From NCBI RefSeq assembly GCF_004104055.1, contig NZ_QOVJ01000002.1, positions 310,001 through 374,000 of the forward strand: DNA of 64,000 bases, written 5' to 3'. This stretch comes from Leeuwenhoekiella aestuarii. GTDB taxonomy: Bacteria; Bacteroidota; Bacteroidia; Flavobacteriales; Flavobacteriaceae. Every line of letters begins with the position of its first letter. Within the stretch, counting starts at the first letter, position 1. Both the position numbers and the translations under genes were made by a program. The notes beneath the pieces were generated by a model that was not told the origin of the DNA, searched no databases, and saw nothing but the letters and a program-made list of their open reading frames with translations. Positions 1-64,000 of the stretch are shown here, piece after piece.

Positions 1-615
1 TTAGGTTATATATTACAGCCTTCTTTTTATTTAATTTATTATTGGTTTTATTGTAAGTCTTTAAAAAAGCATAACCTCGTATTAGCTGCTTTTTTGGCTT
101 CAGCTTATGTAGGGGAGGTATGCGTACTTACCGATATACATAAATATTTTACAATAATACTTATGACATTTTTTATTGCTGCGGCTGCTATGTTATATAC
201 ATTTATGCCTATTCTTAGAATAAGACCACGAAAAATCACTAGAGAAATGGTATTACAGCCGATAATAGGAGTTATATTCTGCACCTATACTGTAATATAT
301 TTGATGAGTATGTATTATAGTAGTGTCCCAAATAAATTTTTATTTGTTATTGGTGCCATATTTCTACTAATATTTACGCTGATCTGCTTTTTGATTCCAT
401 TGAGAAACAGTCACCCAAGTAATGTTTACTTGTATCTGATAGGAGGCTGCTTGCTTATTGAAGCTATTTTAGCTTTTGTGTATACCTACAGTATGGCCAT
501 ACCAATCATAGCCTCCGGTGTCAAAATTGCAATATGTGTGCACAAGACTTGTGTAGCGATCTATTATGTACGAATAGAAAAAGTACGTACAGATATAGGT
601 TATGAAGGTTATTAA
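1..615 (+). CDS. Polytopic membrane protein, 5'-truncated by the window edge
   Basis: The frame is open from base 1, so the start codon lies outside the window; a TTG at 94 is unlikely to be the start because the open frame upstream of it is also hydrophobic. About 204 residues are visible, forming some six hydrophobic segments separated by short charged loops (for example RIRPRKITRE). The C-terminus ends in a charged tail with sequence KVRTDIGYEGY. The layout loosely recalls YhhN/TMEM86-type lysoplasmalogenase-like proteins of flavobacteria, but I see no decisive motif, so the function is unknown. Its stop codon overlaps that of the convergent phosphatase gene by 4 bases. Confidence 0.6.
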   Translation, partial: LGYILQPSFYLIYYWFYCKSLKKHNLVLAAFLASAYVGEVCVLTDIHKYFTIILMTFFIAAAAMLYTFMPILRIRPRKITREMVLQPIIGVIFCTYTVIYLMSMYYSSVPNKFLFVIGAIFLLIFTLICFLIPLRNSHPSNVYLYLIGGCLLIEAILAFVYTYSMAIPIIASGVKIAICVHKTCVAIYYVRIEKVRTDIGYEGY

Positions 616-1520
616 ATAGTAATTGTTTTTGAGGTTGCAGTTGCTTTACCAGTAAGATCAAACTCAAAGTCTATTCTACCCAGGTTAACTCCGGCCCAAC
701 CTACTTGATTCACTATAACATCATTGTCTGAGGCATTTTTGACTATTGTAGGTTTTTCTAAAAATGTGTGTGTGTGGCCACCTATGATAAGATCGATGTT
801 TTTAGTTTTTTTTGCTAGTTTAAGATCTGATATTTTATCATATTTATAGCTGTATCCTAAATGAGAGAGACAAATAATTAAATCACAATTTTGTTCTTCT
901 TTTAAAATGCGGGTCATATCATGAGAAGTTTCAATGGGGTCTAGATATTGAGTTTCTTTAGATAGTGCAGGAGTTACTAAGCCTTCTAATTGTATTCCTA
1001 TTCCAAATACGCCTATTTTGATTCCATCTTTTATAAAGATCTCATACGGTTTTGTTAAACCGTCCATAGCAGTGTTTGTAAAATTATAGTTTGAACTCAG
1101 CATTTTAAAACTGGCATTTGGCATTTGTACAGCTAGACCATTCACGCCATTATCAAAATCGTGATTACCTATCGTTGCAGCATCATACTGCATCATACTC
1201 ATTAATTTAAACTCAAGTTCGCCTCCATAAAAATTAAAATAAGGTGTGCCCTGAAAGATATCTCCCGCGTCCAATAATAGGGTGTTGGGGTTTTCTTTGC
1301 GTATTGCTTCAATTAGGGTTAAGCGTCTTGCAACACCACCTTTATTGGGAAAAGACGCGTCTTCGGGTGAAAACGGATCAATATGGCTGTGCACATCGTT
1401 TGTGTGCAGAATTGTGATTTTCTTTGACTTTTTCGTTTCTGCAAAAAGATTAAAACTTGGTGCGCCGGCAACAACTGCAGTTGCAATACTGGTTTGCTTT
1501 ATAAACTTTCTTCTTTCCAT
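612..1520 (-). CDS. Metallophosphatase domain of a split 5'-nucleotidase (UshA N-terminal half)
   Basis: This is a 302-residue calcineurin-like phosphoesterase expected to hydrolyse nucleotides or UDP-sugars outside the cytoplasm. The N-terminus has a Tat-like signal (RRKFIKQ followed by a hydrophobic stretch to about residue 27). Metal-ligand motifs are all present: NDVHSH (41-46), DAGD (84-87), GNHDFDNG (118-125), then SHLG and GGHTHT further on. The C-terminal substrate-binding domain normally found in UshA is absent here and is encoded by the gene immediately upstream in the same operon, 2 bases away. The two products probably form one enzyme. Family assignment is firm; the substrate is inferred. 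Confidence 0.88.
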   Translation of the reverse strand: MERRKFIKQTSIATAVVAGAPSFNLFAETKKSKKITILHTNDVHSHIDPFSPEDASFPNKGGVARRLTLIEAIRKENPNTLLLDAGDIFQGTPYFNFYGGELEFKLMSMMQYDAATIGNHDFDNGVNGLAVQMPNASFKMLSSNYNFTNTAMDGLTKPYEIFIKDGIKIGVFGIGIQLEGLVTPALSKETQYLDPIETSHDMTRILKEEQNCDLIICLSHLGYSYKYDKISDLKLAKKTKNIDLIIGGHTHTFLEKPTIVKNASDNDVIVNQVGWAGVNLGRIDFEFDLTGKATATSKTITI

Positions 1521-1522
1521 AT

Positions 1523-2272
1523 TTATTCTTTGATAAAACGATTGTCTCTTACAGGTGCTATGGTGTCTTGTTCTTTGAAATAGTCAACTAAAATGTTACG
1601 GATTTTATAATCTAAAACGTCCATACTTAAAGGTTCACTTAAAAATGTCATGTGGTCGCCACCTTGTTGCAGATAATCGTTAGTTGCTATGAAATAGGTT
1701 TTTCCATTTTCGACTGGTTTTCCATTTATAGTGGCGGTTTTAATCTCATTTTTTTTATCAATTACAAGCTGCATATTAGAGATAGGGTGAGCAGTGCCTG
1801 ATTTTAAATAATCAAACATCTTATTTACTTGATCGCTTGTGAGTTCTACAACCACAACGCTGTTTTCAAAAGGCATAATGTCAAAAGCAGATCGCATGGT
1901 CACATCTCCGGCATTTAAAGTAGATCTGATTCCTCCATGATTAAGGAGTACCGCATCAATATTTTTCCCTGTTCTTTTCTTAAATACAGGGTTACTCAAT
2001 TCAAAAACAGCATCTGCCATCATATTACCTAGAGCAGTGTTGTATAGACCTTCCTTTTTTGAAAGGCTTTGTGGAGCGTATGCAAGTACAGCACCCATTT
2101 CTTCATCTATGCGTTTTCGGTAAGGAGCAATGTAATCTAGAACATCTTGGTTTGCTTGAATACTGTCTGTAACAGGAAGTTGGTGGCCTTCAATATGTGT
2201 TAGGGTAGCTTGAGAGTCTTTGCAACCCAGCAGGCTAATAATGAGAACTAGAGAGAGAAAAATCCGAATCAT
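1523..2272 (-). CDS. 5'-nucleotidase C-terminal domain lipoprotein (UshA C-terminal half)
   Basis: The 249-residue protein starts with a lipoprotein signal ending in LLGC (Cys17), so it should be membrane anchored. The rest matches the 5'-nucleotidase C-terminal domain that binds the nucleoside: MMADAVFEL, NHGGIRSTLNAGDVT and NDYLQQGGD are visible. It is the first gene of a two-gene minus-strand operon with the metallophosphatase. Such split UshA-like pairs are common in flavobacteria. One half is lipid-anchored and the other appears to carry a Tat signal, so the halves would use different export routes before assembly. The pairing is inferred from adjacency and complementary domains. Confidence 0.87.
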   Translation of the reverse strand: MIRIFLSLVLIISLLGCKDSQATLTHIEGHQLPVTDSIQANQDVLDYIAPYRKRIDEEMGAVLAYAPQSLSKKEGLYNTALGNMMADAVFELSNPVFKKRTGKNIDAVLLNHGGIRSTLNAGDVTMRSAFDIMPFENSVVVVELTSDQVNKMFDYLKSGTAHPISNMQLVIDKKNEIKTATINGKPVENGKTYFIATNDYLQQGGDHMTFLSEPLSMDVLDYKIRNILVDYFKEQDTIAPVRDNRFIKE

Positions 2273-2292
2273 TGACTGATTAAATAAAAGAG

Positions 2293-2321
2293 TTGCTTTG
2301 AGCGATAATTAATTACATTTG
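2293..2321 (+). promoter_or_regulatory. Bacteroidetes-type promoter for the DUF6913-dapA unit
   Basis: A TACATTTG box (2314-2321) matches the Bacteroidetes -7 element TAnnTTTG, with a TTG about 18 bases upstream (2293-2295) as -33. Transcription would start a few bases after 2321, just before the ATG at 2338. Confidence 0.5.
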
Positions 2322-2337
2322 CGCAAAACAAATTTAG

Positions 2338-2856
2338 ATGTTTTTAGACGGATGGAAACAGGATTTGCTTAAATCTAAGGTTAAGAATTTTCACAAGAAT
2401 TCTAAGCAAAGTTTTAAAAATTCAATTGGAGAAGGTGTAGGATTACTCGTTGATTTGCGTGAGTTTGAAAACCTGAAAAGATTGAATGAGTTGCTTTTAC
2501 TTCTAACAGAATCAGACGATAATATGCTGATTGCTTTTACACATGATAAAACTCATACCGAAAAAGAGTCTTATCTGGAATTGAGTAAAAGTGATTTTTC
2601 AATCTCCGGAAGTTTAAAAAATCCCAAAATACAGCAATTTATAGATAAACCTTTTAAGGTCTTAATAAGTTATTACCGTACAGAAAATGTATTTTTGGAT
2701 TTCGTTTCGGCGCAATCTAAAGCTTTATTCAAGGTTGGTATTTCTTCGGAATTAGCAGATTTTAATGATTTAACCATTAACTCTAAGGCAGAAGAGGTAC
2801 AAGTGTTTGAAACCGAATTATTGAAATATTTGAAATTATTAAATCGCATAGATTAA
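2338..2856 (+). CDS. DUF6913-like protein of unknown function
   Basis: This 172-residue soluble protein has no signal peptide or membrane segment. It contains a basic N-terminal stretch ([17 protein letters not shown]) and alternating helix/strand composition. I recognise it as resembling the flavobacterial DUF6913 family that sits directly upstream of dapA; no catalytic motif is evident. It is separated from dapA by one base, so the two are cotranscribed. The function is unknown. Confidence 0.72.
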
Positions 2857-2857
2857 G

Positions 2858-3739
2858 ATGCAAGAATTGAAAGGGACTGGTGTTGCACTGGCAACTCCAT
2901 TTAATGAAGACTTAAGTTTAGACCTAAACGGTTTAGGTCAGCTAGTTGAATATAACATATCTGGAGGTGTAGATTATCTTGTGGTAATGGGTACTACAGC
3001 AGAAAATGCTACGCTCACATCTGCAGAGAAAGACAAGATTATCGCTAAGGTTACTGAGGTCAATGCTGGCAGATTACCACTAGTTCTTGGAGTGGGGGGA
3101 AATAATACCACAGCTCTTGTAGATGAACTTAAAACCAGAGATTTTACTGGTTTCAAAGCTATTTTATCTGTTTCACCTTATTACAACAGACCTACGCAAG
3201 CTGGTATCTATGCACATTATTTAGCGATTGCAGAGGCTTCACCGCTTCCTGTAATTTTGTATAATGTTCCTGGTCGTACCGGTAGCAATGTTTTGCCAGA
3301 AACAGTAATTAAACTCGCTAATGATTCAGAAAATATTATTGGAGTTAAAGAAGCTGCAGGTGATCTCGCTCAAATGATGCGTCTTATAAAAGAACGTCCA
3401 GATGAGTTCTTAGTACTTTCTGGAGATGATCTACTGGCTTTACCCACAGTTTCTGCTGGTGGTGATGGTGTGATTTCGGTACTTGCGCAAGGTTTACCCG
3501 GTATTTTTTCAGAAATGATGAAGCAAGGCTTGCAAAGTAATTTTAATGAAGCATATAAGAAGCATTATATGTTAATGCCTGCGGTAGATCTTATTTTTGC
3601 TGAAGGTAATCCTGCCGGTATTAAAGCTTTACTGGCAAGTAAGAATATTTGTAATGACAGTGTCAGACTGCCTTTAGTGCCGGCAACAGAAACTTTAAAA
3701 CAAAATATTGCAACATACTTGAGCGAGACTGGTCTTTAA
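2858..3739 (+). CDS. dapA: 4-hydroxy-tetrahydrodipicolinate synthase
   Basis: This enzyme condenses pyruvate with aspartate semialdehyde, the first committed step of the diaminopimelate/lysine branch, in the cytoplasm. The 293-residue length is standard. The GTTAE motif (45-49) that binds pyruvate, SPYYNRP (106-112), YNVPGRTG with Tyr135, and the Schiff-base lysine in GVKEAAGD (Lys164) are all visible. One base separates it from the DUF6913 gene upstream, and bamD follows behind its own promoter-like box. Residue spacing agrees with the DapA family rather than N-acetylneuraminate lyase. Confidence 0.96.
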
Positions 3740-3741
3740 GT

Positions 3742-3771
3742 TTTGTAATACCTAGAAAAACCTTATTTTTG
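3742..3771 (+). promoter_or_regulatory. Promoter of the bamD-rpoZ-coaBC unit
   Basis: TTTG (3742-3745) and TATTTTTG (3764-3771) are separated by 18 bases and match the Bacteroidetes -33/-7 consensus. The -7 box ends only 4 bases before the ATG at 3776, which favours the next in-frame ATG (3791) as the BamD start. Confidence 0.6.
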
Positions 3772-3790
3772 CCCGATGTTTTTAAGCTTA

Positions 3791-4582
3791 ATGAAGAAAA
3801 CAATTGTAGTTGTATTAGCCGTAGTAACTTTGGCGTCTTGTAGTGAATATCAAAAAGCTCTCAAATCTGAAGATACAGGAGTAAAATATTCTATGGCAGA
3901 CTCGCTTTATAATGCCGGTAAATACCGTAAATCTTTAAAGTTGTGGGAGCAAATTGTTCCTGCATATAGAGGTAAGCCTCAAGCAGAGCGTATCATGTTT
4001 TTATATGCAGATGCTCAGTATCAAGAAGAAAATTACTATTTAGCAGGTTATCAGTTTGATCGTTTTGTTTCGGCGTATCCTGATTCTGATAAAGCAGAGG
4101 AGGCAGAATATAAAGCTGCTGTCAGTTATGCAGAGCTTTCTCCTAATTATCAGTTAGATCAGTCTGAAACTGAAAAAGGTTTAACTCAATTACAACAATT
4201 CATTACTTCTTATCCAGAATCATCATATGCTGAAGATGCTAATGAGCGAATTAAAGAGCTTAGCATTAAAATGCAGAAGAAATCTTTTGAAATAGCAAAG
4301 GGATGGCATAAGATTATGCAGTATCCGGCTGCGATTTCTTCTTTAGATGATTTTTTATCAGATTACCCTGGTTCACCATTTCGTGAAGCTGCATTTTTCT
4401 ATAAATTAGATTCGCAGTATCAATACGGTTCAAAAAGTATTAATGTATTGGTTAAACCACGATTAGAAGAAGCAATAGAAATGTATGAGACGCTAATAAA
4501 TTATTTCCCTGAGGGAGATTATCGTGCTCAGGCAGATGAGATAAAAGCAGATATTGACTCAATATTAGAAAATTATTCCTAA
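3791..4582 (+). CDS. bamD: Outer membrane protein assembly factor BamD
   Basis: This is the lipoprotein of the BAM complex that inserts beta-barrel proteins in the outer membrane. Starting at 3791 gives a textbook lipoprotein signal (MKKTIVVVLAVVTLASC); the in-frame ATG at 3776 would add five residues before it and lies almost on the promoter box. The remainder consists of tetratricopeptide-like helical repeats such as YNAGKYRKSLKLWEQIV and YPDSDKAEEAEYKAA, typical of BamD. About 263 residues is normal for the family. It heads a flavobacterial string with rpoZ, coaBC and a PorD-like gene. Confidence 0.92.
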   Translation: MKKTIVVVLAVVTLASCSEYQKALKSEDTGVKYSMADSLYNAGKYRKSLKLWEQIVPAYRGKPQAERIMFLYADAQYQEENYYLAGYQFDRFVSAYPDSDKAEEAEYKAAVSYAELSPNYQLDQSETEKGLTQLQQFITSYPESSYAEDANERIKELSIKMQKKSFEIAKGWHKIMQYPAAISSLDDFLSDYPGSPFREAAFFYKLDSQYQYGSKSINVLVKPRLEEAIEMYETLINYFPEGDYRAQADEIKADIDSILENYS

Positions 4583-4601
4583 TTAAATTAATGCGAATAT
4601 T

Positions 4602-4925
4602 ATGGATGTGAAAAATTTAGATGCACCAGTAAATACGGTTACTCATAACAGAAGCGAGATTGATGCTCCTACGGGAAACATATATGAAGCGATCTCAATT
4701 ATCGCTAAGCGTGCTACTCAGATTAATACAGAAATCAAGAGAGAATTACTAGAGAAGTTAGATGAGTTTGCTACGTATAGTGATAGTTTAGAAGAGATTT
4801 TTGAGAACAAAGAACAGATTGAAGTTTCTAAGTTTTACGAGCGTTTGCCTAAGCCACATGCTATGGCCGTTCAAGAATGGTTAGAAGATAAAATATACTT
4901 CCGAGATACGACTGCAACAGAGTAG
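4602..4925 (+). CDS. rpoZ: DNA-directed RNA polymerase omega subunit
   Basis: This 107-residue protein is the Bacteroidetes form of omega/Rpb6, which helps assemble the beta' subunit of RNA polymerase. The core NIYEAISIIAKRATQIN with the following amphipathic helix matches the omega fold. Bacteroidetes versions carry an extended acidic C-terminus, as here. It lies 19 bases after bamD and 2 bases before coaBC, a conserved order in flavobacteria, which supports the call. Confidence 0.88.
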   Translation: MDVKNLDAPVNTVTHNRSEIDAPTGNIYEAISIIAKRATQINTEIKRELLEKLDEFATYSDSLEEIFENKEQIEVSKFYERLPKPHAMAVQEWLEDKIYFRDTTATE

Positions 4926-4927
4926 TC

Positions 4928-6139
4928 ATGTCTGTTTTACGCGGTAAAAAGGTTTTACTTGGAGTAACCGCCGGGATAGCTGCTTATAAAGCGGCTTTTT
5001 TGGTTAGAGGTTTTGTCAAAGCTGGTGCAGAAGTACGGGTTATTATGACTCAAGATGCCAAAGAGTTTGTGACTCCGTTGACCCTTTCTACACTATCTAA
5101 AAACGAAGTGCTTTCTACTTTTACTAATAAAGAAAGTGAAAATGCATTGTGGAATAACCACGTAGAACTCGGTCTTTGGGCCGATTTCTTGGTTATAGCC
5201 CCGGCAACAGCAAATACCTTATCTAAAATGGCAAATGGTACGTCAGATAATTTGTTACTGGCAACTTATCTTTCGGCTAAATGTCCGGTTTATTTTGCTC
5301 CTGCTATGGACTTGGATATGCACAAACACCCCAGTACTGCAAATTCGTTTGAGCAACTCATTAGTTATGGTAATGTAATGATACCGGCTACTAGTGGTGA
5401 ACTCGCCAGTGGCTTAGAGGGTGAAGGTCGTATGGCAGAGCCCGAAGATATTATAACTTTTATTGAGGCAGATATATTAAAAAGGCTTCCGTTAAAAGGG
5501 AAAAAGATTCTTATTACTGCTGGTCCTACTTATGAAGCTATAGATCCAGTGCGATTTATAGGGAATCACAGTAGTGGCAAAATGGGTTATGCGATTGCTG
5601 CTGAATCTGCAAATCTAGGAGCAGAAGTTGTTCTGGTTTCGGGGCCTACGCATTTAAAACTGAAACACAATTTAGTTAATCTTATTCACGTTACATCTGC
5701 AGCGGAAATGTTTGAAGCTGTTCAGCAATATTATAGTTCTGCTGATGTAGTAATAGCTGCTGCTGCTGTAGCAGATTACAGACCTGCTGATGTTGCAACT
5801 CAAAAAATTAAAAAGAAAGTAGATGCATTAGCTATTCAGTTAGAGCCAACTCAGGATATTTTAGCACATTTAGGTAAATATAAGAAGAATCAGTATTTAG
5901 TTGGGTTTGCATTAGAAACTGAAAATGAACTTAAAAATGCAAAAGGAAAAATCGATCGAAAGAATCTGGATTTAATCGTCTTAAATTCTTTAAATGATAA
6001 AGGTGCTGGTTTTAAAACCGATACTAATAAAGTAACTTTCATCACTAAGGATGGAGCTGTTTTTCCGCAGGAATTGAAAGAAAAAGAACTTGTTGCTCAA
6101 GATTTATTAGAATTTATTCAAAAGGCGTTAGATGTATAA
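4928..6139 (+). CDS. coaBC: Bifunctional phosphopantothenoylcysteine decarboxylase / phosphopantothenate-cysteine ligase
   Basis: CoaBC carries out two consecutive steps of coenzyme A synthesis: ligation of cysteine to 4'-phosphopantothenate and FMN-dependent decarboxylation. The 403-residue protein has the flavoprotein CoaC half first (GVTAGIAAYKAA, PATANTLSKMANG, FAPAMDLDMHKHP). The CoaB half follows (ITAGPTYEAIDPVRFIGN, then SSGKMGYA and AAAVADYRP). The downstream gene overlaps its end by 8 bases, indicating translational coupling. coaE, the last CoA step, occurs separately at 11.9 kb. Confidence 0.96.
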   Translation: MSVLRGKKVLLGVTAGIAAYKAAFLVRGFVKAGAEVRVIMTQDAKEFVTPLTLSTLSKNEVLSTFTNKESENALWNNHVELGLWADFLVIAPATANTLSKMANGTSDNLLLATYLSAKCPVYFAPAMDLDMHKHPSTANSFEQLISYGNVMIPATSGELASGLEGEGRMAEPEDIITFIEADILKRLPLKGKKILITAGPTYEAIDPVRFIGNHSSGKMGYAIAAESANLGAEVVLVSGPTHLKLKHNLVNLIHVTSAAEMFEAVQQYYSSADVVIAAAAVADYRPADVATQKIKKKVDALAIQLEPTQDILAHLGKYKKNQYLVGFALETENELKNAKGKIDRKNLDLIVLNSLNDKGAGFKTDTNKVTFITKDGAVFPQELKEKELVAQDLLEFIQKALDV

Positions 6140-7016
6140 GCTTGTACTTGTTTTGTTTTTTATATGTTTTGGGCTTCAGGCGCAGGAGCTCAATTGCTCT
6201 TTGACGATAAATACAGAACAAACCGGGTTGAGTAATCTTCAGGTTTTTAGAACGCTGAAAACAGAACTTACCGAGTTTATGAATAAAACAACCTGGACAG
6301 ATCTTAATGTCAAGCAACAGGAGCGTATAGATTGTAGTTTTGTTATTATAATTTCGAATATAGATTCTGATTATTTTACAGCTTCTATACAGGTTCAATC
6401 TTCAAGACCTGTCTACAACAGTACGTACAACTCAACGCTTTTAAATTTTAACGATAAACAATTCAATTTTAGATATACAGAATTTCAGCCGTTAAATTAT
6501 AACCCTAATAGTTTTGATTCTAATCTAATTTCGGTATTGGCTTTCTATGCTTATACCATAATTGGCCTTGATGCGGATTCGTATGAATTGGGTGGTGGCG
6601 AACCCTATTTTGAAGAGGCTAAACGTATTGTAAATACAGCACAACAACAAGTAACAGATGGCTGGTCTCCTCAAAGTGGGACGCAAACGCGTTTTAGACT
6701 GAATCAAGATTTATTGTCTCCTAATTTCAGGGAATTTCATGATGTGATGTATGCTTATCATCGCAATGGCTTAGATTATATGGCAGATAACCCAAAAGAT
6801 GCAAAGCAATCAATTGCTATAACATTAGAGTTGTTTAACCAGATGTATGCCAGCAGACCTAACAATTTTTTAACACGTGTGTTTTTTGATACAAAAGCTG
6901 AAGAAGTTAAAAATATGTTCTCAGAAGGGCCGCAGGTTTCTATAAGTAATCTGGTAGATATGCTTAATAAAGTTGCACCTACCAAGTCTGCTTACTGGCA
7001 ACAGATCAAATTGTAA
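6132..7016 (+). CDS. DUF4835 protein, PorD-like type IX secretion accessory
   Basis: This 294-residue exported protein begins with a signal peptide (MYKLVLVLFFICFGLQAQE) cleaved before Gln or Glu in the usual Bacteroidetes manner. It matches the DUF4835 family, which has also been labelled PorD in the context of the type IX secretion system. Features include the N-terminal beta-rich part and the later GLDADSYELGGGEPYFEEA stretch. It overlaps coaBC by 8 bases, an arrangement seen repeatedly in flavobacteria. Family membership is confident; the T9SS role is taken from family knowledge and not visible in the sequence. Confidence 0.82.
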   Translation: MYKLVLVLFFICFGLQAQELNCSLTINTEQTGLSNLQVFRTLKTELTEFMNKTTWTDLNVKQQERIDCSFVIIISNIDSDYFTASIQVQSSRPVYNSTYNSTLLNFNDKQFNFRYTEFQPLNYNPNSFDSNLISVLAFYAYTIIGLDADSYELGGGEPYFEEAKRIVNTAQQQVTDGWSPQSGTQTRFRLNQDLLSPNFREFHDVMYAYHRNGLDYMADNPKDAKQSIAITLELFNQMYASRPNNFLTRVFFDTKAEEVKNMFSEGPQVSISNLVDMLNKVAPTKSAYWQQIKL

Positions 7017-7103
7017 GAGACTTTCTCTTTTCTTTGAGCGTAGCAAATTTCTCTAGTATATTTACGCGAGCAAACGCTTTTAATCGTTTGCTTCAAAACA
7101 AAT

Positions 7104-7262
7104 ATGTATAAAAATCGCTTGATTGGTCTAATTATATTTGCTCTGGGAATACTAATATTAAATGTGTTTTATGGAGATTTGATGGGCTTTATAGGCGGAA
7201 TACTTTGTGGAGCCGGATTAATATTTGCTATTACCGGTAAAATTTCATTTTTAAGAACTTAA
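7104..7262 (+). CDS. Small two-helix membrane protein (52 residues)
   Basis: This short frame (starting MYKNRLIGLIIFALGILILN) encodes two hydrophobic segments joined by YGD, with a glycine-rich second helix and a basic end (FLRT). It fills the gap between the DUF4835 gene and recN and ends 13 bases before the recN start. Codon use resembles neighbouring genes and the hydrophobic pattern is typical of small flavobacterial membrane proteins. No function can be assigned. Confidence 0.6.
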   Translation: MYKNRLIGLIIFALGILILNVFYGDLMGFIGGILCGAGLIFAITGKISFLRT

Positions 7263-7275
7263 ACAAAAATTTTAA

Positions 7276-8928
7276 TTGCTCAGTTCACTACACATAAAAA
7301 ATTACGCATTAATAGAAGAGGTCAACCTTCAGTTTAATGAAGGGTTCACTGTGATTACCGGTGAGACCGGTGCAGGTAAATCTATTCTTCTGGGGGCTCT
7401 AGGGCTTATATTAGGGAAGCGCGCAGATATTAGTAGTATAGGTAATACTGATGAGAAATGTGTTATTGAAGCACATTTTAATGTTTCGGCGTATGATTTA
7501 AAAGTTCTATTTGAAGAAGAAGATTTGGATTACGAGTCGCTAACAATCATTAGGCGTGAGATTCTTTCTAGTGGAAAAAGTCGTGCTTTTGTTAACGATA
7601 CTCCGGTTACGCTTAGTCAACTTTCGGCATTGGGAGCGCGACTGGTCGATATTCACAGTCAGCATCAAACACTTGAGGTCACCGATGTAGATTTTCAGTT
7701 TCAGGTTTTGGATGCTTTTGCAGAAAATGAATCGATTCTGTCTAACTATCAGGAACTTTATCAAGAATTCAGATCTAAACAAAGTCAACTTAAAAAGAAG
7801 CGATCTCAAAAAGAGGAAGCTCAGAAGGAAGAAGAATATAAAACCTTTTTGCTCGAAGAATTGCTTGCTGCAAATTTAAAAGCGGGTGAACAAGAAAATA
7901 TAGAAGCATCACACGAAGCATTAAATAATGTGGAGCAAATTACTGAAGGCCTTGCTGAAGCCTACCAAATTCTGAGTAGGGAAGAGGTAGGAGTTAATGA
8001 GATGTTGCTTACCGCAAAGGTTCGCTTAGCTAAACTTTCTAGCTTTAGTACTCAATTGAAAGAATTGAGTGATCGGCTTGAGGCGGTAACTATTGAGCTT
8101 GATGATATTTCAGAAAGTATAAATGATCTTGCCGCTGATACAGAGAGTGATCCAACCGAGTTGGCACATTTAGAAAGTAGATTAAAAATGTTTTTTGATC
8201 TTCAGAAAAAGCATCAGGTTGACAGCGTTGAAGGGCTTATTGAAATTAGAGATACGCTAGATGACGAAGTACAATCTTTAAGTAATCTGGATTCTGAAAT
8301 AAATAACTTGGAGCGAGAAATTGCTCAGGCAAGAAATGAACTTGAAAAACAAGCTGTATCGCTTACTAAAAGACGTACAAAAACCATAAAACCTTTAACC
8401 GAAAAGCTTCAGCATATTCTTTTAAATCTCGGGATGCCTAATGCTCGTTTTGAAGTCAGTTTAACAGATAGCACTACTTTTTTAGAAAACGGAAAAGATC
8501 AACTTTATTTTCTGTTTACAGCTAATAAAGGAATGCGAGCGCAAGAATTAAAAAAAGCAGCTTCAGGTGGTGAATTATCACGTATTATGCTGGCAATAAA
8601 ATCTGTATTGAGTGATTATGCAAAATTACCTACACTTATTTTTGATGAAATTGACACGGGTGTGAGTGGTGAGGTCGCTTTAAAAATGGGACATATTATG
8701 AAAGATATGGGATCCCGTATGCAGCTTATAAGTATTACACATTTACCACAAATCGCTGGTCAGGGAGCTAATCATTTAAAAGTGTACAAAGAAGATTTAG
8801 CTAAAAAAACCACTACAGGAATCCGTGTTTTAAGTACGGATGAGCGGGTAGCAGAAATCGCAGAAATGTTAGGCGGTAAAGCATCTTCTGACGCAGCTTT
8901 TGACCACGCAAGACAGCTTCTCAACTAA
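7276..8928 (+). CDS. recN: DNA repair protein RecN
   Basis: RecN is an SMC-like ATPase acting early in double-strand break repair. The 550-residue protein has Walker A (GETGAGKS, 29-36), two central coiled-coil arms rich in Glu/Lys, the signature ASGGELSR and Walker B LIFDEIDTGVSG. Translation must begin at the TTG (7276): an in-frame TAA lies immediately before it (7273-7275), no early ATG exists, and LSSLHIKNYALIEEV is the expected family N-terminus. It follows the small membrane gene by 13 bases. Confidence 0.95.
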   Translation: MLSSLHIKNYALIEEVNLQFNEGFTVITGETGAGKSILLGALGLILGKRADISSIGNTDEKCVIEAHFNVSAYDLKVLFEEEDLDYESLTIIRREILSSGKSRAFVNDTPVTLSQLSALGARLVDIHSQHQTLEVTDVDFQFQVLDAFAENESILSNYQELYQEFRSKQSQLKKKRSQKEEAQKEEEYKTFLLEELLAANLKAGEQENIEASHEALNNVEQITEGLAEAYQILSREEVGVNEMLLTAKVRLAKLSSFSTQLKELSDRLEAVTIELDDISESINDLAADTESDPTELAHLESRLKMFFDLQKKHQVDSVEGLIEIRDTLDDEVQSLSNLDSEINNLEREIAQARNELEKQAVSLTKRRTKTIKPLTEKLQHILLNLGMPNARFEVSLTDSTTFLENGKDQLYFLFTANKGMRAQELKKAASGGELSRIMLAIKSVLSDYAKLPTLIFDEIDTGVSGEVALKMGHIMKDMGSRMQLISITHLPQIAGQGANHLKVYKEDLAKKTTTGIRVLSTDERVAEIAEMLGGKASSDAAFDHARQLLN

Positions 8929-8936
8929 TAAAATAC

Positions 8937-8944
8937 TATATTTG
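8937..8944 (+). promoter_or_regulatory. TAnnTTTG -7 box upstream of fabI
   Basis: TATATTTG matches the Bacteroidetes -7 element and lies 23 bases before the fabI ATG. No clear -33 element is present at the proper distance. Confidence 0.4.
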
Positions 8945-8967
8945 ACCACTTAAATTAAACAACTATT

Positions 8968-9792
8968 ATGTCCTATAATTTATTAAAAGGAAAACGAGGT
9001 ATAATCTTTGGCGCGCTTGACGAAAATTCTATCGCATGGAAAACCGCAGAGCGTGTTCACGAAGAAGGCGGAACCTTTGTATTGACAAATGCTCCTATTG
9101 CAATGCGTATGGGAAGCATCAATAAACTTGCAGAAAAAACAGGATCAAAAATTATTCCTGCTGATGCAACTTCAGTTGAAGATTTAGAGACTCTTGTTGC
9201 CGGTGCAGTTGAAGAGTTAGGTGGTAAAATAGACTTTGTTCTTCATAGTATTGGTATGTCTATTAATGTGCGTAAAGGTCGTCACTATACCGATCAAAAA
9301 TACGATTGGACTCAGAAGGGAACAGACGTGAGTGCGATGTCTTTTCACAAGACAATGCAGGTGCTTTATAAGCAAGATGCGATGAATGAGTGGGGAAGCA
9401 TCGTTGCTTTGACTTATATGGCTGCACAGCGTGTTTTTCCTGATTATAATGATATGGCAGATAATAAAGCCTATTTAGAAAGTATTGCGCGTAGTTTTGG
9501 TTATTTCTTCGGAAGAGATAAAAAAGTGCGGGTGAATACAATTTCTCAATCTCCAACACCTACTACAGCTGGTCAAGGAGTAAAAGGATTTGATGGCTTT
9601 ATTGCTTATGCAGATAAAATGAGTCCGTTAGGAAACGCTACTGCCCAAGATTGTGCAGACTACACCGTTTCTCTATTTTCAGATTTAACGAAAAAAGTTA
9701 CGCTTCAGAATTTATTTCACGATGGCGGCTTCAGTAATATGGGAGTTAGCGATGCCGTGATGGAAGCTTTTGTAGAAGCAGAAGAAAAATAA
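8968..9792 (+). CDS. fabI: Enoyl-[acyl-carrier-protein] reductase (NADH) FabI
   Basis: FabI catalyses the last reduction of each fatty-acid elongation cycle in the cytoplasm. The 274-residue short-chain dehydrogenase has the FabI-specific cofactor region GALDENSIAWKTA and the spaced catalytic pair in YNDMADNK (Tyr-x6-Lys), preceded by LTYMAAQRVFP. The substrate-loop region TTAGQGVKGFDGF is also typical. It has its own -7 box and is followed by a strong hairpin terminator, so it is probably monocistronic. Confidence 0.96.
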   Translation: MSYNLLKGKRGIIFGALDENSIAWKTAERVHEEGGTFVLTNAPIAMRMGSINKLAEKTGSKIIPADATSVEDLETLVAGAVEELGGKIDFVLHSIGMSINVRKGRHYTDQKYDWTQKGTDVSAMSFHKTMQVLYKQDAMNEWGSIVALTYMAAQRVFPDYNDMADNKAYLESIARSFGYFFGRDKKVRVNTISQSPTPTTAGQGVKGFDGFIAYADKMSPLGNATAQDCADYTVSLFSDLTKKVTLQNLFHDGGFSNMGVSDAVMEAFVEAEEK

Positions 9793-9810
9793 GCTCAGGC
9801 TATAATTTTA

Positions 9811-9846
9811 AAATGCCCGAAGTCCGGTGACTATCGGGCATTTTTT
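9811..9846 (+). terminator. Intrinsic terminator after fabI
   Basis: An inverted repeat AATGCCCGA / TCGGGCATT with a 13-base loop is followed by a run of six T. It lies 19 bases past the fabI stop. Confidence 0.85.
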
Positions 9847-9956
9847 ATGATATAACTTGTCGTTGAATAATAAATAAGCTTTTGTTTAAGTTTAAAAACT
9901 AGCTAACCTCAATTATAGCATAAAGCGTAATTTAGCCAAAATACTACGTGTAAAAT

Positions 9957-10955
9957 ATGTTGATAAAACTTTCCATCATAATCCCCGTTTATAACAGACC
10001 TCAAGAGGTGCAAGAACTGTTAGAAAGTTTTAAGAAACAGAATTATGCTCAACCTTATGAGATTGTTATTGTAGAAGATGGTTCTACTAAAAGTTCAGAG
10101 AAAGTTTGTAAAGCTTTTAAGGATTTAAATATCACTTATTTGTTTAAAGATAATTCTGGACCCGGGGCATCCCGCAATTACGGAATGCAACGCGCTTTAG
10201 GAAATTATTTTATAATACTGGATAGTGATTGTGTGTTGCCAGAAAATTATTTGAAGCTTGTTTCAGACTCTCTAAATCGTGAGTTTATAGATTTTTTTGG
10301 TGGGCCTGATGCTGCTCATAAAGATTTCACATCATTACAAAAGTCAATTAATTACGCGATGACCTCTTTGTTTACTACAGGGGGAATACGTGGAAGAAAA
10401 GAGGGTAAAAGCAAATTTGAGCCGCGTAGTTTTAATATGGGGATTTCAAAAGAAGCATTTGAAGCTTCAGGAGGATTTGGTAAAATTCATCCCGGTGAAG
10501 ATCCAGATTTGAGTATAAGACTTTGGGGTCTAGGCTTTGACTCCAAATTGATTCCAGAAGCGTTTGTATATCATAAACGTCGAATTTCATGGTCTAAATT
10601 TTATATTCAGGTTAAAAAATTTGGTACTGTTAGGCCTGTTCTTACCAGCTGGCATCCACAAACTGCAAAACTTACGTATTGGTTCCCTACATGCTTTACA
10701 CTAGGTTTGATTTTGGCATTTATTCTTGCAATGTTTGAGGTTTATTTACCGGTGTTGTTTGTTTTAGGTTATCTTATTTTAATTGCTTTAGATTCCACAT
10801 TAAAAAATAAAAGTCTGAGTATAGGTTTACTATCTGTATGGGCAGTATTGGTTCAGTTTGTAGGGTATGGCTTTGCTTTTTTAGAATCCAAAATCAAAAT
10901 AGGATTACTCAAAAAGGATCCTTTAAAAGAATACCCACACTTATTTTTTAAATAA
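9957..10955 (+). CDS. Family 2 glycosyltransferase with C-terminal membrane segments
   Basis: This 332-residue protein has a GT-A fold: IIIPVYNRP (8-16), the nucleotide-sugar contact VEDGS (39-43), GPGASRNYGM and the metal-binding DSD motif (89-91). A GEDPDLSIRL segment later supplies the acceptor-side acidic residues. Two or three hydrophobic helices around residues 245-310 tether it to the inner membrane. A polysaccharide or glycolipid role is likely, but the donor and acceptor cannot be read from sequence. It is followed after 23 bases by the YbbR gene. Confidence 0.88.
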   Translation: MLIKLSIIIPVYNRPQEVQELLESFKKQNYAQPYEIVIVEDGSTKSSEKVCKAFKDLNITYLFKDNSGPGASRNYGMQRALGNYFIILDSDCVLPENYLKLVSDSLNREFIDFFGGPDAAHKDFTSLQKSINYAMTSLFTTGGIRGRKEGKSKFEPRSFNMGISKEAFEASGGFGKIHPGEDPDLSIRLWGLGFDSKLIPEAFVYHKRRISWSKFYIQVKKFGTVRPVLTSWHPQTAKLTYWFPTCFTLGLILAFILAMFEVYLPVLFVLGYLILIALDSTLKNKSLSIGLLSVWAVLVQFVGYGFAFLESKIKIGLLKKDPLKEYPHLFFK

Positions 10956-10978
10956 TTTTAATTGAATAAAATCTGAAT

Positions 10979-11923
10979 ATGGCAGATCGAAAAAAACGTA
11001 GTAAAAATGCAAATCTTCGGGTTTTTATGACCATTCTGGTGGTTGTGGCTACAATATCTGTTATGATCAAGTTGAATCGAAATTTCAGCTTTACAGTTAA
11101 AGTTCCGTTGAAGTTTCAAAATTTATCTGAAGATCAGATTTTAAAATCCGCATCTACCAATACAGTTGAAGTTACCGGGAAGGCGAGTGGTTACGATTAT
11201 TTTAAATACAGATTCTTTTCGCAGGATTTTCCAATTGATTTATCTCAACTTTCCAGAAATAAAAATCGATCATATTATGTTTTTAATGACGAGAATGACG
11301 CATTAAAAGGAAGTCTAAGTGGTAGTGAAATAACTTCTTTTGAACCAGATACTGTATTTTTTGATCTGGATAGAAATTTTGATAAGAAAATACCTGTTGT
11401 TCCTAAGTATAGCATTACGTTTGCACCAGGTTATGGTAGTTTAGCGGGATTTAAAATTAAACCAGATTCAATTACCATACGTGGTCCGCAGACTGAAGTT
11501 GATACCATTTCACAAATTTTCACTGAAGAATTAAAGTTTCAGGACGTACGGAATTCTAAAGCAGATAGTATCAATCTTACTTTTGGAAAAGATATTCCTT
11601 TAGTGAATTTGGCTCCCGGTCGAGTCGCTTATACTTTAGCTGTTGATAAGTTTACCGAAGGCAACGTGTCAGTCCCGCTTCAACTTATTAATGTGCCATC
11701 TAATGTTACAGCTAAGGTATTTCCAAAGCGGGTTAATGTGATATTTAATGTGAATCTGAGTAACTACGAGCAAGTAAAATCTTCAGATTTTAAAGTGGTT
11801 GTTGATTTTAACGAAATAGACAGTCTTTCTACATCTTTAACGCCTCAGGTTCTGGAAGCTCCGGAGTATGTGCGTGACATTCGTTTAAGCGAAAGCACTG
11901 TACAATATTTATTAGTAAAATGA
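10979..11923 (+). CDS. YbbR-like domain protein
   Basis: A single membrane helix near the N-terminus (residues about 13-32, LRVFMTILVVVATISVMIKL) anchors a large extracytoplasmic region made of repeated YbbR-type beta domains; the second contains SITIRGPQTEVDTIS, a common YbbR signature. In Firmicutes the YbbR protein CdaR regulates the diadenylate cyclase, but the partner here is unknown. It overlaps coaE by 4 bases, a pairing common in flavobacteria. Confidence 0.83.
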   Translation: MADRKKRSKNANLRVFMTILVVVATISVMIKLNRNFSFTVKVPLKFQNLSEDQILKSASTNTVEVTGKASGYDYFKYRFFSQDFPIDLSQLSRNKNRSYYVFNDENDALKGSLSGSEITSFEPDTVFFDLDRNFDKKIPVVPKYSITFAPGYGSLAGFKIKPDSITIRGPQTEVDTISQIFTEELKFQDVRNSKADSINLTFGKDIPLVNLAPGRVAYTLAVDKFTEGNVSVPLQLINVPSNVTAKVFPKRVNVIFNVNLSNYEQVKSSDFKVVVDFNEIDSLSTSLTPQVLEAPEYVRDIRLSESTVQYLLVK

Positions 11924-12513
11924 TCATAGTAGGTATAACCGGAGGAATAGGAAGTGGTAAAACTACAATCGCGAAGTATTTTTCTTCAGAATTTGGTATC
12001 CCGGTTTACTATGCAGATACTGAAGCTAAAGCATTGATGAATACAGAAGCGTTGCGAAAGCAAGTTATAAGACTTCTGGGAAAAGCTTCTTATAAAGAAG
12101 GTGAACTTGATCGTAAATATGTCGCAGATAAAGTTTTTAAGGATAAAGATTTATTAGAAAAACTCAATCAAATTGTTCATCCGGCAGTAGGTAAACATTT
12201 TAAAAACTGGTGTGCTCAACAAGATGCTCCATATGTTTTAAAGGAAGCTGCAATACTTTTTGAGAACGATACAGCTTCTGGACTAGATTATACGATTCTC
12301 ATTACGGCACCAAAAAAAATGCGAATTTATCGTGTTTTAGAACGTGACGATTCTACGGTTGAAGACATAGAAAACCGGATGAATAAGCAATGGGATGATG
12401 CAAAAAAGATTCCGTTAGCAGACTTTATAATCGAGAACATTGAATTGGATAGTAGCAAACTACAGGCTAAAAATATTCATCATCAAATCTTGCGAGACCG
12501 CGTAAATACATAG
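11920..12513 (+). CDS. coaE: Dephospho-CoA kinase
   Basis: CoaE phosphorylates the 3'-hydroxyl of dephospho-CoA, the final step of CoA synthesis. The 197-residue protein has the P-loop GGIGSGKTT (8-16), the ADTEAKAL segment, the VHPAVGKHF motif and a lid region around ERDDSTVEDIENRM. Its ATG overlaps the end of the YbbR gene by 4 bases, so it is translationally coupled. Confidence 0.95.
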   Translation: MIIVGITGGIGSGKTTIAKYFSSEFGIPVYYADTEAKALMNTEALRKQVIRLLGKASYKEGELDRKYVADKVFKDKDLLEKLNQIVHPAVGKHFKNWCAQQDAPYVLKEAAILFENDTASGLDYTILITAPKKMRIYRVLERDDSTVEDIENRMNKQWDDAKKIPLADFIIENIELDSSKLQAKNIHHQILRDRVNT

Positions 12514-12554
12514 TTCATTCTTGTTAACATTTGGTTAAACCACCAAAGCGCTAA

Positions 12555-14150
12555 ATGTTAAAATCATACATTTGGGCTATGAATAAAAATCTATTTGTAC
12601 TCCTTGTCGTGCTGATGAGCCTATCTCTCATAGGCATCATTTTTGTTCAGGGCTATTGGATATCAAATAGTATTGAGGCGAAACGCGGTCAGTTTGCATT
12701 TAATGCTAAACAGGTCTTAAAAGAAGTTTCTCGTGATATTCAAATGAAAGAGGTAAATGACTGGTATAATCCTGTTTTGCGTATGCGAGACAGTCTTGGA
12801 GTTCCTGATGATGTTAGCCTCTATGATTTGATTTACAAACAAGATGATTCATTGACTAATGAGTCTTTCATTTTTAGAAACAGTATTGTAGAGCAAGACT
12901 ATAAGTTAAGTGCACCAATTCTAGATTATGAAGTTGACAGTATAAAATTTAAAAGATACTTACAGCGACAATACACTCAAATAATAGATAAAAATGATAT
13001 TGACAATTCTGAAGTAGACCGTACTAAAGTTTTGACAAGAATGTCTGATTTAAGCGAGATAGAGCGCTATAATATTGAGCAGGCTGTAATGTATATAACA
13101 CGTAAAATACCTATTCATAAGCGTGTTGAAGAAGAGGAGTTGGAGCGTTTACTAACTATGGAGTTAGCAGAGCGTGATATGGATACCAATTTTGAGTATG
13201 CTATATATAGTAACAATTTGGTTACTAACGTTCGTTCAGAAGATTTTGACTTACAGTCTCCAGATCAGAACTTCAGTGTTCCTCTATTTACTGATAACGA
13301 GGGGAACAATGATTATGAGTTAGTAGCTAATTTTCCGGGTGAGAAGAAGTTTGTTGTTTCTTCAGTGATAGGAATGGGAGGGTTGAGTATTTTGTTTACC
13401 CTGATCATTGTTATTGCTTACAGTAGTGCTTTACAGCAGTTGGTTAAACAGCGTCAGATTTCAGAAATAAAGACTGATTTTATAAATAATATGACGCACG
13501 AGTTTAAGACCCCTATAGCGACTATAAACTTAGCTTTAGATGCGATTAAAAATCCAAAAATAAATGGTAACCCCGAAGCGCTAAAACGTTATATGGGGAT
13601 GATCCGGGAAGAAAATAAGCGTATGCATGCTCAGGTTGAAAATGTATTACGTATTTCTAAACTTGAAAAGAATGAACTTGATATCCGTAAAGAACGTCTA
13701 AAACTTCACGATATCATTGAAGATGCAATCTCTCATATAGAGCTTATTGTAGAAGATAAGCAAGGGTATGTAAATACACATTTTGGAGCAGTAAAGAGTT
13801 CGGTTTTAGCCAATGAGTCACATTTTACAAATGTATTGGTTAATATTCTAGACAATGCGGTAAAGTATTCTACAGATGAACCTAAGATTGATATCTATAC
13901 AGAAAACCTAAAGAATTTCATATTGGTAAAAATTAAAGACCAAGGTGATGGAATGACTAAACAAGTTCAGAAAAAAATATTTGATAAATTTTATCGCGAG
14001 CATACCGGCGATATACATAACGTAAAAGGACATGGCCTTGGCTTAGCTTATGCAAAGCGTATGGTAGAAGATCACGCAGGTGAGATCTGGGTACAAAGTG
14101 AGAAGGGCAAAGGCAGCACGTTCATAATTAAATTACCACTAATATCTTAA
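12555..14150 (+). CDS. Membrane sensor histidine kinase
   Basis: Two transmembrane segments (near residues 10-32 and 273-293) enclose a periplasmic sensing region of about 240 residues with no recognised domain. The cytoplasmic part has HisKA with the phosphoacceptor in MTHEFKTPIATIN (His315) and an HATPase domain with NILDNAVKYS, DQGDGM and GHGLGLAYAKRMV. A second in-frame ATG at 12579 would also leave the first helix intact. It is followed by its cognate regulator after 5 bases. The pair resembles RprX/RprY of Bacteroides. Confidence 0.9.
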   Translation: MLKSYIWAMNKNLFVLLVVLMSLSLIGIIFVQGYWISNSIEAKRGQFAFNAKQVLKEVSRDIQMKEVNDWYNPVLRMRDSLGVPDDVSLYDLIYKQDDSLTNESFIFRNSIVEQDYKLSAPILDYEVDSIKFKRYLQRQYTQIIDKNDIDNSEVDRTKVLTRMSDLSEIERYNIEQAVMYITRKIPIHKRVEEEELERLLTMELAERDMDTNFEYAIYSNNLVTNVRSEDFDLQSPDQNFSVPLFTDNEGNNDYELVANFPGEKKFVVSSVIGMGGLSILFTLIIVIAYSSALQQLVKQRQISEIKTDFINNMTHEFKTPIATINLALDAIKNPKINGNPEALKRYMGMIREENKRMHAQVENVLRISKLEKNELDIRKERLKLHDIIEDAISHIELIVEDKQGYVNTHFGAVKSSVLANESHFTNVLVNILDNAVKYSTDEPKIDIYTENLKNFILVKIKDQGDGMTKQVQKKIFDKFYREHTGDIHNVKGHGLGLAYAKRMVEDHAGEIWVQSEKGKGSTFIIKLPLIS

Positions 14151-14155
14151 ACATA

Positions 14156-14875
14156 ATGGAAACAGAAAACAAAAAAATCTTACTCGTAGAGGACGATCCA
14201 AATTTCGGAACGGTTCTTAAAGATTACCTTTCAATGAACGACTATGACGTTACCCACGCCAAAAATGGTATGGAAGGCTTTGAGAAATTTAAAAAAGACG
14301 ACTTTGATCTGTGTATCTTAGATGTGATGATGCCTTATAAAGATGGTTTTACATTGGCTAAAGAAATACGCGAGAAAAACGAAGATGTGCCTATTATTTT
14401 CTTAACCGCTAAAGCGATGAAAGAAGATGTATTGAAAGGATACAAAGTAGGGGCAGATGATTACCTGAACAAGCCTTTTGATAGTGAAGTATTGCTTATG
14501 AAGATCAAAGCAATTATGATGCGTAAGGCTACAGATTCTGTTGCAGACAGCAAGCAGTTTGAATTCAATATAGGTAACTTCTTCTTAAATTCTAAGCTAC
14601 GTTTCTTAACATATAAAGACGAAGAGCCTAACAAACTTTCTCCTAAAGAAAACGAATTATTACGTCTGTTAGCTTTGCATGAAAATGATTTAATGCCTCG
14701 CGAATTGGCTCTTACAAAGATATGGAGAGACGATAACTACTTTACATCTCGTAGTATGGATGTCTATATCGCAAAATTACGTAAATATTTAAAGCGTGAT
14801 GATACAGTAGAAATACTCAATATTCACGGTGAAGGTTTCCGCCTTGTAGTTAAGAGTGAAGAAGAAAAAAAATAG
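14156..14875 (+). CDS. OmpR-family response regulator
   Basis: The 239-residue protein has a receiver domain with acidic pocket EDD (12-14), phosphoacceptor Asp56 in CILDVMMPYKDGF and the conserved Lys in DDYLNKPF. A winged-helix DNA-binding domain follows (KLSPKENELLRLLA, SRSMDVYIAKLRKYL, GEGFRLV). It is the partner of the kinase 5 bases upstream, and a bidirectional terminator follows. RprY-like by arrangement; target genes are unknown. Confidence 0.92.
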   Translation: METENKKILLVEDDPNFGTVLKDYLSMNDYDVTHAKNGMEGFEKFKKDDFDLCILDVMMPYKDGFTLAKEIREKNEDVPIIFLTAKAMKEDVLKGYKVGADDYLNKPFDSEVLLMKIKAIMMRKATDSVADSKQFEFNIGNFFLNSKLRFLTYKDEEPNKLSPKENELLRLLALHENDLMPRELALTKIWRDDNYFTSRSMDVYIAKLRKYLKRDDTVEILNIHGEGFRLVVKSEEEKK

Positions 14876-14885
14876 TGGTATAGAT

Positions 14886-14914
14886 AAGAGTGTCTTTTTT
14901 AAAAAGACACTCTT
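14886..14914. terminator. Bidirectional terminator between the response regulator and miaA
   Basis: AAGAGTGTCTTTTT and its reverse complement form a near-perfect hairpin with T/A tracts on both sides. It ends the plus-strand two-component operon and overlaps the last codons of the convergent miaA gene. Confidence 0.75.
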
Positions 14915-15807
14915 TCTTTTATCGTTGTTATAATTTCTTGGGAAGGAATCTCATGATCAAACCAGATAATTGACTCATCTTTACGATACCAGGTCAATTG
15001 GCGTTTTGCAAAGCGTCTGGTATTTTTCTTAATTTCTTCAATAGCAGTTTTTAAGTCATAAACGCCATCAAAATAACTAAATAGTTCCCGGTAGCCTACC
15101 GTTTGTAATGCATTGAGATGCTTTTTATGTTGTAAGTAGCGTACTTCCTCCAAAAGCCCGTTTTGCATCATGAGGTCTACACGCAAATTAATTCGGTCAT
15201 AAATAAGTTGCCGTTCTGCAGTAAGGCCTATTTTTATAAAATTAAAATTTCTCTTTACCGTATTTTTTGCTAAATAGGAAGAATAAGGATTTCCGGTACC
15301 TATACAGATTTCCAGAGCTCTAATTAAACGTTGTTTATTATCCAGATCTATTTTATTATAGTGAATAGGATCAAGGTCTTTTAAGAGGTTCTGTAAACTT
15401 TCAATACCATTGTTTTCTACCTGTAGAATTAAGTCTTCACGTATTTGAGAATTCACATCTGGAAAACGATCTAATCCGTTAAGCACTGCATCTACATATA
15501 GCCCAGAGCCACCTACCATAATAACAACATCGTGAACCTTAAAAAGGTCGTCGAGTTTTGAAATAGCTTCTTTTTCAAAAAGTCCTACATTATACTCTTT
15601 TTCGATAGATATATGCTGAATAAAATGATGTTTGGCAGCTGCCAACTCTTCATTGTTTGGCACAGCAGTTCCTATTTTCATTTCTTTAAAAAACTGCCTG
15701 GAATCTGCAGAAATGATTTCGGTATTAAACTGCTTGGCAAGTTTTATCCCCAGAACTGTTTTACCTATAGCTGTGGGGCCTACAACAGCGATTAAAGTTT
15801 TATTCAT
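14899..15807 (-). CDS. miaA: tRNA dimethylallyltransferase
   Basis: MiaA transfers the dimethylallyl group to A37 of tRNAs reading UNN codons. The 302-residue protein has the P-loop GPTAIGKT (10-17), the catalytic-region DSRQFFKEMKIGTA, the GGSGLYVDAVLNGL motif and a C-terminal RRFAKRQLTWYRK segment that contacts the tRNA. It overlaps the potassium channel gene by 8 bases, suggesting it is the last gene of a minus-strand operon. Confidence 0.95.
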   Translation of the reverse strand: MNKTLIAVVGPTAIGKTVLGIKLAKQFNTEIISADSRQFFKEMKIGTAVPNNEELAAAKHHFIQHISIEKEYNVGLFEKEAISKLDDLFKVHDVVIMVGGSGLYVDAVLNGLDRFPDVNSQIREDLILQVENNGIESLQNLLKDLDPIHYNKIDLDNKQRLIRALEICIGTGNPYSSYLAKNTVKRNFNFIKIGLTAERQLIYDRINLRVDLMMQNGLLEEVRYLQHKKHLNALQTVGYRELFSYFDGVYDLKTAIEEIKKNTRRFAKRQLTWYRKDESIIWFDHEIPSQEIITTIKERVSF

Positions 15808-16645
15808 AATGAAGACTGTATCCGCATTGGTGACAATATTTTGCAGAATCCTGGTGCTTTTTAGAACCGCAATTGTGGCAAACCTGTGTATTTAAATGTA
15901 GTTTTTGAGGATCAGGTTGTGGTTTATTACCTTTAGCCATTTCTGCACTTACAATACCTGTGGGTACTGCGATAATTCCGTAACCCATTATCATGATCAC
16001 GGTGGCTATAAACTGACCTAATGCTGTAACTGGTGCGATATCACCAAAACCTACAGTGGTTAACGTAACAATGCACCAGTAAATACTTACCGGAATACTT
16101 TTAAACCCGTGTTCTGGGCCTTCTACAATGTACATCAAAGTACCAGCGATGACCGACAGAATCATTACGGCAAATAAGAAAACCAAAATTTTTGGTCTGC
16201 TATCTTTTAAAGCTTTTGCCAGTTTGTTTCCCTCACCAATATACCGAGTCACTTTTAAAATCCTGAAAACGCGCAAAAGCCTTAAAGCTCTTATAGTTAG
16301 TAGCGCATTTGTACCCACAATAAAAAAAGATAGATACAACGGAATGGTAGATATGAAATCAATTAAGCCATAAAAGCTAAAAATATATGCCGTAGGTTTT
16401 CTGATTGAAATTACTCTCAAAATATATTCTATAGTGAAGAAAATGGTTATAAACCATTCTCCTATATAAAAATACTTACCGTATTCAGCTTGAAAAGATG
16501 AAACACTTTCAAGCATGACTAATACTACGCTCAGAAAAATTAAAATAAGTAGAACAACATCAAAAGCTTTTCCGGCGGGAGTATCTGCTTCATAAATTAT
16601 TTCATGAAGTTTTGTTTTCCAAGTATGTTTTTGTGGTTGTGTCAA
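15800..16645 (-). CDS. Voltage-gated-type potassium channel with C-terminal zinc ribbon
   Basis: This 281-residue ion transporter has six hydrophobic segments (residues about 27-240). The S4-like helix carries regularly spaced arginines (RALRLLRVFRILKVTR, 119-134), and the pore loop has the selectivity filter TVGFGD (197-202). The gate follows at about 205-233. Unusually, the cytoplasmic tail ends in a four-cysteine zinc ribbon (Cys256, Cys259, Cys271, Cys274). It overlaps miaA (8 bases) and the upstream lipoprotein gene (4 bases). K+ selectivity is inferred from the filter. Confidence 0.9.
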   Translation of the reverse strand: MTQPQKHTWKTKLHEIIYEADTPAGKAFDVVLLILIFLSVVLVMLESVSSFQAEYGKYFYIGEWFITIFFTIEYILRVISIRKPTAYIFSFYGLIDFISTIPLYLSFFIVGTNALLTIRALRLLRVFRILKVTRYIGEGNKLAKALKDSRPKILVFLFAVMILSVIAGTLMYIVEGPEHGFKSIPVSIYWCIVTLTTVGFGDIAPVTALGQFIATVIMIMGYGIIAVPTGIVSAEMAKGNKPQPDPQKLHLNTQVCHNCGSKKHQDSAKYCHQCGYSLHYE

Positions 16646-17007
16646 AGAGTTAATGTTAATTCTTCAAGATTTTTAGCCAAGAGTTGTTTTTTGAATGCTG
16701 GTTTGAATTCAAGTTCAATAACTCCTTTTGAAGCTTTAGAACCGTGTTTAGCTAAAGCTTTTTGCCCCTTTAAAACTGAAATTTTTGATAGTTCTGAAGG
16801 AGGAATAGTCTCTAGAAAATTATCTATTTTATAGAATTTACTGTCAATAAGCAGCACATACAATGGTTTATTTTCTTCAGCTGAAGTTGAAGATTGACAA
16901 ATGAGCCGTATTTGTTTTGTATCTGTTAGATCATCGTGCTCATTGTCTTGCACAGAACAATTGCAACAGAAAGCAAGCAAGAGAATAATAAGTAGCTTTT
17001 TGATCAT
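16642..17007 (-). CDS. Small lipoprotein with a TonB-plug-like C-terminal motif
   Basis: This 121-residue protein has a lipoprotein signal with two candidate cysteine sites (LAFCCNCS). Its C-terminal half, with KISVLKGQKALAKHGSKA followed by SKGVIELEF, strongly resembles the segment of TonB-dependent receptor plug domains that usually reads VLKdaaAtalYGsrGanGVI. No beta-barrel follows, so it is not a receptor. It is coupled to the channel gene by a 4-base overlap. The function is unknown. Confidence 0.7.
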   Translation of the reverse strand: MIKKLLIILLLAFCCNCSVQDNEHDDLTDTKQIRLICQSSTSAEENKPLYVLLIDSKFYKIDNFLETIPPSELSKISVLKGQKALAKHGSKASKGVIELEFKPAFKKQLLAKNLEELTLTL

Positions 17008-17010
17008 AGT

Positions 17011-18387
17011 TTAGTTTTCTAATTCGGTTAGCTCCATTATTTTGATCACTTTACGAGAGCGCAGGTAGCTTTGAATAATATGCCTGGCATCGCGATTATC
17101 TTCCATTGGTGTAATGATGCGTTCTAAAATATCCAAATTATTCAACTGATGATTCAGGTTATAATAACCAAAACCTTTAAAAATTCCTTCTTCAATTAAA
17201 ATAGCACTGCGTTGTTCTTTAGTTGGACCGCGATCTATGATAATGAAGTTCTTATTTTCAAACGTATGTTTTTTAATGAAAGCTTCAACACGTTTATTAT
17301 AAGTCTCAGGTATTTCCTCTCCAATACAAGCTCCGTCACAGGTTTTTATGGTGTAGTTAAAACAATTGCCCTCAGTCTGATGTAAACCGGTTTTACTTTG
17401 ACACAAATTATACTCTTCAAGCATTCTAGCCAAATAAGCTTTTCCTGAAGGAATTGTTGCAAAAGTAATGATGCTGGACTTAGTGCTGTCTGCTTTTTCT
17501 ACCCTTAGGTTTAAATACCCCTTGTCATCAATAAAACTCACCAGCTGAGCTTTAAACTTAACCCGTCTCAACGCCCGGTTGTGTTTAGGCCTGATTTTTT
17601 TTATTTCTTCATTCTCTTTAAGAAGTGCAACGAGTTCGCTTCCGGTCTCGTCATAGCTTACCGCTTCAACTTCTTTTTGTATTTGTTTTGATTTTCTATT
17701 ATCGCTTGTAAAATGCTGATTGAGCCTTTTTTTTATATTTCGGCTTTTGCCAATATAAATAACGCTTCCGTTAGCATTATGCATATAGTAGACTCCCGTG
17801 ACACTAGGTGTTTCGGTAATGAGATCACGTAGTTTAGTATCTATTTGTTTTTTGGGATTGAGTTTTATAGACTCTTGTATGATGCTTTTTTTTGTGTCTT
17901 TGGTCAACAATAATTTAAAGAGTTTTACTGTGGCTAAAGCATCACCATTGGCTCTGTGCCGGTCTGTAATAGGGATTCCTAAGTTTCTTACTAACTTACC
18001 CAGACTGTAGCTGTTTTGACCGGGAAGTAACTCCTGAGCAAGTTCTACGGTACACAGACTTTTACGCTGATAATCATAACCAAGTCTGTCAAATTCTAAT
18101 TGTAAAATACGATAATCAAACTGGGCGTTATGAGCAACAATAATGCAGTCTGTTGTGATCTCAATAATACGTTTAGCAACCTCATAAAACTTAGGCGCAT
18201 TGCGCAACATCTCGTTATTTATACCGGTAAGACCTACCACAAAAGCTTGTATGGGACGCTCGGGATTAACAAGACTTATAAATTGATCTACAATTTGATG
18301 TCCGTCGTATTTGTAGATAGCAACCTCGGTAACTCCCTCATCATTGTATTTTCCTCCTGTAGTTTCTAGATCGAGTATTGCGTACAT
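17011..18387 (-). CDS. DnaQ-like exonuclease fused to a GIY-YIG nuclease domain
   Basis: The start is placed at 18387 because MYAILDLETTGG is the natural start of a DEDD exonuclease; 27 additional upstream in-frame residues are not family-like. The exonuclease domain (1-170) has DLETTGG, AHNAQFDYRIL and HRANGDALATV. A GIY-YIG domain follows around residues 195-280 with GVYYMHNANGSVIYIGKS. The remaining 170 residues include a CDGACIG-like cysteine region seen in UvrC/Cho relatives. Probably acts in DNA repair; about 459 residues. It lies 46 bases after yggS. Confidence 0.87.
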   Translation of the reverse strand: MYAILDLETTGGKYNDEGVTEVAIYKYDGHQIVDQFISLVNPERPIQAFVVGLTGINNEMLRNAPKFYEVAKRIIEITTDCIIVAHNAQFDYRILQLEFDRLGYDYQRKSLCTVELAQELLPGQNSYSLGKLVRNLGIPITDRHRANGDALATVKLFKLLLTKDTKKSIIQESIKLNPKKQIDTKLRDLITETPSVTGVYYMHNANGSVIYIGKSRNIKKRLNQHFTSDNRKSKQIQKEVEAVSYDETGSELVALLKENEEIKKIRPKHNRALRRVKFKAQLVSFIDDKGYLNLRVEKADSTKSSIITFATIPSGKAYLARMLEEYNLCQSKTGLHQTEGNCFNYTIKTCDGACIGEEIPETYNKRVEAFIKKHTFENKNFIIIDRGPTKEQRSAILIEEGIFKGFGYYNLNHQLNNLDILERIITPMEDNRDARHIIQSYLRSRKVIKIMELTELEN

Positions 18388-18433
18388 AAAATGTTTTAAA
18401 ATCTTATATTCTATAGATTGGTTTAGTGAGCGT

Positions 18434-19096
18434 CTAATTGTCGTAATTACGAGCACCAAAAATAGCACTTCCCACGCGAACCATTGTGCTACCGTGTTTC
18501 AAAGCAATAGGATAATCACCGCTCATCCCCATAGAAAGCACTTTAAAACCATACGTATCTTTAAAGGTATTGTAAATTTTTTCAAGTTGAGAAAACTCGC
18601 GGCTAATTTGTGTCTCATCATCTACAAATGAAGCCATCCCCATCAAGCCTACTACGCGAACATTAGGATAATTATTCGCAGTATTATGTTCTAAAAACTC
18701 TTTAGCGTTTTCTGGAGACATACCAAATTTACTATCCTCTTCAGCAATTTTAACCTGAAGCAGTACATCTATAATTCGATCATTTTTTTTAGCCTCTTTA
18801 TTGATTTCTTTAAAAAGCTTTAAGCGGTCTGCACTGTGTATTAAACTTACATACGGAGCCATATACTTGACCTTATTTGTTTGTACATGACCTATCATAT
18901 GCCACTGAATGTCTTTAGGAAGGGCCTCCCATTTATCGGTCATTTCCTGAATTTTGTTTTCGCCAAAAACGCGTTGACCAGCAGCATAAGCTTCTTCAAT
19001 ATCCTCGTTAGGTTTTGTTTTTGAGACAGCTACAAGTGTTACCTTCTCAGAGAGAGATGCTTTAAACTGACTTATATTTTGAGTTATTTCAGACAT
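18434..19096 (-). CDS. YggS-family pyridoxal phosphate homeostasis protein
   Basis: This 220-residue single-domain TIM-barrel PLP protein buffers vitamin B6 and affects amino-acid metabolism. The PLP lysine is Lys26 in LVAVSKTKP. The following FGENKIQEM, WHMIGHVQTNK and LSMGMSGDYPIALKHGST with GSAIFGAR are family hallmarks. It is the first gene of the yggS-to-miaA minus-strand run. The assignment is firm. Confidence 0.94.
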   Translation of the reverse strand: MSEITQNISQFKASLSEKVTLVAVSKTKPNEDIEEAYAAGQRVFGENKIQEMTDKWEALPKDIQWHMIGHVQTNKVKYMAPYVSLIHSADRLKLFKEINKEAKKNDRIIDVLLQVKIAEEDSKFGMSPENAKEFLEHNTANNYPNVRVVGLMGMASFVDDETQISREFSQLEKIYNTFKDTYGFKVLSMGMSGDYPIALKHGSTMVRVGSAIFGARNYDN

Positions 19097-19106
19097 AAAT
19101 AGTATT

Positions 19107-19120
19107 AATCAATAATCGAA
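19107..19120. repeat. Degenerate copy of the dispersed CTCGA/TCGAG palindrome (possible)
   Basis: TCAATAATCGA in the yggS/DUF1015 gap matches 11 bases of the copy at 57922 but lacks the outer arm on the right. It is listed as a possible relic only. Confidence 0.25.
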
Positions 19121-19232
19121 AAATGATCGTGCTTTATAATTATGAACACCAATTATAACTTAGCAACTTTATGCTTGGTTATTGGGTATCACTTTTTTGT
19201 AAAGTTAAGTATTTGTAATGGGCTACAATAAT

Positions 19233-20465
19233 TTAGAGAAACTCATAAATGGTAACACCACTGCGCAATTTAGGCTGAATGAATGTCGACTTTGGTGGCA
19301 TCGTTAAGCCTTCATCAGATATGTCTTTGATTTGCTGTGATTTCGCCGGAAACAAGCTAAAGGCAACCGCAAACTTTTGCTGATCTACTTTTTCTTTTAC
19401 GCTCAACATATCGTTTTTACCCTTCCCGTAGGCGAGACGTTTATCCTCTCGGGGATCTTCAATTTTGAGCAAGGGTTTTAAAACCAATTCATAAAGAATT
19501 TGAGCATCTAAACTTTCTAAAGCATTGTTGAAGTTCTGATGGTGTTTGCGTAATTCAAGAATATAAAAATTACCAGCGAGATACATGCTAAAATTATGCA
19601 AAGCAGCAGGCTGAATAAACTCTTCACCGCGATTTTCAATTTTAAATATCGAATCTAATTTGATTAAAAATTCGTCGCTGTCCATACCGTAAAGGTCTGT
19701 GATCATTCTGCTGAAGGCATGAATGCGCAAATGAGATTCTGGTATGATGTAACTCATAAAATAATTATGAGCAGAGCTTTCGATATTTTGTTGATTTAAA
19801 TCATCGGCAAGCAGTGCAGATGAACTGGAGCGGTGATGCCCATCGGCAATGTATAGCTCAGGCATTTTGGCGAATAAATGTTGAATTCTTTCAACCACTT
19901 TTGAATCACACACCGGCCACAAATAGTGCGTGTCACGATAGGTTGTGGTAAACTCATATTCAGAGCGCTGGTGCATTATTAGGTTGCAAATCTCGCTCAA
20001 TTCATCAGAGTCAGGATGTGTGAGTAAAACCGGTTCTGCATTAAATCCGGTAGCTTTTAAATATTCTTTAAAAACCTCTTCACGTTGTTTTATTGTATTT
20101 TCATGACGTTTGATGTTGTTGTTTTGATAATCAGCAACACTCGCTGCACCTATAATACCTATAAATTCTTCAGCATCACGGTTTATGATTTTATAAACGT
20201 AAAATGATGGTTGATGTTCTTCAATAAAAATGCCTTCCTCTTTAAATTCCAGATAACGGTTGCGTACCAGGTTGAACCGCTCTTCACCACTGATAACTTT
20301 ATGGTATTTATAACCGGGATTCACAATGTGTAAAAACGAATACGGGTTATTTTCTAACCGTGCTTTACGTTCAGACTTAGTATAAGTATCATACGAGCGC
20401 GACGCGATAAGACTTACTTTATCTCTAGTAGGACGTATGGCTTTAAAGGGAATTATTTTGGGCAT
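19233..20465 (-). CDS. DUF1015 family protein
   Basis: This 410-residue cytosolic protein begins with the family-typical IIPFKAIRPTRDKVSLIASRSYD. It contains YIADGHHRSSSSALLADD in the middle, a motif with His and Asp that suggests an active or binding site. No signal or membrane segments are present. In many bacteria the family neighbours serine-biosynthesis genes, but not here. Family assignment is strong; the biochemical function is not established. It lies 38 bases after the small membrane protein gene. Confidence 0.87.
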   Translation of the reverse strand: MPKIIPFKAIRPTRDKVSLIASRSYDTYTKSERKARLENNPYSFLHIVNPGYKYHKVISGEERFNLVRNRYLEFKEEGIFIEEHQPSFYVYKIINRDAEEFIGIIGAASVADYQNNNIKRHENTIKQREEVFKEYLKATGFNAEPVLLTHPDSDELSEICNLIMHQRSEYEFTTTYRDTHYLWPVCDSKVVERIQHLFAKMPELYIADGHHRSSSSALLADDLNQQNIESSAHNYFMSYIIPESHLRIHAFSRMITDLYGMDSDEFLIKLDSIFKIENRGEEFIQPAALHNFSMYLAGNFYILELRKHHQNFNNALESLDAQILYELVLKPLLKIEDPREDKRLAYGKGKNDMLSVKEKVDQQKFAVAFSLFPAKSQQIKDISDEGLTMPPKSTFIQPKLRSGVTIYEFL

Positions 20466-20503
20466 TAACTCTTTATTTTTCCAACTGAATTCAAATGTGA
20501 GAA

Positions 20504-20971
20504 TTATTTTAGGATATAGCTAAGCTCATTTGAAATACTGTAATTCTCTTCCCCAAGAAAGACCAATTTGTCCTCCAAAGCCATTTTCACAGTATCATAA
20601 TTGCGCGTATGAAAGTTACAACAACAAGCTACGCGTTTTCCGTCTATAATTAAATGCAGATAGGATTTTGAATAATACCACATTTTGGTAAATCCATCAA
20701 ATTCATTAATATCGAATCGCTGCGCGTATCCAACACCTAAAAAACTGAATTTTTCTAAGTGATCACTGCTTAAAATCAATATATCTGCGCGTTTTCTAAA
20801 CTCTGTAAGTAGAAAAATCAAGCAAAATAAACATAAACCTATCATTCCACACAAACTGAAAATACTCAATTTTTGAAACTGTTCAGTTAAGACTAAGACA
20901 CAAATTGCTATCAGATAAATAACTACTAAAAAGCAAAATAAACTGAAAAATGAAACTTTAGATTTTACCAC
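20504..20971 (-). CDS. Two-helix membrane protein with a PH-like cytoplasmic domain (hypothetical)
   Basis: The 155-residue protein has two hydrophobic helices in its first 55 residues, followed by a soluble beta-rich tail (ILILSSDHLEKFSFLG, then KSYLHLIIDGKRVACC). The tail's pattern resembles bacterial PH-like domains. It lies 3 bases after the 3-hydroxybutyryl-CoA dehydrogenase gene on the same strand. I do not recognise a specific family. Confidence 0.6.
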   Translation of the reverse strand: MVKSKVSFFSLFCFLVVIYLIAICVLVLTEQFQKLSIFSLCGMIGLCLFCLIFLLTEFRKRADILILSSDHLEKFSFLGVGYAQRFDINEFDGFTKMWYYSKSYLHLIIDGKRVACCCNFHTRNYDTVKMALEDKLVFLGEENYSISNELSYILK

Positions 20972-20974
20972 AGT

Positions 20975-21862
20975 TTAAGCAAATTGAGCCGCGACAGTTT
21001 CTGCTTTTCTGCTTTCGCTATAATTGTAAAAACCTTCTCCAGATTTCACACCCATTTTACCTGCGCGTACCATATTAACAAGCAAAGGGCAAGGCGCATA
21101 TTTAGGATTTTTAAAACCTTCATACATCACTTCTAGAATTGCGAGGCACACGTCAAGGCCAATAAAATCTGCAAGCTGCAACGGTCCCATTGGGTGTGCC
21201 ATACCTAGTTTCATAACGGTGTCTATCTCAGCAACGCCGGCAACACCATTGTATAAAGTTTCAACAGCTTCATTGATCATAGGCATCAGAATACGGTTAG
21301 CAACAAACCCAGGGTAATCATTTACCGGAACAGGAGTTTTTCCTAATTGTTCAGCAAGTTTTGTGATGGTTTTTAAAGTTGCTTTTGATGTGCTATACCC
21401 GCTAATAATCTCAACCAATTTCATAACCGGCACCGGATTCATAAAATGCATCCCAATAACTTTGTCTGCGCGTTTTGTAGCTGAAGCAATTTGTGTAATG
21501 GAAATAGAAGAAGTATTACTTGCTAATATAGTATTAGGCTTGCAGAACTCTTCAAGATTTTTGAAAATATCAAGTTTAATTTTATGGTTTTCACTTGCGG
21601 CTTCAACAACAAGATTGGCTTGAGAAACGCCTTCTTTTAAATCGGTTAATAACTTAATATTAAGAAGTGTGTTATTTTTCTGGGTTTCAGTAAGGACTTC
21701 TTTTGCTACTTGGCGATCTAAGTTTTTTGTGATTGTTGCAATCCCATTTTTCAAAGAAGCATCACTTATGTCTATAAGATTGACATTGAATCCGTTTTGA
21801 GCGAAGGTATGTGCAATACCATTCCCCATTGTTCCTGCACCTATTACAGCTATATTTTTCAT
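20975..21862 (-). CDS. 3-hydroxybutyryl-CoA dehydrogenase
   Basis: This 295-residue NAD(P)-dependent enzyme interconverts 3-hydroxyacyl-CoA and 3-oxoacyl-CoA. The Rossmann motif GAGTMGNGIAHTFA is at the N-terminus. The catalytic His lies in GMHFMNPVPVMKLVEI, followed by NDYPGFVANRILMPMINEA and the C-terminal dimer domain with HPMGPLQLADFIGLD. It is a stand-alone short form without the hydratase domain, as in butyrate or branched-chain acyl-CoA metabolism. It is probably cotranscribed with the next two genes. Confidence 0.92.
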   Translation of the reverse strand: MKNIAVIGAGTMGNGIAHTFAQNGFNVNLIDISDASLKNGIATITKNLDRQVAKEVLTETQKNNTLLNIKLLTDLKEGVSQANLVVEAASENHKIKLDIFKNLEEFCKPNTILASNTSSISITQIASATKRADKVIGMHFMNPVPVMKLVEIISGYSTSKATLKTITKLAEQLGKTPVPVNDYPGFVANRILMPMINEAVETLYNGVAGVAEIDTVMKLGMAHPMGPLQLADFIGLDVCLAILEVMYEGFKNPKYAPCPLLVNMVRAGKMGVKSGEGFYNYSESRKAETVAAQFA

Positions 21863-21955
21863 AAAAGAAGTTATAAAAGAATATTGAATAGAATTTACAA
21901 TATTCTGTATTTTATAATGTTTTAATTGAATTTTCTCTTGAAAAAAGAAAGAGGG

Positions 21956-22252
21956 TTAATGTAAAGTTACGAATTTTTCAACGATCCAAGCTTCGGGTTT
22001 TTCGTTAAAAAGGACTTTGGTCTTCGCCCAGGTGGTCTTAAATAAGGTACTATTTCGATAGCTTTCTAAAGCTTGAGTATCTTTCCAATAACTGTGCGTG
22101 AAGAAAATTCCAGTATCTTTTTCGCCATGTAATAATTCTAAAAATTCACAGCCCTCAAAATCCCGAATTTGTTCTTTTACCTGATCAAAAAGAGCTAAAA
22201 AATGAGTTATATCTTCAAGTTTAAATTCCATTTTAACCAGGCGTACAATCAT
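21956..22252 (-). CDS. ABM-domain (antibiotic biosynthesis monooxygenase-like) protein
   Basis: This 98-residue protein has the ferredoxin-like ABM fold pattern: MIVRLVKMEF as first strand, a helix with FLALFDQVKEQIRDFEGC, then FFTHSYWKDTQALESYRNS and EAWIVEKF. Members are small dimeric oxygenases or haem-degrading proteins; the substrate cannot be inferred. It sits 17 bases downstream of the SAM hydroxide adenosyltransferase gene, and the two are probably cotranscribed. Confidence 0.82.
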   Translation of the reverse strand: MIVRLVKMEFKLEDITHFLALFDQVKEQIRDFEGCEFLELLHGEKDTGIFFTHSYWKDTQALESYRNSTLFKTTWAKTKVLFNEKPEAWIVEKFVTLH

Positions 22253-22269
22253 AAATCAAAGCTTTGTGT

Positions 22270-23100
22270 TTATTCAAAAGTAATACTTACGGAATCGCGA
22301 TAATCTAGACCAAAAAGGGTAGAGGCGCTACCTACTGTACTAGGGTTACTTTTATAAATAGCAAGTTCCAGATAATTTGAGGAGTTGAAAAGGGCTATTT
22401 TTTTACCGTCTTCTTCCCGCTTTGCTTTTTCAATATCAAAATTGATCGCATCGCTATACCGCTCATGAATTTTTTTAAAATGTGCACGTCTTGCCTGTAT
22501 GATAAAATTGCGGCCTTTTCCCACATCATCAAACAGACGCCGTGTGATGTTTGTGATCACATTTCCGTAGTTATCAACATAGATTACGTTACCTATAATT
22601 TGCTTTTGATCGCTGTTAATAACTGGCATAATTCCCGTAATCGCCTTGATTTCTTTAATAGGTTTGCCAATAACTCCTAAAGTCCCGCCACGAGCGATAT
22701 GACAAGCAACCTGTACAAAAACATCAAGTTCTGTAAAATTGGTTTTAATCCGGTCGTGAATATTGATCTCAACAAGCTCTTCAGGAACAATAGTGCGTGT
22801 GATCATAGACATAATCCCATTGTTGGCACAAACAAAATAATGCCCTTCAACTTTAACTGCAATGTGTTTATTTTCAGCATTTTGTTCAGAGTCTATACCA
22901 ATAACATGTATGGTTCCTTTGGGGAAATTACGGTAGGCATTCTGTATTATATATGCGGCTTCGGTTATGTGAAAAGGAGACACATTGTGCGAGATATCAA
23001 CAATTTTGGCATCAGCCATTTCGCTGTAAATAGCGCCTTTAACCGCACCGGCAAAATGGTCTTTTAAGCCGAAATCAGTGGTTAATGTTATAATGGGCAT
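22270..23100 (-). CDS. SAM hydroxide adenosyltransferase (DUF62)
   Basis: The 276-residue protein belongs to the fluorinase/chlorinase-related family that hydrolyses S-adenosylmethionine to adenosine and methionine. The N-terminal ITLTTDFGLKDHFAGAVKG with conserved Asp residues, the VIGIDSEQ segment and the C-terminal half with IIGNVIYVDNYGNVITNI are characteristic. It is divergently oriented to phoH. The physiological role in flavobacteria is not established. Confidence 0.9.
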   Translation of the reverse strand: MPIITLTTDFGLKDHFAGAVKGAIYSEMADAKIVDISHNVSPFHITEAAYIIQNAYRNFPKGTIHVIGIDSEQNAENKHIAVKVEGHYFVCANNGIMSMITRTIVPEELVEINIHDRIKTNFTELDVFVQVACHIARGGTLGVIGKPIKEIKAITGIMPVINSDQKQIIGNVIYVDNYGNVITNITRRLFDDVGKGRNFIIQARRAHFKKIHERYSDAINFDIEKAKREEDGKKIALFNSSNYLELAIYKSNPSTVGSASTLFGLDYRDSVSITFE

Positions 23101-23209
23101 AGGCGGTTTTGTTGATATTTTTAAGGGAGATAGTTCGTAAATTTAGTTACATTTGTTAAGCACAAAACTAAAGATAATTAACTAGTTTTTTTATAAAATT
23201 CTTCCGCTT

Positions 23210-24163
23210 TTGAACGAACTTATCATCGAACTTTCAGAGATCACGCCAAGGGAATTCTTTGGTCAAAACAATAGTAATATTGAACTTCTTAAGAAGTACT
23301 TTCCCAAGTTAAAATTGGTTGCCCGGGGCAATCATATAAAAGCCTACGGGGATGAGGATCTTTTGGAAGAGTTTGATAAACGCATCACGATGCTGCTTGA
23401 GCATTTTGCAAAGTATAATAAGCTTGATGAGAATACAATTGAGCGTGTTTTAACAAGCGAAAGCAGAGCAGATTATGAGACTTCTCCCGAAAGTGGGGAA
23501 ATCTTAGTGCATGGAGTGGGTGGTAAGCTTATTAAAGCTCAAACGGCAAACCAGCGTAAGATGGTAGATCTTGCTCGTAAAAATGATATGGTCTTTGCTA
23601 TTGGGCCTGCGGGTACGGGTAAAACCTATACTGGTGTTGCACTAGCGGTTAAGGCTTTAAAAGAAAAACAAGTTAAACGTATTATTCTTACCAGACCGGC
23701 AGTAGAAGCAGGGGAGAACCTAGGTTTTTTACCGGGAGATTTAAAAGAAAAGTTAGATCCTTACATGCAGCCATTGTACGATGCATTGCGTGATATGATT
23801 CCACATGAAAAGCTAGAAAGTTTTATAGAAAAGGGAGTGATACAAATTGCACCTATGGCTTTTATGCGCGGTCGTACCTTAGATAATGCCTTTGTGATTC
23901 TTGATGAAGCGCAGAATACTACTCACGCCCAGATGAAGATGTTTTTAACCCGTATGGGGAAACACGCAAAATTCCTGATAACCGGAGATCCCGGGCAGAT
24001 AGATTTGCCTCGTCGTGTGATAAGTGGGCTTAAAGAAGCACTTCTGGTGCTAAAAGATGTAAAAGGTGTGGGTATGATTTATCTTGATGATAAAGATGTT
24101 ATACGTCATAAACTGGTTAAAGAAGTTATCGCTGCCTATAAAGCGATAGAAAACAGAGATTAA
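23210..24163 (+). CDS. PhoH-family ATPase
   Basis: This 317-residue protein has an N-terminal KH-like region and a P-loop domain: Walker A GPAGTGKT (132-139), Walker B FVILDEAQNTT, and TGDPGQIDLP. PhoH/PhoL-type proteins are linked to RNA metabolism and ribosome maturation. The start is a TTG: no ATG occurs early, an in-frame TAG lies at 23183, and NELIIELSEITPREFFG is the usual N-terminus. purC follows 14 bases downstream. Confidence 0.92.
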   Translation: MNELIIELSEITPREFFGQNNSNIELLKKYFPKLKLVARGNHIKAYGDEDLLEEFDKRITMLLEHFAKYNKLDENTIERVLTSESRADYETSPESGEILVHGVGGKLIKAQTANQRKMVDLARKNDMVFAIGPAGTGKTYTGVALAVKALKEKQVKRIILTRPAVEAGENLGFLPGDLKEKLDPYMQPLYDALRDMIPHEKLESFIEKGVIQIAPMAFMRGRTLDNAFVILDEAQNTTHAQMKMFLTRMGKHAKFLITGDPGQIDLPRRVISGLKEALLVLKDVKGVGMIYLDDKDVIRHKLVKEVIAAYKAIENRD

Positions 24164-24177
24164 ATATTAGAATATAA

Positions 24178-25131
24178 ATGTCAAATAAAACCATCACAGA
24201 TACAAACTACGACTTTCCGGGGCAGACAGATGTATACAAAGGCAAAGTACGTGAAGTTTATAGTCTTCAGAATGATTTACTGGTGATGATCGCAACAGAT
24301 CGCCTGAGCGCGTTTGATGTTGTGATGCCCAAAGGAATCCCTTATAAGGGTCAAATCTTAAATCAGATTGCGACAAAAATGATGCGTGATACCGAAGATC
24401 TGGTACCTAACTGGCTTGAAGCTACTCCAGATCCTAATGTTGCGGTGGGTAAAAAATGCGAACCTTTTAAAGTTGAAATGGTTATTAGAGGTTATATGAG
24501 TGGGCATGCTGCCCGGGAATATAAATCCGGTAAGCGTATACTTTGTGGTGTCGCTATGCCTGAGGGAATGCAGGAAAATGATGAATTTCCTACACCTATC
24601 ATCACACCGGCAACAAAAGCTGAAATGGGAGACCATGATGAGGATATTTCTAAAGAAGATATTCTAAAAAAAGGAATCGTTTCTGCTGAAGATTATGCTA
24701 TTTTAGAAGATTACACCTATAAATTATTTCGGCGCGGAACTGAAATTGCTGCTGAGCGCGGACTCATTTTAGTGGATACTAAATATGAATTTGGAAAAAC
24801 TGCAGATGGTAAGATCGTATTGATCGATGAGATTCATACGCCAGATTCTTCTCGCTATTTTTATGCAGATGGGTATGAAGAACGTCAACAAAAAGGTGAA
24901 GCACAGAAGCAACTTTCTAAAGAGTTTGTGCGGCAGTGGTTGATAAGCAATGGATTTCAAGGATTAGAAGGACAGCAACTACCAGAAATGACAGATGAAT
25001 ATATCGAGACGGTTTCTGAACGCTACATTGAGTTATTTGAGAACATCACCGGCGAGCAGTTTGTAAAAGCAGATCTTGATGCAATTGATAAACGAATAGA
25101 AGATAATGTTCTAAATTATCTAAAAAAATAA
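24178..25131 (+). CDS. purC: Phosphoribosylaminoimidazole-succinocarboxamide synthase
   Basis: PurC joins CAIR with aspartate in purine biosynthesis. The 317-residue protein is of the longer type. Visible motifs include [43 protein letters not shown] and VDTKYEFG followed by [13 protein letters not shown]. It lies 14 bases after phoH and is followed by a hairpin terminator. Confidence 0.95.
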
Positions 25132-25159
25132 GTTTCAGGATTGATTCAAAATTTCACTT

Positions 25160-25196
25160 AACCGAAAAGTTAACTAGTTATCTTTTCGGTTTTTTA
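25160..25196 (+). terminator. Intrinsic terminator after purC
   Basis: AACCGAAAAG and CTTTTCGGTT form a 10-bp stem with a 12-base loop followed by a T tract, 28 bases past the purC stop. It ends 10 bases before the symporter ATG. Confidence 0.85.
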
Positions 25197-25206
25197 TTTT
25201 TAATAT

Positions 25207-26577
25207 ATGGAACAATTAAATCATTGGATTGCAGAAGCTGCTTCATTTGTTTGGGGGTTACCACTTTTAATATTGCTTATTGGTGGCGGCTTGTATCTTT
25301 TGGTTTATTCTCGATTTCTTCCTTTTAAATATTTTGGTCACGCTATAGACGTGCTTCGAGGTAAATATGATAATCCTGATGATCCGGGCGAAATCAGTCA
25401 TTTTCAGGCATTAATGACTGCCTTATCGTCTACTGTGGGTATGGGTAACATTGCTGGTGTTGCAGTAGCTATCGCTGTGGGAGGTCCCGGTGCAGTTTTC
25501 TGGATGTGGGTGAGTGCTATCGTAGGGATGAGTACTAAATTTTTTACCTGTACGCTTGCTATTTTGTATAGGGGTAAAGATGATTCTGGTGCAATACAAG
25601 GTGGCCCTATGTATTTTATTACAGAAGGTCTTGGAAAAGCGTGGAAACCTCTCGCTGCTTTTTTTAGTATTGCCGGTCTTGTTGGAGCTTTACCGGTTTT
25701 TAATGTAAATCAACTCACGCAAGCTATAAATGATATTTTGCTAATTCCTAATGGAATTCCAAAAGGTTTTTCTACAGATTTAACCATAGGTATTGTGCTC
25801 GCTGTGATAACAGGAATTGTAATTCTCGGTGGCCTCAATCGAATCAGTAAAACGGCATCTAAGATTGTACCGGGGATGGTTGTACTGTATTTTTTAGCAG
25901 TACTTGTTATTTTGTTTATCAATGCTTCTGAAGTGCCCAGATATTTCAAACTAATTTTTACCGATGCTTTTGCAGCAAATAATTATACCGGTGATCCAAT
26001 GCTGGGGGGCATTTTAGGAGCTTTAATTATTTTAGGTATTCGTAGAGGAGCTTTCTCCAACGAAGCTGGAATAGGTACGGCGCCTATGGCACACGGTGCA
26101 GCAAAAACCGAAGAACCTATTCGAGAAGGATTAGTAGCAATGTTGGGCCCATTTATAGATACTATCATTGTATGTACGCTAACGGCTTTGAGCATTCTGG
26201 TTACCGGAGTTTGGCAAAGCAGTAACGCAAATGGTGTAAGTCTTACCGCAAAAGCTTTCTCAGATGCAATGCCGGGCTTTGGTTCTTATGTATTATTGAT
26301 TTGTATTGCGGTATTCAGCATTAGCTCTTTATTTTCGTATTCATACTATGGTACAAAGTGTTTATCGTTTTTAGTAGGAACACGCTACAAACACCTCTAC
26401 AATTACTTTTATATAAGCAGTATTCTAATCGGAGCAACTACTTCTCTAAGCTTAATGATCAATCTTATTGACACTTTTTTTGCACTTATGGCAATCCCTA
26501 CAATGCTTGCAACCCTTATTCTCGCTTCTAAAGTAATGACAAAGGCAAGAGTGTATTTTAAGATGATTAAAAGTTAG
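25207..26577 (+). CDS. Sodium:alanine/glycine symporter (AGCS family)
   Basis: This 456-residue inner-membrane protein with about eleven hydrophobic helices imports small neutral amino acids with Na+ or H+. Family signatures include ALSSTVGMGNIAGVAVAIA (substrate/cation site), GPGAVFWMWVSAIVGM, AIQGGPMYFI and RRGAFSNEAGIGTAPMAHGAA. Length and topology are normal. It begins just after the purC terminator. The precise amino acid is not predictable. Confidence 0.93.
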   Translation: MEQLNHWIAEAASFVWGLPLLILLIGGGLYLLVYSRFLPFKYFGHAIDVLRGKYDNPDDPGEISHFQALMTALSSTVGMGNIAGVAVAIAVGGPGAVFWMWVSAIVGMSTKFFTCTLAILYRGKDDSGAIQGGPMYFITEGLGKAWKPLAAFFSIAGLVGALPVFNVNQLTQAINDILLIPNGIPKGFSTDLTIGIVLAVITGIVILGGLNRISKTASKIVPGMVVLYFLAVLVILFINASEVPRYFKLIFTDAFAANNYTGDPMLGGILGALIILGIRRGAFSNEAGIGTAPMAHGAAKTEEPIREGLVAMLGPFIDTIIVCTLTALSILVTGVWQSSNANGVSLTAKAFSDAMPGFGSYVLLICIAVFSISSLFSYSYYGTKCLSFLVGTRYKHLYNYFYISSILIGATTSLSLMINLIDTFFALMAIPTMLATLILASKVMTKARVYFKMIKS

Positions 26578-26589
26578 TAAAAACCATTT

Positions 26590-26621
26590 GTCTACACTTA
26601 ATTGCAACTCGTCTACACTTA
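26590..26621 (+). promoter_or_regulatory. Two 11-bp direct repeats with 21-bp period: candidate LytTR operator
   Basis: GTCTACACTTA occurs at 26590-26600 and again at 26611-26621, exactly 21 bp (two helical turns) apart. On the complementary strand, TAAGTGTAG fits the published LytTR half-site pattern at all but one position, with the usual 12-base spacer. It lies about 20-50 bases upstream of the promoter of the operon that ends in a LytTR regulator, so autoregulation is likely. Confidence 0.6.
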
Positions 26622-26639
26622 GTGCCATTTTCAACGTCT

Positions 26640-26674
26640 TTTGAAAGTATTAAATTCCATTTTATTGAAATTTG
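26640..26674 (+). promoter_or_regulatory. Candidate promoter of the H-NOX/FIST operon
   Basis: TTTG (26640-26643) and GAAATTTG (26667-26674; one half-site weaker than TAnnTTTG) are 23 bases apart. The start would fall near 26680, leaving a leader of about 40 bases that contains the CTCGA palindrome. Confidence 0.4.
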
Positions 26675-26694
26675 TATACAAACCCAGCTTAAAT

Positions 26695-26707
26695 CTCGAC
26701 TATCGAG
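26695..26707. repeat. Dispersed palindrome copy A (CTCGACTATCGAG)
   Basis: This 13-base inverted repeat lies between the symporter and the H-NOX operon, 15 bases before the first ATG. It shares flanks (an AAACCCA tract upstream, AAATCTCGA, and GAGTAAAAA downstream) with the other copies in the window. It probably lies in the 5' leader of the operon. Confidence 0.65.
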
Positions 26708-26722
26708 TAAAAACCCTATAAA

Positions 26723-27139
26723 ATGCGCAAACGAGTATTATCTATTTTGCTGATTGAAGATGACCGTATTGAGGTTATGAAACTCAAACGTGTGCTTTCT
26801 AAAAATCAATTGAAACACCATCTGAACGAAGCTAAGAATGGTGAAGAAGCCTTAGAAGTATTGCGTGACAAAAGCAAATTGCCAGACATCATTCTTCTGG
26901 ATCTCAATATGCCTAAGATTAACGGGATAGAGTTTTTAAAAATTTTAAAAAACGATCCTGTACTAAAATATATTCCTACAGTAATTCTAACAACTTCTAG
27001 TAATCATAATGATGTAAAGCAGTGCTATGAGATAGGTATTGCAGGATACATATTAAAACCTTTAAAATATGAAGATTACGTAGATAAAATAAATGGTTTG
27101 TTGGAGTATTGGAGTCTTAATGAGTTAATTCATTTTTAA
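26723..27139 (+). CDS. Single-domain response regulator (CheY/Rcp1-like)
   Basis: This 138-residue stand-alone receiver has acidic residues Asp13/Asp14, phosphoacceptor Asp60 in IILLDLNMPKINGIEFL, Thr90/Thr91 and Lys112 in GYILKPLKY. There is no output domain. The PDIILLDLNMP-type sequence is common in receivers that pair with PAS kinases or bacteriophytochromes. Its stop overlaps the ATG of the H-NOX gene (TAATG), placing it first in the relay operon. It could be a phosphate sink or a diffusible output. Confidence 0.9.
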   Translation: MRKRVLSILLIEDDRIEVMKLKRVLSKNQLKHHLNEAKNGEEALEVLRDKSKLPDIILLDLNMPKINGIEFLKILKNDPVLKYIPTVILTTSSNHNDVKQCYEIGIAGYILKPLKYEDYVDKINGLLEYWSLNELIHF

Positions 27140-27705
27140 TGAAGGGAATTGTATTTACAGAGTTTTTGGAGTTAGTAGAAGAGAAGTTTGGATTAGAGAT
27201 GGTAGACGATATCATCACTGCTTCTGAGTTAGAGTCCGGCGGAGCATATACCGCTGTAGGCACTTATAAATTTTCAGAAATGGTACAGCTGCTTACGCAT
27301 TTAAGTGAGCGCACCCAGTTATCTGTAGATGATTTATTGTATACCTATGCATTGCATTTTTTTAAGGTTATTCAGCGTAGCTACCCGGGGCTATTAAATA
27401 CCTACTCAGATCCTATAGAATTGATTGCTTCTATAGAGAATCATATACACGTTGAAGTGCGTAAAATTTACCCTGATGCGCAGCTTCCTATTTTTAAAAT
27501 TGTAAAAAGGTCAGAAAATACATTAATTTTAGATTATCTTTCTAGCAGAGCGATGTATAGTTTTGGATTAGGATTGATGCACGAGTCGTTCAATTATTTT
27601 AATAAGAATTTTAAAATAGATTTTGAAAAGATAAAAGAAGATGGGACTTATGTACGATTTTTTATAGTCAATACAGATGAAAACAGCGAATCCGGATCTA
27701 TATAA
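27139..27705 (+). CDS. H-NOX (haem nitric oxide/oxygen binding) domain protein
   Basis: The 188-residue stand-alone HNOB protein begins with MKGIVFTEFLELVEEKFG. It has the proximal-haem histidine in NHIHVEVRK (His104 by alignment with the known family pattern) and the Y-x-S-x-R haem-carboxylate motif as YLSSR (133-137). The position occupied by the distal tyrosine in O2-binding H-NOX (five after the Arg) is Phe142, so it should be an NO-selective sensor. It overlaps the receiver gene upstream and the PAS kinase downstream by 29 bases, as H-NOX genes typically do with their kinase. Confidence 0.93.
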   Translation: MKGIVFTEFLELVEEKFGLEMVDDIITASELESGGAYTAVGTYKFSEMVQLLTHLSERTQLSVDDLLYTYALHFFKVIQRSYPGLLNTYSDPIELIASIENHIHVEVRKIYPDAQLPIFKIVKRSENTLILDYLSSRAMYSFGLGLMHESFNYFNKNFKIDFEKIKEDGTYVRFFIVNTDENSESGSI

Positions 27706-30061
27706 AAGAATTATTGAAAGAGAGCGTAAAGCCCGTAAAATCGCAGAATCTATTCTTGAAGAAAAATCTTCTGAACTTTACACGTTATCAAACAAATTAA
27801 AAAAATTTAACGAGCGACTTCAATCTTTAATTTATCAGAAAAATTCTGAGTTAGAAGGCTTATTTGAGAATCTTGCTGATGCTTATGTTGTTATTGATCT
27901 AGAGGGGCACGTTCTCAAAATGAACGATGCCGCAGTTTCTTTAATGGGCTATGATTCTAGTAAAGAGTTAGTTTTTTTACCTAAAATGGTCGCTAAAGGC
28001 GAGCAAGAACATGTTTCTGAGGCATTTATAAGTTTACTTAAGACCGGTAGCATGACCAATTTTAAAGTAAATATTATTACAAAAAGTGGAGAAACCCGCT
28101 TGGTTCACATAAATGCAAGCACCATTCTTGACGAAAATAACGTTGCTGTTGCAGCACAAGGCATTGTAAGAGACATTACTTCTGAAGAAAAAAAGGCAAA
28201 GATTATTGAAGAGCAAAAACGACAACTTGAGTTTATCGTTAATAGTTCACCATTAGGAATTGCACTTACTACAAATGGTCTCATAGAAAAATGTAATGAT
28301 AGTTTTACACGAATTCTGGGGTATCCTGAATCAGAAATTCTAGGTAAAAATCTAAAGTCTATTACTATTGCTGCTGAAGAATCTGATTATGAATCTCAAC
28401 GAGAAGCCTTACATAATGGTAAGTTAGATTCATTTGTAACTACCCAAAAATACATAACAAATAGCGGTCAGATCATCAGTACAAAAATTAATGTAAGTGC
28501 TATTCGACAGAGTGATTCTGTAATGCATCAACAGGAGGTGATCACTATTGAAGATGTAACTAATGAACTGTTAGCAAAAGAAAAGTTGGTTGAGTCAGAA
28601 AACAGACTTTCGGCTTTAATTTTAAAACTACAAAGCGGTGTTTTATTAGAAGATGAAAACCGGAAAGTAGTGCTTACAAATCCTATGTTTTGCGACATAT
28701 TTGGCATTCCGGCTTCACCTGGAGATATGGTTGGAGCAGATTGTGATGCAGCTGCAGAACAAAGTAAAATCCTCTTTAAAAAACCTGAAGAATTTATAAA
28801 ACGAATTTCAGAAATACTGGATAAGAGAGAAATTGTCACAGCAGAAGAACTAGAGCTTGTTGACGGAAGAGTGTTTGAACGTGATTTTATTCCTATTTAT
28901 TCTAACGGCAACTACACAGGGCACCTTTGGAGTTATACCGATGTAACACTTAAAAGACGTTATAAAAATAACCTGCAGCAACAAAAAGAGAAGTATAGCA
29001 ACATCATAGCTAATATGAATCTGGGTTTACTAGAAGTAGATACAGAAGATCATATTCTAATGGTAAATCAAAGTTTTTGTGATCTGAGCGGATATTCAGA
29101 AACTGAACTGGTTGGACAAAAAGCTGCAGAATTATTTATGCCCCCTAAGAGTAAAAAAATAATTCTAGATAAATTCAAATCTAGAAAACAAGGTGTTTCT
29201 GATTCTTATGAAGTTGAGGTATATCGCAAAAATGGAGAAAAAAGAAACTGGCTCATAAGTGGTGCTCCCAATTTTGATATCAATGGAAAGTTAGTTGGAA
29301 GTATAGGGATTCACCTTGATATTACAGAATTGAAAAATCTAGAAGCTCAAAAGGAAAAACTACTCAAAACTTTAGAAAAGAGTAATATAGAATTGCAAGA
29401 ATATGCACACGTAGTATCTCATGATTTAAAAAGTCCATTGAGAAGTATCAATGCATTAGCTAGCTGGATCAAAGAAGATAATGCAGAAACACTTGATGAA
29501 CAAAGTCTTGAAAATTTCAGCATTTTAGAAACGACCTTAGAGAAGATGGAAAGTTTAATTTCTGGCATTCTCAATTACAGTAGTATTCAGCTTGAAAGCA
29601 TACACGATGAGGCTACAGACGTTAATGAGGTTTTAAGCGATATTAAAGATCTTATTTTTATACCAGAACATATAGAACTTATTACCGCAAACGAGCTGCC
29701 GGTTATTCAAGTAGATAAAACCCGTTTGCAACAAGTTTTACAGAATTTAATAGGTAATGCTATTCGCTATTGCGATAAAGAAAAAGGCTACGTCAAAATA
29801 CATTATACCGAAGAAAAAGAATGTCATGTTTTTGCAGTAGAAGATAATGGGATTGGGATAGAGAAGGCATATCATCATAAAATATTCAATATTTTTCAGT
29901 CACTTACAGATCATAAAGAATCTACCGGTATCGGACTATCAATCGTAAAGAAAATCGTGAATCTGTATGAAGGCGATACCTGGTTAGAAAGTACTCCGGG
30001 ATCGGGTAGTACATTTTATTTCAGTCTTAAAAAAGAGCATAATGAAGATCAGACAAGGTAG
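27677..30061 (+). CDS. Cytosolic multi-PAS histidine kinase, presumed H-NOX partner
   Basis: This 794-residue kinase has no transmembrane segment. An N-terminal coiled coil (RERKARKIAESILEEKSSEL) of the kind seen in H-NOX-associated kinases is followed by about four PAS domains (near 55-165, 185-300, 310-425, 440-555). HisKA follows with His582 in VVSHDLKSPLRS, then an HATPase domain (NLIGNAIRYCD, DNGIGIEK, TGIGLSIVKK). It overlaps the H-NOX gene by 29 bases and the FIST gene by 20. The linkage suggests H-NOX inhibits or activates it directly; additional PAS inputs are unknown. Confidence 0.92.
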   Translation: MKTANPDLYKRIIERERKARKIAESILEEKSSELYTLSNKLKKFNERLQSLIYQKNSELEGLFENLADAYVVIDLEGHVLKMNDAAVSLMGYDSSKELVFLPKMVAKGEQEHVSEAFISLLKTGSMTNFKVNIITKSGETRLVHINASTILDENNVAVAAQGIVRDITSEEKKAKIIEEQKRQLEFIVNSSPLGIALTTNGLIEKCNDSFTRILGYPESEILGKNLKSITIAAEESDYESQREALHNGKLDSFVTTQKYITNSGQIISTKINVSAIRQSDSVMHQQEVITIEDVTNELLAKEKLVESENRLSALILKLQSGVLLEDENRKVVLTNPMFCDIFGIPASPGDMVGADCDAAAEQSKILFKKPEEFIKRISEILDKREIVTAEELELVDGRVFERDFIPIYSNGNYTGHLWSYTDVTLKRRYKNNLQQQKEKYSNIIANMNLGLLEVDTEDHILMVNQSFCDLSGYSETELVGQKAAELFMPPKSKKIILDKFKSRKQGVSDSYEVEVYRKNGEKRNWLISGAPNFDINGKLVGSIGIHLDITELKNLEAQKEKLLKTLEKSNIELQEYAHVVSHDLKSPLRSINALASWIKEDNAETLDEQSLENFSILETTLEKMESLISGILNYSSIQLESIHDEATDVNEVLSDIKDLIFIPEHIELITANELPVIQVDKTRLQQVLQNLIGNAIRYCDKEKGYVKIHYTEEKECHVFAVEDNGIGIEKAYHHKIFNIFQSLTDHKESTGIGLSIVKKIVNLYEGDTWLESTPGSGSTFYFSLKKEHNEDQTR

Positions 30062-31175
30062 TCTCAATGAAGCCAGAATATGGAAACATCTCAACGAAGA
30101 GGTAAAACTTGATGCACCTCTTGTTCTCATTTTTGCAAACAGACACTTGCTGGAAGAAGATTATATTTTTAGCACAATGCGGCATCTGTTTCCTAATGGG
30201 CATCTAGTTTATGCATCTACATCAGGAGAAATTTTGGGCGATCAGGTAAGTGATGGCGGGCTCGCTTATACGGCTATAGAGTTTGAGAATTCTACATTTA
30301 AAATAGTTTCTGAAAATATTTTGAATCACGAGAAAAACAGTATAGAAACAGGTAATATTCTTGCTCAAAAAATAGATAAAGCAAATCTCAAACACCTTTT
30401 TGTAATTGCAGAGGGTAGTTATATAAATGGCAGTGATCTCATAAAAGGTCTGGAGTCTGTATTGCCTGATGAGGTTGCCGTCACCGGCGGACTTTGTGGT
30501 GATGATGCACGGTTTGAAAAAACCTTGTGCGGGTATAACTCTAAAGCAAAAGCGGGAGAGGTGATTGCCATAGCATTGTATGGAGAATCGCTTGAAATTA
30601 GTTTTTCTAACTACGGCGGTTGGTTTGCTTTTGGTCCGGAGCGTACAATTACAAAATCTACAGGTAACATTCTTTATGAGTTAGATGATAAACCGGCTTT
30701 AGACTTATACAAAACTTATCTTGGAGATAAAGCAGCAGAGTTACCGCAAGCTGCTCTGTTTTATCCCTTGAGTGTGCATTCTGCGGAAAAAGAACATCCG
30801 GTTGTACGCACTATTTTAAATATTGATGAGACCGACAATGCGATGATTTTAGCAGGGGATGTTCCCGAAGGTTCGCGGGTTAAACTGATGATGGCTACAG
30901 TAGACGGTATTGTAGATGGTGCGCTTGAAGCGGCAAAAGCCGCAGTTGCAAAGCGAGAAAGTGCAGCCCAACTTGCCATTTTAGTGAGTTGTGTGGGTAG
31001 AAAACTAGTAATGGATCAACGGTCTGAAGAAGAAGTAGAAGAAGTTATAGAAATCGTGGGTAGTCAGGCAGCAATTACCGGCTTTTATAGTTATGGTGAG
31101 TTGTCACCTTTTGCCAATGAGCGCAGCTGCGAACTGCATAATCAGACTATGACATTGACCTTAATAAGCGAGTAA
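30042..31175 (+). CDS. FIST-domain sensor protein (NosP-like)
   Basis: The 377-residue cytosolic protein has FIST_N (about residues 20-215: LVLIFANRHLLEED, YASTSGEILGDQV, AVTGGLCGDDARF) and FIST_C (about 225-365: ALFYPLSVHSAEKEHPVVRT, ITGFYSYGELSPF). Some FIST proteins, called NosP, are haem proteins that sense nitric oxide and control a neighbouring kinase. Here the gene lies 0 bases before a kinase gene and overlaps another by 20 bases. Haem binding cannot be decided from sequence. Family call is strong; the NO role is inferred. Confidence 0.9.
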   Translation: MKIRQGSLNEARIWKHLNEEVKLDAPLVLIFANRHLLEEDYIFSTMRHLFPNGHLVYASTSGEILGDQVSDGGLAYTAIEFENSTFKIVSENILNHEKNSIETGNILAQKIDKANLKHLFVIAEGSYINGSDLIKGLESVLPDEVAVTGGLCGDDARFEKTLCGYNSKAKAGEVIAIALYGESLEISFSNYGGWFAFGPERTITKSTGNILYELDDKPALDLYKTYLGDKAAELPQAALFYPLSVHSAEKEHPVVRTILNIDETDNAMILAGDVPEGSRVKLMMATVDGIVDGALEAAKAAVAKRESAAQLAILVSCVGRKLVMDQRSEEEVEEVIEIVGSQAAITGFYSYGELSPFANERSCELHNQTMTLTLISE

Positions 31176-32240
31176 ATGAACCCACTTTTAAAAAGACAAA
31201 TACGCAAGCACCTTCAGGAAGAAGGTATCGTAATAGATGAGAAGTTTTCGGTCTTTTTGAATGCAGTGAGTAGTTCATATGCTAATTATGAAGAGCAGTT
31301 GTTAATGGTGCAACGGGCAATGTCTTTAAGTTCTGACGAGTTAGTCGAGGCTAATAAGAATTTAAAGAAAGAAAGTACACAGCAACGTGAGATCATAGAC
31401 AGTCTCACCCAGACTATCGCTAAACTTCAGAAATACGGAAATGCAGAAGAACTTCCTAAAATTAACGAAAATAAAAAGCTAGACGGGCTAGAGCTTGCGC
31501 GAGTTATAGAAAGTCAAACTAGAGAAATTATCAACTCTAATCAACAGCGTCAGGCCTTATTAGAAAAATTAGAAAAACAGAATAAGGAGCTTAATGATTA
31601 TGCTCACGTTGTTTCACACGATTTAAAATCTCCTTTAAACAATATCAATGCGTTAACTAATTTTATTCTAGAAGACGGAAATATTGATGAAGATGCTTCG
31701 CAAAATCTCAATTTAATTTTAGAGCACGTAGAGCATATGCATAGTCTTATTGAAGGAATTCTGGAGTATTCTGCCGTAGATAAAGCTGATGGTGACAGTT
31801 ACACCGTAGATCTGGATATTCTGGTCAAAAATCTTTTAGCTACGATGCACATCCCTGAAAATTTTGAAGTAGAAATTCAAAAAGAACTACCACTTGTTGA
31901 GGGTAACTCTTTTAGATTTCAGCAGTTATTTCAAAATTTAATACAAAATGCTATTCAGTATAATGACAAGGAGCTGGGGCATATTGCAATAGGATTTGAA
32001 GATGAAGTAGATTATTTTAAGTTCAGTATTAAAGATAATGGTAAGGGGATAGAAAAACAGTATCATGATAAGATTTTTCAGGTATTTCAAACGCTGGAAG
32101 ATGCTTCAAAATCGAAGGGAATAGGACTGTCTATAGTCTCTAAAATCATCAAATTTTATGGTGGAAAAATCTGGCTTGAATCTCAAACCGGCGAAGGAAC
32201 CACATTCTATTTTACAATTCCAAAATATAGTGATGGATAA
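31176..32240 (+). CDS. Cytosolic histidine kinase, presumed FIST partner
   Basis: This 354-residue kinase has no membrane segment or PAS domain. The N-terminal LLKRQIRKHL ... SSSYANYEEQLLMVQRAM region followed by LSSDELVEANKNL is the signature found in kinases encoded beside FIST proteins. The catalytic part has His148 in VVSHDLKSPLNN, NLIQNAIQYND, DNGKGIEK and KGIGLSIVSK. Its HisKA region is closely similar to that of the PAS kinase two genes upstream (both read YAHVVSHDLKSPL), so both may feed the same Hpt. It overlaps the Hpt gene by 8 bases. Confidence 0.92.
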   Translation: MNPLLKRQIRKHLQEEGIVIDEKFSVFLNAVSSSYANYEEQLLMVQRAMSLSSDELVEANKNLKKESTQQREIIDSLTQTIAKLQKYGNAEELPKINENKKLDGLELARVIESQTREIINSNQQRQALLEKLEKQNKELNDYAHVVSHDLKSPLNNINALTNFILEDGNIDEDASQNLNLILEHVEHMHSLIEGILEYSAVDKADGDSYTVDLDILVKNLLATMHIPENFEVEIQKELPLVEGNSFRFQQLFQNLIQNAIQYNDKELGHIAIGFEDEVDYFKFSIKDNGKGIEKQYHDKIFQVFQTLEDASKSKGIGLSIVSKIIKFYGGKIWLESQTGEGTTFYFTIPKYSDG

Positions 32241-32550
32241 TCCTAATCTTAATAAAATAAGAGAGATAGCTGGTGATCAGGTTGAATTTCAGAAAGAAAT
32301 GATAACCATCATAAAAGAAGAACTACCTGTTGAGGTTGAAGTTTATCGCAAAAACCTGAATGCAAAGTATTTTCTTAAATCTGCAGAAGATGTTCATAAA
32401 TTAAAACATAAAATAAGTATCTTGAACATGGCAAATAGCTACGAGCTTGCCATAAACTATGAGAATGAACTACGAGCTGGTAACCCTGAACTGGCCGGGC
32501 AATTTGAAGAAACACTTCAAAATATGCTTGATTTTGTAGCAAAATTGTAA
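32233..32550 (+). CDS. Stand-alone Hpt (histidine phosphotransfer) protein
   Basis: Starting at the ATG within the end of the kinase gene (8-base overlap) gives a 105-residue, all-helical protein; a longer frame from 32158 adds residues that merely translate the kinase gene out of frame. The phosphoacceptor is His55 in HKLKHKISILNM, matching the Hpt pattern HxLKG except that the Gly is replaced by His59. It would relay phosphate between the two kinases and one or both receivers of the operon. Confidence 0.82.
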   Translation: MDNPNLNKIREIAGDQVEFQKEMITIIKEELPVEVEVYRKNLNAKYFLKSAEDVHKLKHKISILNMANSYELAINYENELRAGNPELAGQFEETLQNMLDFVAKL

Positions 32551-32557
32551 CCTACTT

Positions 32558-33271
32558 ATGAATTGTATTATTATTGATGATGAGGCTTTAGCACGCGCCA
32601 TAATTCGCAACCATTGTGTAAAAGCTGATGAATTAGAGGTCTTAGAAGAATTTTCAAATGCTATAGCTGCCATAAAATATTTAAATCAGAATACAGTAGA
32701 TCTCATTTTTCTGGATATACACATGCCAGATTTTACAGGTTTTGATTTTATTCAGACATTAAAGAATCCACCAAAAATTGTTTTAACAACTTCAGACCGC
32801 AATTTTGCAATTGAAGCTTTTGAGTATGATTGTATTGTAGATTATTTAGTAAAACCGGTCGGGTTACCGCGTTTTCTTAAAGCAGTTCAAAAAGCAGAAC
32901 AATTTAAGCCGATAACGGCTAAAACGGCTGAACCAACTGCTAAAACTAGTGATGCTGAAGGAAATGACCTCTATGTGAATATCGACCGTAGGTTGATCAA
33001 AATTAACTTTGATAGTATTTTAATCATAGAAGCAAAAGGCGACTACATTCTTATTAAAACGGAAGGTAAAAATTATACGGTACATTCTACTCTAAAAAAG
33101 ATAGAAGACAAACTACCGGAAAGTAAATTCTTAAAAATTCACCGGTCTTATGTGATTAATTTCCATAAGATTATCGATATAGAAGACAACAGTGTGTTGA
33201 TAGCAAAAGATGTTATACCCATAAGTCGCTCTAACAGACCGATTTTAATGAAAAGACTTAATTTGCTTTAA
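32558..33271 (+). CDS. LytTR-family response regulator
   Basis: The 237-residue protein has a receiver with Asp7/Asp8, phosphoacceptor Asp53 in LIFLDIHMPDFTGF and Lys99 in DYLVKPVG. A linker rich in Thr/Ala/Lys leads to a LytTR DNA-binding domain (IEAKGDYILIKTEGKNYTVHS, then FLKIHRSYVINFHKI). It is the terminal gene of the relay operon and the only DNA-binding output visible. Direct repeats with LytTR geometry lie upstream of its own operon and of the next gene. Confidence 0.94.
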   Translation: MNCIIIDDEALARAIIRNHCVKADELEVLEEFSNAIAAIKYLNQNTVDLIFLDIHMPDFTGFDFIQTLKNPPKIVLTTSDRNFAIEAFEYDCIVDYLVKPVGLPRFLKAVQKAEQFKPITAKTAEPTAKTSDAEGNDLYVNIDRRLIKINFDSILIIEAKGDYILIKTEGKNYTVHSTLKKIEDKLPESKFLKIHRSYVINFHKIIDIEDNSVLIAKDVIPISRSNRPILMKRLNLL

Positions 33272-33281
33272 AGCTTCTTTC

Positions 33282-33314
33282 TTACCATTCAGCTACACCT
33301 TTTTACCAACGAAC
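33282..33314 (+). promoter_or_regulatory. TTACCA direct repeats with 21-bp period: second candidate LytTR operator
   Basis: TTACCA occurs at 33282-33287 and 33303-33308, exactly 21 bp apart. Extended half-site ACCATTCAG matches the published LytTR pattern at 8 of 9 positions; the second half-site is weaker. The site lies about 50-75 bases upstream of the expected start of the DUF4114 gene. Confidence 0.45.
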
Positions 33315-33345
33315 GATTAATAAATAAATCCGGGTAAATCTCTTC

Positions 33346-33353
33346 TAATTTTG
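33346..33353 (+). promoter_or_regulatory. TAnnTTTG -7 box of the DUF4114 gene
   Basis: TAATTTTG lies 17 bases before the ATG at 33371. No -33 element is evident, consistent with activator dependence. Confidence 0.45.
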
Positions 33354-33370
33354 AAGTCAAATTTGAGATT

Positions 33371-35806
33371 ATGAGTCAGTTGCTACGGATCAGTTTTTTA
33401 TTAATTACAGCTGTTAGCCTTGCGCAGAATTTTAACTATCTAGGTGATTATACAGCAGACGGAACTCCACTTTATCTGGAGAAAGAGAACGATGTGGTTA
33501 CTACAGAAACTTTACAGTTAATTGCAAATTCGTTACCCGAGTCGTTTCCTGTACCGGTTTACAATCCGCATTATATTTCGAGCGGTTATGATACTGATAT
33601 TATTTTGCACGACGATGCTGAGGTATATGTGACCTTTGTAGCTGAAGGTGCAGGGTACAAGAATGTCTTGGGGTTTTATACGTATGATATTGATAAGCCT
33701 TTAAATCGCAAACCTTATCAGCACGAGATCACAATTGTTTTTCCCAATGTTTCTGCAAAATGGTCTGGTGGTAGTCTTGAGGCTGGTAATAAGGTAAAAT
33801 TGGGTTCTTTTAAAGCAGGTACCGGCATTGGCTGGGTGTTGCTTGCAGATGCCTGGAAGTCTGAAGTGACGTGGGGATTGTGGCAATTATTTTCAAATCA
33901 TTCTTTTAATCCTGAAGCAGCTGCTGATTTAAAATATCACAATGTGCTACTCAATGATCCTCAAAATCAACGTATAATTTTAGGTTTTGAAGATATCAGA
34001 AGAGATTATGGTTCTTGTGATAACGATTTTAACGATGCACTTTTTTATGTGACTGCGAACCCGTATAGTGCTTTAGAAACTAAAAATTATGCAGATGTAG
34101 ATTCTGCTACAAAAGTAAATTCTGCTTACGATGGCGGTCTGGAGAGTAATGGAGATTTAGCAAGTCTTATCGCAAAGCGGAATTTACAACGCAGCAAAAA
34201 TCCGGTAAAACTGAATAAGAGAGCTTTTCAATCTAAATTCAGCTCTAAAGCAACTTCACAAAAAAATGGAAAGACTAGTTTGGGAAGTTATTTCCCTGAA
34301 ACGGCAATGTTTGGCACAGAAAGCGCTTCGGTTTCAAGTCCTGAAGATTTAATGGGAATTACAAACGCAGCAGAGGTTTTTGCAGTGGATTATTACAGCG
34401 GTTCAGACCGTGTTGCTGCAGGGTTGCTATTAGAAACTGAAGGTCGCGTTTACGATCATTCTAAAACAATTTGTGATCGGTTAAACGGTTCGTCGCTTGA
34501 AGATGTGCGAACCTTCCGCCTTGCGGGTCACGAGTTCATTTTAGCAAAGATCAAACGTGTAAACAGAGATTTAGAATATGCTGTAAGTTTTTCGGTTAAT
34601 CAAAAAGCGTCATCTCAAACACTATTCAGTTATTGGAATATAGATCAGTATCCAACCGGTGATTATCTTAATTTTCAAATCTGGGGGAAATCAGTAGGGC
34701 AGGTGAGTACCTTAATCAATCATATTCTGGAAACACTAAATCACGATAACCAACTCCAAAAGAATACAGAGCCTGTTAATCTTCCGTCAGTTTTTGTGAA
34801 AAGCGGCTATTATGACCGAGGAGCTCTATATCTCAATATCATGAACAAAATCGGCAAACGCAATATAGTTGCAAATACAGAATACCACAAAACAGAATTA
34901 GATGGTCTTTCAATAACTTCAGAAAACATCACTTTGAGTGGTATTTTAGAAGAGCAATTGGTTTTAGAAACGGGCTATTTATTTGATGCAGGTGTTTCCC
35001 TTTATGATACGGAGACTAACACATACGATGCCTTATATTTAGCTGATGGCCCGTGGGGAATAGATTATAATGCTAATGAAGTTTCGATTACCGATTTTAA
35101 AATCAAAACACCACAGATTCAAACTTCTGAGGATAATTATCCTGTTGAACGTGGCGTGGTTTTAGAAGCTGGAGTAAAAGGTACACTGAATATTTTTAGA
35201 CATATCCTCGCCGGCGCACTTGCATTGAATGTGAGTGACCTATCTGCTGTTGAGTTTAATATTCAAAGCAATACACCGGTAGAAGTGATTCTGGTTCCGG
35301 CAGATTTAGAAAACTGGGAAAACCGTTTGCGGTATACAATTCCTGCAAATAGCAATAAGAAATTTTATGCGATCCCTTTTGAAGAGTTTAAAGATGCTTC
35401 CGGAAATTCTCAACCCGTTACTGCGATACGTAGTGTTGTATTTTCAATTCACGGAGATTATGTTTCGTTTGAGAAAATGAAGGTTGAAGCTTCAGAATTG
35501 GCCTTCAGTACTAATAAAACCTTGAGAGTAGAAGAGATTATTCAGCAGTCTGAAATAGCAACCGCTGTGAGTTATCCCAATCCATTTACAGATTATACGA
35601 TAATCAAAGTGCCGGAGAACACCTCAGAGGTGGTTCTGACCCTGGTTGATATGAACGGTCGTAAAGTAGCTGAGAAAAAAGAAAAGACTTCAGGAAGAAG
35701 CGATCGTTTTCGTGTAGAGCGTGATGGTTTAGCTTCGGGATATTACAATTATATGGTTACCACAGATTCAGGAAATACGTATAAGGGGAAGCTTTTGATA
35801 AATTAG
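33371..35806 (+). CDS. DUF4114 protein with T9SS sorting domain (secreted)
   Basis: This 811-residue protein has a signal peptide (to about residue 19, SLAQ). A DUF4114 domain at about 120-235 has the acidic motif GFEDIRRDYGSCDNDFND, which is probably calcium binding. A long middle region without recognised domains follows. The C-terminal T9SS type A sorting domain (YPNPFTDYTIIKVPE ... GYYNYMV ... GKLLIN) directs export to the cell surface. It follows the LytTR gene by 99 bases, behind a candidate LytTR operator and a -7 box, and is ended by a strong terminator. A matrix or adhesion role is plausible. Confidence 0.88.
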   Translation: MSQLLRISFLLITAVSLAQNFNYLGDYTADGTPLYLEKENDVVTTETLQLIANSLPESFPVPVYNPHYISSGYDTDIILHDDAEVYVTFVAEGAGYKNVLGFYTYDIDKPLNRKPYQHEITIVFPNVSAKWSGGSLEAGNKVKLGSFKAGTGIGWVLLADAWKSEVTWGLWQLFSNHSFNPEAAADLKYHNVLLNDPQNQRIILGFEDIRRDYGSCDNDFNDALFYVTANPYSALETKNYADVDSATKVNSAYDGGLESNGDLASLIAKRNLQRSKNPVKLNKRAFQSKFSSKATSQKNGKTSLGSYFPETAMFGTESASVSSPEDLMGITNAAEVFAVDYYSGSDRVAAGLLLETEGRVYDHSKTICDRLNGSSLEDVRTFRLAGHEFILAKIKRVNRDLEYAVSFSVNQKASSQTLFSYWNIDQYPTGDYLNFQIWGKSVGQVSTLINHILETLNHDNQLQKNTEPVNLPSVFVKSGYYDRGALYLNIMNKIGKRNIVANTEYHKTELDGLSITSENITLSGILEEQLVLETGYLFDAGVSLYDTETNTYDALYLADGPWGIDYNANEVSITDFKIKTPQIQTSEDNYPVERGVVLEAGVKGTLNIFRHILAGALALNVSDLSAVEFNIQSNTPVEVILVPADLENWENRLRYTIPANSNKKFYAIPFEEFKDASGNSQPVTAIRSVVFSIHGDYVSFEKMKVEASELAFSTNKTLRVEEIIQQSEIATAVSYPNPFTDYTIIKVPENTSEVVLTLVDMNGRKVAEKKEKTSGRSDRFRVERDGLASGYYNYMVTTDSGNTYKGKLLIN

Positions 35807-35834
35807 TTAGTTGTTTGTTTTTTGTTAGTTAGAA

Positions 35835-35866
35835 GGCAGCGCTTGGCAGAGCGCTGTCTTTTTTTA
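35835..35866 (+). terminator. Intrinsic terminator after the DUF4114 gene
   Basis: GGCAGCGCT and AGCGCTGTC form a 9-bp stem (one G-U pair) with a 6-base loop followed by a seven-base T run. Confidence 0.82.
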
Positions 35867-35988
35867 TATATCAAATAAAAAAAACAGTAAATTTCTTTGC
35901 TTAACAGTTTTTTTTTTCAAATAGTTGAACTTTAATTTAATATGGCTTTTATGATTCTTTTTTTACACAAACCCAAAACTATGCTAAT

Positions 35989-36001
35989 CTCGATTGTCGA
36001 G
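35989..36001. repeat. Dispersed palindrome copy B (CTCGATTGTCGAG)
   Basis: The inverted repeat ends on the G of the GTG start codon of the next gene. Its upstream flank (ACAAACCCA, then TAAT) closely resembles copy A at 26695. Confidence 0.65.
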
Positions 36002-36726
36002 TGAACAAACATGTTCTTCAAATCATTTGTATTATAGGCTTTATGAGCCTCAATTGCTGTAAATCATATTCTGACAAAAAAGCTAAAATGAAATCATTAG
36101 CGATTCCTTTTATTGAGAATTTTGATTCTCCAACTGATTTTGATGCATTGTGGAAAGATGATTCTTCAAATAGTCCCAAATCATATTCCATTGAAAGTAA
36201 TAAGTTAAAGATCACAACCCGAGCTGGGAGTCAAGACCGTGTGAAAAGACATACGCGGCGTAAAGATTTTGGTGTAGGCAATTATTCCTGGCGGATATTT
36301 GTTTCACGTTTTGAAGAGCATGCACGCTCTAGTATAGGAGCATTTTTATATCATAGTGGCAAACAGGTCTATGAATTTGATTTTGAAATTGGCTCTGGAA
36401 AGCCTCAGTTACGAGCTAAGTTAAACGCTGAAAATGATGAAGCTGTAGTGTATTGCACTTCGCAAAGCAACCCATTTTCATCTGAAAAATTTAAAGTTAA
36501 GATGAATGCTTGGTCAGATTTTAAAATAAGCTTGGCCGATGTAGGTGGCAAGTACTTGATCAAGTGGTACCTAAATAATAAACTCTTAAAAACCTTACAA
36601 ACCGAAGTAAATACCAAAATGAAATTTTCTGCTTATTGTAGTTTAGAGAATCTTTCTTTTATGGGGACAGAATGGCCCACGCAGGAACATTATGTGTTGT
36701 TTGATAAATTTACTTTTCGGCAGTAA
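36001..36726 (+). CDS. Putative surface lipoprotein with concanavalin-like beta-sandwich
   Basis: The 241-residue frame starts at GTG (36001); no in-frame ATG exists that would keep the signal sequence. The N-terminus HVLQIICIIGFMSLNCC is a lipoprotein-type signal. The mature part is beta-rich with FIENFDSPTDFDALW, YSWRIFVSRFEE and YEFDFEIGSGKPQ. This pattern is seen in family-16-like or LamG-like jelly-rolls, with acidic residues (EFDFE) in a strand. Glycan binding or hydrolysis is possible but unproven. The start codon overlaps a dispersed palindrome. Confidence 0.65.
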   Translation: MNKHVLQIICIIGFMSLNCCKSYSDKKAKMKSLAIPFIENFDSPTDFDALWKDDSSNSPKSYSIESNKLKITTRAGSQDRVKRHTRRKDFGVGNYSWRIFVSRFEEHARSSIGAFLYHSGKQVYEFDFEIGSGKPQLRAKLNAENDEAVVYCTSQSNPFSSEKFKVKMNAWSDFKISLADVGGKYLIKWYLNNKLLKTLQTEVNTKMKFSAYCSLENLSFMGTEWPTQEHYVLFDKFTFRQ

Positions 36727-36787
36727 TATCAGGGCTTTCTCAAGATTTTATCTATTTTTTCCTTTTGCGTTTTTCAAGAAACATAAA

Positions 36788-36818
36788 AAAGCTCTTTAGA
36801 TATGTTCTAAAGAGCTTT
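36788..36818 (-). terminator. Terminator of the serine hydrolase gene
   Basis: AAAGCTCTTTAGA and TCTAAAGAGCTTT form a 13-bp stem with a short loop; A residues on the left give a U tract in minus-strand transcripts. Confidence 0.75.
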
Positions 36819-36845
36819 GTATTGTATCAATTAATAGTTTTATAA

Positions 36846-38138
36846 TTACTGTCCGGTTGCAGTTGTTTTACTTTCTGCAACTTCTTCTTGTATAGCTTTA
36901 TCTATTCTTCCGGCAAGATACATATGGTCTGTAGCTGAATTTTTACGGAGTACATTAGTCATCAAACACACAATATATTTGGGCCCTCCATTAGGATGCT
37001 CTACAATTATAACCGAATTCATATAATTAAAAACATTACCGGCATAGTCCCCGCAAGCACCTTTGCTTTTATCACATTTATAAAAACTTCCGCTTTTAAA
37101 GTATACGGCAGCAGAATCTAAATCGTGTGAATATGCGTAGCGAATTCGACGCTCGGTCTGATACATAATACGCTTCATCTCTAAGCTAGAAAGTGAATCA
37201 ACCGCCTTACCTTGCTCCAGATTAATTAAGAATTTCATCAAACCTTTTGGTGAACCGATGCTACCCCCCATTCTTCCTACATAGCGCTCTCCACCGTTAG
37301 TAAAAAATCCACCTAGTCGCCATTCATCTTCAGTGATTCCCATTTTGCGTAAGGGCTCATTCACCACCTCATTTGCTAATCTGGTTACTTCGCTACGGTC
37401 TGTATCTTTAAACCATTGCATAGCCTCCTCATCCGTTAGGTCAAAATACTTTTCACCAAATACTTTAAGTAACAGAGCTTCTCTGTAAACCACACTCGCT
37501 GCTCCATTATTACTCACAGCAACCATATGATCTATCCACTCAAATAGGCTAAAAACATCAGATTGCTGGGCTTGTCTTTTAGTCAGCTTATCATTCTCAA
37601 TATCATAAATAGGGATGGTGTGATGGTCGTAAACTGCAAATGGTCCACCTTTTACGCGTTTGTATTTTAATAAATTGATGCGCGCACCCCAATCATCAGG
37701 GCATAATTTTTCAAGTTGGTCAAACATTGCGATTAGAATGGCAAGTTTACCCACACTACCCGGTTGATAACCACGTGTTTCATTACGCGCTGCATATTTC
37801 AGATTGGTAGAGTCGGTCATATCGAGTACCGAAATAGAATAACTCTGGTCCAGACCATAAAACAAACCACCTATCTTCTTCTGAAAGTCGGGATCCTCTT
37901 TCATATAAGCAATAGCGCTATCGGCTTTATTAGTCAAGTTCAGCTTAATATCATCAATAGATAAATACGCTCCGGCAGGAATACGTGTGTATTTGATGCT
38001 GTCTCTTACGATCTTTTGAAGATAAGCGAGGCGATCTATACCGGTTCGTTCATAACCATCAATAGGGTAGAAGCTATTGGGTACCGAAAATGCAAGTGTG
38101 ATCAAGATTACGGGTACAAAGAGTAGGATTTTTTTCAT
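36846..38138 (-). CDS. Serine hydrolase with beta-lactamase fold
   Basis: This 430-residue exported protein (signal in first 20 residues) has class A beta-lactamase/penicillin-binding motifs: SVGK (Ser128-Lys131), SNN (209-211, equivalent of SDN) and KSG (348-350, equivalent of KTG). An extended N-terminal region precedes the catalytic core, and it lacks an obvious class A omega-loop ExxLN. It is therefore more likely a peptidase or PBP-like hydrolase than a drug-resistance enzyme. It lies 65 bases downstream of the PEP-synthase-like gene, on the same strand. Confidence 0.82.
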   Translation of the reverse strand: MKKILLFVPVILITLAFSVPNSFYPIDGYERTGIDRLAYLQKIVRDSIKYTRIPAGAYLSIDDIKLNLTNKADSAIAYMKEDPDFQKKIGGLFYGLDQSYSISVLDMTDSTNLKYAARNETRGYQPGSVGKLAILIAMFDQLEKLCPDDWGARINLLKYKRVKGGPFAVYDHHTIPIYDIENDKLTKRQAQQSDVFSLFEWIDHMVAVSNNGAASVVYREALLLKVFGEKYFDLTDEEAMQWFKDTDRSEVTRLANEVVNEPLRKMGITEDEWRLGGFFTNGGERYVGRMGGSIGSPKGLMKFLINLEQGKAVDSLSSLEMKRIMYQTERRIRYAYSHDLDSAAVYFKSGSFYKCDKSKGACGDYAGNVFNYMNSVIIVEHPNGGPKYIVCLMTNVLRKNSATDHMYLAGRIDKAIQEEVAESKTTATGQ

Positions 38139-38203
38139 AGTTTTTCTTTAAATAGTTGTTTTCTGAAATATGCTGTGATGTTAAAATTAAAGTAGAAAAC
38201 CTG

Positions 38204-41110
38204 TTAGAGTTTTGCATCCATTTCAATGTATTCATCTGAGTTACTTTTAGGAGAAATCGAATCTAGATATCCGTTACTCAACGCATTTTTATTTTCAACA
38301 AAAGGTCTGATCTGAAACAACCAGACTTTATCATCCTGAAAGCCTAATTCTACATCATAAGCACCTTCAGGATTGGTGTTAGTTTCTTCTGGTATTTTGG
38401 CCCGAATTTCTTGAGCTACTTCACGCAGACTCTCAATATTTTGCTCACTTAAAATTTTAGACTCAAAAGTGGTGCTGTATCCCTGTGTTCCACCAGTTCC
38501 CGGAAGTCTGATATAATCTGGTTGACGGGCTGGAGCAAGCAACCTGTTTCCGCTTGTGGTGATTAATCTGGTTTCTGCTGCCTGACCATCTACGGCACCA
38601 CCCGCACCACGGCTAAAGGCAACAGTTAGATCTTCATCAGTACCTTCATTGATACCTTTTGTGATCATCACACCGCTGTATTCTACATCTACACTAGGAA
38701 TCACTAGAATTGATGGAAAAACATTTTCCGGATTTGATAAATAAACCTGACGCCATTTAAAACTGCGTTCGGTGTATGGTGATGCCCATACTTTTTTAAT
38801 TCCGTCTAGTATTTTCTGTTCTTCAACTACATTGAACAAAGTAAGATTTAAACCGGCACCGGTGAATTCTTTCAAATCTTCCATATTGGTGTCACTGCGT
38901 AAGAATACAGGAGCCTGACCTATAGGCTTACCAAAAATAGAAGCGAAAGAATTGCGTAACTCGCTGATGAATTGTGGTTTTAATTGCATCGCATTGATCG
39001 CATCACGCAATGTTGCTAGTTTTTTAAGCTGAAAATCTTCTACTTGTGCCGCGGCTGTACCATTTGCACGCATTTTTTCTGCTGAAGCAAACATTTCGGT
39101 TAAAAATTCCCAATAACTTTTATTTTGTCCCGGCATAGGCAAATCCATATGATCTCTAAAAATACCGAAAGGAATCACTAGACCTTCAACAACGTGCTCT
39201 GGAAACATTTTCTTCAGTTGTCCTAAATTGGCCGCTTTTGGGCCTGCCAGAATACCACTCGCTGAAGCATCGATATCGCGCATATTGAGAATACTTTTTT
39301 TATCTAGTCTTATTTTTTCAATAGGAACTGCAATTTTTTCGCGACTGCGTTCTGCTACAGAGAATAAATCTTTTTCTTCAGCAGACATATTATCTGCAGG
39401 TTTAATAATCACTGTTCCCTTATTAGAAACCGCATAAAACACCGTTTTGCCATTATAAGCCTCTAGATCTTCAAGGTTAGAATCTATAAGTGCAGCATTA
39501 GGAATCCCTAAGTTTCTGGCTAGTAATTGCACGTGAGAAACTAGATTACCCTCATCAACCGTTGCAATACCGGCAACAGGTTTTAGATCAGAAGGTGGGC
39601 GCTTAAATATGTAAATTTTATTGCTCGAGACTTCTATTCCATCAGGATTGCCTGGAACAACAACCAATTCGCCCATCGCATAACCGGGATTTAATCCATG
39701 AATGGCGCTCTGGTTTGCTATATCCATTACGTTGTTTTCAAGATTTGATTTATTGTTTATAAAATCACCCAATTCACTAACTGTTTTTCCTAAAGGAAGC
39801 GCTACGGAAGATCGTACACGATCGTCTATAAATCCTGCTGCAAGCGGCTCAAAAGCGGTATATTTTTCTACTATGTTATCGTAATTAGCTTTTGCCATAG
39901 CAGCACTCCATTGCACTGTGTTACGTGAAGTGTTGAGAATAGTATTGAGTTCAGATAAAGAAACAGTTGTATAATTTATAGGTGCAACTATACCTTCAAT
40001 TTCTTCCCATTCCCAAACTTCAAGAAGTCCGGTTCCTGCTGTAGCATAACTTAAATGATATACTTTATCTAAAAGTTCTTTAAGGGTTTCAGGCTCCCAA
40101 TCTCCAGATTTTTTGAGAAGCATTTCTTCCAGTTTAAGCGAAACATCAAGTAGAGTCAAACGATCTTGAGCGCGTTGCACTTGAGTAATTTGTGTGCGAA
40201 TATTACAAAGCATATCGCTGATTTCCGGAATTACAGAGTATGCCGGCGTATTGTTATCAAATTTTGTGGTGAACTCGAGAAGTTGATTTTTAACTTCAAG
40301 ATCACTTTTTACTCCAGCAACCTGGCTATTCAACTTGGCTAAATTGATAGGAGCGTAGTACTCATTAAGTGTTTCTAGTAAGTTTTTGAATTCCGTTTTC
40401 AATTCTGGAGAAAGTTCATCATTGTACTCTTCTCTAAAATTTTGAACTAAAGCCACATCACTTACATCAGGTTGACCGTGAATTTTTACACGTAAGTCCA
40501 TAAATTTTGGAAACTCTTCTGCAATCACTTTAGATTCACTACGCATACGTTGTGCAATGTTATCATCACCCGCGTGTGGAATATCTTTAAGAGCTTGTCT
40601 TATTAAATAGTAATTAGCTTCTAGTCGCTTGTCATCTTTTAGTAACCAATTGAAAAAATCAATACCCCATGCTTCTTCATCTTCAGACTGTATGGCACCG
40701 CGGTAAAATTGTGCTTTTTCTAAAATCCATCCGTTGTCAACACTTTTTAGATAATTACCCAATTGATATTGCTTCAATCTGCTATGATCATTAGCCGCAT
40801 CCCAGAATTTTTTATTATCTGCAGCAGCTAAAATTTCACCAAAATAAAGATGATTACGAGCGGCGAGATTTTCAGTTTCTTTTTTGTAACTCGCATGTTG
40901 GATTCCGTCAACACCTTCCGGGCAAGGATCTTTAGGTTCACGCATTGTACCGTCTTCACAGAACCAGCGAATGCGTAAATAAGGTCCGCGAGCATCATTT
41001 TTAAAATCAGTAATGATTTTTTTAATATTCTGAGTAGTATATTCTTGGGCACGTAAAGATGCTCCTGTAAGAAGCACAACAAGTAGGGTTAAGCGTAGTG
41101 TTGCTTGCAT
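38204..41110 (-). CDS. Exported PEP-synthase-like protein (phosphohistidine plus ATP-binding domains)
   Basis: The 968-residue protein starts with a clear signal peptide (MQATLRLTLLVVLLTG, cleaved before QEYT). About 470 residues of helical sequence with no recognised family follow. Next is a PEP-utiliser mobile domain with His526 in LVSHVQLLARNLGIPNA, then a PPDK_N ATP-grasp domain (about 640-950: KAANLGQLKKMFPE, LRSDTNMEDL with Arg738, VELGFQDDKVWLFQIRPF). No PEP-binding C domain exists. Domain order matches alpha-glucan water dikinases rather than PEP synthase. Export of an ATP-dependent enzyme is unusual. Confidence 0.82.
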   Translation of the reverse strand: MQATLRLTLLVVLLTGASLRAQEYTTQNIKKIITDFKNDARGPYLRIRWFCEDGTMREPKDPCPEGVDGIQHASYKKETENLAARNHLYFGEILAAADNKKFWDAANDHSRLKQYQLGNYLKSVDNGWILEKAQFYRGAIQSEDEEAWGIDFFNWLLKDDKRLEANYYLIRQALKDIPHAGDDNIAQRMRSESKVIAEEFPKFMDLRVKIHGQPDVSDVALVQNFREEYNDELSPELKTEFKNLLETLNEYYAPINLAKLNSQVAGVKSDLEVKNQLLEFTTKFDNNTPAYSVIPEISDMLCNIRTQITQVQRAQDRLTLLDVSLKLEEMLLKKSGDWEPETLKELLDKVYHLSYATAGTGLLEVWEWEEIEGIVAPINYTTVSLSELNTILNTSRNTVQWSAAMAKANYDNIVEKYTAFEPLAAGFIDDRVRSSVALPLGKTVSELGDFINNKSNLENNVMDIANQSAIHGLNPGYAMGELVVVPGNPDGIEVSSNKIYIFKRPPSDLKPVAGIATVDEGNLVSHVQLLARNLGIPNAALIDSNLEDLEAYNGKTVFYAVSNKGTVIIKPADNMSAEEKDLFSVAERSREKIAVPIEKIRLDKKSILNMRDIDASASGILAGPKAANLGQLKKMFPEHVVEGLVIPFGIFRDHMDLPMPGQNKSYWEFLTEMFASAEKMRANGTAAAQVEDFQLKKLATLRDAINAMQLKPQFISELRNSFASIFGKPIGQAPVFLRSDTNMEDLKEFTGAGLNLTLFNVVEEQKILDGIKKVWASPYTERSFKWRQVYLSNPENVFPSILVIPSVDVEYSGVMITKGINEGTDEDLTVAFSRGAGGAVDGQAAETRLITTSGNRLLAPARQPDYIRLPGTGGTQGYSTTFESKILSEQNIESLREVAQEIRAKIPEETNTNPEGAYDVELGFQDDKVWLFQIRPFVENKNALSNGYLDSISPKSNSDEYIEMDAKL

Positions 41111-41224
41111 AAAAGGTTGTTTGTCACAAAAATAGGTGTAGAGCCTGTTAATAGACTTATAAAAAAGGCTATGATTTTCTTAAATATTAAGTTTTTTAAT
41201 TAAAAGACTTAATATTTATAAACA

Positions 41225-41257
41225 TAAAAAAGTCTGCTGATAAAGCAGACTTTTTTA
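41225..41257. terminator. Bidirectional hairpin after the ECF operon
   Basis: AAAAAAGTCTGCT and AGCAGACTTTTTT form a strong stem with A and T tracts on either side. In the minus direction it ends the sigma/membrane-protein operon. Confidence 0.82.
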
Positions 41258-41265
41258 TGTTTAAG

Positions 41266-41907
41266 TTAATCTCTCAATTCGAGCTTATTGAGCTCTTTAT
41301 AATTGCGCTTTAAACGCTTTAATAAAATACCATAAAGCAGTTTATAGAATAGCCAAAGCATAAATACTAATAGTAGAAGACCTCCTATAAATAATGCAAT
41401 AAAACCTAACGGAATAGACTGAGAACCGTCATCTGCAGTAATCATTATTTTTTCAAATTCAGGATCAAAATAGAGCATTGCAAAAAAGACTATAAGCCCA
41501 ACGACAAACATCAATATAAGGTTGTACGCTACATAAAAATTCACTGTTCTGCGTACCTTAAGAATACGATTCATAAGATGTCTGGTACTGTCTGTAGTTT
41601 GTACTTCTTTATAATTTTTATAGAAGATAAATATAAAGAAACCTAAAACTATATACTGAAGCAGTACAGAAATGATTTCAAATTCAAACAAATGAATTTT
41701 ACGAAGTGATTCCCAGGTTTTGTTATTTATTGTTAAAACATTAATGAAAGTCCACAATATAAATTCAAATATAGATACATATAAAATCCACTTCATCAAT
41801 GATGAAGAGCGTTTATGTATCATTTTATAGATAGCATCACCGCTAATTTTAGGAAGATCTGCTTCTTGGCGCTTCCAGTCTTTTTTTAAAAATTCAAGTT
41901 CATCCAT
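41266..41907 (-). CDS. Four-helix membrane protein, likely partner of the ECF sigma factor
   Basis: This 213-residue protein has a soluble N-terminus of about 40 residues (MDELEFLKKDWKRQEADLPKISGDAIYKMI) and four hydrophobic helices near 40-60, 75-95, 120-145 and 165-190. It lies 6 bases downstream of an ECF sigma gene. Flavobacterial proteins with this N-terminal pattern and position are suspected to act as anti-sigma factors, though no zinc anti-sigma motif is visible. That role is inferred from context. Confidence 0.65.
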   Translation of the reverse strand: MDELEFLKKDWKRQEADLPKISGDAIYKMIHKRSSSLMKWILYVSIFEFILWTFINVLTINNKTWESLRKIHLFEFEIISVLLQYIVLGFFIFIFYKNYKEVQTTDSTRHLMNRILKVRRTVNFYVAYNLILMFVVGLIVFFAMLYFDPEFEKIMITADDGSQSIPLGFIALFIGGLLLLVFMLWLFYKLLYGILLKRLKRNYKELNKLELRD

Positions 41908-41913
41908 CTGCTG

Positions 41914-42408
41914 CTACACATTTAATAAGTCTTTCAACTTTCCTTTTACCCGGTTCATTTTAACTCTGGCATTAACTTCTGTAATACCTAAAGTTTCTGA
42001 TATCTCACTATAGGGTTTGTCTTCGAGATATAAAAATACCAGTGCCTTATCAATATCATTGAGTTGTCTAATCGCCTTGTACATCAATTTTAGTTGTTCT
42101 TCAACCGTATTATCATATTCAGTACTTGCGATTTTAAACATCACACTCTCATAATCCTGCGTTTTTATACTACGTTTAGATTTACGATAGAGTGTAATTG
42201 CCGTGTTGAGCGCTACACGATACATCCAGGTTGTAAACTTAGAGTCTCCTCTAAATTTTGGATATGCTTTAAATAATTGAATGGTTATTTCTTGAAACAA
42301 ATCATTGTGCGACTCCTGGTCATGAGTATACAACCGGCAGATCTTATGCACTATATTCTGGTTCGCTTCTAGCTGGGTTACAAATTGTTTTTCAAGTTGC
42401 GGATCCAA
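41914..42408 (-). CDS. ECF-type RNA polymerase sigma factor
   Basis: This 164-residue sigma-70-family protein has region 2 (HDQESHNDLFQEITIQLFKAYPKF, then KFTTWMYRVALNTAI) and region 4 (DKALVFLYLEDKPYSEISET, LGITEVNARVKMNRVKGKLK). It is short, as ECF factors are. The gene is the first of a two-gene minus-strand operon with a membrane protein. Its target promoters cannot be predicted here. Confidence 0.92.
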   Translation of the reverse strand: MDPQLEKQFVTQLEANQNIVHKICRLYTHDQESHNDLFQEITIQLFKAYPKFRGDSKFTTWMYRVALNTAITLYRKSKRSIKTQDYESVMFKIASTEYDNTVEEQLKLMYKAIRQLNDIDKALVFLYLEDKPYSEISETLGITEVNARVKMNRVKGKLKDLLNV

Positions 42409-42508
42409 ATAATAAATTGTTAGTTGCCTATTTGTACATAATAGAGATAATATGTTACAGGTAAAGCTAAAATAATGATAAACATTAAGAGTTCTGCCGG
42501 CTGTACTT

Positions 42509-42516
42509 TAACTTTG
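42509..42516 (+). promoter_or_regulatory. TAnnTTTG -7 box upstream of the NADH dehydrogenase gene
   Basis: TAACTTTG lies 16 bases before the ATG at 42533. The -33 region is weak. Confidence 0.4.
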
Positions 42517-42532
42517 TTATAAATAATTAATC

Positions 42533-43828
42533 ATGAACATCCCTGATACTAAAGAACCTCGAATCATCATAATTGGTGGGGGTTTCGGCGGAATGAATCT
42601 CATTAAAAACCTCAAAAAAACAGGCTACCAGGTAGTACTTATAGACAAGAGGAATTTTCACACTTTTCAACCTTTATTATACCAAGTTTCAACCTCGGGT
42701 CTAGAGCCAGAATCTATAGCTTATCCGTTGAGGAAGATTATCAGGAAACAAAAAAATATGCATTTCCGCCTTGCGGAAGTAAACCGAATAGATACCAATC
42801 TTCAAAAAGTACGTACTGATATTGGTGATTTGCACTACGATCATTTGGTTATTGCAACCGGAACCCGTACTAATTTTTTCGGAAACAAAACCATTGAAGA
42901 AAATGCGATTTGGATGAAAAGCTTACCACAGGCGCTCAACATTCGTAGTTTGATGTTTGAGAATCTGGAGAAAGCTAACCGCACTGAAGATCCGGTAAAA
43001 CGTAAAGAGTTGTTACGATTTGTAATCGCCGGAGCAGGCCCAACGGGGGTAGAACTCAGTGGAGCTTTAGCAGAGTTAAAATCTAATGTGTTGCAGGCAG
43101 ACTATCCAGATATGGATACTAGCGAGATAGAAATTCACCTGATTGAAGGAGCTGACCGGGTTTTACCCCCTTTTAGCAAACAGTCTTCTGAAAAAGCTCA
43201 GAAGTTCTTAGAAGATATGGGGGTGACCATTCACCTGGAAACTTTTGTTGGGAATTATGAGAATAATTTAGTGACTACTAAAGATGATCTGTCTTTCAAT
43301 ACCGCGACATTTATTTGGTCTGCCGGTGTTACGGGAGCTTCAATAGATGGGTTTGAAGCAACTTCTTTGTTGCCTAAACTCAATCGCTATAAAGTTGATG
43401 TGTATAACCGTGTTGCCGGTTTTCAAAATATATATGCGATAGGAGATATCGCTTTGATGGAAAGTGAGGAATACCCTAAAGGACATCCGCAGTTAGCTCA
43501 GCCCGCTATTCAGCAAGGAAAGAATTTAGCAAAGAATTTTAAAAAGATGTTACGTGGAGAAAAACTGAATCCGTTTAAATATTTTGACAAAGGTTCTATG
43601 GCGACTATAGGGAGAAATAAGGCTGTTGTAGATATGGGTAAGATTCATTTTGGTGGATTTTTTGCCTGGTTTATCTGGATGTTTATTCACCTTTGGTTTT
43701 TAGTTGGTTTTAGAAACCGCATGGTTACTTTTTTCAACTGGACGTATAGCTACATCAATTATGATAAAGCAGCCAGACTGATTGTAAGACCGTTTAAGCA
43801 GAACAAAATCATTGCCGAAGAAGATTAG
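42533..43828 (+). CDS. ndh: Type II NADH:quinone oxidoreductase
   Basis: This 431-residue membrane-associated flavoprotein transfers electrons from NADH to quinone without pumping. The FAD-binding GGGFGGMNLIKNL and NADH-binding IAGAGPTGVELSGALAEL Rossmann motifs are present, as is the quinone-site region HPQLAQPAIQQGKN. The C-terminal membrane-anchoring helix (FFAWFIWMFIHLWFLVGF) is typical of NDH-2. It is monocistronic, ended by a hairpin terminator. Confidence 0.93.
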   Translation: MNIPDTKEPRIIIIGGGFGGMNLIKNLKKTGYQVVLIDKRNFHTFQPLLYQVSTSGLEPESIAYPLRKIIRKQKNMHFRLAEVNRIDTNLQKVRTDIGDLHYDHLVIATGTRTNFFGNKTIEENAIWMKSLPQALNIRSLMFENLEKANRTEDPVKRKELLRFVIAGAGPTGVELSGALAELKSNVLQADYPDMDTSEIEIHLIEGADRVLPPFSKQSSEKAQKFLEDMGVTIHLETFVGNYENNLVTTKDDLSFNTATFIWSAGVTGASIDGFEATSLLPKLNRYKVDVYNRVAGFQNIYAIGDIALMESEEYPKGHPQLAQPAIQQGKNLAKNFKKMLRGEKLNPFKYFDKGSMATIGRNKAVVDMGKIHFGGFFAWFIWMFIHLWFLVGFRNRMVTFFNWTYSYINYDKAARLIVRPFKQNKIIAEED

Positions 43829-43848
43829 AAATTCAGAATTCTATATAA

Positions 43849-43878
43849 AAAAACCGCTTCATTTAGAAGCGGTTTTTT
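43849..43878 (+). terminator. Intrinsic terminator after ndh
   Basis: AACCGCTTC and GAAGCGGTT form a 9-bp stem with loop ATTTA, then a T run. The upstream A tract could allow bidirectional use. Confidence 0.85.
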
Positions 43879-43901
43879 TATGATAACTTGAAAAATTATT
43901 A

Positions 43902-43914
43902 CTCGATAATCGAG
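43902..43914. repeat. Dispersed palindrome copy C (CTCGATAATCGAG)
   Basis: This perfect 13-base inverted repeat lies 24 bases past the ndh terminator, in the gap between convergent genes. The reverse-complement flank reads GAGTAATAA, like copy A. Confidence 0.65.
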
Positions 43915-43990
43915 GTCTAAATGTTATGAGGCTTGCGTCAAAGTAAAAAAACTAATCCCTTTTAATAGTCTCGGGCTCGCCCAAGTTGAT

Positions 43991-44821
43991 TTACTGAACA
44001 CCTTCTGTAAATTCTTGTATTTCTCCAAAGCGGGAACTCAATGGAGAGAAGAACTGCGTGACCATGGCTACGTGCTTTTTGTTTAGAATAATAAGTTTTG
44101 CTTCCGGTTGAAATTCCAGCAATTTTTGATGAAACAGATCATTATAGTAATATAAGGATGGAATGGTCTTGGTGCCTAAAAATGTGAGAATAGGTGGTGT
44201 GTTTTCGTCTAAAAAATAATAAGGCGAAGCATTCTTCCATTCTTCAGGATTTGTGGTCCAGGTGACATCATAGTATTCATCATTGGTTGGTGGATTTTCT
44301 TGTAAATACGAATATTGGTCTAAACCGGCAGCATCATCGAGAATGATTCCCTTTATGAAGGCTGTGTTGTCCATATATTTTGGGTTCATAACCGCTAAGG
44401 CTGCAAGGTGACCACCTGCAGAATGTCCCATTAAAAAAATACGGTCAGGATTTCCTCCGTAATTTGCGATGTTCTCGTGCGTCCATTTTATGGCTTTAGC
44501 GATCTCTAGAGTCATTTGATCATAATTCCCAAACGGACTCAATGTATACCCGGGAATGACGGTTACATAATCTTTACCAGCAAAATTTCTACCTAAAACG
44601 GAATAAGTTTCTTTATTGCCGCTGTTCCAGTTACCGCCGTGAACAAAAATGAGAACATCGTGCTGAACTAAAGAATCTTTAGGTTGAAAAATGTTCAGTT
44701 TTGGTTCTTTTGCAGAAGCCGTGTAATCACCTTGTATATAGTTGATGTCTTCTTGTTTTACTGAAGCGCATCCGGTAATCAAAATCATCAGTAAGACCGA
44801 AAGGAATAAGTTGTAACGCAT
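43991..44821 (-). CDS. Alpha/beta-hydrolase lipoprotein (carboxylesterase-like)
   Basis: The start is placed at the ATG (44821), which gives a lipoprotein signal ending at Cys18 (MILITGC); a TTG start 42 bases upstream would bury it. The 276-residue protein has the oxyanion motif HGG (61-63), nucleophile elbow GHSAG (Ser134) and a C-terminal catalytic His in NKKHVAM. This is the BD-FAE/HSL-like esterase pattern, acting on an unknown ester outside the cytoplasm. It follows a DUF1801 gene. Confidence 0.86.
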   Translation of the reverse strand: MRYNLFLSVLLMILITGCASVKQEDINYIQGDYTASAKEPKLNIFQPKDSLVQHDVLIFVHGGNWNSGNKETYSVLGRNFAGKDYVTVIPGYTLSPFGNYDQMTLEIAKAIKWTHENIANYGGNPDRIFLMGHSAGGHLAALAVMNPKYMDNTAFIKGIILDDAAGLDQYSYLQENPPTNDEYYDVTWTTNPEEWKNASPYYFLDENTPPILTFLGTKTIPSLYYYNDLFHQKLLEFQPEAKLIILNKKHVAMVTQFFSPLSSRFGEIQEFTEGVQ

Positions 44822-44859
44822 AAGTTTAATTAAGTTGGCTGGTGCAATAACGCAGCAAA

Positions 44860-45285
44860 TCAATCTTTATTTTCATATTTGGCACGCATAACGGCCACAG
44901 ATTCCCTGATGAGTTTTTCTAAAACCTGCAGATCAATATCTTCAAGTTTATTGATGTACAAACAGGAAGCCCCGGTTTTGTATTTCCAAAGTTGACTTAG
45001 TAAATCAGAAAAGCGTTCAAACCCCGGAATTATATAAACCGAAATATTCTGTTTGCGGGGTGCAAAGCCGGTCAAAAAGAAGTCGCCTTCACGGCCGCTG
45101 TTGTATTTATAGTGATAGCTTCCGTAACCGATGAGGCTTTCTCCCCATAACACAGCAGGCTCAGGCATTATGCGGTTGAACAGTTCAAAAAGCGTATAGG
45201 CATCTGCACGGCGTTTGTCGTGCTCCACAGCATCCAAGTATGCCGTAACCGATTGGGTTGTTGGTTGGTTTTTATTTTCAGCCAT
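44860..45285 (-). CDS. DUF1801 family protein
   Basis: This 141-residue protein has the family pattern SVTAYLDAVEHDKRRADAYTL, then GYGSYHYKYNSGREGDFFLTGFAPRKQNISVYI. DUF1801 proteins are small cytosolic alpha/beta proteins with no settled function. It lies 2 bases after the YdeI-like gene, so the two are cotranscribed. They share a distant fold relationship. Confidence 0.86.
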   Translation of the reverse strand: MAENKNQPTTQSVTAYLDAVEHDKRRADAYTLFELFNRIMPEPAVLWGESLIGYGSYHYKYNSGREGDFFLTGFAPRKQNISVYIIPGFERFSDLLSQLWKYKTGASCLYINKLEDIDLQVLEKLIRESVAVMRAKYENKD

Positions 45286-45287
45286 AG

Positions 45288-45887
45288 TTAGCAGTTTTTG
45301 TATTTATCATGAAGACCTTTGCCTTCAAGAATGAGGGGTGTAGCTTTTTCCAGACGGGATAAACGCGTTTTTTCTTGTTTGGCGCTGCCTACATGCTCAG
45401 CATATTCTTTTTGTCTTCCGGGGGTGAGTGCATTAAAAGCCTTTTGAAGCGGCGGATTTTTAGAAAAAGCAGCTTTTAATTTTACCGGAATTGAAAGTTT
45501 TTTAACCGGTTTAGCTGCTTTGATGACTAATCCTTTCTTTTGGTTAGCTATAGCTTCCTGTAAATAAGCCTGTAGAATCTCACTGTCAATCTCAGACTCA
45601 GACTCAAAGCGCATTTGCCTCAAGGCTTTGGTTTTACCTTCCTGCGCATTATGCAGTCTGTTTTCAGCATCTTTTAAAAGGGCTCCGTTAAAAAACCAAA
45701 CCCCAAAATGATTTTTAAATCGTGCGAGCCCTGCGACGTTTTTGCCGTCTAATGTATAGATCGGACTGTTCCATTTAAAGCTTTCTATGAGTTCAGTTTG
45801 TTTAAAAACAGCTCTAAGTTTTAAAAGCGCCTTCTTAAAGTTATGCTCCTGCTCGAAATAAGCCTCTATTTTATTGGGATTAGTCAT
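45288..45887 (-). CDS. YdeI-like protein (DUF1801 plus OmdA-type tail)
   Basis: The 199-residue protein has an N-terminal DUF1801-like domain (FKQTELIESFKWNSPIYTLDG, NHFGVWFFNGALL) and a C-terminal helical region (AFNALTPGRQKEYAEHVGSA). The tail is typical of YdeI/OmpD-associated proteins. These are predicted cytosolic and have been linked to peptide resistance in enterobacteria, which should not be assumed here. Confidence 0.84.
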   Translation of the reverse strand: MTNPNKIEAYFEQEHNFKKALLKLRAVFKQTELIESFKWNSPIYTLDGKNVAGLARFKNHFGVWFFNGALLKDAENRLHNAQEGKTKALRQMRFESESEIDSEILQAYLQEAIANQKKGLVIKAAKPVKKLSIPVKLKAAFSKNPPLQKAFNALTPGRQKEYAEHVGSAKQEKTRLSRLEKATPLILEGKGLHDKYKNC

Positions 45888-46016
45888 TTTTCAGTTTTTC
45901 TAAGAAGAATGAAAAGGGTTTGAAAATTTAACTATAAAATTAACTAAAAGAGCTGTGTTAATCTTTAAAACGGATTGTTTTTCGCAGTACATTAGTATTA
46001 TTAATACGAGAATATA

Positions 46017-46112
46017 ATGGCACAAAACAAGTCTGCTAAAAAGGCTCCAGCAAAACAGGCAACCAAGCCTGCAGCTGTGAAACCAGCGAAGACTGCTTCT
46101 AAAAAGAAGTAA
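46017..46112 (+). CDS. Tiny Ala/Lys/Pro-rich basic protein (31 residues)
   Basis: The frame starting MAQNKSAKKAPAKQATKPA encodes 31 residues, of which about ten are lysine and nine alanine. The composition resembles the C-terminal tails of histone H1-like proteins known from bacteria. It is followed by a good intrinsic terminator after about 50 bases, which supports its being transcribed. It lies alone on the plus strand between two minus-strand genes. Nucleic-acid binding is a reasonable guess from charge only. Confidence 0.55.
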   Translation: MAQNKSAKKAPAKQATKPAAVKPAKTASKKK

Positions 46113-46161
46113 TCTGAAAGTATCTAAGGGCATCGAGGATGCAGCCGATATAAATTAAACG

Positions 46162-46187
46162 AAAGCCACTTAAAACGTGGCTTTTTT
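46162..46187 (+). terminator. Intrinsic terminator after the Lys/Ala-rich gene
   Basis: AAAGCCAC and GTGGCTTT form an 8-bp stem with a 7-base loop and a following T run. Confidence 0.78.
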
Positions 46188-46191
46188 GTTT

Positions 46192-46204
46192 CCTGATAAT
46201 CGAG
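46192..46204. repeat. Dispersed palindrome copy D (CCTGATAATCGAG, one arm decayed)
   Basis: The right arm and flank ATCGAGATTAAAA are intact while the left arm reads CCTGA in place of CTCGA. It begins 5 bases after a terminator, like copy C. Confidence 0.55.
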
Positions 46205-46280
46205 ATTAAAATAATCTTTGGACTGCCTAATGATCGAAAGTTGAGTCAGAAAAATGTACTCCGAATTTTCGAGAGAATAA

Positions 46281-47597
46281 TTACTCCACCTCAGGTAATG
46301 TAGTACTTTTAATCGCTCCTAAAATACCTAGAACCGAAAGTATAGCGATTACGCCTTCAACCGAAATAAGCGAAGCTAAAGCACTCAAACCACCTGCAAT
46401 AAGCAGTATAAAGCCAATAAGCGTATTGCTCACAGCAACATAATCGGTACGGTGGTTGCCTTCTGCCATATCTACGATGTAGGTTTTACGACCCAGCCGA
46501 ACACCCTGATGCGCGATTCCTAAAACGAAAAAGGCGACAGGGTACAACCAGACCTTATCGTTAAGCGCCGGTAAAAACTGAATAATTCCAACAACAAGTA
46601 ATCCCAGACTGGCCGTGAGAATGGCAGAGTAGGTCATTACTTTTTTACTGGATTTATCGGCCATTTTGCCCCAAACCGGAGCACTTATTATCGAGGCGAT
46701 TCCGTTAGCGATTATAAAAAGCCCCAGTAGATAAGCCTCTTTTCCCACATAACGCTGCGCAAGAAGAACATAATAGGGCGCGGTTAATGCTGAGCAGAGT
46801 AGCAGCGAACGCGTGATAACAAAATTGCGAAAATGCTTGTCTTCTTTTAATAAACCCAGGCGTTCCCAGGCTTCTTTGAGTCCGTTTTTGCCACCCTCGG
46901 TTTCTCCCGGATATTCCTGAATGTTCGCGTAAATAAGTGCCGCAATAAGCCAGAGGCTGGCTGCAAAAAAGATGAGGTAGCTGTAAAAATCAATGCCCAC
47001 ATTATCTTTAGACTTATATAAAATAAAGAGTCCAGCTGCCAGTACCAGCGCACCACTCACCGAGGCGGTATAGCCTTTTAATCTACCGCGTTTGGTCTTG
47101 GGTATGGTCTTGCCTAAAACGTCTTTAAAGGCAATGGAGCACAGGCCACGCGAAAGACTAAAAGCCACCAGACATAGTATTATAAGCCAGCCGGCGATAT
47201 TTCCTTCAAAAGACAGGGCTACAAAACCGATTCCTGCAATTGCCAGAAATTGTAAAACGGAACCCAGCACCCAAATGTATTTACGTACGGGGCGCTTCCT
47301 GATGTAATGTGCAATAAACAATTGCGGCAGCATAGATCCCGATTCGCGAATGGGAACAATAAAACTGATGAGCATCACCGGAGCATTTACATAACTCATT
47401 ACCCAGGTGAGAACCGTTTTGGGATTACTCAGCGTATCCCCAAGCGAAGTCAGCATATTGCTGATTAAGATTAAAAAGTAATTTTTAGGAGTCTCCCGGC
47501 AGGCATCGTCACCTATGGCTTTACAGGTACGCGCATCTTCCTCATCGTTAAGGTAATCGTAGAGTTTTTCAAGTTCAGTAGGGTGGTGGGTACTCAT
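46281..47597 (-). CDS. MFS-type transporter
   Basis: This 438-residue inner-membrane protein has about twelve hydrophobic segments and a cytosolic N-terminus of about 50 residues. Loop motifs such as GKTIPKTKRGRLKGYTASVSG and GKMADKSSKK match MFS loops 2-3 and 8-9. The substrate is unknown. The gene is noticeably GC-richer than genes further left and lies 24 bases after the tesA-like gene on the same strand, so the two may be cotranscribed. Confidence 0.87.
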   Translation of the reverse strand: MSTHHPTELEKLYDYLNDEEDARTCKAIGDDACRETPKNYFLILISNMLTSLGDTLSNPKTVLTWVMSYVNAPVMLISFIVPIRESGSMLPQLFIAHYIRKRPVRKYIWVLGSVLQFLAIAGIGFVALSFEGNIAGWLIILCLVAFSLSRGLCSIAFKDVLGKTIPKTKRGRLKGYTASVSGALVLAAGLFILYKSKDNVGIDFYSYLIFFAASLWLIAALIYANIQEYPGETEGGKNGLKEAWERLGLLKEDKHFRNFVITRSLLLCSALTAPYYVLLAQRYVGKEAYLLGLFIIANGIASIISAPVWGKMADKSSKKVMTYSAILTASLGLLVVGIIQFLPALNDKVWLYPVAFFVLGIAHQGVRLGRKTYIVDMAEGNHRTDYVAVSNTLIGFILLIAGGLSALASLISVEGVIAILSVLGILGAIKSTTLPEVE

Positions 47598-47621
47598 GAA
47601 AATTTCAAAAAATAGATAACT

Positions 47622-48344
47622 TTATTCGTTTAGAAGCGGTTCTAAAACAGGCCATACATTTTCAGCCACAAGCTTATGACCTTCGGCAGTGGGGTGAATG
47701 CCGTCGTTTTGGTTAAGACGTGCTACACCGCCCACATTTTGCAGTAAAAAGGGGACGAGGGTAATATTATTTTTTTCAGCTAATTCGGGAAATAATTTTT
47801 TAAAATGCCGGGTGTATTCGGTGCCCAGGTTGGGTGGTAATTGCATACCAACTAACACGATTTTGGCCTCGGGAGCTTCGGTTTTAACTTGATCAATCAT
47901 CCACTGCAGGTTCTCCCGCGTTTCAGCAACTTGTACTCCGCGTAAGCCATCATTAGCACCCAATTCCAAAACAAAAATATCCACATCAGGCTCCAGTACC
48001 CATTCCAGTCGGTTCCTTCCGCCAGCGGTGGTTTCGCCACTCAATCCGGCATTGATTACGGTATAATCGAGCCCCAGACTGTCTATACGATCCTGAATCA
48101 AACCCGGGAAGGCATTATCGGCATCTTCAAGTCCGTAACCGGCGGTTAGACTATCGCCAAAAAATAAAATGGTTTTTGAAGTGCTATCGGTTTCGGTTGT
48201 GGCGGTTTCCTCGGTTTGGGATTTTTCAGTTTCGCCGGAAGACGCGTTTGAGTTGTCTTTACACGATTGCAGAATCATTCCGCCTAAAAAACAACAAAAG
48301 ATTAACAGGCTTAGCAGATGGAGTCTATTCTTTATCACAAGCAT
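47622..48344 (-). CDS. SGNH-type esterase/lysophospholipase lipoprotein (TesA-like)
   Basis: The start at 48344 places a lipoprotein signal at the N-terminus with Cys28 (MILQSC); an earlier in-frame start would add eight residues. The SGNH blocks are GDSLTAGYG (Ser65), GLSGETTAGG, LGANDGLRG and DGIHPTAEGHK. TesA-type enzymes hydrolyse thioesters and lysophospholipids in the periplasm. It is transcribed divergently from the ybbA-like ATPase gene, the same arrangement as tesA/ybbAP in Escherichia coli. About 240 residues. Confidence 0.9.
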   Translation of the reverse strand: MLVIKNRLHLLSLLIFCCFLGGMILQSCKDNSNASSGETEKSQTEETATTETDSTSKTILFFGDSLTAGYGLEDADNAFPGLIQDRIDSLGLDYTVINAGLSGETTAGGRNRLEWVLEPDVDIFVLELGANDGLRGVQVAETRENLQWMIDQVKTEAPEAKIVLVGMQLPPNLGTEYTRHFKKLFPELAEKNNITLVPFLLQNVGGVARLNQNDGIHPTAEGHKLVAENVWPVLEPLLNE

Positions 48345-48401
48345 TTGTTTATTTTGCTGAAAAGCCAAAACCTGCGGTTTGCGCTCAAAACCACGTATGC
48401 T

Positions 48402-49088
48402 ATGACTTCCATATTAGAAATTTCAAATTTAGAAAAAAGCTATACCAGTGGCTCTAAAAAGCTAAAGGTACTTGAAGATATTAACTTTAGTATAACAGAA
48501 AACGAAACATTTGCCATCGTAGGTCCGTCTGGAAGCGGGAAAACCACACTACTGGGATTGTGCGCCGGCCTCGATCGTCCCGATGGAGGTAGTGTCATCT
48601 TAAATGGCACTGAATTGAGCAGTCTCTCGGAAGATGAGCGTGCTGTGTTGCGCAACCGCGATGTGGGTTTTGTGTTTCAGGATTTTCAATTGCTGCCCAC
48701 GCTTACCGCTTTGGAAAATGTGGCCGTTCCGCTGGAACTACAAGGTGACAGACAAGCCGCGAAAAAGGCAGAAGCCCAGCTTCAAAAGGTAGGTTTAGGC
48801 GACCGCGGCGATCACTATCCCACACAACTTTCGGGAGGGGAGCAGCAACGGGTTGCTCTGGCACGGGCGTTTGCTAACGAACCCAAAATTTTATTTGCAG
48901 ACGAACCCACCGGAAATCTGGATGCTGAAACCGGAGCTAAAGTAGTCGATTTGCTTTTTGAACTCAACAAGGAGTTGGGTACCACACTGGTCCTTGTTAC
49001 CCACGATATGGAACTGGCGCGGAAAACCCAAAATATACTGACCATCAGGGGCGGAAAGATTGCAAATCTCACAAGCGCAGCGGTATGA
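48402..49088 (+). CDS. ABC transporter ATPase (YbbA-like)
   Basis: The start at 48402 (MTSILEISNLEKSY) is the natural family N-terminus; an in-frame ATG 84 bases upstream lies inside the divergent esterase gene. The 228-residue ATPase has Walker A GPSGSGKT (41-48), the Q-loop FVFQDFQLLP, signature LSGGEQQRVALARA and Walker B ILFADEPTGNLD. This LolD/MacB-type ATPase pairs with the large permease that follows (4-base ATGA overlap). Confidence 0.93.
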   Translation: MTSILEISNLEKSYTSGSKKLKVLEDINFSITENETFAIVGPSGSGKTTLLGLCAGLDRPDGGSVILNGTELSSLSEDERAVLRNRDVGFVFQDFQLLPTLTALENVAVPLELQGDRQAAKKAEAQLQKVGLGDRGDHYPTQLSGGEQQRVALARAFANEPKILFADEPTGNLDAETGAKVVDLLFELNKELGTTLVLVTHDMELARKTQNILTIRGGKIANLTSAAV

Positions 49089-51634
49089 GTAAAAACGGAG
49101 GAATGACAGCAGGTGCAGCCTGGCTATTTAAGATGGCCTGGCGAGATTTTAAGGCCAGTGCGGGCAAACTGAGTTTGTTTATGGTTTCGATTGTGCTGGG
49201 TGTCGCGGCTATTGTTTCGATACAGTCGTTTGGTGAAACCTTAAAAGATAACATAGCCCTGCAGTCGAAGGCCCTTATGGGTGCCGATTTTAAAATTGAC
49301 AGCGATAATGCTTTGACCGAAGAAGCGTTGCAAATTGTAGATTCTTTAGGTGGCGCAGACGCGGAAGAGATTTCGTTTGCCTCGATGGCTTTATTTCCTA
49401 AAAACGGAGCAACCAAATTGCTTCAGGTACGTGGTATCACACCCGGTTTCCCCTTTTATGGTGAAATCGAAACAGAGCCCACAACTGCCGGAAGAAACTT
49501 CGGAAAACTTAACGGAGCCCTGGTTGATGCTACAGTAATGCTTCAGTTGGATATTGAAGTAGGGGACACGGTAAAACTTGGAGCAGTACGTCTCCCGGTG
49601 GTGGGCGAACTCAAAAATCTACCCGGTAGTAATGCGGTATTTAGTGCCATTGCTCCGCCGGTGGTAATTTCCTATTCCTATGTTGAACAAACGGGTTTGG
49701 TGCAGCTGGGCAGCCGTATCGATTATGAGTATTACTTCAAAGCCCCACAAGCAGATATGCAGCTTCTTGAAGATGCGGTTGGGGAGCGACTTGATGCCGC
49801 AGAAGCTGATTTGGACACACATACTTCAACCAGCGACCGTTTGGGCAGGCGCTATGAGAACTTTGGTAAATTTCTAAACCTCGTAGGCTTTGTAGCTTTA
49901 TTGCTAGGCTGTGTCGGTATTGCCAGTGCGACCACTATTTACATTAGGGAGAAATTGCGTTCGGTGGCGGTTTTAAAATGTCTGGGCGCTACGCGAAAGC
50001 AGGCCTTTTTAATTTATTTGATTCAGATTGCAGCCATTGGCTTACTTGGCGGAATTTTAGGTACGTTCGCAGGGCTTGCTTTGCAACAATTATTTCCGGT
50101 GTTGCTGGAAGGTTTACTGCCCGTAGATGTTCAGATCACCTGGTCTTTACCAGTAATCATCCTGGGTGTTTTTATCGGGATGTTTATGTCTGTGCTTTTT
50201 GCTCTGTATCCTTTGCTAAGCACGCTATATGTTTCGCCTTTACAAACTCTTCGATTTACTGAGGATGCAGGAAGTCAGTCAAGGAGTACCGCTATTTTAG
50301 TTTCGGTAATCATCCTGCTATTTATCTTTTTATTTTCGTTGTGGTTACTGGGTGACTGGAGGTATGCGCTGGCTTTTCTCGGCGGCATTGTGGTCACCTT
50401 CAGTATTCTTGCAGGAATTGCCCGTCTTTTTATGCGCTTGTTGCGACGTTATTTTCCCAGTTCGTGGAGTTTTACCTCGCGTCAAAGTTTACGTAATTTA
50501 TTCCGTCCCCGTAATCAAACGGTAGTTTTGGTGTTGGCTATTGGTGTAGGTTCCTTTTTGATAAGTACCCTGTATTTTACCAAAGATATGTTGCTGGCAC
50601 AAGCCAATCTCGACAGCAGTGCGCAGCAGGCTAATATGATTTTGCTCGATGTACAGCGCGATCAGATGACCGAAGTAGCCCAAACTTTAAAAGCGAATGG
50701 TCTGAAACCTCTTGACGCCGTTCCCATTGTGACGATGCGGGTACACAGCATTAACGGGCGTAATGTCACTGACCTGAAAACCGATACGACTTCACAAATA
50801 AGCCGATGGATTCTCAATCACGAATTTCGTACAACTTATCGCGACTCGCTGATTGGTTCCGAAAGTTTAAAGGAAGGCACTTTTACTCCGCGAATAGATG
50901 CAGGGACTAAACGTGTGCCCGTTTCGGTGAGTGATAATTTTGCACAGGATGCCGTCGTGGCTATCGGCGACCGGGTTACTTTTAATGTGCAGGGACGGCT
51001 CTTAGAAACAACTATAGGCAGCATCCGTTTGGTGGATTGGAGCCGTCTGCAACTCAATTTTTCGGTGGTGTTTCCGGCCGGGGTTCTCGAGCAGGCGCCA
51101 CAATTTGGAGTGATTACCACTCAGGTGCCTAACTCTGAAGTTTCGGCATCGATTCAACGTATTTTGGTTGAAGACTATCCCAATGTTTCCATTCTCGATT
51201 TGCGTCAGGTGCTTAATGTGATAGAAGATTTACTTACCAAAATCAGTTATATTATCAACTTTATGGCGTTTTTCAGTATTCTGATAGGGATTATCGTGTT
51301 GCTTGGAGCGGTACGAACCAGCAAATACCAACGCATTCGCGAAAGCGTTTTACTAAGAACAATGGGAGCCAAAAGCAAACAGATTTTACGCATTCAGGGG
51401 CTTGAGTACCTGTATCTGGGACTTTTAGGCAGTCTTTCAGGGATTTTACTATCGCTGATAGGAAGTCTGCTGCTGGCCTATTTTGCATTTGACACGACTT
51501 TTATTCCAAGCTGGGTGCCCTTTGGTGTCTTGCTGCCGGGTATAACCGCGCTGGTTGTTGTCATAGGACTGGCAAACAGCCGAAGCGTTATCAGGAGCTC
51601 GCCTCTTGAGGTTTTACGGAAAGAGGCGCGTTGA
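49085..51634 (+). CDS. ABC transporter permease with two FtsX domains (YbbP-like)
   Basis: This 849-residue inner-membrane protein has an N-terminal helix and periplasmic domain, then an FtsX core near 260-400 (LRSVAVLKCLGATRKQAFLIYLI). A second periplasmic region follows, with another FtsX core near 720-845 (RESVLLRTMGAKSKQILRIQ). The size and duplicated layout match YbbP, the partner of the YbbA ATPase. A role in lipid or lipoprotein handling at the envelope is suspected from the linked TesA-like esterase but is not proven. Confidence 0.92.
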   Translation: MSKNGGMTAGAAWLFKMAWRDFKASAGKLSLFMVSIVLGVAAIVSIQSFGETLKDNIALQSKALMGADFKIDSDNALTEEALQIVDSLGGADAEEISFASMALFPKNGATKLLQVRGITPGFPFYGEIETEPTTAGRNFGKLNGALVDATVMLQLDIEVGDTVKLGAVRLPVVGELKNLPGSNAVFSAIAPPVVISYSYVEQTGLVQLGSRIDYEYYFKAPQADMQLLEDAVGERLDAAEADLDTHTSTSDRLGRRYENFGKFLNLVGFVALLLGCVGIASATTIYIREKLRSVAVLKCLGATRKQAFLIYLIQIAAIGLLGGILGTFAGLALQQLFPVLLEGLLPVDVQITWSLPVIILGVFIGMFMSVLFALYPLLSTLYVSPLQTLRFTEDAGSQSRSTAILVSVIILLFIFLFSLWLLGDWRYALAFLGGIVVTFSILAGIARLFMRLLRRYFPSSWSFTSRQSLRNLFRPRNQTVVLVLAIGVGSFLISTLYFTKDMLLAQANLDSSAQQANMILLDVQRDQMTEVAQTLKANGLKPLDAVPIVTMRVHSINGRNVTDLKTDTTSQISRWILNHEFRTTYRDSLIGSESLKEGTFTPRIDAGTKRVPVSVSDNFAQDAVVAIGDRVTFNVQGRLLETTIGSIRLVDWSRLQLNFSVVFPAGVLEQAPQFGVITTQVPNSEVSASIQRILVEDYPNVSILDLRQVLNVIEDLLTKISYIINFMAFFSILIGIIVLLGAVRTSKYQRIRESVLLRTMGAKSKQILRIQGLEYLYLGLLGSLSGILLSLIGSLLLAYFAFDTTFIPSWVPFGVLLPGITALVVVIGLANSRSVIRSSPLEVLRKEAR

Positions 51635-51775
51635 TTTATGGATAAGAATTATTAGTTCTTATTTAAAATTATTTTTAGAATAGATTTGATGTTCAGTGTT
51701 TTAATTTAGAGATGAGAGAAGTACATAATAAAGTATCAAAACAGATTCTTTTAAGTTATTTATAATATAAAAATT

Positions 51776-52519
51776 CTACTGACTTTCAAACAATTGACTT
51801 AAGTAATTAAACAATAATCCTGCTCCTATCGCGATACCAAAACTCAATAAAGTTCCTATTAAGACATATTCGGTAAGTTGGCGATTTTTTCCTTCGGTTA
51901 AATCTCCAAAACGAAATACAGATTTTGCCGCAATCAGAAATCCTATTGCAGACCAGGCATTCAGTAGAATAAAAGCAAATACAAATAGACGTTCTAGAAT
52001 ACCTATTATTTTTCCGGCTCCCGCCAAAGAGGTGCTTTTTTGCTTTTCTTTTTTAGTAGGTTCGATGGCATTTTGCCAAGGTTGTAAAATTACTTTTATT
52101 AAAATTCCGGAAACGAAAGTCACAAAAAGTAATAGAAACACTAATAATAAAAATTTAGGTTGAAAGAGCGTGTTGAGATTTAAAGAGTAAGGTTTATAGT
52201 AAAACAAAACCAGATTAAGGACCAGTAAATGCGCAACTTGATCTGCCATAAAAAGCTTTCTACTATTCTTTTTTGTAGTGAATTTTATTTTTAGCGCATC
52301 AATAGCATAATGGGTAACAATAATAACTAAAACCCCTAATAAGTAGTTGAGTTTAAATTGCAAAAGAATAAGTAATGCCAGTAGGTGGACACCTATATGA
52401 GCAAGTAAATATTTTGATTTCCAGCCGTGTTTAGTCTTATGCTTTACCCATTTTGTAGGTTGCAAAACAAAATCACCTAGAATGTGAGCGAGTAATAATT
52501 TTAATGCGAGAGCTATCAT
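51776..52519 (-). CDS. DUF3307 membrane protein
   Basis: The 247-residue protein has about five to six hydrophobic segments. The N-terminal ALKLLLAHILGDFVLQPTKWVKHK with conserved His and Asp residues marks the DUF3307 family, and a later THYAIDALKIKFT is also conserved. Its function is unknown. The ATG overlaps the stop of the SatD gene (ATGA), and the two families are frequently found together. Confidence 0.85.
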   Translation of the reverse strand: MIALALKLLLAHILGDFVLQPTKWVKHKTKHGWKSKYLLAHIGVHLLALLILLQFKLNYLLGVLVIIVTHYAIDALKIKFTTKKNSRKLFMADQVAHLLVLNLVLFYYKPYSLNLNTLFQPKFLLLVFLLLFVTFVSGILIKVILQPWQNAIEPTKKEKQKSTSLAGAGKIIGILERLFVFAFILLNAWSAIGFLIAAKSVFRFGDLTEGKNRQLTEYVLIGTLLSFGIAIGAGLLFNYLSQLFESQ

Positions 52520-53109
52520 AGCGTTTCGATTTGTTTTTTATAATACGTAAGCATTTTTGTAACCTCGTCATAACCGGCTCTGCTAAGCGCTTTACTGATT
52601 GCACTTTGTGCTTTATCCAGTTGCTTACTCAACTCGGTTTGATTAAGCTCTGGCGCTTCTAGACGGGCTTTTACGATAGCTGCGGTTACCGGTGGCCAGT
52701 TATCCATAGTTAGAGTAGCTAATGCAAGCATTATGTTGAGCGTTTCGTCAAAATCTTTATAATCAGACTGAAGGACTAAAGTATTATTTTTAATAGCATC
52801 AAATGCCGTCCCGGAATGGATAAAAGCACTTCCATTCGCCTGAGTTATTTGTGCGGCTGTATAGGTTTTATTTCCAATCCCGATAGCAATACGTACATCG
52901 AGTTCGGTACGCATTTTTATTACAGCTTTGATATGTATTGCCACTTTGAGAGCTTTCGCAGCATCAACTTCTAACTGAAAGCTGTCACCGCGGTAAATCT
53001 CCCAATATTTTGGAGACGTCCCATACTGATCAAGAATTGCAACAAGCTCTTGTTGCCATCCTATTTCTTCTCTTGAGTTTATGATATCTCCTGTTAATAC
53101 AGCTCTCAT
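52516..53109 (-). CDS. SatD-family protein with C-terminal helix-turn-helix
   Basis: The 197-residue cytosolic protein starts with MRAVLTGDIINSREEI, typical of SatD, contains EIYRGDSFQLEV and IAIGIGNKTYTA in the central fold, and ends with a helix-turn-helix-like segment (LNQTELSKQLDKAQSAISKA). The fold recalls cyclase-like ferredoxin domains. It is translationally coupled to the DUF3307 gene. Four 28-bp tandem repeats directly upstream could be its own operator. Confidence 0.83.
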   Translation of the reverse strand: MRAVLTGDIINSREEIGWQQELVAILDQYGTSPKYWEIYRGDSFQLEVDAAKALKVAIHIKAVIKMRTELDVRIAIGIGNKTYTAAQITQANGSAFIHSGTAFDAIKNNTLVLQSDYKDFDETLNIMLALATLTMDNWPPVTAAIVKARLEAPELNQTELSKQLDKAQSAISKALSRAGYDEVTKMLTYYKKQIETL

Positions 53110-53124
53110 AATATTAATTAAGTT

Positions 53125-53234
53125 ATATACTAAATAGATTATAAATTCAAATATACATTAAATAGGTTATAAATTAAAATATACACTATATGAATTATAA
53201 TTTAAAATATAGCTTAAATAGGGTATAATTGAAG
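53125..53234. repeat. Four tandem AT-rich repeats, 28-bp period, upstream of satD
   Basis: Units start at 53125, 53151, 53179 and 53207 (26, 28, 28 and 28 bases). Each begins with ATATA followed by a core similar to TTAAATAGGTTATAAATT. They fill the 133-base gap between the satD start and the gamma-glutamyltransferase stop. Confidence 0.8.
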
Positions 53235-53242
53235 TTGTTCTT

Positions 53243-54976
53243 TTAAAAACCAACAGCCATATCATCACCACGACGGTCTGCGCCACCTTCTAAAGTTCCG
53301 TCAGGTAAAACTAAAACCCCGTCAACTTTTCCTAGAATCACGCTATTTTCCTGGCGAATTTCATAGCCTTTATTTTGCAAGCTATTCAGTATTTCTTCCC
53401 CAAAGGCATCTGGCTCAAAGGTCACAACATCTGGTAACCATTGATGGTGAAAACGCGGTGCATCTACAGCTTCCTGCATTCCCATATTATAATCTGCAAC
53501 ATTTAGAATAGTCTGTAATACAGAAGTTATAATTGTAGAACCACCTGGCGTACCCACTGTCATCCAGAGTTTGCCGTCTTTCTCAACGATAGTAGGTGTC
53601 ATCGAACTCAACATGCGTTTTTGAGGTTCAATTTTGTTTGCTGCAGCTCCTATAAGGCCAAACATATTAGGCTCACCCGGCTTTACGCTAAAATCATCCA
53701 TCTCATTATTTAAGAAAAAGCCAAGTTCGTCTACATAAAGTTTTGAGCCGTAAGCACCGTTTAAAGTAGTTGTAAGTGCCACTGCATTACCATACTGGTC
53801 TATTATCGAAAAATGAGTAGTTTCCATAGATTCATAGCCGCTAATTACGCCATGATTGATCTCTGCAGAAGGTGTCGCCTTTTCAAAACTGAAGTTTTGC
53901 ATACGACGGGAAGCATAGGCTTTACTAGTAAGGCTATCAATCGGAATATCATTAAAGTCGGGATCGCCCAAAAAGAAACTACGATCAGCATAGGCTCGGC
54001 GTTCTGCTTCGGTGATTACCTGAATGCTTTTTACTGTATTATGACCATATTCTTGCATATCATAAGGTTCAAGCATTTTAAAAATCTGAGCGAGACACAC
54101 ACCACCGCTAGATGGGGGAGGCATCCCTATTACTTTAAGATTTTTATATGTTGAAGTTATGGGTTTACGCCATACTGCTTCATAATTCTTAAGGTCTTCA
54201 AGCGTGATGATCCCACCGTGGGCTTCAATAAAATCAACTAATATTTGAGCGGTTTCACCCTCATAAAATTCGCTTTTTCCATTATCTGCAATGCGCTGTA
54301 ATGTTTCTGCTAAAACAGGGTTTTTAATGAAATTACCGATTTCAATCTTAAGAGTGTCGTTTTCGTGAAAGCCAATAGAATACAGGATTTCTTTTCCATT
54401 CACCTGATCAAATACAGGAGCATATTTTTGAAATCTATTCAACTGATTTTCGGTTATAGCATAACCATTTTTAGCCAATTGAATAACCGGTTCTAAAATT
54501 TCTGACATAGGCATAGAACCTAGTTTCTCATTAATAGCAAACATCCCAGAAATACTACCGGGAACACCTACAGCGAGTGGTCCTTGCCGACTTAAAGAAT
54601 CAATAGGATTTCCTTCTTCATCGAGATACATATCGTATGTAGCTGCCATAGGGGCTTTTTCGCGATAATCTATACTTCCAATCTGGCCATTGGCTTTACG
54701 ATATACCATAAAACCACCACCACCTAAACTTCCGGCAAAAGGATAGGCAACATTTAAAGCCATGTCTACAGCTATAAGCGCATCAAAAGCATTACCTCCA
54801 TTTTTTAAAATTTCGGCACCTATACGAGAAGCTTCTTCTCGTGCAGAAACCACCATAATACTGTCTGCAAGCTTCCCACGCTGAATCTCACGCGGAGCTT
54901 TTTGTTCAGTTTTACAAGAACTAACCAGTATTAAAAGTAATAAGAAAAGAAACCAGTGATTAGTAATTTTAATCAT
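53243..54976 (-). CDS. ggt: Gamma-glutamyltransferase (lipoprotein)
   Basis: The start at 54976 (MIKITNHWFLFLLLLILVSSC) gives a lipoprotein signal; a longer in-frame start overlaps the upstream gene. The 577-residue precursor self-cleaves before the catalytic Thr387 in METTHFSIIDQYGNAVALTTT. Other motifs are GSLGGGGFMVYR, DYREKAPM and GTPGGSTIITS. It should hydrolyse or transfer gamma-glutamyl groups of glutathione at the periplasmic side. It lies 14 bases downstream of acpH in the minus direction. Confidence 0.95.
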   Translation of the reverse strand: MIKITNHWFLFLLLLILVSSCKTEQKAPREIQRGKLADSIMVVSAREEASRIGAEILKNGGNAFDALIAVDMALNVAYPFAGSLGGGGFMVYRKANGQIGSIDYREKAPMAATYDMYLDEEGNPIDSLSRQGPLAVGVPGSISGMFAINEKLGSMPMSEILEPVIQLAKNGYAITENQLNRFQKYAPVFDQVNGKEILYSIGFHENDTLKIEIGNFIKNPVLAETLQRIADNGKSEFYEGETAQILVDFIEAHGGIITLEDLKNYEAVWRKPITSTYKNLKVIGMPPPSSGGVCLAQIFKMLEPYDMQEYGHNTVKSIQVITEAERRAYADRSFFLGDPDFNDIPIDSLTSKAYASRRMQNFSFEKATPSAEINHGVISGYESMETTHFSIIDQYGNAVALTTTLNGAYGSKLYVDELGFFLNNEMDDFSVKPGEPNMFGLIGAAANKIEPQKRMLSSMTPTIVEKDGKLWMTVGTPGGSTIITSVLQTILNVADYNMGMQEAVDAPRFHHQWLPDVVTFEPDAFGEEILNSLQNKGYEIRQENSVILGKVDGVLVLPDGTLEGGADRRGDDMAVGF

Positions 54977-54990
54977 ATTTAAGGATAGGT

Positions 54991-55593
54991 TTAAGTATGG
55001 AATTGATCTTCTAATTCTAAAAGCCGTTGTTCGCAAAACTGACGTAATTCTTCGAAGAATAAGGTGAATTCATTTTCAAAATCGTGATAGTGCAGCTGAA
55101 GGTCTTCAACAGCGCGATCCATACCACTAATATTCTTAGTTCTGCGGTTCATATTGTAGAGAACAGTTGCAATACCACTAATTTCGGCATAACTCAGTAA
55201 CCAGTTATCTGCGATCATATGTGGTATCATTCTCTGAATTCCCGGAGTAAGCAACTCAAAATACTCATCAAGACTGTCGTAAAAATTTTCGATATAACTA
55301 GACAAAGGAGTGGTAGCATAATTTTTCCAATTCTTTGCTAAAAAATGGTCGTATAAAATATCTACAATCACACCGCTGTAATGACTATACTTGCTATGAA
55401 GACGTTTTGTACTTTGTTTTACAATGGGATGACTATCAGTAAAACTGTCTATGCTGCGGTGCAACAAAATACCTTTTTGAAGTTGTGGTAAATAGGTTTT
55501 GTATTGTTTTCCTTTTATGCCATCTGCCATAAAATTACCGATGGTAAGTAGCGGGTCATCGCCAGACAGGTATATATGCGCTAAATAATTCAC
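54991..55593 (-). CDS. acpH: Acyl carrier protein phosphodiesterase
   Basis: AcpH removes the phosphopantetheine arm from acyl carrier protein. The 200-residue HD-like metalloenzyme shows MNYLAHIYLS, NFMADGIKGKQY, LQKGILLHRSIDSFTDSHP and VDILYDHFLAKNW with the expected His/Asp ligands. It is cotranscribed with ggt, 14 bases downstream. The assignment is firm at family level. Confidence 0.9.
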   Translation of the reverse strand: MNYLAHIYLSGDDPLLTIGNFMADGIKGKQYKTYLPQLQKGILLHRSIDSFTDSHPIVKQSTKRLHSKYSHYSGVIVDILYDHFLAKNWKNYATTPLSSYIENFYDSLDEYFELLTPGIQRMIPHMIADNWLLSYAEISGIATVLYNMNRRTKNISGMDRAVEDLQLHYHDFENEFTLFFEELRQFCEQRLLELEDQFHT

Positions 55594-55648
55594 AGGCTTA
55601 AATTACAAATTATTGCTATAAGCCTGCATTAGCATTTGAGGTAATTGT

Positions 55649-56275
55649 TTACAATCTATAAGCAATACCAAGATTAAGCTCTAGCGCGTCATAACCTTCA
55701 TTAGGTTGTTTAATTTCTGCATTAGAAACATGTCTAAAACCTATTCTACTATCTAAAACAAATCTCTTAAAAAACTGAAAGTTGATTCCTAATGCCAAAT
55801 TATCAGAGAAACCAATACCCTTAGCCATACGCTCAGAATCTTCATCAAAATAACCTGGACCTATACTTGCAAGAGCGTACATATTAAGCTTTTCAGTAAT
55901 AGATTTTCTGATGATCAGACCACAATTAAAAACATATTCATTGATAAATTTATAACGCATCAAGCGCTCACGATACGCACTATACTGTTTAGGATTCCCT
56001 GCAAACCAAGGGTTGAAAAGCTTATGCTGGGCTCTGTTGATTTCAGGCTGAAAGATGAAATCATAGTCTAAAACACCCGACTTTGCGCGATATAAGATTT
56101 GGATTTTCTGAAGATACACTTCGTAGTAATAATCGTCATCTCTAAAAATGATATTATCAACAGAGGCATAGCCTACATTATAGCCTATTTGATAAAAACG
56201 CCCCTGAAGATCATCTTGGGCACCTGCTTTTAAAGCAATACATAAGAAAAAGAACACTACTAAAAATCGAACCAT
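55649..56275 (-). CDS. PagL-like acyloxyacyl hydrolase (lipid A deacylase)
   Basis: The 208-residue protein has an AQ-type signal peptide (to residue 20) and outer-membrane beta-barrel composition with a terminal aromatic strand (LGIAYRL). The C-terminal active-site block HVSNAEIKQPNEGYDALE matches PagL, with catalytic His182 and Ser184. It would remove the 3-O acyl chain of lipid A in the outer membrane. It lies 55 bases upstream of acpH on the same strand. Confidence 0.83.
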   Translation of the reverse strand: MVRFLVVFFFLCIALKAGAQDDLQGRFYQIGYNVGYASVDNIIFRDDDYYYEVYLQKIQILYRAKSGVLDYDFIFQPEINRAQHKLFNPWFAGNPKQYSAYRERLMRYKFINEYVFNCGLIIRKSITEKLNMYALASIGPGYFDEDSERMAKGIGFSDNLALGINFQFFKRFVLDSRIGFRHVSNAEIKQPNEGYDALELNLGIAYRL

Positions 56276-56353
56276 AACATCAAATCAAATTTTAATTACT
56301 TTGAAAAACAGATGTTTAGGGGTGTGATTAAAGAGGTGTTGTAATATGAAGAA

Positions 56354-56383
56354 TTTTAGGGAATAACTTTAATGCTATATTTG
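56354..56383 (+). promoter_or_regulatory. Candidate promoter of glmM
   Basis: TATATTTG (56376-56383) matches the -7 element, with TTTA 18 bases upstream as a weak -33. The ATG is 47 bases downstream. Confidence 0.45.
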
Positions 56384-56430
56384 CCAATAGCAATAGTTAT
56401 TAAGCTTTACTAAATTCAAGAAACATACTT

Positions 56431-57819
56431 ATGACCCTAATAAAATCTATTTCAGGAATACGCGGAACCATTGGTGGCAATCCCGGTGAGAACCTAACAC
56501 CTATTGATGCTGTGAAGTTTGCTTCGGCGTACGGAACTTTCATTAAAAAACAGCGTAATAAAGATGAATACCGTGTTGTGGTAGGGCGTGATGCTCGTAT
56601 TAGTGGTGAGATGCTTCAACAGTTGGTTATGCAAACACTTGTTGGGATGGGAATTGATGTTGTAGATCTTGATCTATCAACAACACCTACAGTTGAACTT
56701 GCAGTTCAATTAGAGCACGCCGATGGAGGAATTATTCTGACTGCATCTCATAATCCAAAACAGTGGAATGCATTGAAATTATTAGATAAAAACGGAGAGT
56801 TCCTAAATGCTGAAGCCGGAGCTGAAATACTAAAGATCGCTGAAGCTTCAGATTTTGCTTATGCCGAAATAGACAATTTAGGCGATATTCACAAAAATGA
56901 CGCATATATTGATATTCATATTGACGAAATTTTAGAACTAGAATTAGTTGATGAAGATGTCATTAGAGCTGCCAAATTTAAAATTGTGGTTGACGGAGTG
57001 AATTCAACAGGAGGTATCGCAATCCCAATGCTTTTAGAGCGTCTGGGCGTACAAGTTGAAAAACTATATTGCAATCCTAACGGAGACTTTCCGCATAATC
57101 CTGAGCCTTTAAAAGAGCATTTAGGAGACATCTGTAAACTGGTTCCAGAAGAGCGCGCAGATCTAGGAATAGTAGTAGATCCTGATGTAGACCGTTTAGC
57201 TTTTATTGATGAAACAGGGGAGATGTTTGGTGAGGAATATACACTGGTTGCTTGTGCAGATTATGTATTGAGCGAGAATCCTGGTAATACGGTTTCTAAT
57301 TTAAGTTCGTCTAGAGCACTTAGGGATGTTACTCAGAAACACGGCGGCATCTATTATGCGGCGGCTGTAGGAGAGGTAAATGTGGTTACAAAAATGAAAG
57401 AAGTAGACGCAATTATAGGTGGTGAAGGTAATGGTGGGATTATCTACCCTAAATCACATTATGGTCGCGATGCTTTAGTAGGCGTTGCTTTATTTCTTAC
57501 GCATTTGGCTAAAAAACAGATGAAAGTAAGCGAGCTACGAGCAAGTTATCCTGCTTATTTTATGAGCAAGAAAAAAATAGAGCTAACTCCAACTCTAGAT
57601 GTAGATGCTATTTTAAAGACAATTGCAACGCGTTATATCAAAGAGGATGTAAATACAATAGACGGTGTAAAAATTGATTTTGAAAAGCATTGGGTTCATC
57701 TTCGAAAATCGAATACAGAACCTATAATTCGTATCTATACAGAAGCTTGCTCACAAGTAGAAGCTGATAAAACTGCAGATGATATGATCTCAGAGATCAA
57801 AGAAATAGCGGGTATTTAG
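56431..57819 (+). CDS. glmM: Phosphoglucosamine mutase
   Basis: GlmM converts glucosamine-6-phosphate to the 1-phosphate for UDP-GlcNAc and peptidoglycan synthesis. The 462-residue alpha-D-phosphohexomutase has the phosphoserine loop TASHNPKQWNALK (Ser106), the metal loop DPDVDRLAF, sugar-binding GGEGNGGIIYP and phosphate-binding RKSNTEPIIRIYTEA. Phosphomannomutase activity cannot be excluded, but the length and Bacteroidetes context favour GlmM. Confidence 0.92.
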   Translation: MTLIKSISGIRGTIGGNPGENLTPIDAVKFASAYGTFIKKQRNKDEYRVVVGRDARISGEMLQQLVMQTLVGMGIDVVDLDLSTTPTVELAVQLEHADGGIILTASHNPKQWNALKLLDKNGEFLNAEAGAEILKIAEASDFAYAEIDNLGDIHKNDAYIDIHIDEILELELVDEDVIRAAKFKIVVDGVNSTGGIAIPMLLERLGVQVEKLYCNPNGDFPHNPEPLKEHLGDICKLVPEERADLGIVVDPDVDRLAFIDETGEMFGEEYTLVACADYVLSENPGNTVSNLSSSRALRDVTQKHGGIYYAAAVGEVNVVTKMKEVDAIIGGEGNGGIIYPKSHYGRDALVGVALFLTHLAKKQMKVSELRASYPAYFMSKKKIELTPTLDVDAILKTIATRYIKEDVNTIDGVKIDFEKHWVHLRKSNTEPIIRIYTEACSQVEADKTADDMISEIKEIAGI

Positions 57820-57921
57820 TTGGTAGTTTTCAAAAGTAAAATTTTAAGTCTGTTGATCGAACTAACTTTATTTCAAAGAATTTTAAAAAACAGATAAATC
57901 ATATTCCTTATTTTTGATTTA

Positions 57922-57934
57922 CTCAATAATCGAG
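57922..57934. repeat. Dispersed palindrome copy E (CTCAATAATCGAG)
   Basis: This copy lies in the 237-base gap between glmM and the convergent acyltransferase gene and has one mismatch in the left arm. The flank ATTAAAACG matches copy D. Nothing else is recognised in this gap. Confidence 0.6.
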
Positions 57935-58056
57935 ATTAAAACGCTTCGAGACTCGTCTAGTTCTAAAAATGAATTGCGAAGTTAAACGTTTTGCGTATTT
58001 GCCTTGAAGTAGTTTACTAATCAGAACTAAGGATTTTTTTATTTTAAACCTATGGT

Positions 58057-58926
58057 TTATTCTGCGTGTTTGAAGCGCTTGTGCGTCCAGAGATAGTATT
58101 GGGGAGCTTTGTAGATTTGATTTTCCAGATGTTCGGCAAAAGCATCTGTAATATCATAATCAGGTACTGAGTTTGGCTCTTCGGTAATTACTTTAAAAGA
58201 TGCTTTATAAAACCCTCGTTTTACTTTATCTACCGCTAGATAAATCACTGGCATATTTTCAGATTTTGCGAGTCTTTCTACACCCGTAAAAAACGGGACA
58301 TTTTGACCTAAAAAATTGGTGCAATATTGATTACGTCTAGTTTTTGGAGATTGATCAGCAATAAATGCATAGGTAGCCATTTTACCTGCACGCTGCTGTT
58401 TTCTTATAATAAAAGTAGCTTCTTTGTTAGCGAGTAATTTTGAATTCCATTTTTCACGTATATCGTGAATGAGTTTATCAAAATACGGATTTTTTATGCG
58501 TTTGTATATTCCGTATCCGCTGTGATCAAAATAAAACTGAAGCGCCGTTAGCCATTCATAACTCGCATAATGTCCCATAACAATTAGCGAACTTCGTTGT
58601 TCTTTTGCTAGTTTTTCAATGATTGTCAAATCGTCAAATTGAAAACGCTTTTGCAATTCTTCAGCAGAGATAGATATCGATTTTATCATCTCGAGAAACA
58701 TATCGCACATATGGCGATAAAACTGTTTTTCTATTTTTTTTATTTCAGATTCTTCTTTCTCGGGAAATGCTAGTTTTAGGTTTTTTGTAACTGTTTTTCG
58801 GCGGTAACCTACAATGTGATAAGCCAATACAAAAACAGCATCAGAAACCTTATAAAATAGCCAGAACGGAAGTTTTGAGATCAACCACAAAAGCGGGTAA
58901 ACCAGCCAAAAGATTAGCCATTGCAT
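58057..58926 (-). CDS. LpxL/HtrB-type lipid A acyltransferase
   Basis: This 289-residue inner-membrane protein has a hydrophobic N-terminus and the acyltransferase motif HX4E (His119-Glu124, GHYASYEW). It also has DQSPKTRRNQYCTNFLG and FFTGVERLAKSENMPVIYLA. LpxL-type enzymes add the secondary acyl chain to lipid A. In Bacteroidetes one such gene usually provides late acylation. The presence of a PagL-like deacylase 2 kb away is consistent with lipid A remodelling. Confidence 0.9.
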   Translation of the reverse strand: MQWLIFWLVYPLLWLISKLPFWLFYKVSDAVFVLAYHIVGYRRKTVTKNLKLAFPEKEESEIKKIEKQFYRHMCDMFLEMIKSISISAEELQKRFQFDDLTIIEKLAKEQRSSLIVMGHYASYEWLTALQFYFDHSGYGIYKRIKNPYFDKLIHDIREKWNSKLLANKEATFIIRKQQRAGKMATYAFIADQSPKTRRNQYCTNFLGQNVPFFTGVERLAKSENMPVIYLAVDKVKRGFYKASFKVITEEPNSVPDYDITDAFAEHLENQIYKAPQYYLWTHKRFKHAE

Positions 58927-59040
58927 AAAGCTTAATTTTTAAATTATGGGGCAAATAAGCATATAAAAAGTAAAATTTTAAAACAATATTGCTCATCAAA
59001 AGCCTTTACGTTTTAGATGCTCATAGTGCGCAAATATAGG

Positions 59041-59048
59041 TATATTTG
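59041..59048 (+). promoter_or_regulatory. TAnnTTTG -7 box upstream of the rhomboid gene
   Basis: TATATTTG lies 20 bases before the ATG. The sequence TATATTTGACC also occurs upstream of fabI. Confidence 0.42.
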
Positions 59049-59068
59049 ACCCCAAAATTAGAGCTTTT

Positions 59069-59719
59069 ATGGGTGATTTAAATTTAATAACCGTTGTTGT
59101 TATTGGTATCAATGTATTGATCTCAATGAAAGGTTTTAATGATTATTCTTTTTTTGAAAAATATAAGTTTAATACAGGGGCAGTGCGCAGGGGGGAACAA
59201 ATACGTATTCTTTCCTCGGGGTTTTTGCACGTGAGTACCTCTCACTTGTTTTTTAATATGCTAACCCTTTATTTTTTTGCTCCAATTGTTATTAATCTTT
59301 TAGGGAATTGGGAATTTGTAATTATTTATTTAGGGAGTTTAATTCTGGGGAATTTACTTTCTTATTATTTTCATAAGGATGAATATCATTATACGGCTGT
59401 AGGAGCCAGCGGTGCAGTATCCGGTATTTTATATTCAGCTATTTTACTCAACCCAGATATGAGCTTGTATATGATCTTAATACCAGTACCAATCCCGGCA
59501 TATATCTTTGGAATAGGCTATTTATTGTATTCTATTTATGGGATGCGTGCCAATAATGACAATATAGGTCACGATGCACATTTTGGCGGGGCAGTAGGGG
59601 GTTATGTTATTACTTTGTTAATGGCACCGATATTGCTTCAGATTAACACCTTGATGGTAGGTCTTTTAGCAATTCCTATAGTGATTTTATTTGTGCTCAG
59701 CAAAACCGGTAAACTATAA
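59069..59719 (+). CDS. Rhomboid-family intramembrane serine protease
   Basis: The 216-residue protein has six hydrophobic helices. The catalytic serine is Ser114 in GASGAVSG and the catalytic His is His171 in AHFGGAVGG. HLFFN (His59-Asn63) provides the oxyanion-side residues. Substrates are unknown. The next gene follows after 43 bases but appears to have its own sigma-54 promoter. Confidence 0.92.
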   Translation: MGDLNLITVVVIGINVLISMKGFNDYSFFEKYKFNTGAVRRGEQIRILSSGFLHVSTSHLFFNMLTLYFFAPIVINLLGNWEFVIIYLGSLILGNLLSYYFHKDEYHYTAVGASGAVSGILYSAILLNPDMSLYMILIPVPIPAYIFGIGYLLYSIYGMRANNDNIGHDAHFGGAVGGYVITLLMAPILLQINTLMVGLLAIPIVILFVLSKTGKL

Positions 59720-59735
59720 TGGCACGCCTCTTGCG
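59720..59735 (+). promoter_or_regulatory. Sigma-54 promoter (-24/-12) upstream of the SIMPL gene
   Basis: TGGCACGCCTCTTGCG has the invariant GG and GC exactly 10 bases apart and matches TGGCACG-N4-TTGC. Transcription would start near 59746, some 17 bases before the ATG. It begins on the base after the rhomboid stop codon. Confidence 0.72.
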
Positions 59736-59762
59736 TTTGTATTAGAAAATAAAACAACTATT

Positions 59763-60440
59763 ATGAAATCTATTTTAATTCTTGCAATTACCGCTATGTC
59801 AACTATGGCACAGGCTCAGCAAATTCAACCAACAGTAAGTGTAACAGGAGAAGGTAAAGTTATTGCAGTGCCTGACGAAGTTACTATACGTATGGGTGTT
59901 CAAACCGAAGGCAAAGACGCTAAAACCGTTAAAGCTGAAAATGATGCTAGTGTAGATAAAGTGCTTGATTACTTATTGAAAATGAATATTCCTCAGAATC
60001 AGGTACAAACAGAATATGTGAATCTTAATAAGAATTACGAATATAATACAAAGACTTATAACTATAAAGCGAGTCAGACTATTTCAGTAAAACTGAAAGA
60101 TTTGTCTAAATATGATAAGATTATGTCTGGTCTTGTATCTTCTGGTATTAATACAATAAATGGTGTTGAGTTTTCTTCTTCTAAAATGCAAGCATATGAG
60201 GCTGAAGCACGTAAGAAAGCTGTAGCAAATGCTAAAGAGAAAGCAAGAGAATATGCTGGCGTACTAGGCCAAAATATAGGCAAAGCTTTATTGATTGCGG
60301 AGCAGGGTACCAGTTCACCACAACCTCAGCCTATGTATAAAATGGCAATGGCAGAAATGGATTCAACTCAGAGAACACTTGCTCCAGGTGAATTAACTAT
60401 CACTTCTAAGATTCAGGTAAGTTTTGAACTTTTAGACTAA
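59763..60440 (+). CDS. SIMPL-domain periplasmic protein
   Basis: The start at 59763 gives a signal peptide (MKSILILAITAMSTMAQAQ); the open frame upstream is unrelated and crosses the sigma-54 promoter. The 225-residue protein has the SIMPL (DUF541) pattern: ITVSVTGEGKV-like VSVTGEGKVIAVPDEVTI, DKVLDYLLKMNIPQNQVQT and a C-terminal ARKKAVANAKEKAREYAGVLG. The family is linked to envelope or oxidative stress. The promoter suggests RpoN-dependent control. Confidence 0.88.
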   Translation: MKSILILAITAMSTMAQAQQIQPTVSVTGEGKVIAVPDEVTIRMGVQTEGKDAKTVKAENDASVDKVLDYLLKMNIPQNQVQTEYVNLNKNYEYNTKTYNYKASQTISVKLKDLSKYDKIMSGLVSSGINTINGVEFSSSKMQAYEAEARKKAVANAKEKAREYAGVLGQNIGKALLIAEQGTSSPQPQPMYKMAMAEMDSTQRTLAPGELTITSKIQVSFELLD

Positions 60441-60481
60441 TAAAAATTTAATTTGGCGTTTGCCAAAACTTGATAAAGGGC

Positions 60482-61600
60482 TTATAAATTACGTTTATAA
60501 GTCCTTCTTCTTTTGTGTAAAACGTGGTCATATTTTTTCCAAAGCTGTTGTATGGCTTTGTTTTCTTCTAACTCAGGATTTGTTTCAACCTGTGTAATTC
60601 CGTTAGCAGAAAATAGATCTTGCATCGCTTGAAATATAACAGCTGTCACTCCTTTTCCTTGATATTCAGGATCAATACCTATCAGGTAAAAAGCTGCAGT
60701 ATCATTTTGTTTACGGGCTTTTAAAAGGTGTATAAAACCAAAAGGCCATAAACTTCCATTAGCTTTTTTAAGCGCTTTACTAAATGAAGGCATTGTGATT
60801 GCAAAGGCAATTAATTTTCCTTCAGCATTCTCAATACATTTTATATAATGTGGATTGATATACTTGATGTACTTATCCTTATAGTGATCGATCTGGTATT
60901 GTTGAATAGGAACAAATGTGCTGAGATCGTTATAGGTTTTGTTCAGTAACCCAAACATATCATCTACATAAGGCAAAATCTCTTTGCTGTTATTAAAATG
61001 AATCAATTTTAGTTTGTAACGCTCTGTAATTATTCGAGCAAACTTTTCTACTTTCTCAGGAGATTTTTCAGGAATCTGAATTTTATATTCTACCCATTCT
61101 GAAGCTTTCTCAAAGTTTAGCTTCTCAAAATGCTCTTTATAATAGGGGTGGTTATACCACGTGATCATAGTATTGAGATACTCAAAACCTTCTACTAGCA
61201 TCCCGGCTTTTTCCATATTGCTAAAACCTACGGGACCTTCAATCCAATTAAGGTCATTAGTTCTTCCTATTTCTTCAATCTGAGAAATCAAGGCTTTAGT
61301 AACTTCAAGGTCATCAATAACATCAAACCAGCCAAAACGCATTTTTGGTTTGCCCTGCTCATTGATTTCAATATGATTAATGATAGCAGCGATGCGTCCT
61401 ACAGGCTTGTTTTCTTTAAAAGCCAGAAAAAAGCGCGCTTCGGCATTTTTAAAAACAGGATTCTTTTCTGGATCCATGCTTTCGAGTTCGTCATTAACTA
61501 ATGGCGGAACCCAATTTGTGCTTTTATCATATAGTGAGAACGGGAATTTGACAAATTGTGTCAATTCCTGTTTCGTTTTCATTTCCTTAATTGTAATCAT
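60482..61600 (-). CDS. GNAT-family N-acetyltransferase-like protein
   Basis: This 372-residue cytosolic protein has two GNAT-like halves. The C-terminal one has the acetyl-CoA loop IGIDPEYQGKGVTAVIFQAM. The N-terminal half contains ARFFLAFKENKPVGRIAAIINHI and IEGPVGFSNMEKAG. The latter is seen in a widespread family of unknown substrate annotated as GTP-cyclohydrolase-neighbour or hypothetical acetyltransferases. A 10-bp hairpin (60478-60503) covers its 3' end. Confidence 0.82.
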   Translation of the reverse strand: MITIKEMKTKQELTQFVKFPFSLYDKSTNWVPPLVNDELESMDPEKNPVFKNAEARFFLAFKENKPVGRIAAIINHIEINEQGKPKMRFGWFDVIDDLEVTKALISQIEEIGRTNDLNWIEGPVGFSNMEKAGMLVEGFEYLNTMITWYNHPYYKEHFEKLNFEKASEWVEYKIQIPEKSPEKVEKFARIITERYKLKLIHFNNSKEILPYVDDMFGLLNKTYNDLSTFVPIQQYQIDHYKDKYIKYINPHYIKCIENAEGKLIAFAITMPSFSKALKKANGSLWPFGFIHLLKARKQNDTAAFYLIGIDPEYQGKGVTAVIFQAMQDLFSANGITQVETNPELEENKAIQQLWKKYDHVLHKRRRTYKRNL

Positions 61601-61639
61601 TCTGCTCGAGTAATATAGCTTGTAAAGGTAACCGTATTT

Positions 61640-62530
61640 TTATTTCTGCGGAAGTAACTCGTCGTTACTATGAAAATCAAGACGGTAAGAAAGACCCAGT
61701 CCCAGTTGTTGGCGATTTGGTGTTTCTTTAAAATTAATTAATGCACTTATATCTACTTGTAAATCTTTGGTGATTAGATAAGCTCCACCAAACCGGAACA
61801 AATCATCAGCATAAATATCACTCATAATAACCTGAAATTCTGCAAATGCAGCAATTTTTGGGTTAAAGGAATGTGTCATTGTAGTTATCCATGCTTTGGT
61901 AGGATAATCGGTTAAAAACTGGTCGTATATAAAATTATTTACCCAAACCCAGCGACCCCAATTGTGTTGCGTAATGGCCACGACCTTAGGTGTAAAACCA
62001 GACTGACTTTCTGGTAAAAAAGGATTGTTATCCTCATAAACATAGTTAGCGCCAGAATAAATAGAAACTGCGGGTATTAAGGTACGCCACTTAAAAGCTC
62101 TGTTTGCGTGATAACTATAAACATTTATTTTTTCTTCATAGTTTTTATAAGGGTCATATAGCAAATATTTTACACCTGCAGTAACGATAGGAAAGCCGCT
62201 ATGGCTATATGGTTCAGTTGCTCCTGAAGTTGGATTGATTTCCTCATATAGATAAGATCCACTAAGATTAAATTCTAGTTGCTCTTTTATAGCTCCATAT
62301 CTAAATTGAAATTCACCACCAATATTATCAGTCTCAGTGTTTAAAAGATTATGAGATTCTTTTCCCATTGTAGCGCCCACTTCTGCCTGAAATACACCAC
62401 GACCTACTGCAAAAGCACCTTGAGATTGACCGGGGCGATTGGAGTTTAGTGTTTCAGTGTACTGAGATTTAGCTTGTTGCGTGCAAAAGCAAAACAAGAA
62501 GGTTAAACTAAAAATCAATTTAGCTGGCAT
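61640..62530 (-). CDS. Outer membrane protein of the phenol_MetA_deg-like family
   Basis: The 296-residue protein has a signal peptide (to about residue 22, AKSQ) and a beta-barrel-like alternation. The N-terminal SNRPGQSQGAFAVGRGVFQAEVG is typical of transporters annotated as MetA-pathway of phenol degradation. Later, ITQHNWGRWVWVNNFIYDQFL and GLGLSYRLDF support a barrel. A phenol link should not be assumed; substrate and role are unknown. Confidence 0.78.
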   Translation of the reverse strand: MPAKLIFSLTFLFCFCTQQAKSQYTETLNSNRPGQSQGAFAVGRGVFQAEVGATMGKESHNLLNTETDNIGGEFQFRYGAIKEQLEFNLSGSYLYEEINPTSGATEPYSHSGFPIVTAGVKYLLYDPYKNYEEKINVYSYHANRAFKWRTLIPAVSIYSGANYVYEDNNPFLPESQSGFTPKVVAITQHNWGRWVWVNNFIYDQFLTDYPTKAWITTMTHSFNPKIAAFAEFQVIMSDIYADDLFRFGGAYLITKDLQVDISALINFKETPNRQQLGLGLSYRLDFHSNDELLPQK

Positions 62531-62705
62531 AATCCTGAAATATTTAGGTTTAAAGTTTAGGTGATTAAATCCCTAATCAGACAAACATAGTGTAAAAATA
62601 AGAGATAGCCTAAAGATAGAAATAGAACCCTAAGATTTGGTTTTTATTCTTTTTTTAAGTCTAAAAAGAAGCTTAATGGTTAATTTTGTTTCAAATACCG
62701 TACAG

Positions 62706-62966
62706 ATGAAATTTATACAAACCCTTCTTATAATTCTCCTTATATTTTTTGGTCTACGCATTCTTTTTAGACTGTTAGCACCATATATTATGCGTTATAT
62801 AGCTAAAAAAGCAGGAGAGCGTTTTCAAAATATGGCTCAGGGATACTCTTCTCAAAATCAACCTCCTAAACCTGAAGGAGAAACAGTGATTGACGAAGTT
62901 CCCAGACGCGAGCATACTTCAAATAAAAACGTGGGTGAATATATCGATTACGAAGAAATTGACTAA
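62706..62966 (+). CDS. DUF4834 small membrane protein
   Basis: Starting at 62706 (MKFIQTLLIILLIFFGLRIL) gives an 86-residue protein with one N-terminal helix, a basic region (KKAGERFQNMAQG) and an acidic tail ending in YIDYEEID. This matches the flavobacterial DUF4834 family, usually found directly upstream of a YfhO gene as here (30-base gap). Earlier in-frame starts are not family-like. The function is unknown. Confidence 0.8.
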   Translation: MKFIQTLLIILLIFFGLRILFRLLAPYIMRYIAKKAGERFQNMAQGYSSQNQPPKPEGETVIDEVPRREHTSNKNVGEYIDYEEID

Positions 62967-62996
62967 TTTTCGCTCTCTAGTTTCTAGCAAATATTT

Positions 62997-64000
62997 ATGA
63001 ATTTTTCTTTAAAAAAAATAGGGCCACACCTCGCTGTGGTTTTGGTTTTTATAGTAACGGCATTGCTTTATTTTAGTCCGGTGCTTTCTGGTAAAAAAAT
63101 GTTTCAAAGCGATATACAACAATATCGCGGGATGGCTAGAGAGCAAATGGATTTCAGAGAGCAAACAGGAGAAGAACCGTATTGGACTGATGCGGCATTT
63201 GGAGGAATGCCTACCTATCAACTAGGAGCAAAATATCCTTTTAACTGGATAAAAAGTTTAGATCTTAGCATACGTTTTTTACCTAGGCCTGCAGATTATC
63301 TTTTCTTATATTTTATAGGTTTTTACATATTGTTACTTGTGCTTAAACTAGATTGGCGCTACGCAGGATTGGGAGCACTGGCTTTTGGCTTTTCAAGTTA
63401 TCTTATTATAATTCTTGGTGTTGGTCATAATGCAAAAGCACACGCAATTGCCTATATGCCGCTGGTTTTAGGCGGAATCATTCTCACCTTTCGTAAAAAA
63501 TATATTTGGGGTTTTGTGCTCACCACTGTTGCGATGGCTTTAGAAATTGTAGCCAATCACATGCAAATGACTTATTACCTGATGCTTCTGGTAATGGTTT
63601 TAGGAGCAGCCTATCTTATTGATGCTTTTCGTAAAAAAGAGTTACCACATTTCTTTAAGAGTGTAGGTATTTTGATACTTGCTGTTGGTCTTGCAATCGG
63701 TACTAATGCTGCAAATTTAATGGCAACTTCAGAATATAGCGCTTTTAGTACACGAGGAAAAAGTGAATTAACTATAACTCCAGACGGAAATCCTAAAACT
63801 GACGTGGGTGGGTTAGATAAAGCGTATATTAATCAATACAGTTATGGTATTTCAGAATCATTAGATTTGTTTATAGCTGGTTTATATGGAGGATCTAATT
63901 CTGAACCTTACAAAAAAGACAGTGCCTTTACAGAATTCTTAAAAAAACAAGGAGTTCCTGCAACTCAAGTACCTTCAATTTTTGGACAATTTGGTTTGTA
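62997..64000 (+). CDS. YfhO-family membrane protein, 3'-truncated by the window edge
   Basis: About 334 residues are visible and the frame runs off the window; the family is roughly 800 residues long. The sequence starts MNFSLKKIGPHLAVVLVFIV and has MFQSDIQQYRGMARE, AFGGMPTYQLGAKYP and many hydrophobic helices, including GVGHNAKAHAIAYMPLV. These match YfhO, a polytopic protein implicated in glycosylation of teichoic or other surface glycans. It is probably cotranscribed with the DUF4834 gene upstream. Confidence 0.85.
   Translation, partial: MNFSLKKIGPHLAVVLVFIVTALLYFSPVLSGKKMFQSDIQQYRGMAREQMDFREQTGEEPYWTDAAFGGMPTYQLGAKYPFNWIKSLDLSIRFLPRPADYLFLYFIGFYILLLVLKLDWRYAGLGALAFGFSSYLIIILGVGHNAKAHAIAYMPLVLGGIILTFRKKYIWGFVLTTVAMALEIVANHMQMTYYLMLLVMVLGAAYLIDAFRKKELPHFFKSVGILILAVGLAIGTNAANLMATSEYSAFSTRGKSELTITPDGNPKTDVGGLDKAYINQYSYGISESLDLFIAGLYGGSNSEPYKKDSAFTEFLKKQGVPATQVPSIFGQFGL

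Follow-up and report, generated by a model that had tools for sequence, protein, structure and literature searches.

In Vibrio harveyi, an H-NOX protein controls the kinase HqsK, which feeds the shared phosphotransferase (Hpt) LuxU and the DNA-binding regulator LuxO (PMC6769237, in excerpt). An H-NOX-controlled kinase, a shared Hpt and a DNA-binding regulator are likewise predicted in the window, that is, the whole 64,000-nucleotide stretch of Leeuwenhoekiella aestuarii DNA analysed here. The V. harveyi pathway differs in having a hybrid kinase with its own receiver and, through LuxO, an output in quorum sensing, whereas the window combines a stand-alone receiver, a LytTR output, a putative EPS regulon and an optional FIST kinase in one operon. 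The same layout is known from the Spo0F/Spo0B sporulation relay, in which a separate receiver and a phosphotransferase stand between several kinases and one regulator; there, signals, phosphotransferase and output are all different.

Vibrio cholerae NosP/VpsS/LuxU and Burkholderia NosP/NosK/NosR resemble the window, in the excerpts describing them, in placing a FIST-family gene beside a kinase without a sensor domain. Here, however, the FIST protein scores far under the NosP cut-off, no c-di-GMP output domain is present, and the gene sits in an H-NOX operon. Control of polysaccharide-locus transcription by an H-NOX-regulated kinase has a precedent in Vibrio fischeri, where H-NOX/HahK acts on syp (PMC8738867, in excerpt); as far as the excerpted account goes, it does so through other regulators and syp is apparently unlinked, while here EPS genes adjoin the relay in 46 of 56 genomes. 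RcoM and CoxC couple gas sensing to a LytTR output at direct repeats, as proposed here, and in the excerpt describing them (PMC11347149) are one-component CO sensors operating without a phosphorelay and without NO. Finally, Lee-Lopez and Yukl 2022 reported, as a neighbourhood statistic, that FIST genes occur near group 1 H-NOX (PMC8738867, in excerpt), a group that includes Cellulophaga algicola (PMC7108781, in excerpt). The excerpt of PMC8738867 holds the neighbourhood statistic only, with no mention of operon, relay, LytTR, operator or EPS, and we found no report of the relay, its operator or its EPS link in the open-licence PMC literature. The occurrence of H-NOX beside FIST is, accordingly, already known (PMC8738867, in excerpt); what is new is the output of the relay, i.e. 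the operator and the EPS link.

Gene content and conservation of the operon

The seven relay genes are encoded on a shared strand (Table 1), with overlaps of 1, 29, 20, 0 and 8 bases and a gap of 7, exactly as the initial annotation had it. The junction figures hold if the Hpt starts at ATG 32233 and not at the mechanical ORF start at 32158; 10 of 13 aligned relatives start at or beside the position equivalent to 32233. All seven proposed genes were recovered, but not the proposed end point of the set: the next gene, encoding a DUF4114 protein, is preceded by the same operator. In Pfam searches RR1 matched Response_reg at 85.9 bits, the LytTR regulator matched Response_reg at 64.2 and LytTR at 70.6 bits, and HK1 carried PAS_9 in four stretches as well as HisKA and HATPase_c. 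An NCBIfam search of the seven proteins assigned no equivalog.

Table 1. Features of the relay locus and of the gene that follows it (window coordinates)
Feature	Position	Strand	Description
Candidate operon operator, tandem half-sites with 21-bp period	26582..26621	+	Exact 11-base repeat at 26590 and 26611
-7-like element TGAAATTTG	26666..26674	+	TTTG within one base of the typical position in relatives
RR1, stand-alone receiver	26723..27139	+	Response_reg; phospho-Asp D60; probable relay intermediate
H-NOX haem sensor (predicted)	27139..27705	+	HNOB; H104, Y133-x-S135-x-R137, Phe at 142
HK1	27677..30061	+	Four PAS, HisKA, HATPase_c; without receiver
FIST sensor protein (putative)	30042..31175	+	FIST and FIST_C
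HK2	31176..32240	+	N-terminal region without called domain, HisKA, HATPase_c; without receiver
Hpt phosphotransferase	32233..32550	+	Phospho-His is H80 counted from 32158, H55 from 32233
LytTR response regulator	32558..33271	+	Response_reg and LytTR; phospho-Asp D53
Second, weaker candidate operator before the DUF4114 gene	33283..33322	+	Pair score 17.6; third match in own genome, E 0.25
-7-like element TAATTTTG	33346..33353	+	23 bases past the operator pair
DUF4114 protein, secreted, T9SS sorting domain	33371..35806	+	Pfam/NCBIfam; probable direct target

A search for a conserved HNOB-FIST pair in flavobacterial genomes, suggested by the initial annotation, found the pair linked in relatives. 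Among 296 genomes of the order, FIST is present in 51, HNOB in 33 and both in 22, and in 12 of these 22 (window included; count from two lists) the two genes are at most 4 kb apart, which is more than chance. We then compared loci of relatives, compiled as flanks fetched from genomes plus 80 named FIST loci, among which Leeuwenhoekiella palythoae is closest to the window with 68% identity. All seven genes occur in 58 fetched loci, 55 of them with a distinct FIST, which bears out the proposal that two sensors, two kinases, the Hpt and the LytTR regulator form one operon. The exact order of the window, with no inserts, is found in 51 loci, and the median junctions of the 55 distinct seven-gene loci range from -1 to +12 bp.

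Variants of the locus are of several kinds: H-NOX without FIST (receiver, H-NOX, kinase, Hpt, RR-LytTR; L079, L080, L081 and L117), FIST without H-NOX (e.g. L089, L095, L168, L175, L186-L188, L194 and L195), an extra kinase (L062, L064, L181 and L183) and a doubled FIST-HK pair (L163). Therefore, the receiver, H-NOX and HK1, the FIST and HK2, and the Hpt and LytTR regulator behave as three modules. The module of FIST and HK2 is optional, as only 13 of the 20 held-out H-NOX/EPS loci (described below) have FIST; the dual-sensor relay is thus a conserved two-sensor operon of which the FIST-HK2 pair is not a fixed part. In one genome (G231; L072 and L073) a region of receiver, H-NOX, Hpt and LytTR is doubled about 57 kb apart, with near-equal scores.

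Sensors and the route of phosphate

The window H-NOX matches the Pfam family HNOB at 129.1 bits, against a cut-off of 25.5. The proximal His (H104), Y133 and S135 are kept in all 55 distinct loci and R137 in 53, with Lys in the other 2; the window has all four residues. The distal Tyr is absent in 55 of 55, and a Phe stands at the usual place (142) in the window protein. Absence of the distal Tyr in H-NOX favours NO over O2. Judged by these residues, the window H-NOX is haem-competent. Its best solved relative is PDB 6bdd/6bde, the H-NOX of Kordia algicida (PMC7356049); in both PDB files the H-NOX carries aldolase as its molecule name. Another H-NOX subfamily, with about 23% identity, occupies the same operon slot in 20 of the 55 distinct loci (L062-L065, L071, L139, L140, L142 and L143 are among the loci of this kind). 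The presence of two unrelated subfamilies in one slot suggests that conservation applies to the H-NOX signal itself.

The window FIST protein matches FIST at 134.7 and FIST_C at 120 bits (Pfam), and its fold matches the FIST of FBXO22 and, more weakly, the small-molecule enzymes chorismatase and cyanuric acid hydrolase; a sequence search of the PDB gave no credible match. The closest NCBIfam model is that of NosP (NF041558), which the protein reaches with 54.8 bits versus an equivalog cut-off of 450, and all 54 FIST proteins of set A1 match this model weakly. Of the original description as a NosP-like FIST, the FIST domain and fold stand, while assignment as a NosP equivalog is ruled out by the cut-off; that the protein is a haem sensor of NO is, on its sequence, unproven. 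H366 is kept in all 76 near FIST proteins and in 48 of the 52 far ones. Residue 152 is Cys in 75 of the 76 closer-group proteins versus 1 of the 52 others, and the protein also has two cysteines common to FIST proteins at large and a histidine close to its C-terminal end.

The residues of a complete phosphorelay are all present in the translations: kinase His (H-box HDLKSPL), receiver Asp, Hpt His and output Asp. RR1 D60 and K112, the phospho-His of the Hpt (itself scoring 22.3 bits, below the Pfam curated cut-off of 24.6) and D53 and K99 of the LytTR regulator are each kept in 55 of 55 loci. Pfam detects no receiver domain in HK1 or HK2. Since Hpt proteins receive phosphate from receivers and not from kinases, neither kinase can by usual chemistry charge the Hpt directly, and RR1 is the natural donor. 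Most likely, then, the stand-alone receiver feeds the Hpt in a His-Asp-His-Asp relay; with both kinases lacking receivers, it is better read as a likely intermediate than as a second output. Across the fetched clusters, a stand-alone receiver is found near 86 of 100 with non-hybrid kinases versus 14 of 33 with hybrid kinases; this complementarity is a trend only, and operons of the window type make up much of the non-hybrid group. An apparent one-protein fusion of kinase, receivers and LytTR (L127, 7772-10963) is an artefact and was not counted, as its intervening part is not in frame in the record.

A probable tandem-repeat operator and its predicted targets

The repeats upstream of the operon recur in relatives with a fixed period. 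In 70 distinct promoters of relay operons, whether or not these include H-NOX or FIST, the mean self-match at period 21 was 9.09 of 11 versus 7.22 +- 0.11 in shuffles; the other periods from 11 to 44 gave means of 6.8-7.3, so that the only peak is at 21, and a self-match of at least 9 of 11 was seen in 48 of the 70 promoters versus 1-9. For the DUF4114 promoters (n=32) the mean at period 21 was 8.00 versus 7.14 +- 0.18, with at least 9 of 11 in 10 of them. The fitted half-site motif is TACCATTCGTCTACACTTA; a pair is carried by 65 of the 70 relay promoters, and the motif score is low in five. As the PWM was fitted to the relay promoters that it scores, what carries weight for the operator is the period scan, the promoters of DUF4114 and control genes, the window-free model R1 and the held-out loci. 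A pair score of at least 15 was reached by 24 of 32 DUF4114 promoters versus 13 of 354 promoters of other genes, and the 12 other-gene promoters reaching 20 include those of five EPS genes and one Wzz-like capsule protein. On both strands of the 64-kb window, the best two non-overlapping sites are those of the operon (45.3; in the fit) and of the DUF4114 gene (17.6). A third, weaker half-site lies in phase with the operator pair.

The Bacteroidota -7 consensus is TAnnTTTG. It occurred 36 times after 89 sites, at an offset of 44-45 in 27 cases and of 23-25, i.e. one period less, in 7; in shuffles the total was 4.3 occurrences, and no 5-base window had more than 4. It is missing behind 22 of 39 listed sites, including both passing EPS sites of the window genome. 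In published LytTR sites, two 9-bp repeats stand at a distance of 10-13 bp (PMC11347149, in excerpt), and such sites are often found upstream of autoregulated operons (PMC6193735, in excerpt). The window-type promoter has this geometry of direct repeats of about 9 bp spaced 10-13 bp apart, often with a fixed offset to the -7 element. Among 108 loci, a site is present in 90 of the 93 with a LytTR orthologue and in 10 of the 15 without LytTR in the fetched stretch; in L074, L075, L077, L078 and L323 the site is at the locus and the LytTR regulator elsewhere in the genome, and L175, L186-L188 and L198 have the site with LytTR absent from the fetched stretch. By association, the tandem 21-bp repeats are the probable LytTR operator. 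The LytTR output, set down by the initial annotation as an oddity, thus comes with a recognisable operator and a probable EPS and surface regulon.

To locate further sites we scanned the organism's own 4.43-Mb genome with model R1, built from 44 sites with those of the window left out. The operon site ranked first (E 1.1e-8) and the DUF4114 site third (E 0.25), while matches 2, 4 and 7 of 9 (E 0.05, 0.41 and 0.89) fell within 2.7 kb of each other on contig C3; taken alone, the DUF4114 and EPS sites of this genome are weak (E 0.05-0.9). The EPS cluster lies at about 622.7-636.4 kb of C3, a contig other than that of the operon, and encodes a TPR protein, a STAS protein, a flippase (Polysacc_synt_3), a glycosyltransferase, a GH5-like hydrolase, an Ig-like protein, a GT2 and a 1033-aa protein that has no Pfam domain and looks like a membrane protein. 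Its orthologues adjoin the relay in the same arrangement in G079, G109, G286, G133, G102, G256, G191 and G153, and partly in G271; of 73 relay loci, 36 have EPS genes in their short flanks, or 32 without GT2-like-only cases. In a test of 30 genomes at E <=0.01, sites were found in 13 of 15 relay genomes versus 1 of 15 without H-NOX and FIST, with 29 matches versus 1 (21 versus 1 without 8 training sites). The lone match among the relay-less genomes (G167) is at most 1 kb from an orphan LytTR orthologue. No site scoring at least 15 was found in the EPS clusters of G072 and G206.

Several further arrangements were observed on the side. A 400-aa Response_reg-GT2 fusion (L261, 18512-19714) stands at the EPS cluster edge right behind an operator, and a 395-aa Response_reg-Bac_transf fusion (L260, 16971-18158) also at an EPS cluster edge; such receiver-glycosyltransferase fusions could perhaps put sugar synthesis under direct phospho-control. 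In L260 (G064) operators precede a capsule cluster of another kind (Wzz-like, Wzx, Wzy, glycosyltransferases and UDP-glucose dehydrogenase), and in L173 (10590), L174 (10534) and L185 (10789) they precede a gene for a 164-aa lipoprotein-like product near the relay.

The 1033-aa protein served as a marker of the EPS cluster. Of the 296 genomes 14 carry it, and each of these belongs to the 33 with H-NOX and also has a LytTR orthologue, with identities of 52-100%. The second sample covered 233 genomes from 232 genera of the family; H-NOX was present in 87 of them and the marker in 62 (two in pieces or partial): both in 56, the marker alone in 6 of the 62, H-NOX alone in 31 of the 87 and neither in 140 (Fisher p = 1.8e-24, kinship ignored). 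The two samples share G000, G030, G079, G102, G109, G133, G201, G271 and G286. H-NOX and the marker are at most 40 kb apart, with a median of 16 kb, in 46 of the 56 genomes; the genus of the window (G000 and G429) is among the ten unlinked cases, and both of its genomes keep the EPS-cluster sites. As a held-out set we took 20 of the 46 linked loci in handle order, after setting aside five loci used earlier and one copy that is broken; none of the 20 is near-identical to earlier loci, and counts were made by eye. The operator was found before the relay in 19 of the 20 and LytTR in 19 of the 20. Of the 17 stretches extending to the EPS cluster, 14 have a site there, and a site precedes DUF4114 in 9 of 11. 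The exception, L304, has LytTR absent from the stretch and no site at all; in L306 the first two relay genes are hidden by an opposite ORF.

Working model and alternative readings

Gene content, conservation, ligand and phospho-site residues, operator, and EPS co-occurrence and synteny were established by computation; from them we infer the phosphate route, activation rather than repression, and NO as the signal. In the model, H-NOX, binding haem and NO, would control HK1, and FIST, where present, would control HK2. Either kinase would phosphorylate Asp60 of RR1, from which phosphate would pass to the Hpt His and on to Asp53 of the LytTR regulator. The regulator would then bind the tandem half-sites of 21-bp period immediately before the -7 element, activating its own operon, the gene for the secreted DUF4114 protein and the dedicated EPS cluster. 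NO-bound H-NOX inhibits its kinase in V. harveyi (PMC6769237, in excerpt), and if this inhibition holds here NO would lower expression of EPS and surface genes, favouring release from the biofilm. The sign of the NO effect is thus guessed by analogy with V. harveyi H-NOX/HqsK, and the FIST ligand is likewise a guess. We consider it probable that the locus is a self-contained, autoregulated, NO-responsive phosphorelay controlling EPS and surface genes directly through LytTR. The GGDEF search, the only one made on this point, found the domain in 0 of 16 relay genomes, and the proteobacterial c-di-GMP route is therefore unlikely.

The relay and its control of EPS could be as described with NO not the main signal, H-NOX being a redox or haem sensor, FIST binding another small molecule and the PAS array providing the main input. 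V. cholerae H-NOX can respond to oxidation without haem (PMC8738867, in excerpt), the window FIST is by cut-off not NosP and has the fold of FBXO22 and, more weakly, of small-molecule enzymes, HK1 has four PAS, and NirK was not found in the window genome, which therefore has no obvious NO source of its own. (NirK is above cut-off in 32 of 296 genomes, and 3 of the 12 genomes in which H-NOX and FIST are linked, G079, G231 and G256, are among them; the own genome has two COX1-family matches, one of which reads as a fused cbb3 subunit.) Yet the proximal His and the Y-x-S-x-R/K motif are kept in 55 of 55 loci, the distal Tyr is found in none of the 55, and two unrelated H-NOX subfamilies share one slot, and we regard a main signal other than NO as unlikely.

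A little less likely still is a different wiring, in which the stand-alone receiver serves as a phosphate sink or as a second output like CheY, LytTR takes its phosphate straight from the kinases and the Hpt runs in reverse. The sub-threshold score of the Hpt (22.3 versus 24.6) would fit such wiring, as would L118, where two receivers and RR-LytTR come after an H-NOX kinase of the non-hybrid type and no gene was called as Hpt. It sits badly, however, with the retention of both RR1 and Hpt in the H-NOX-less L089, L095, L168, L175 and L186-L188, and with L121 and L125, in which the H-NOX-linked kinase is a fused HK-receiver-Hpt that precedes RR-LytTR. Least of all do we expect that some other regulator recognises the repeats and that the EPS cluster merely travels with the relay, which we consider very improbable. 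The motif was found computationally, and 10 of the 15 loci whose fetched stretch lacks LytTR have a site; against this stand the 21-bp direct-repeat geometry, which fits the published LytTR site (PMC11347149, in excerpt), the site in 90 of 93 LytTR-orthologue loci, its absence from L137 and L304, which both lack LytTR at the locus, and the single site in G167, without H-NOX/FIST, within 1 kb of an orphan LytTR orthologue.

Control of biofilms by NO is known mainly from proteobacteria, mostly via c-di-GMP. Returning to the NO-responsive LytTR relay, we lean, somewhat more guardedly than for the relay itself, towards a broader reading: that Flavobacteriaceae have a transcriptional NO/biofilm switch without c-di-GMP, in which an H-NOX phosphorelay with a plug-in FIST-kinase and an exchangeable H-NOX drives, through LytTR, an EPS locus and secreted surface proteins, and which has been carried along with the EPS locus across dozens of genera. 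With FIST optional and H-NOX exchanged, the relay offers a natural experiment in how sensors plug in to a common pathway. A large polysaccharide-active family seems to have a complete pathway from sensor to gene, with a testable operator, targets and parts.
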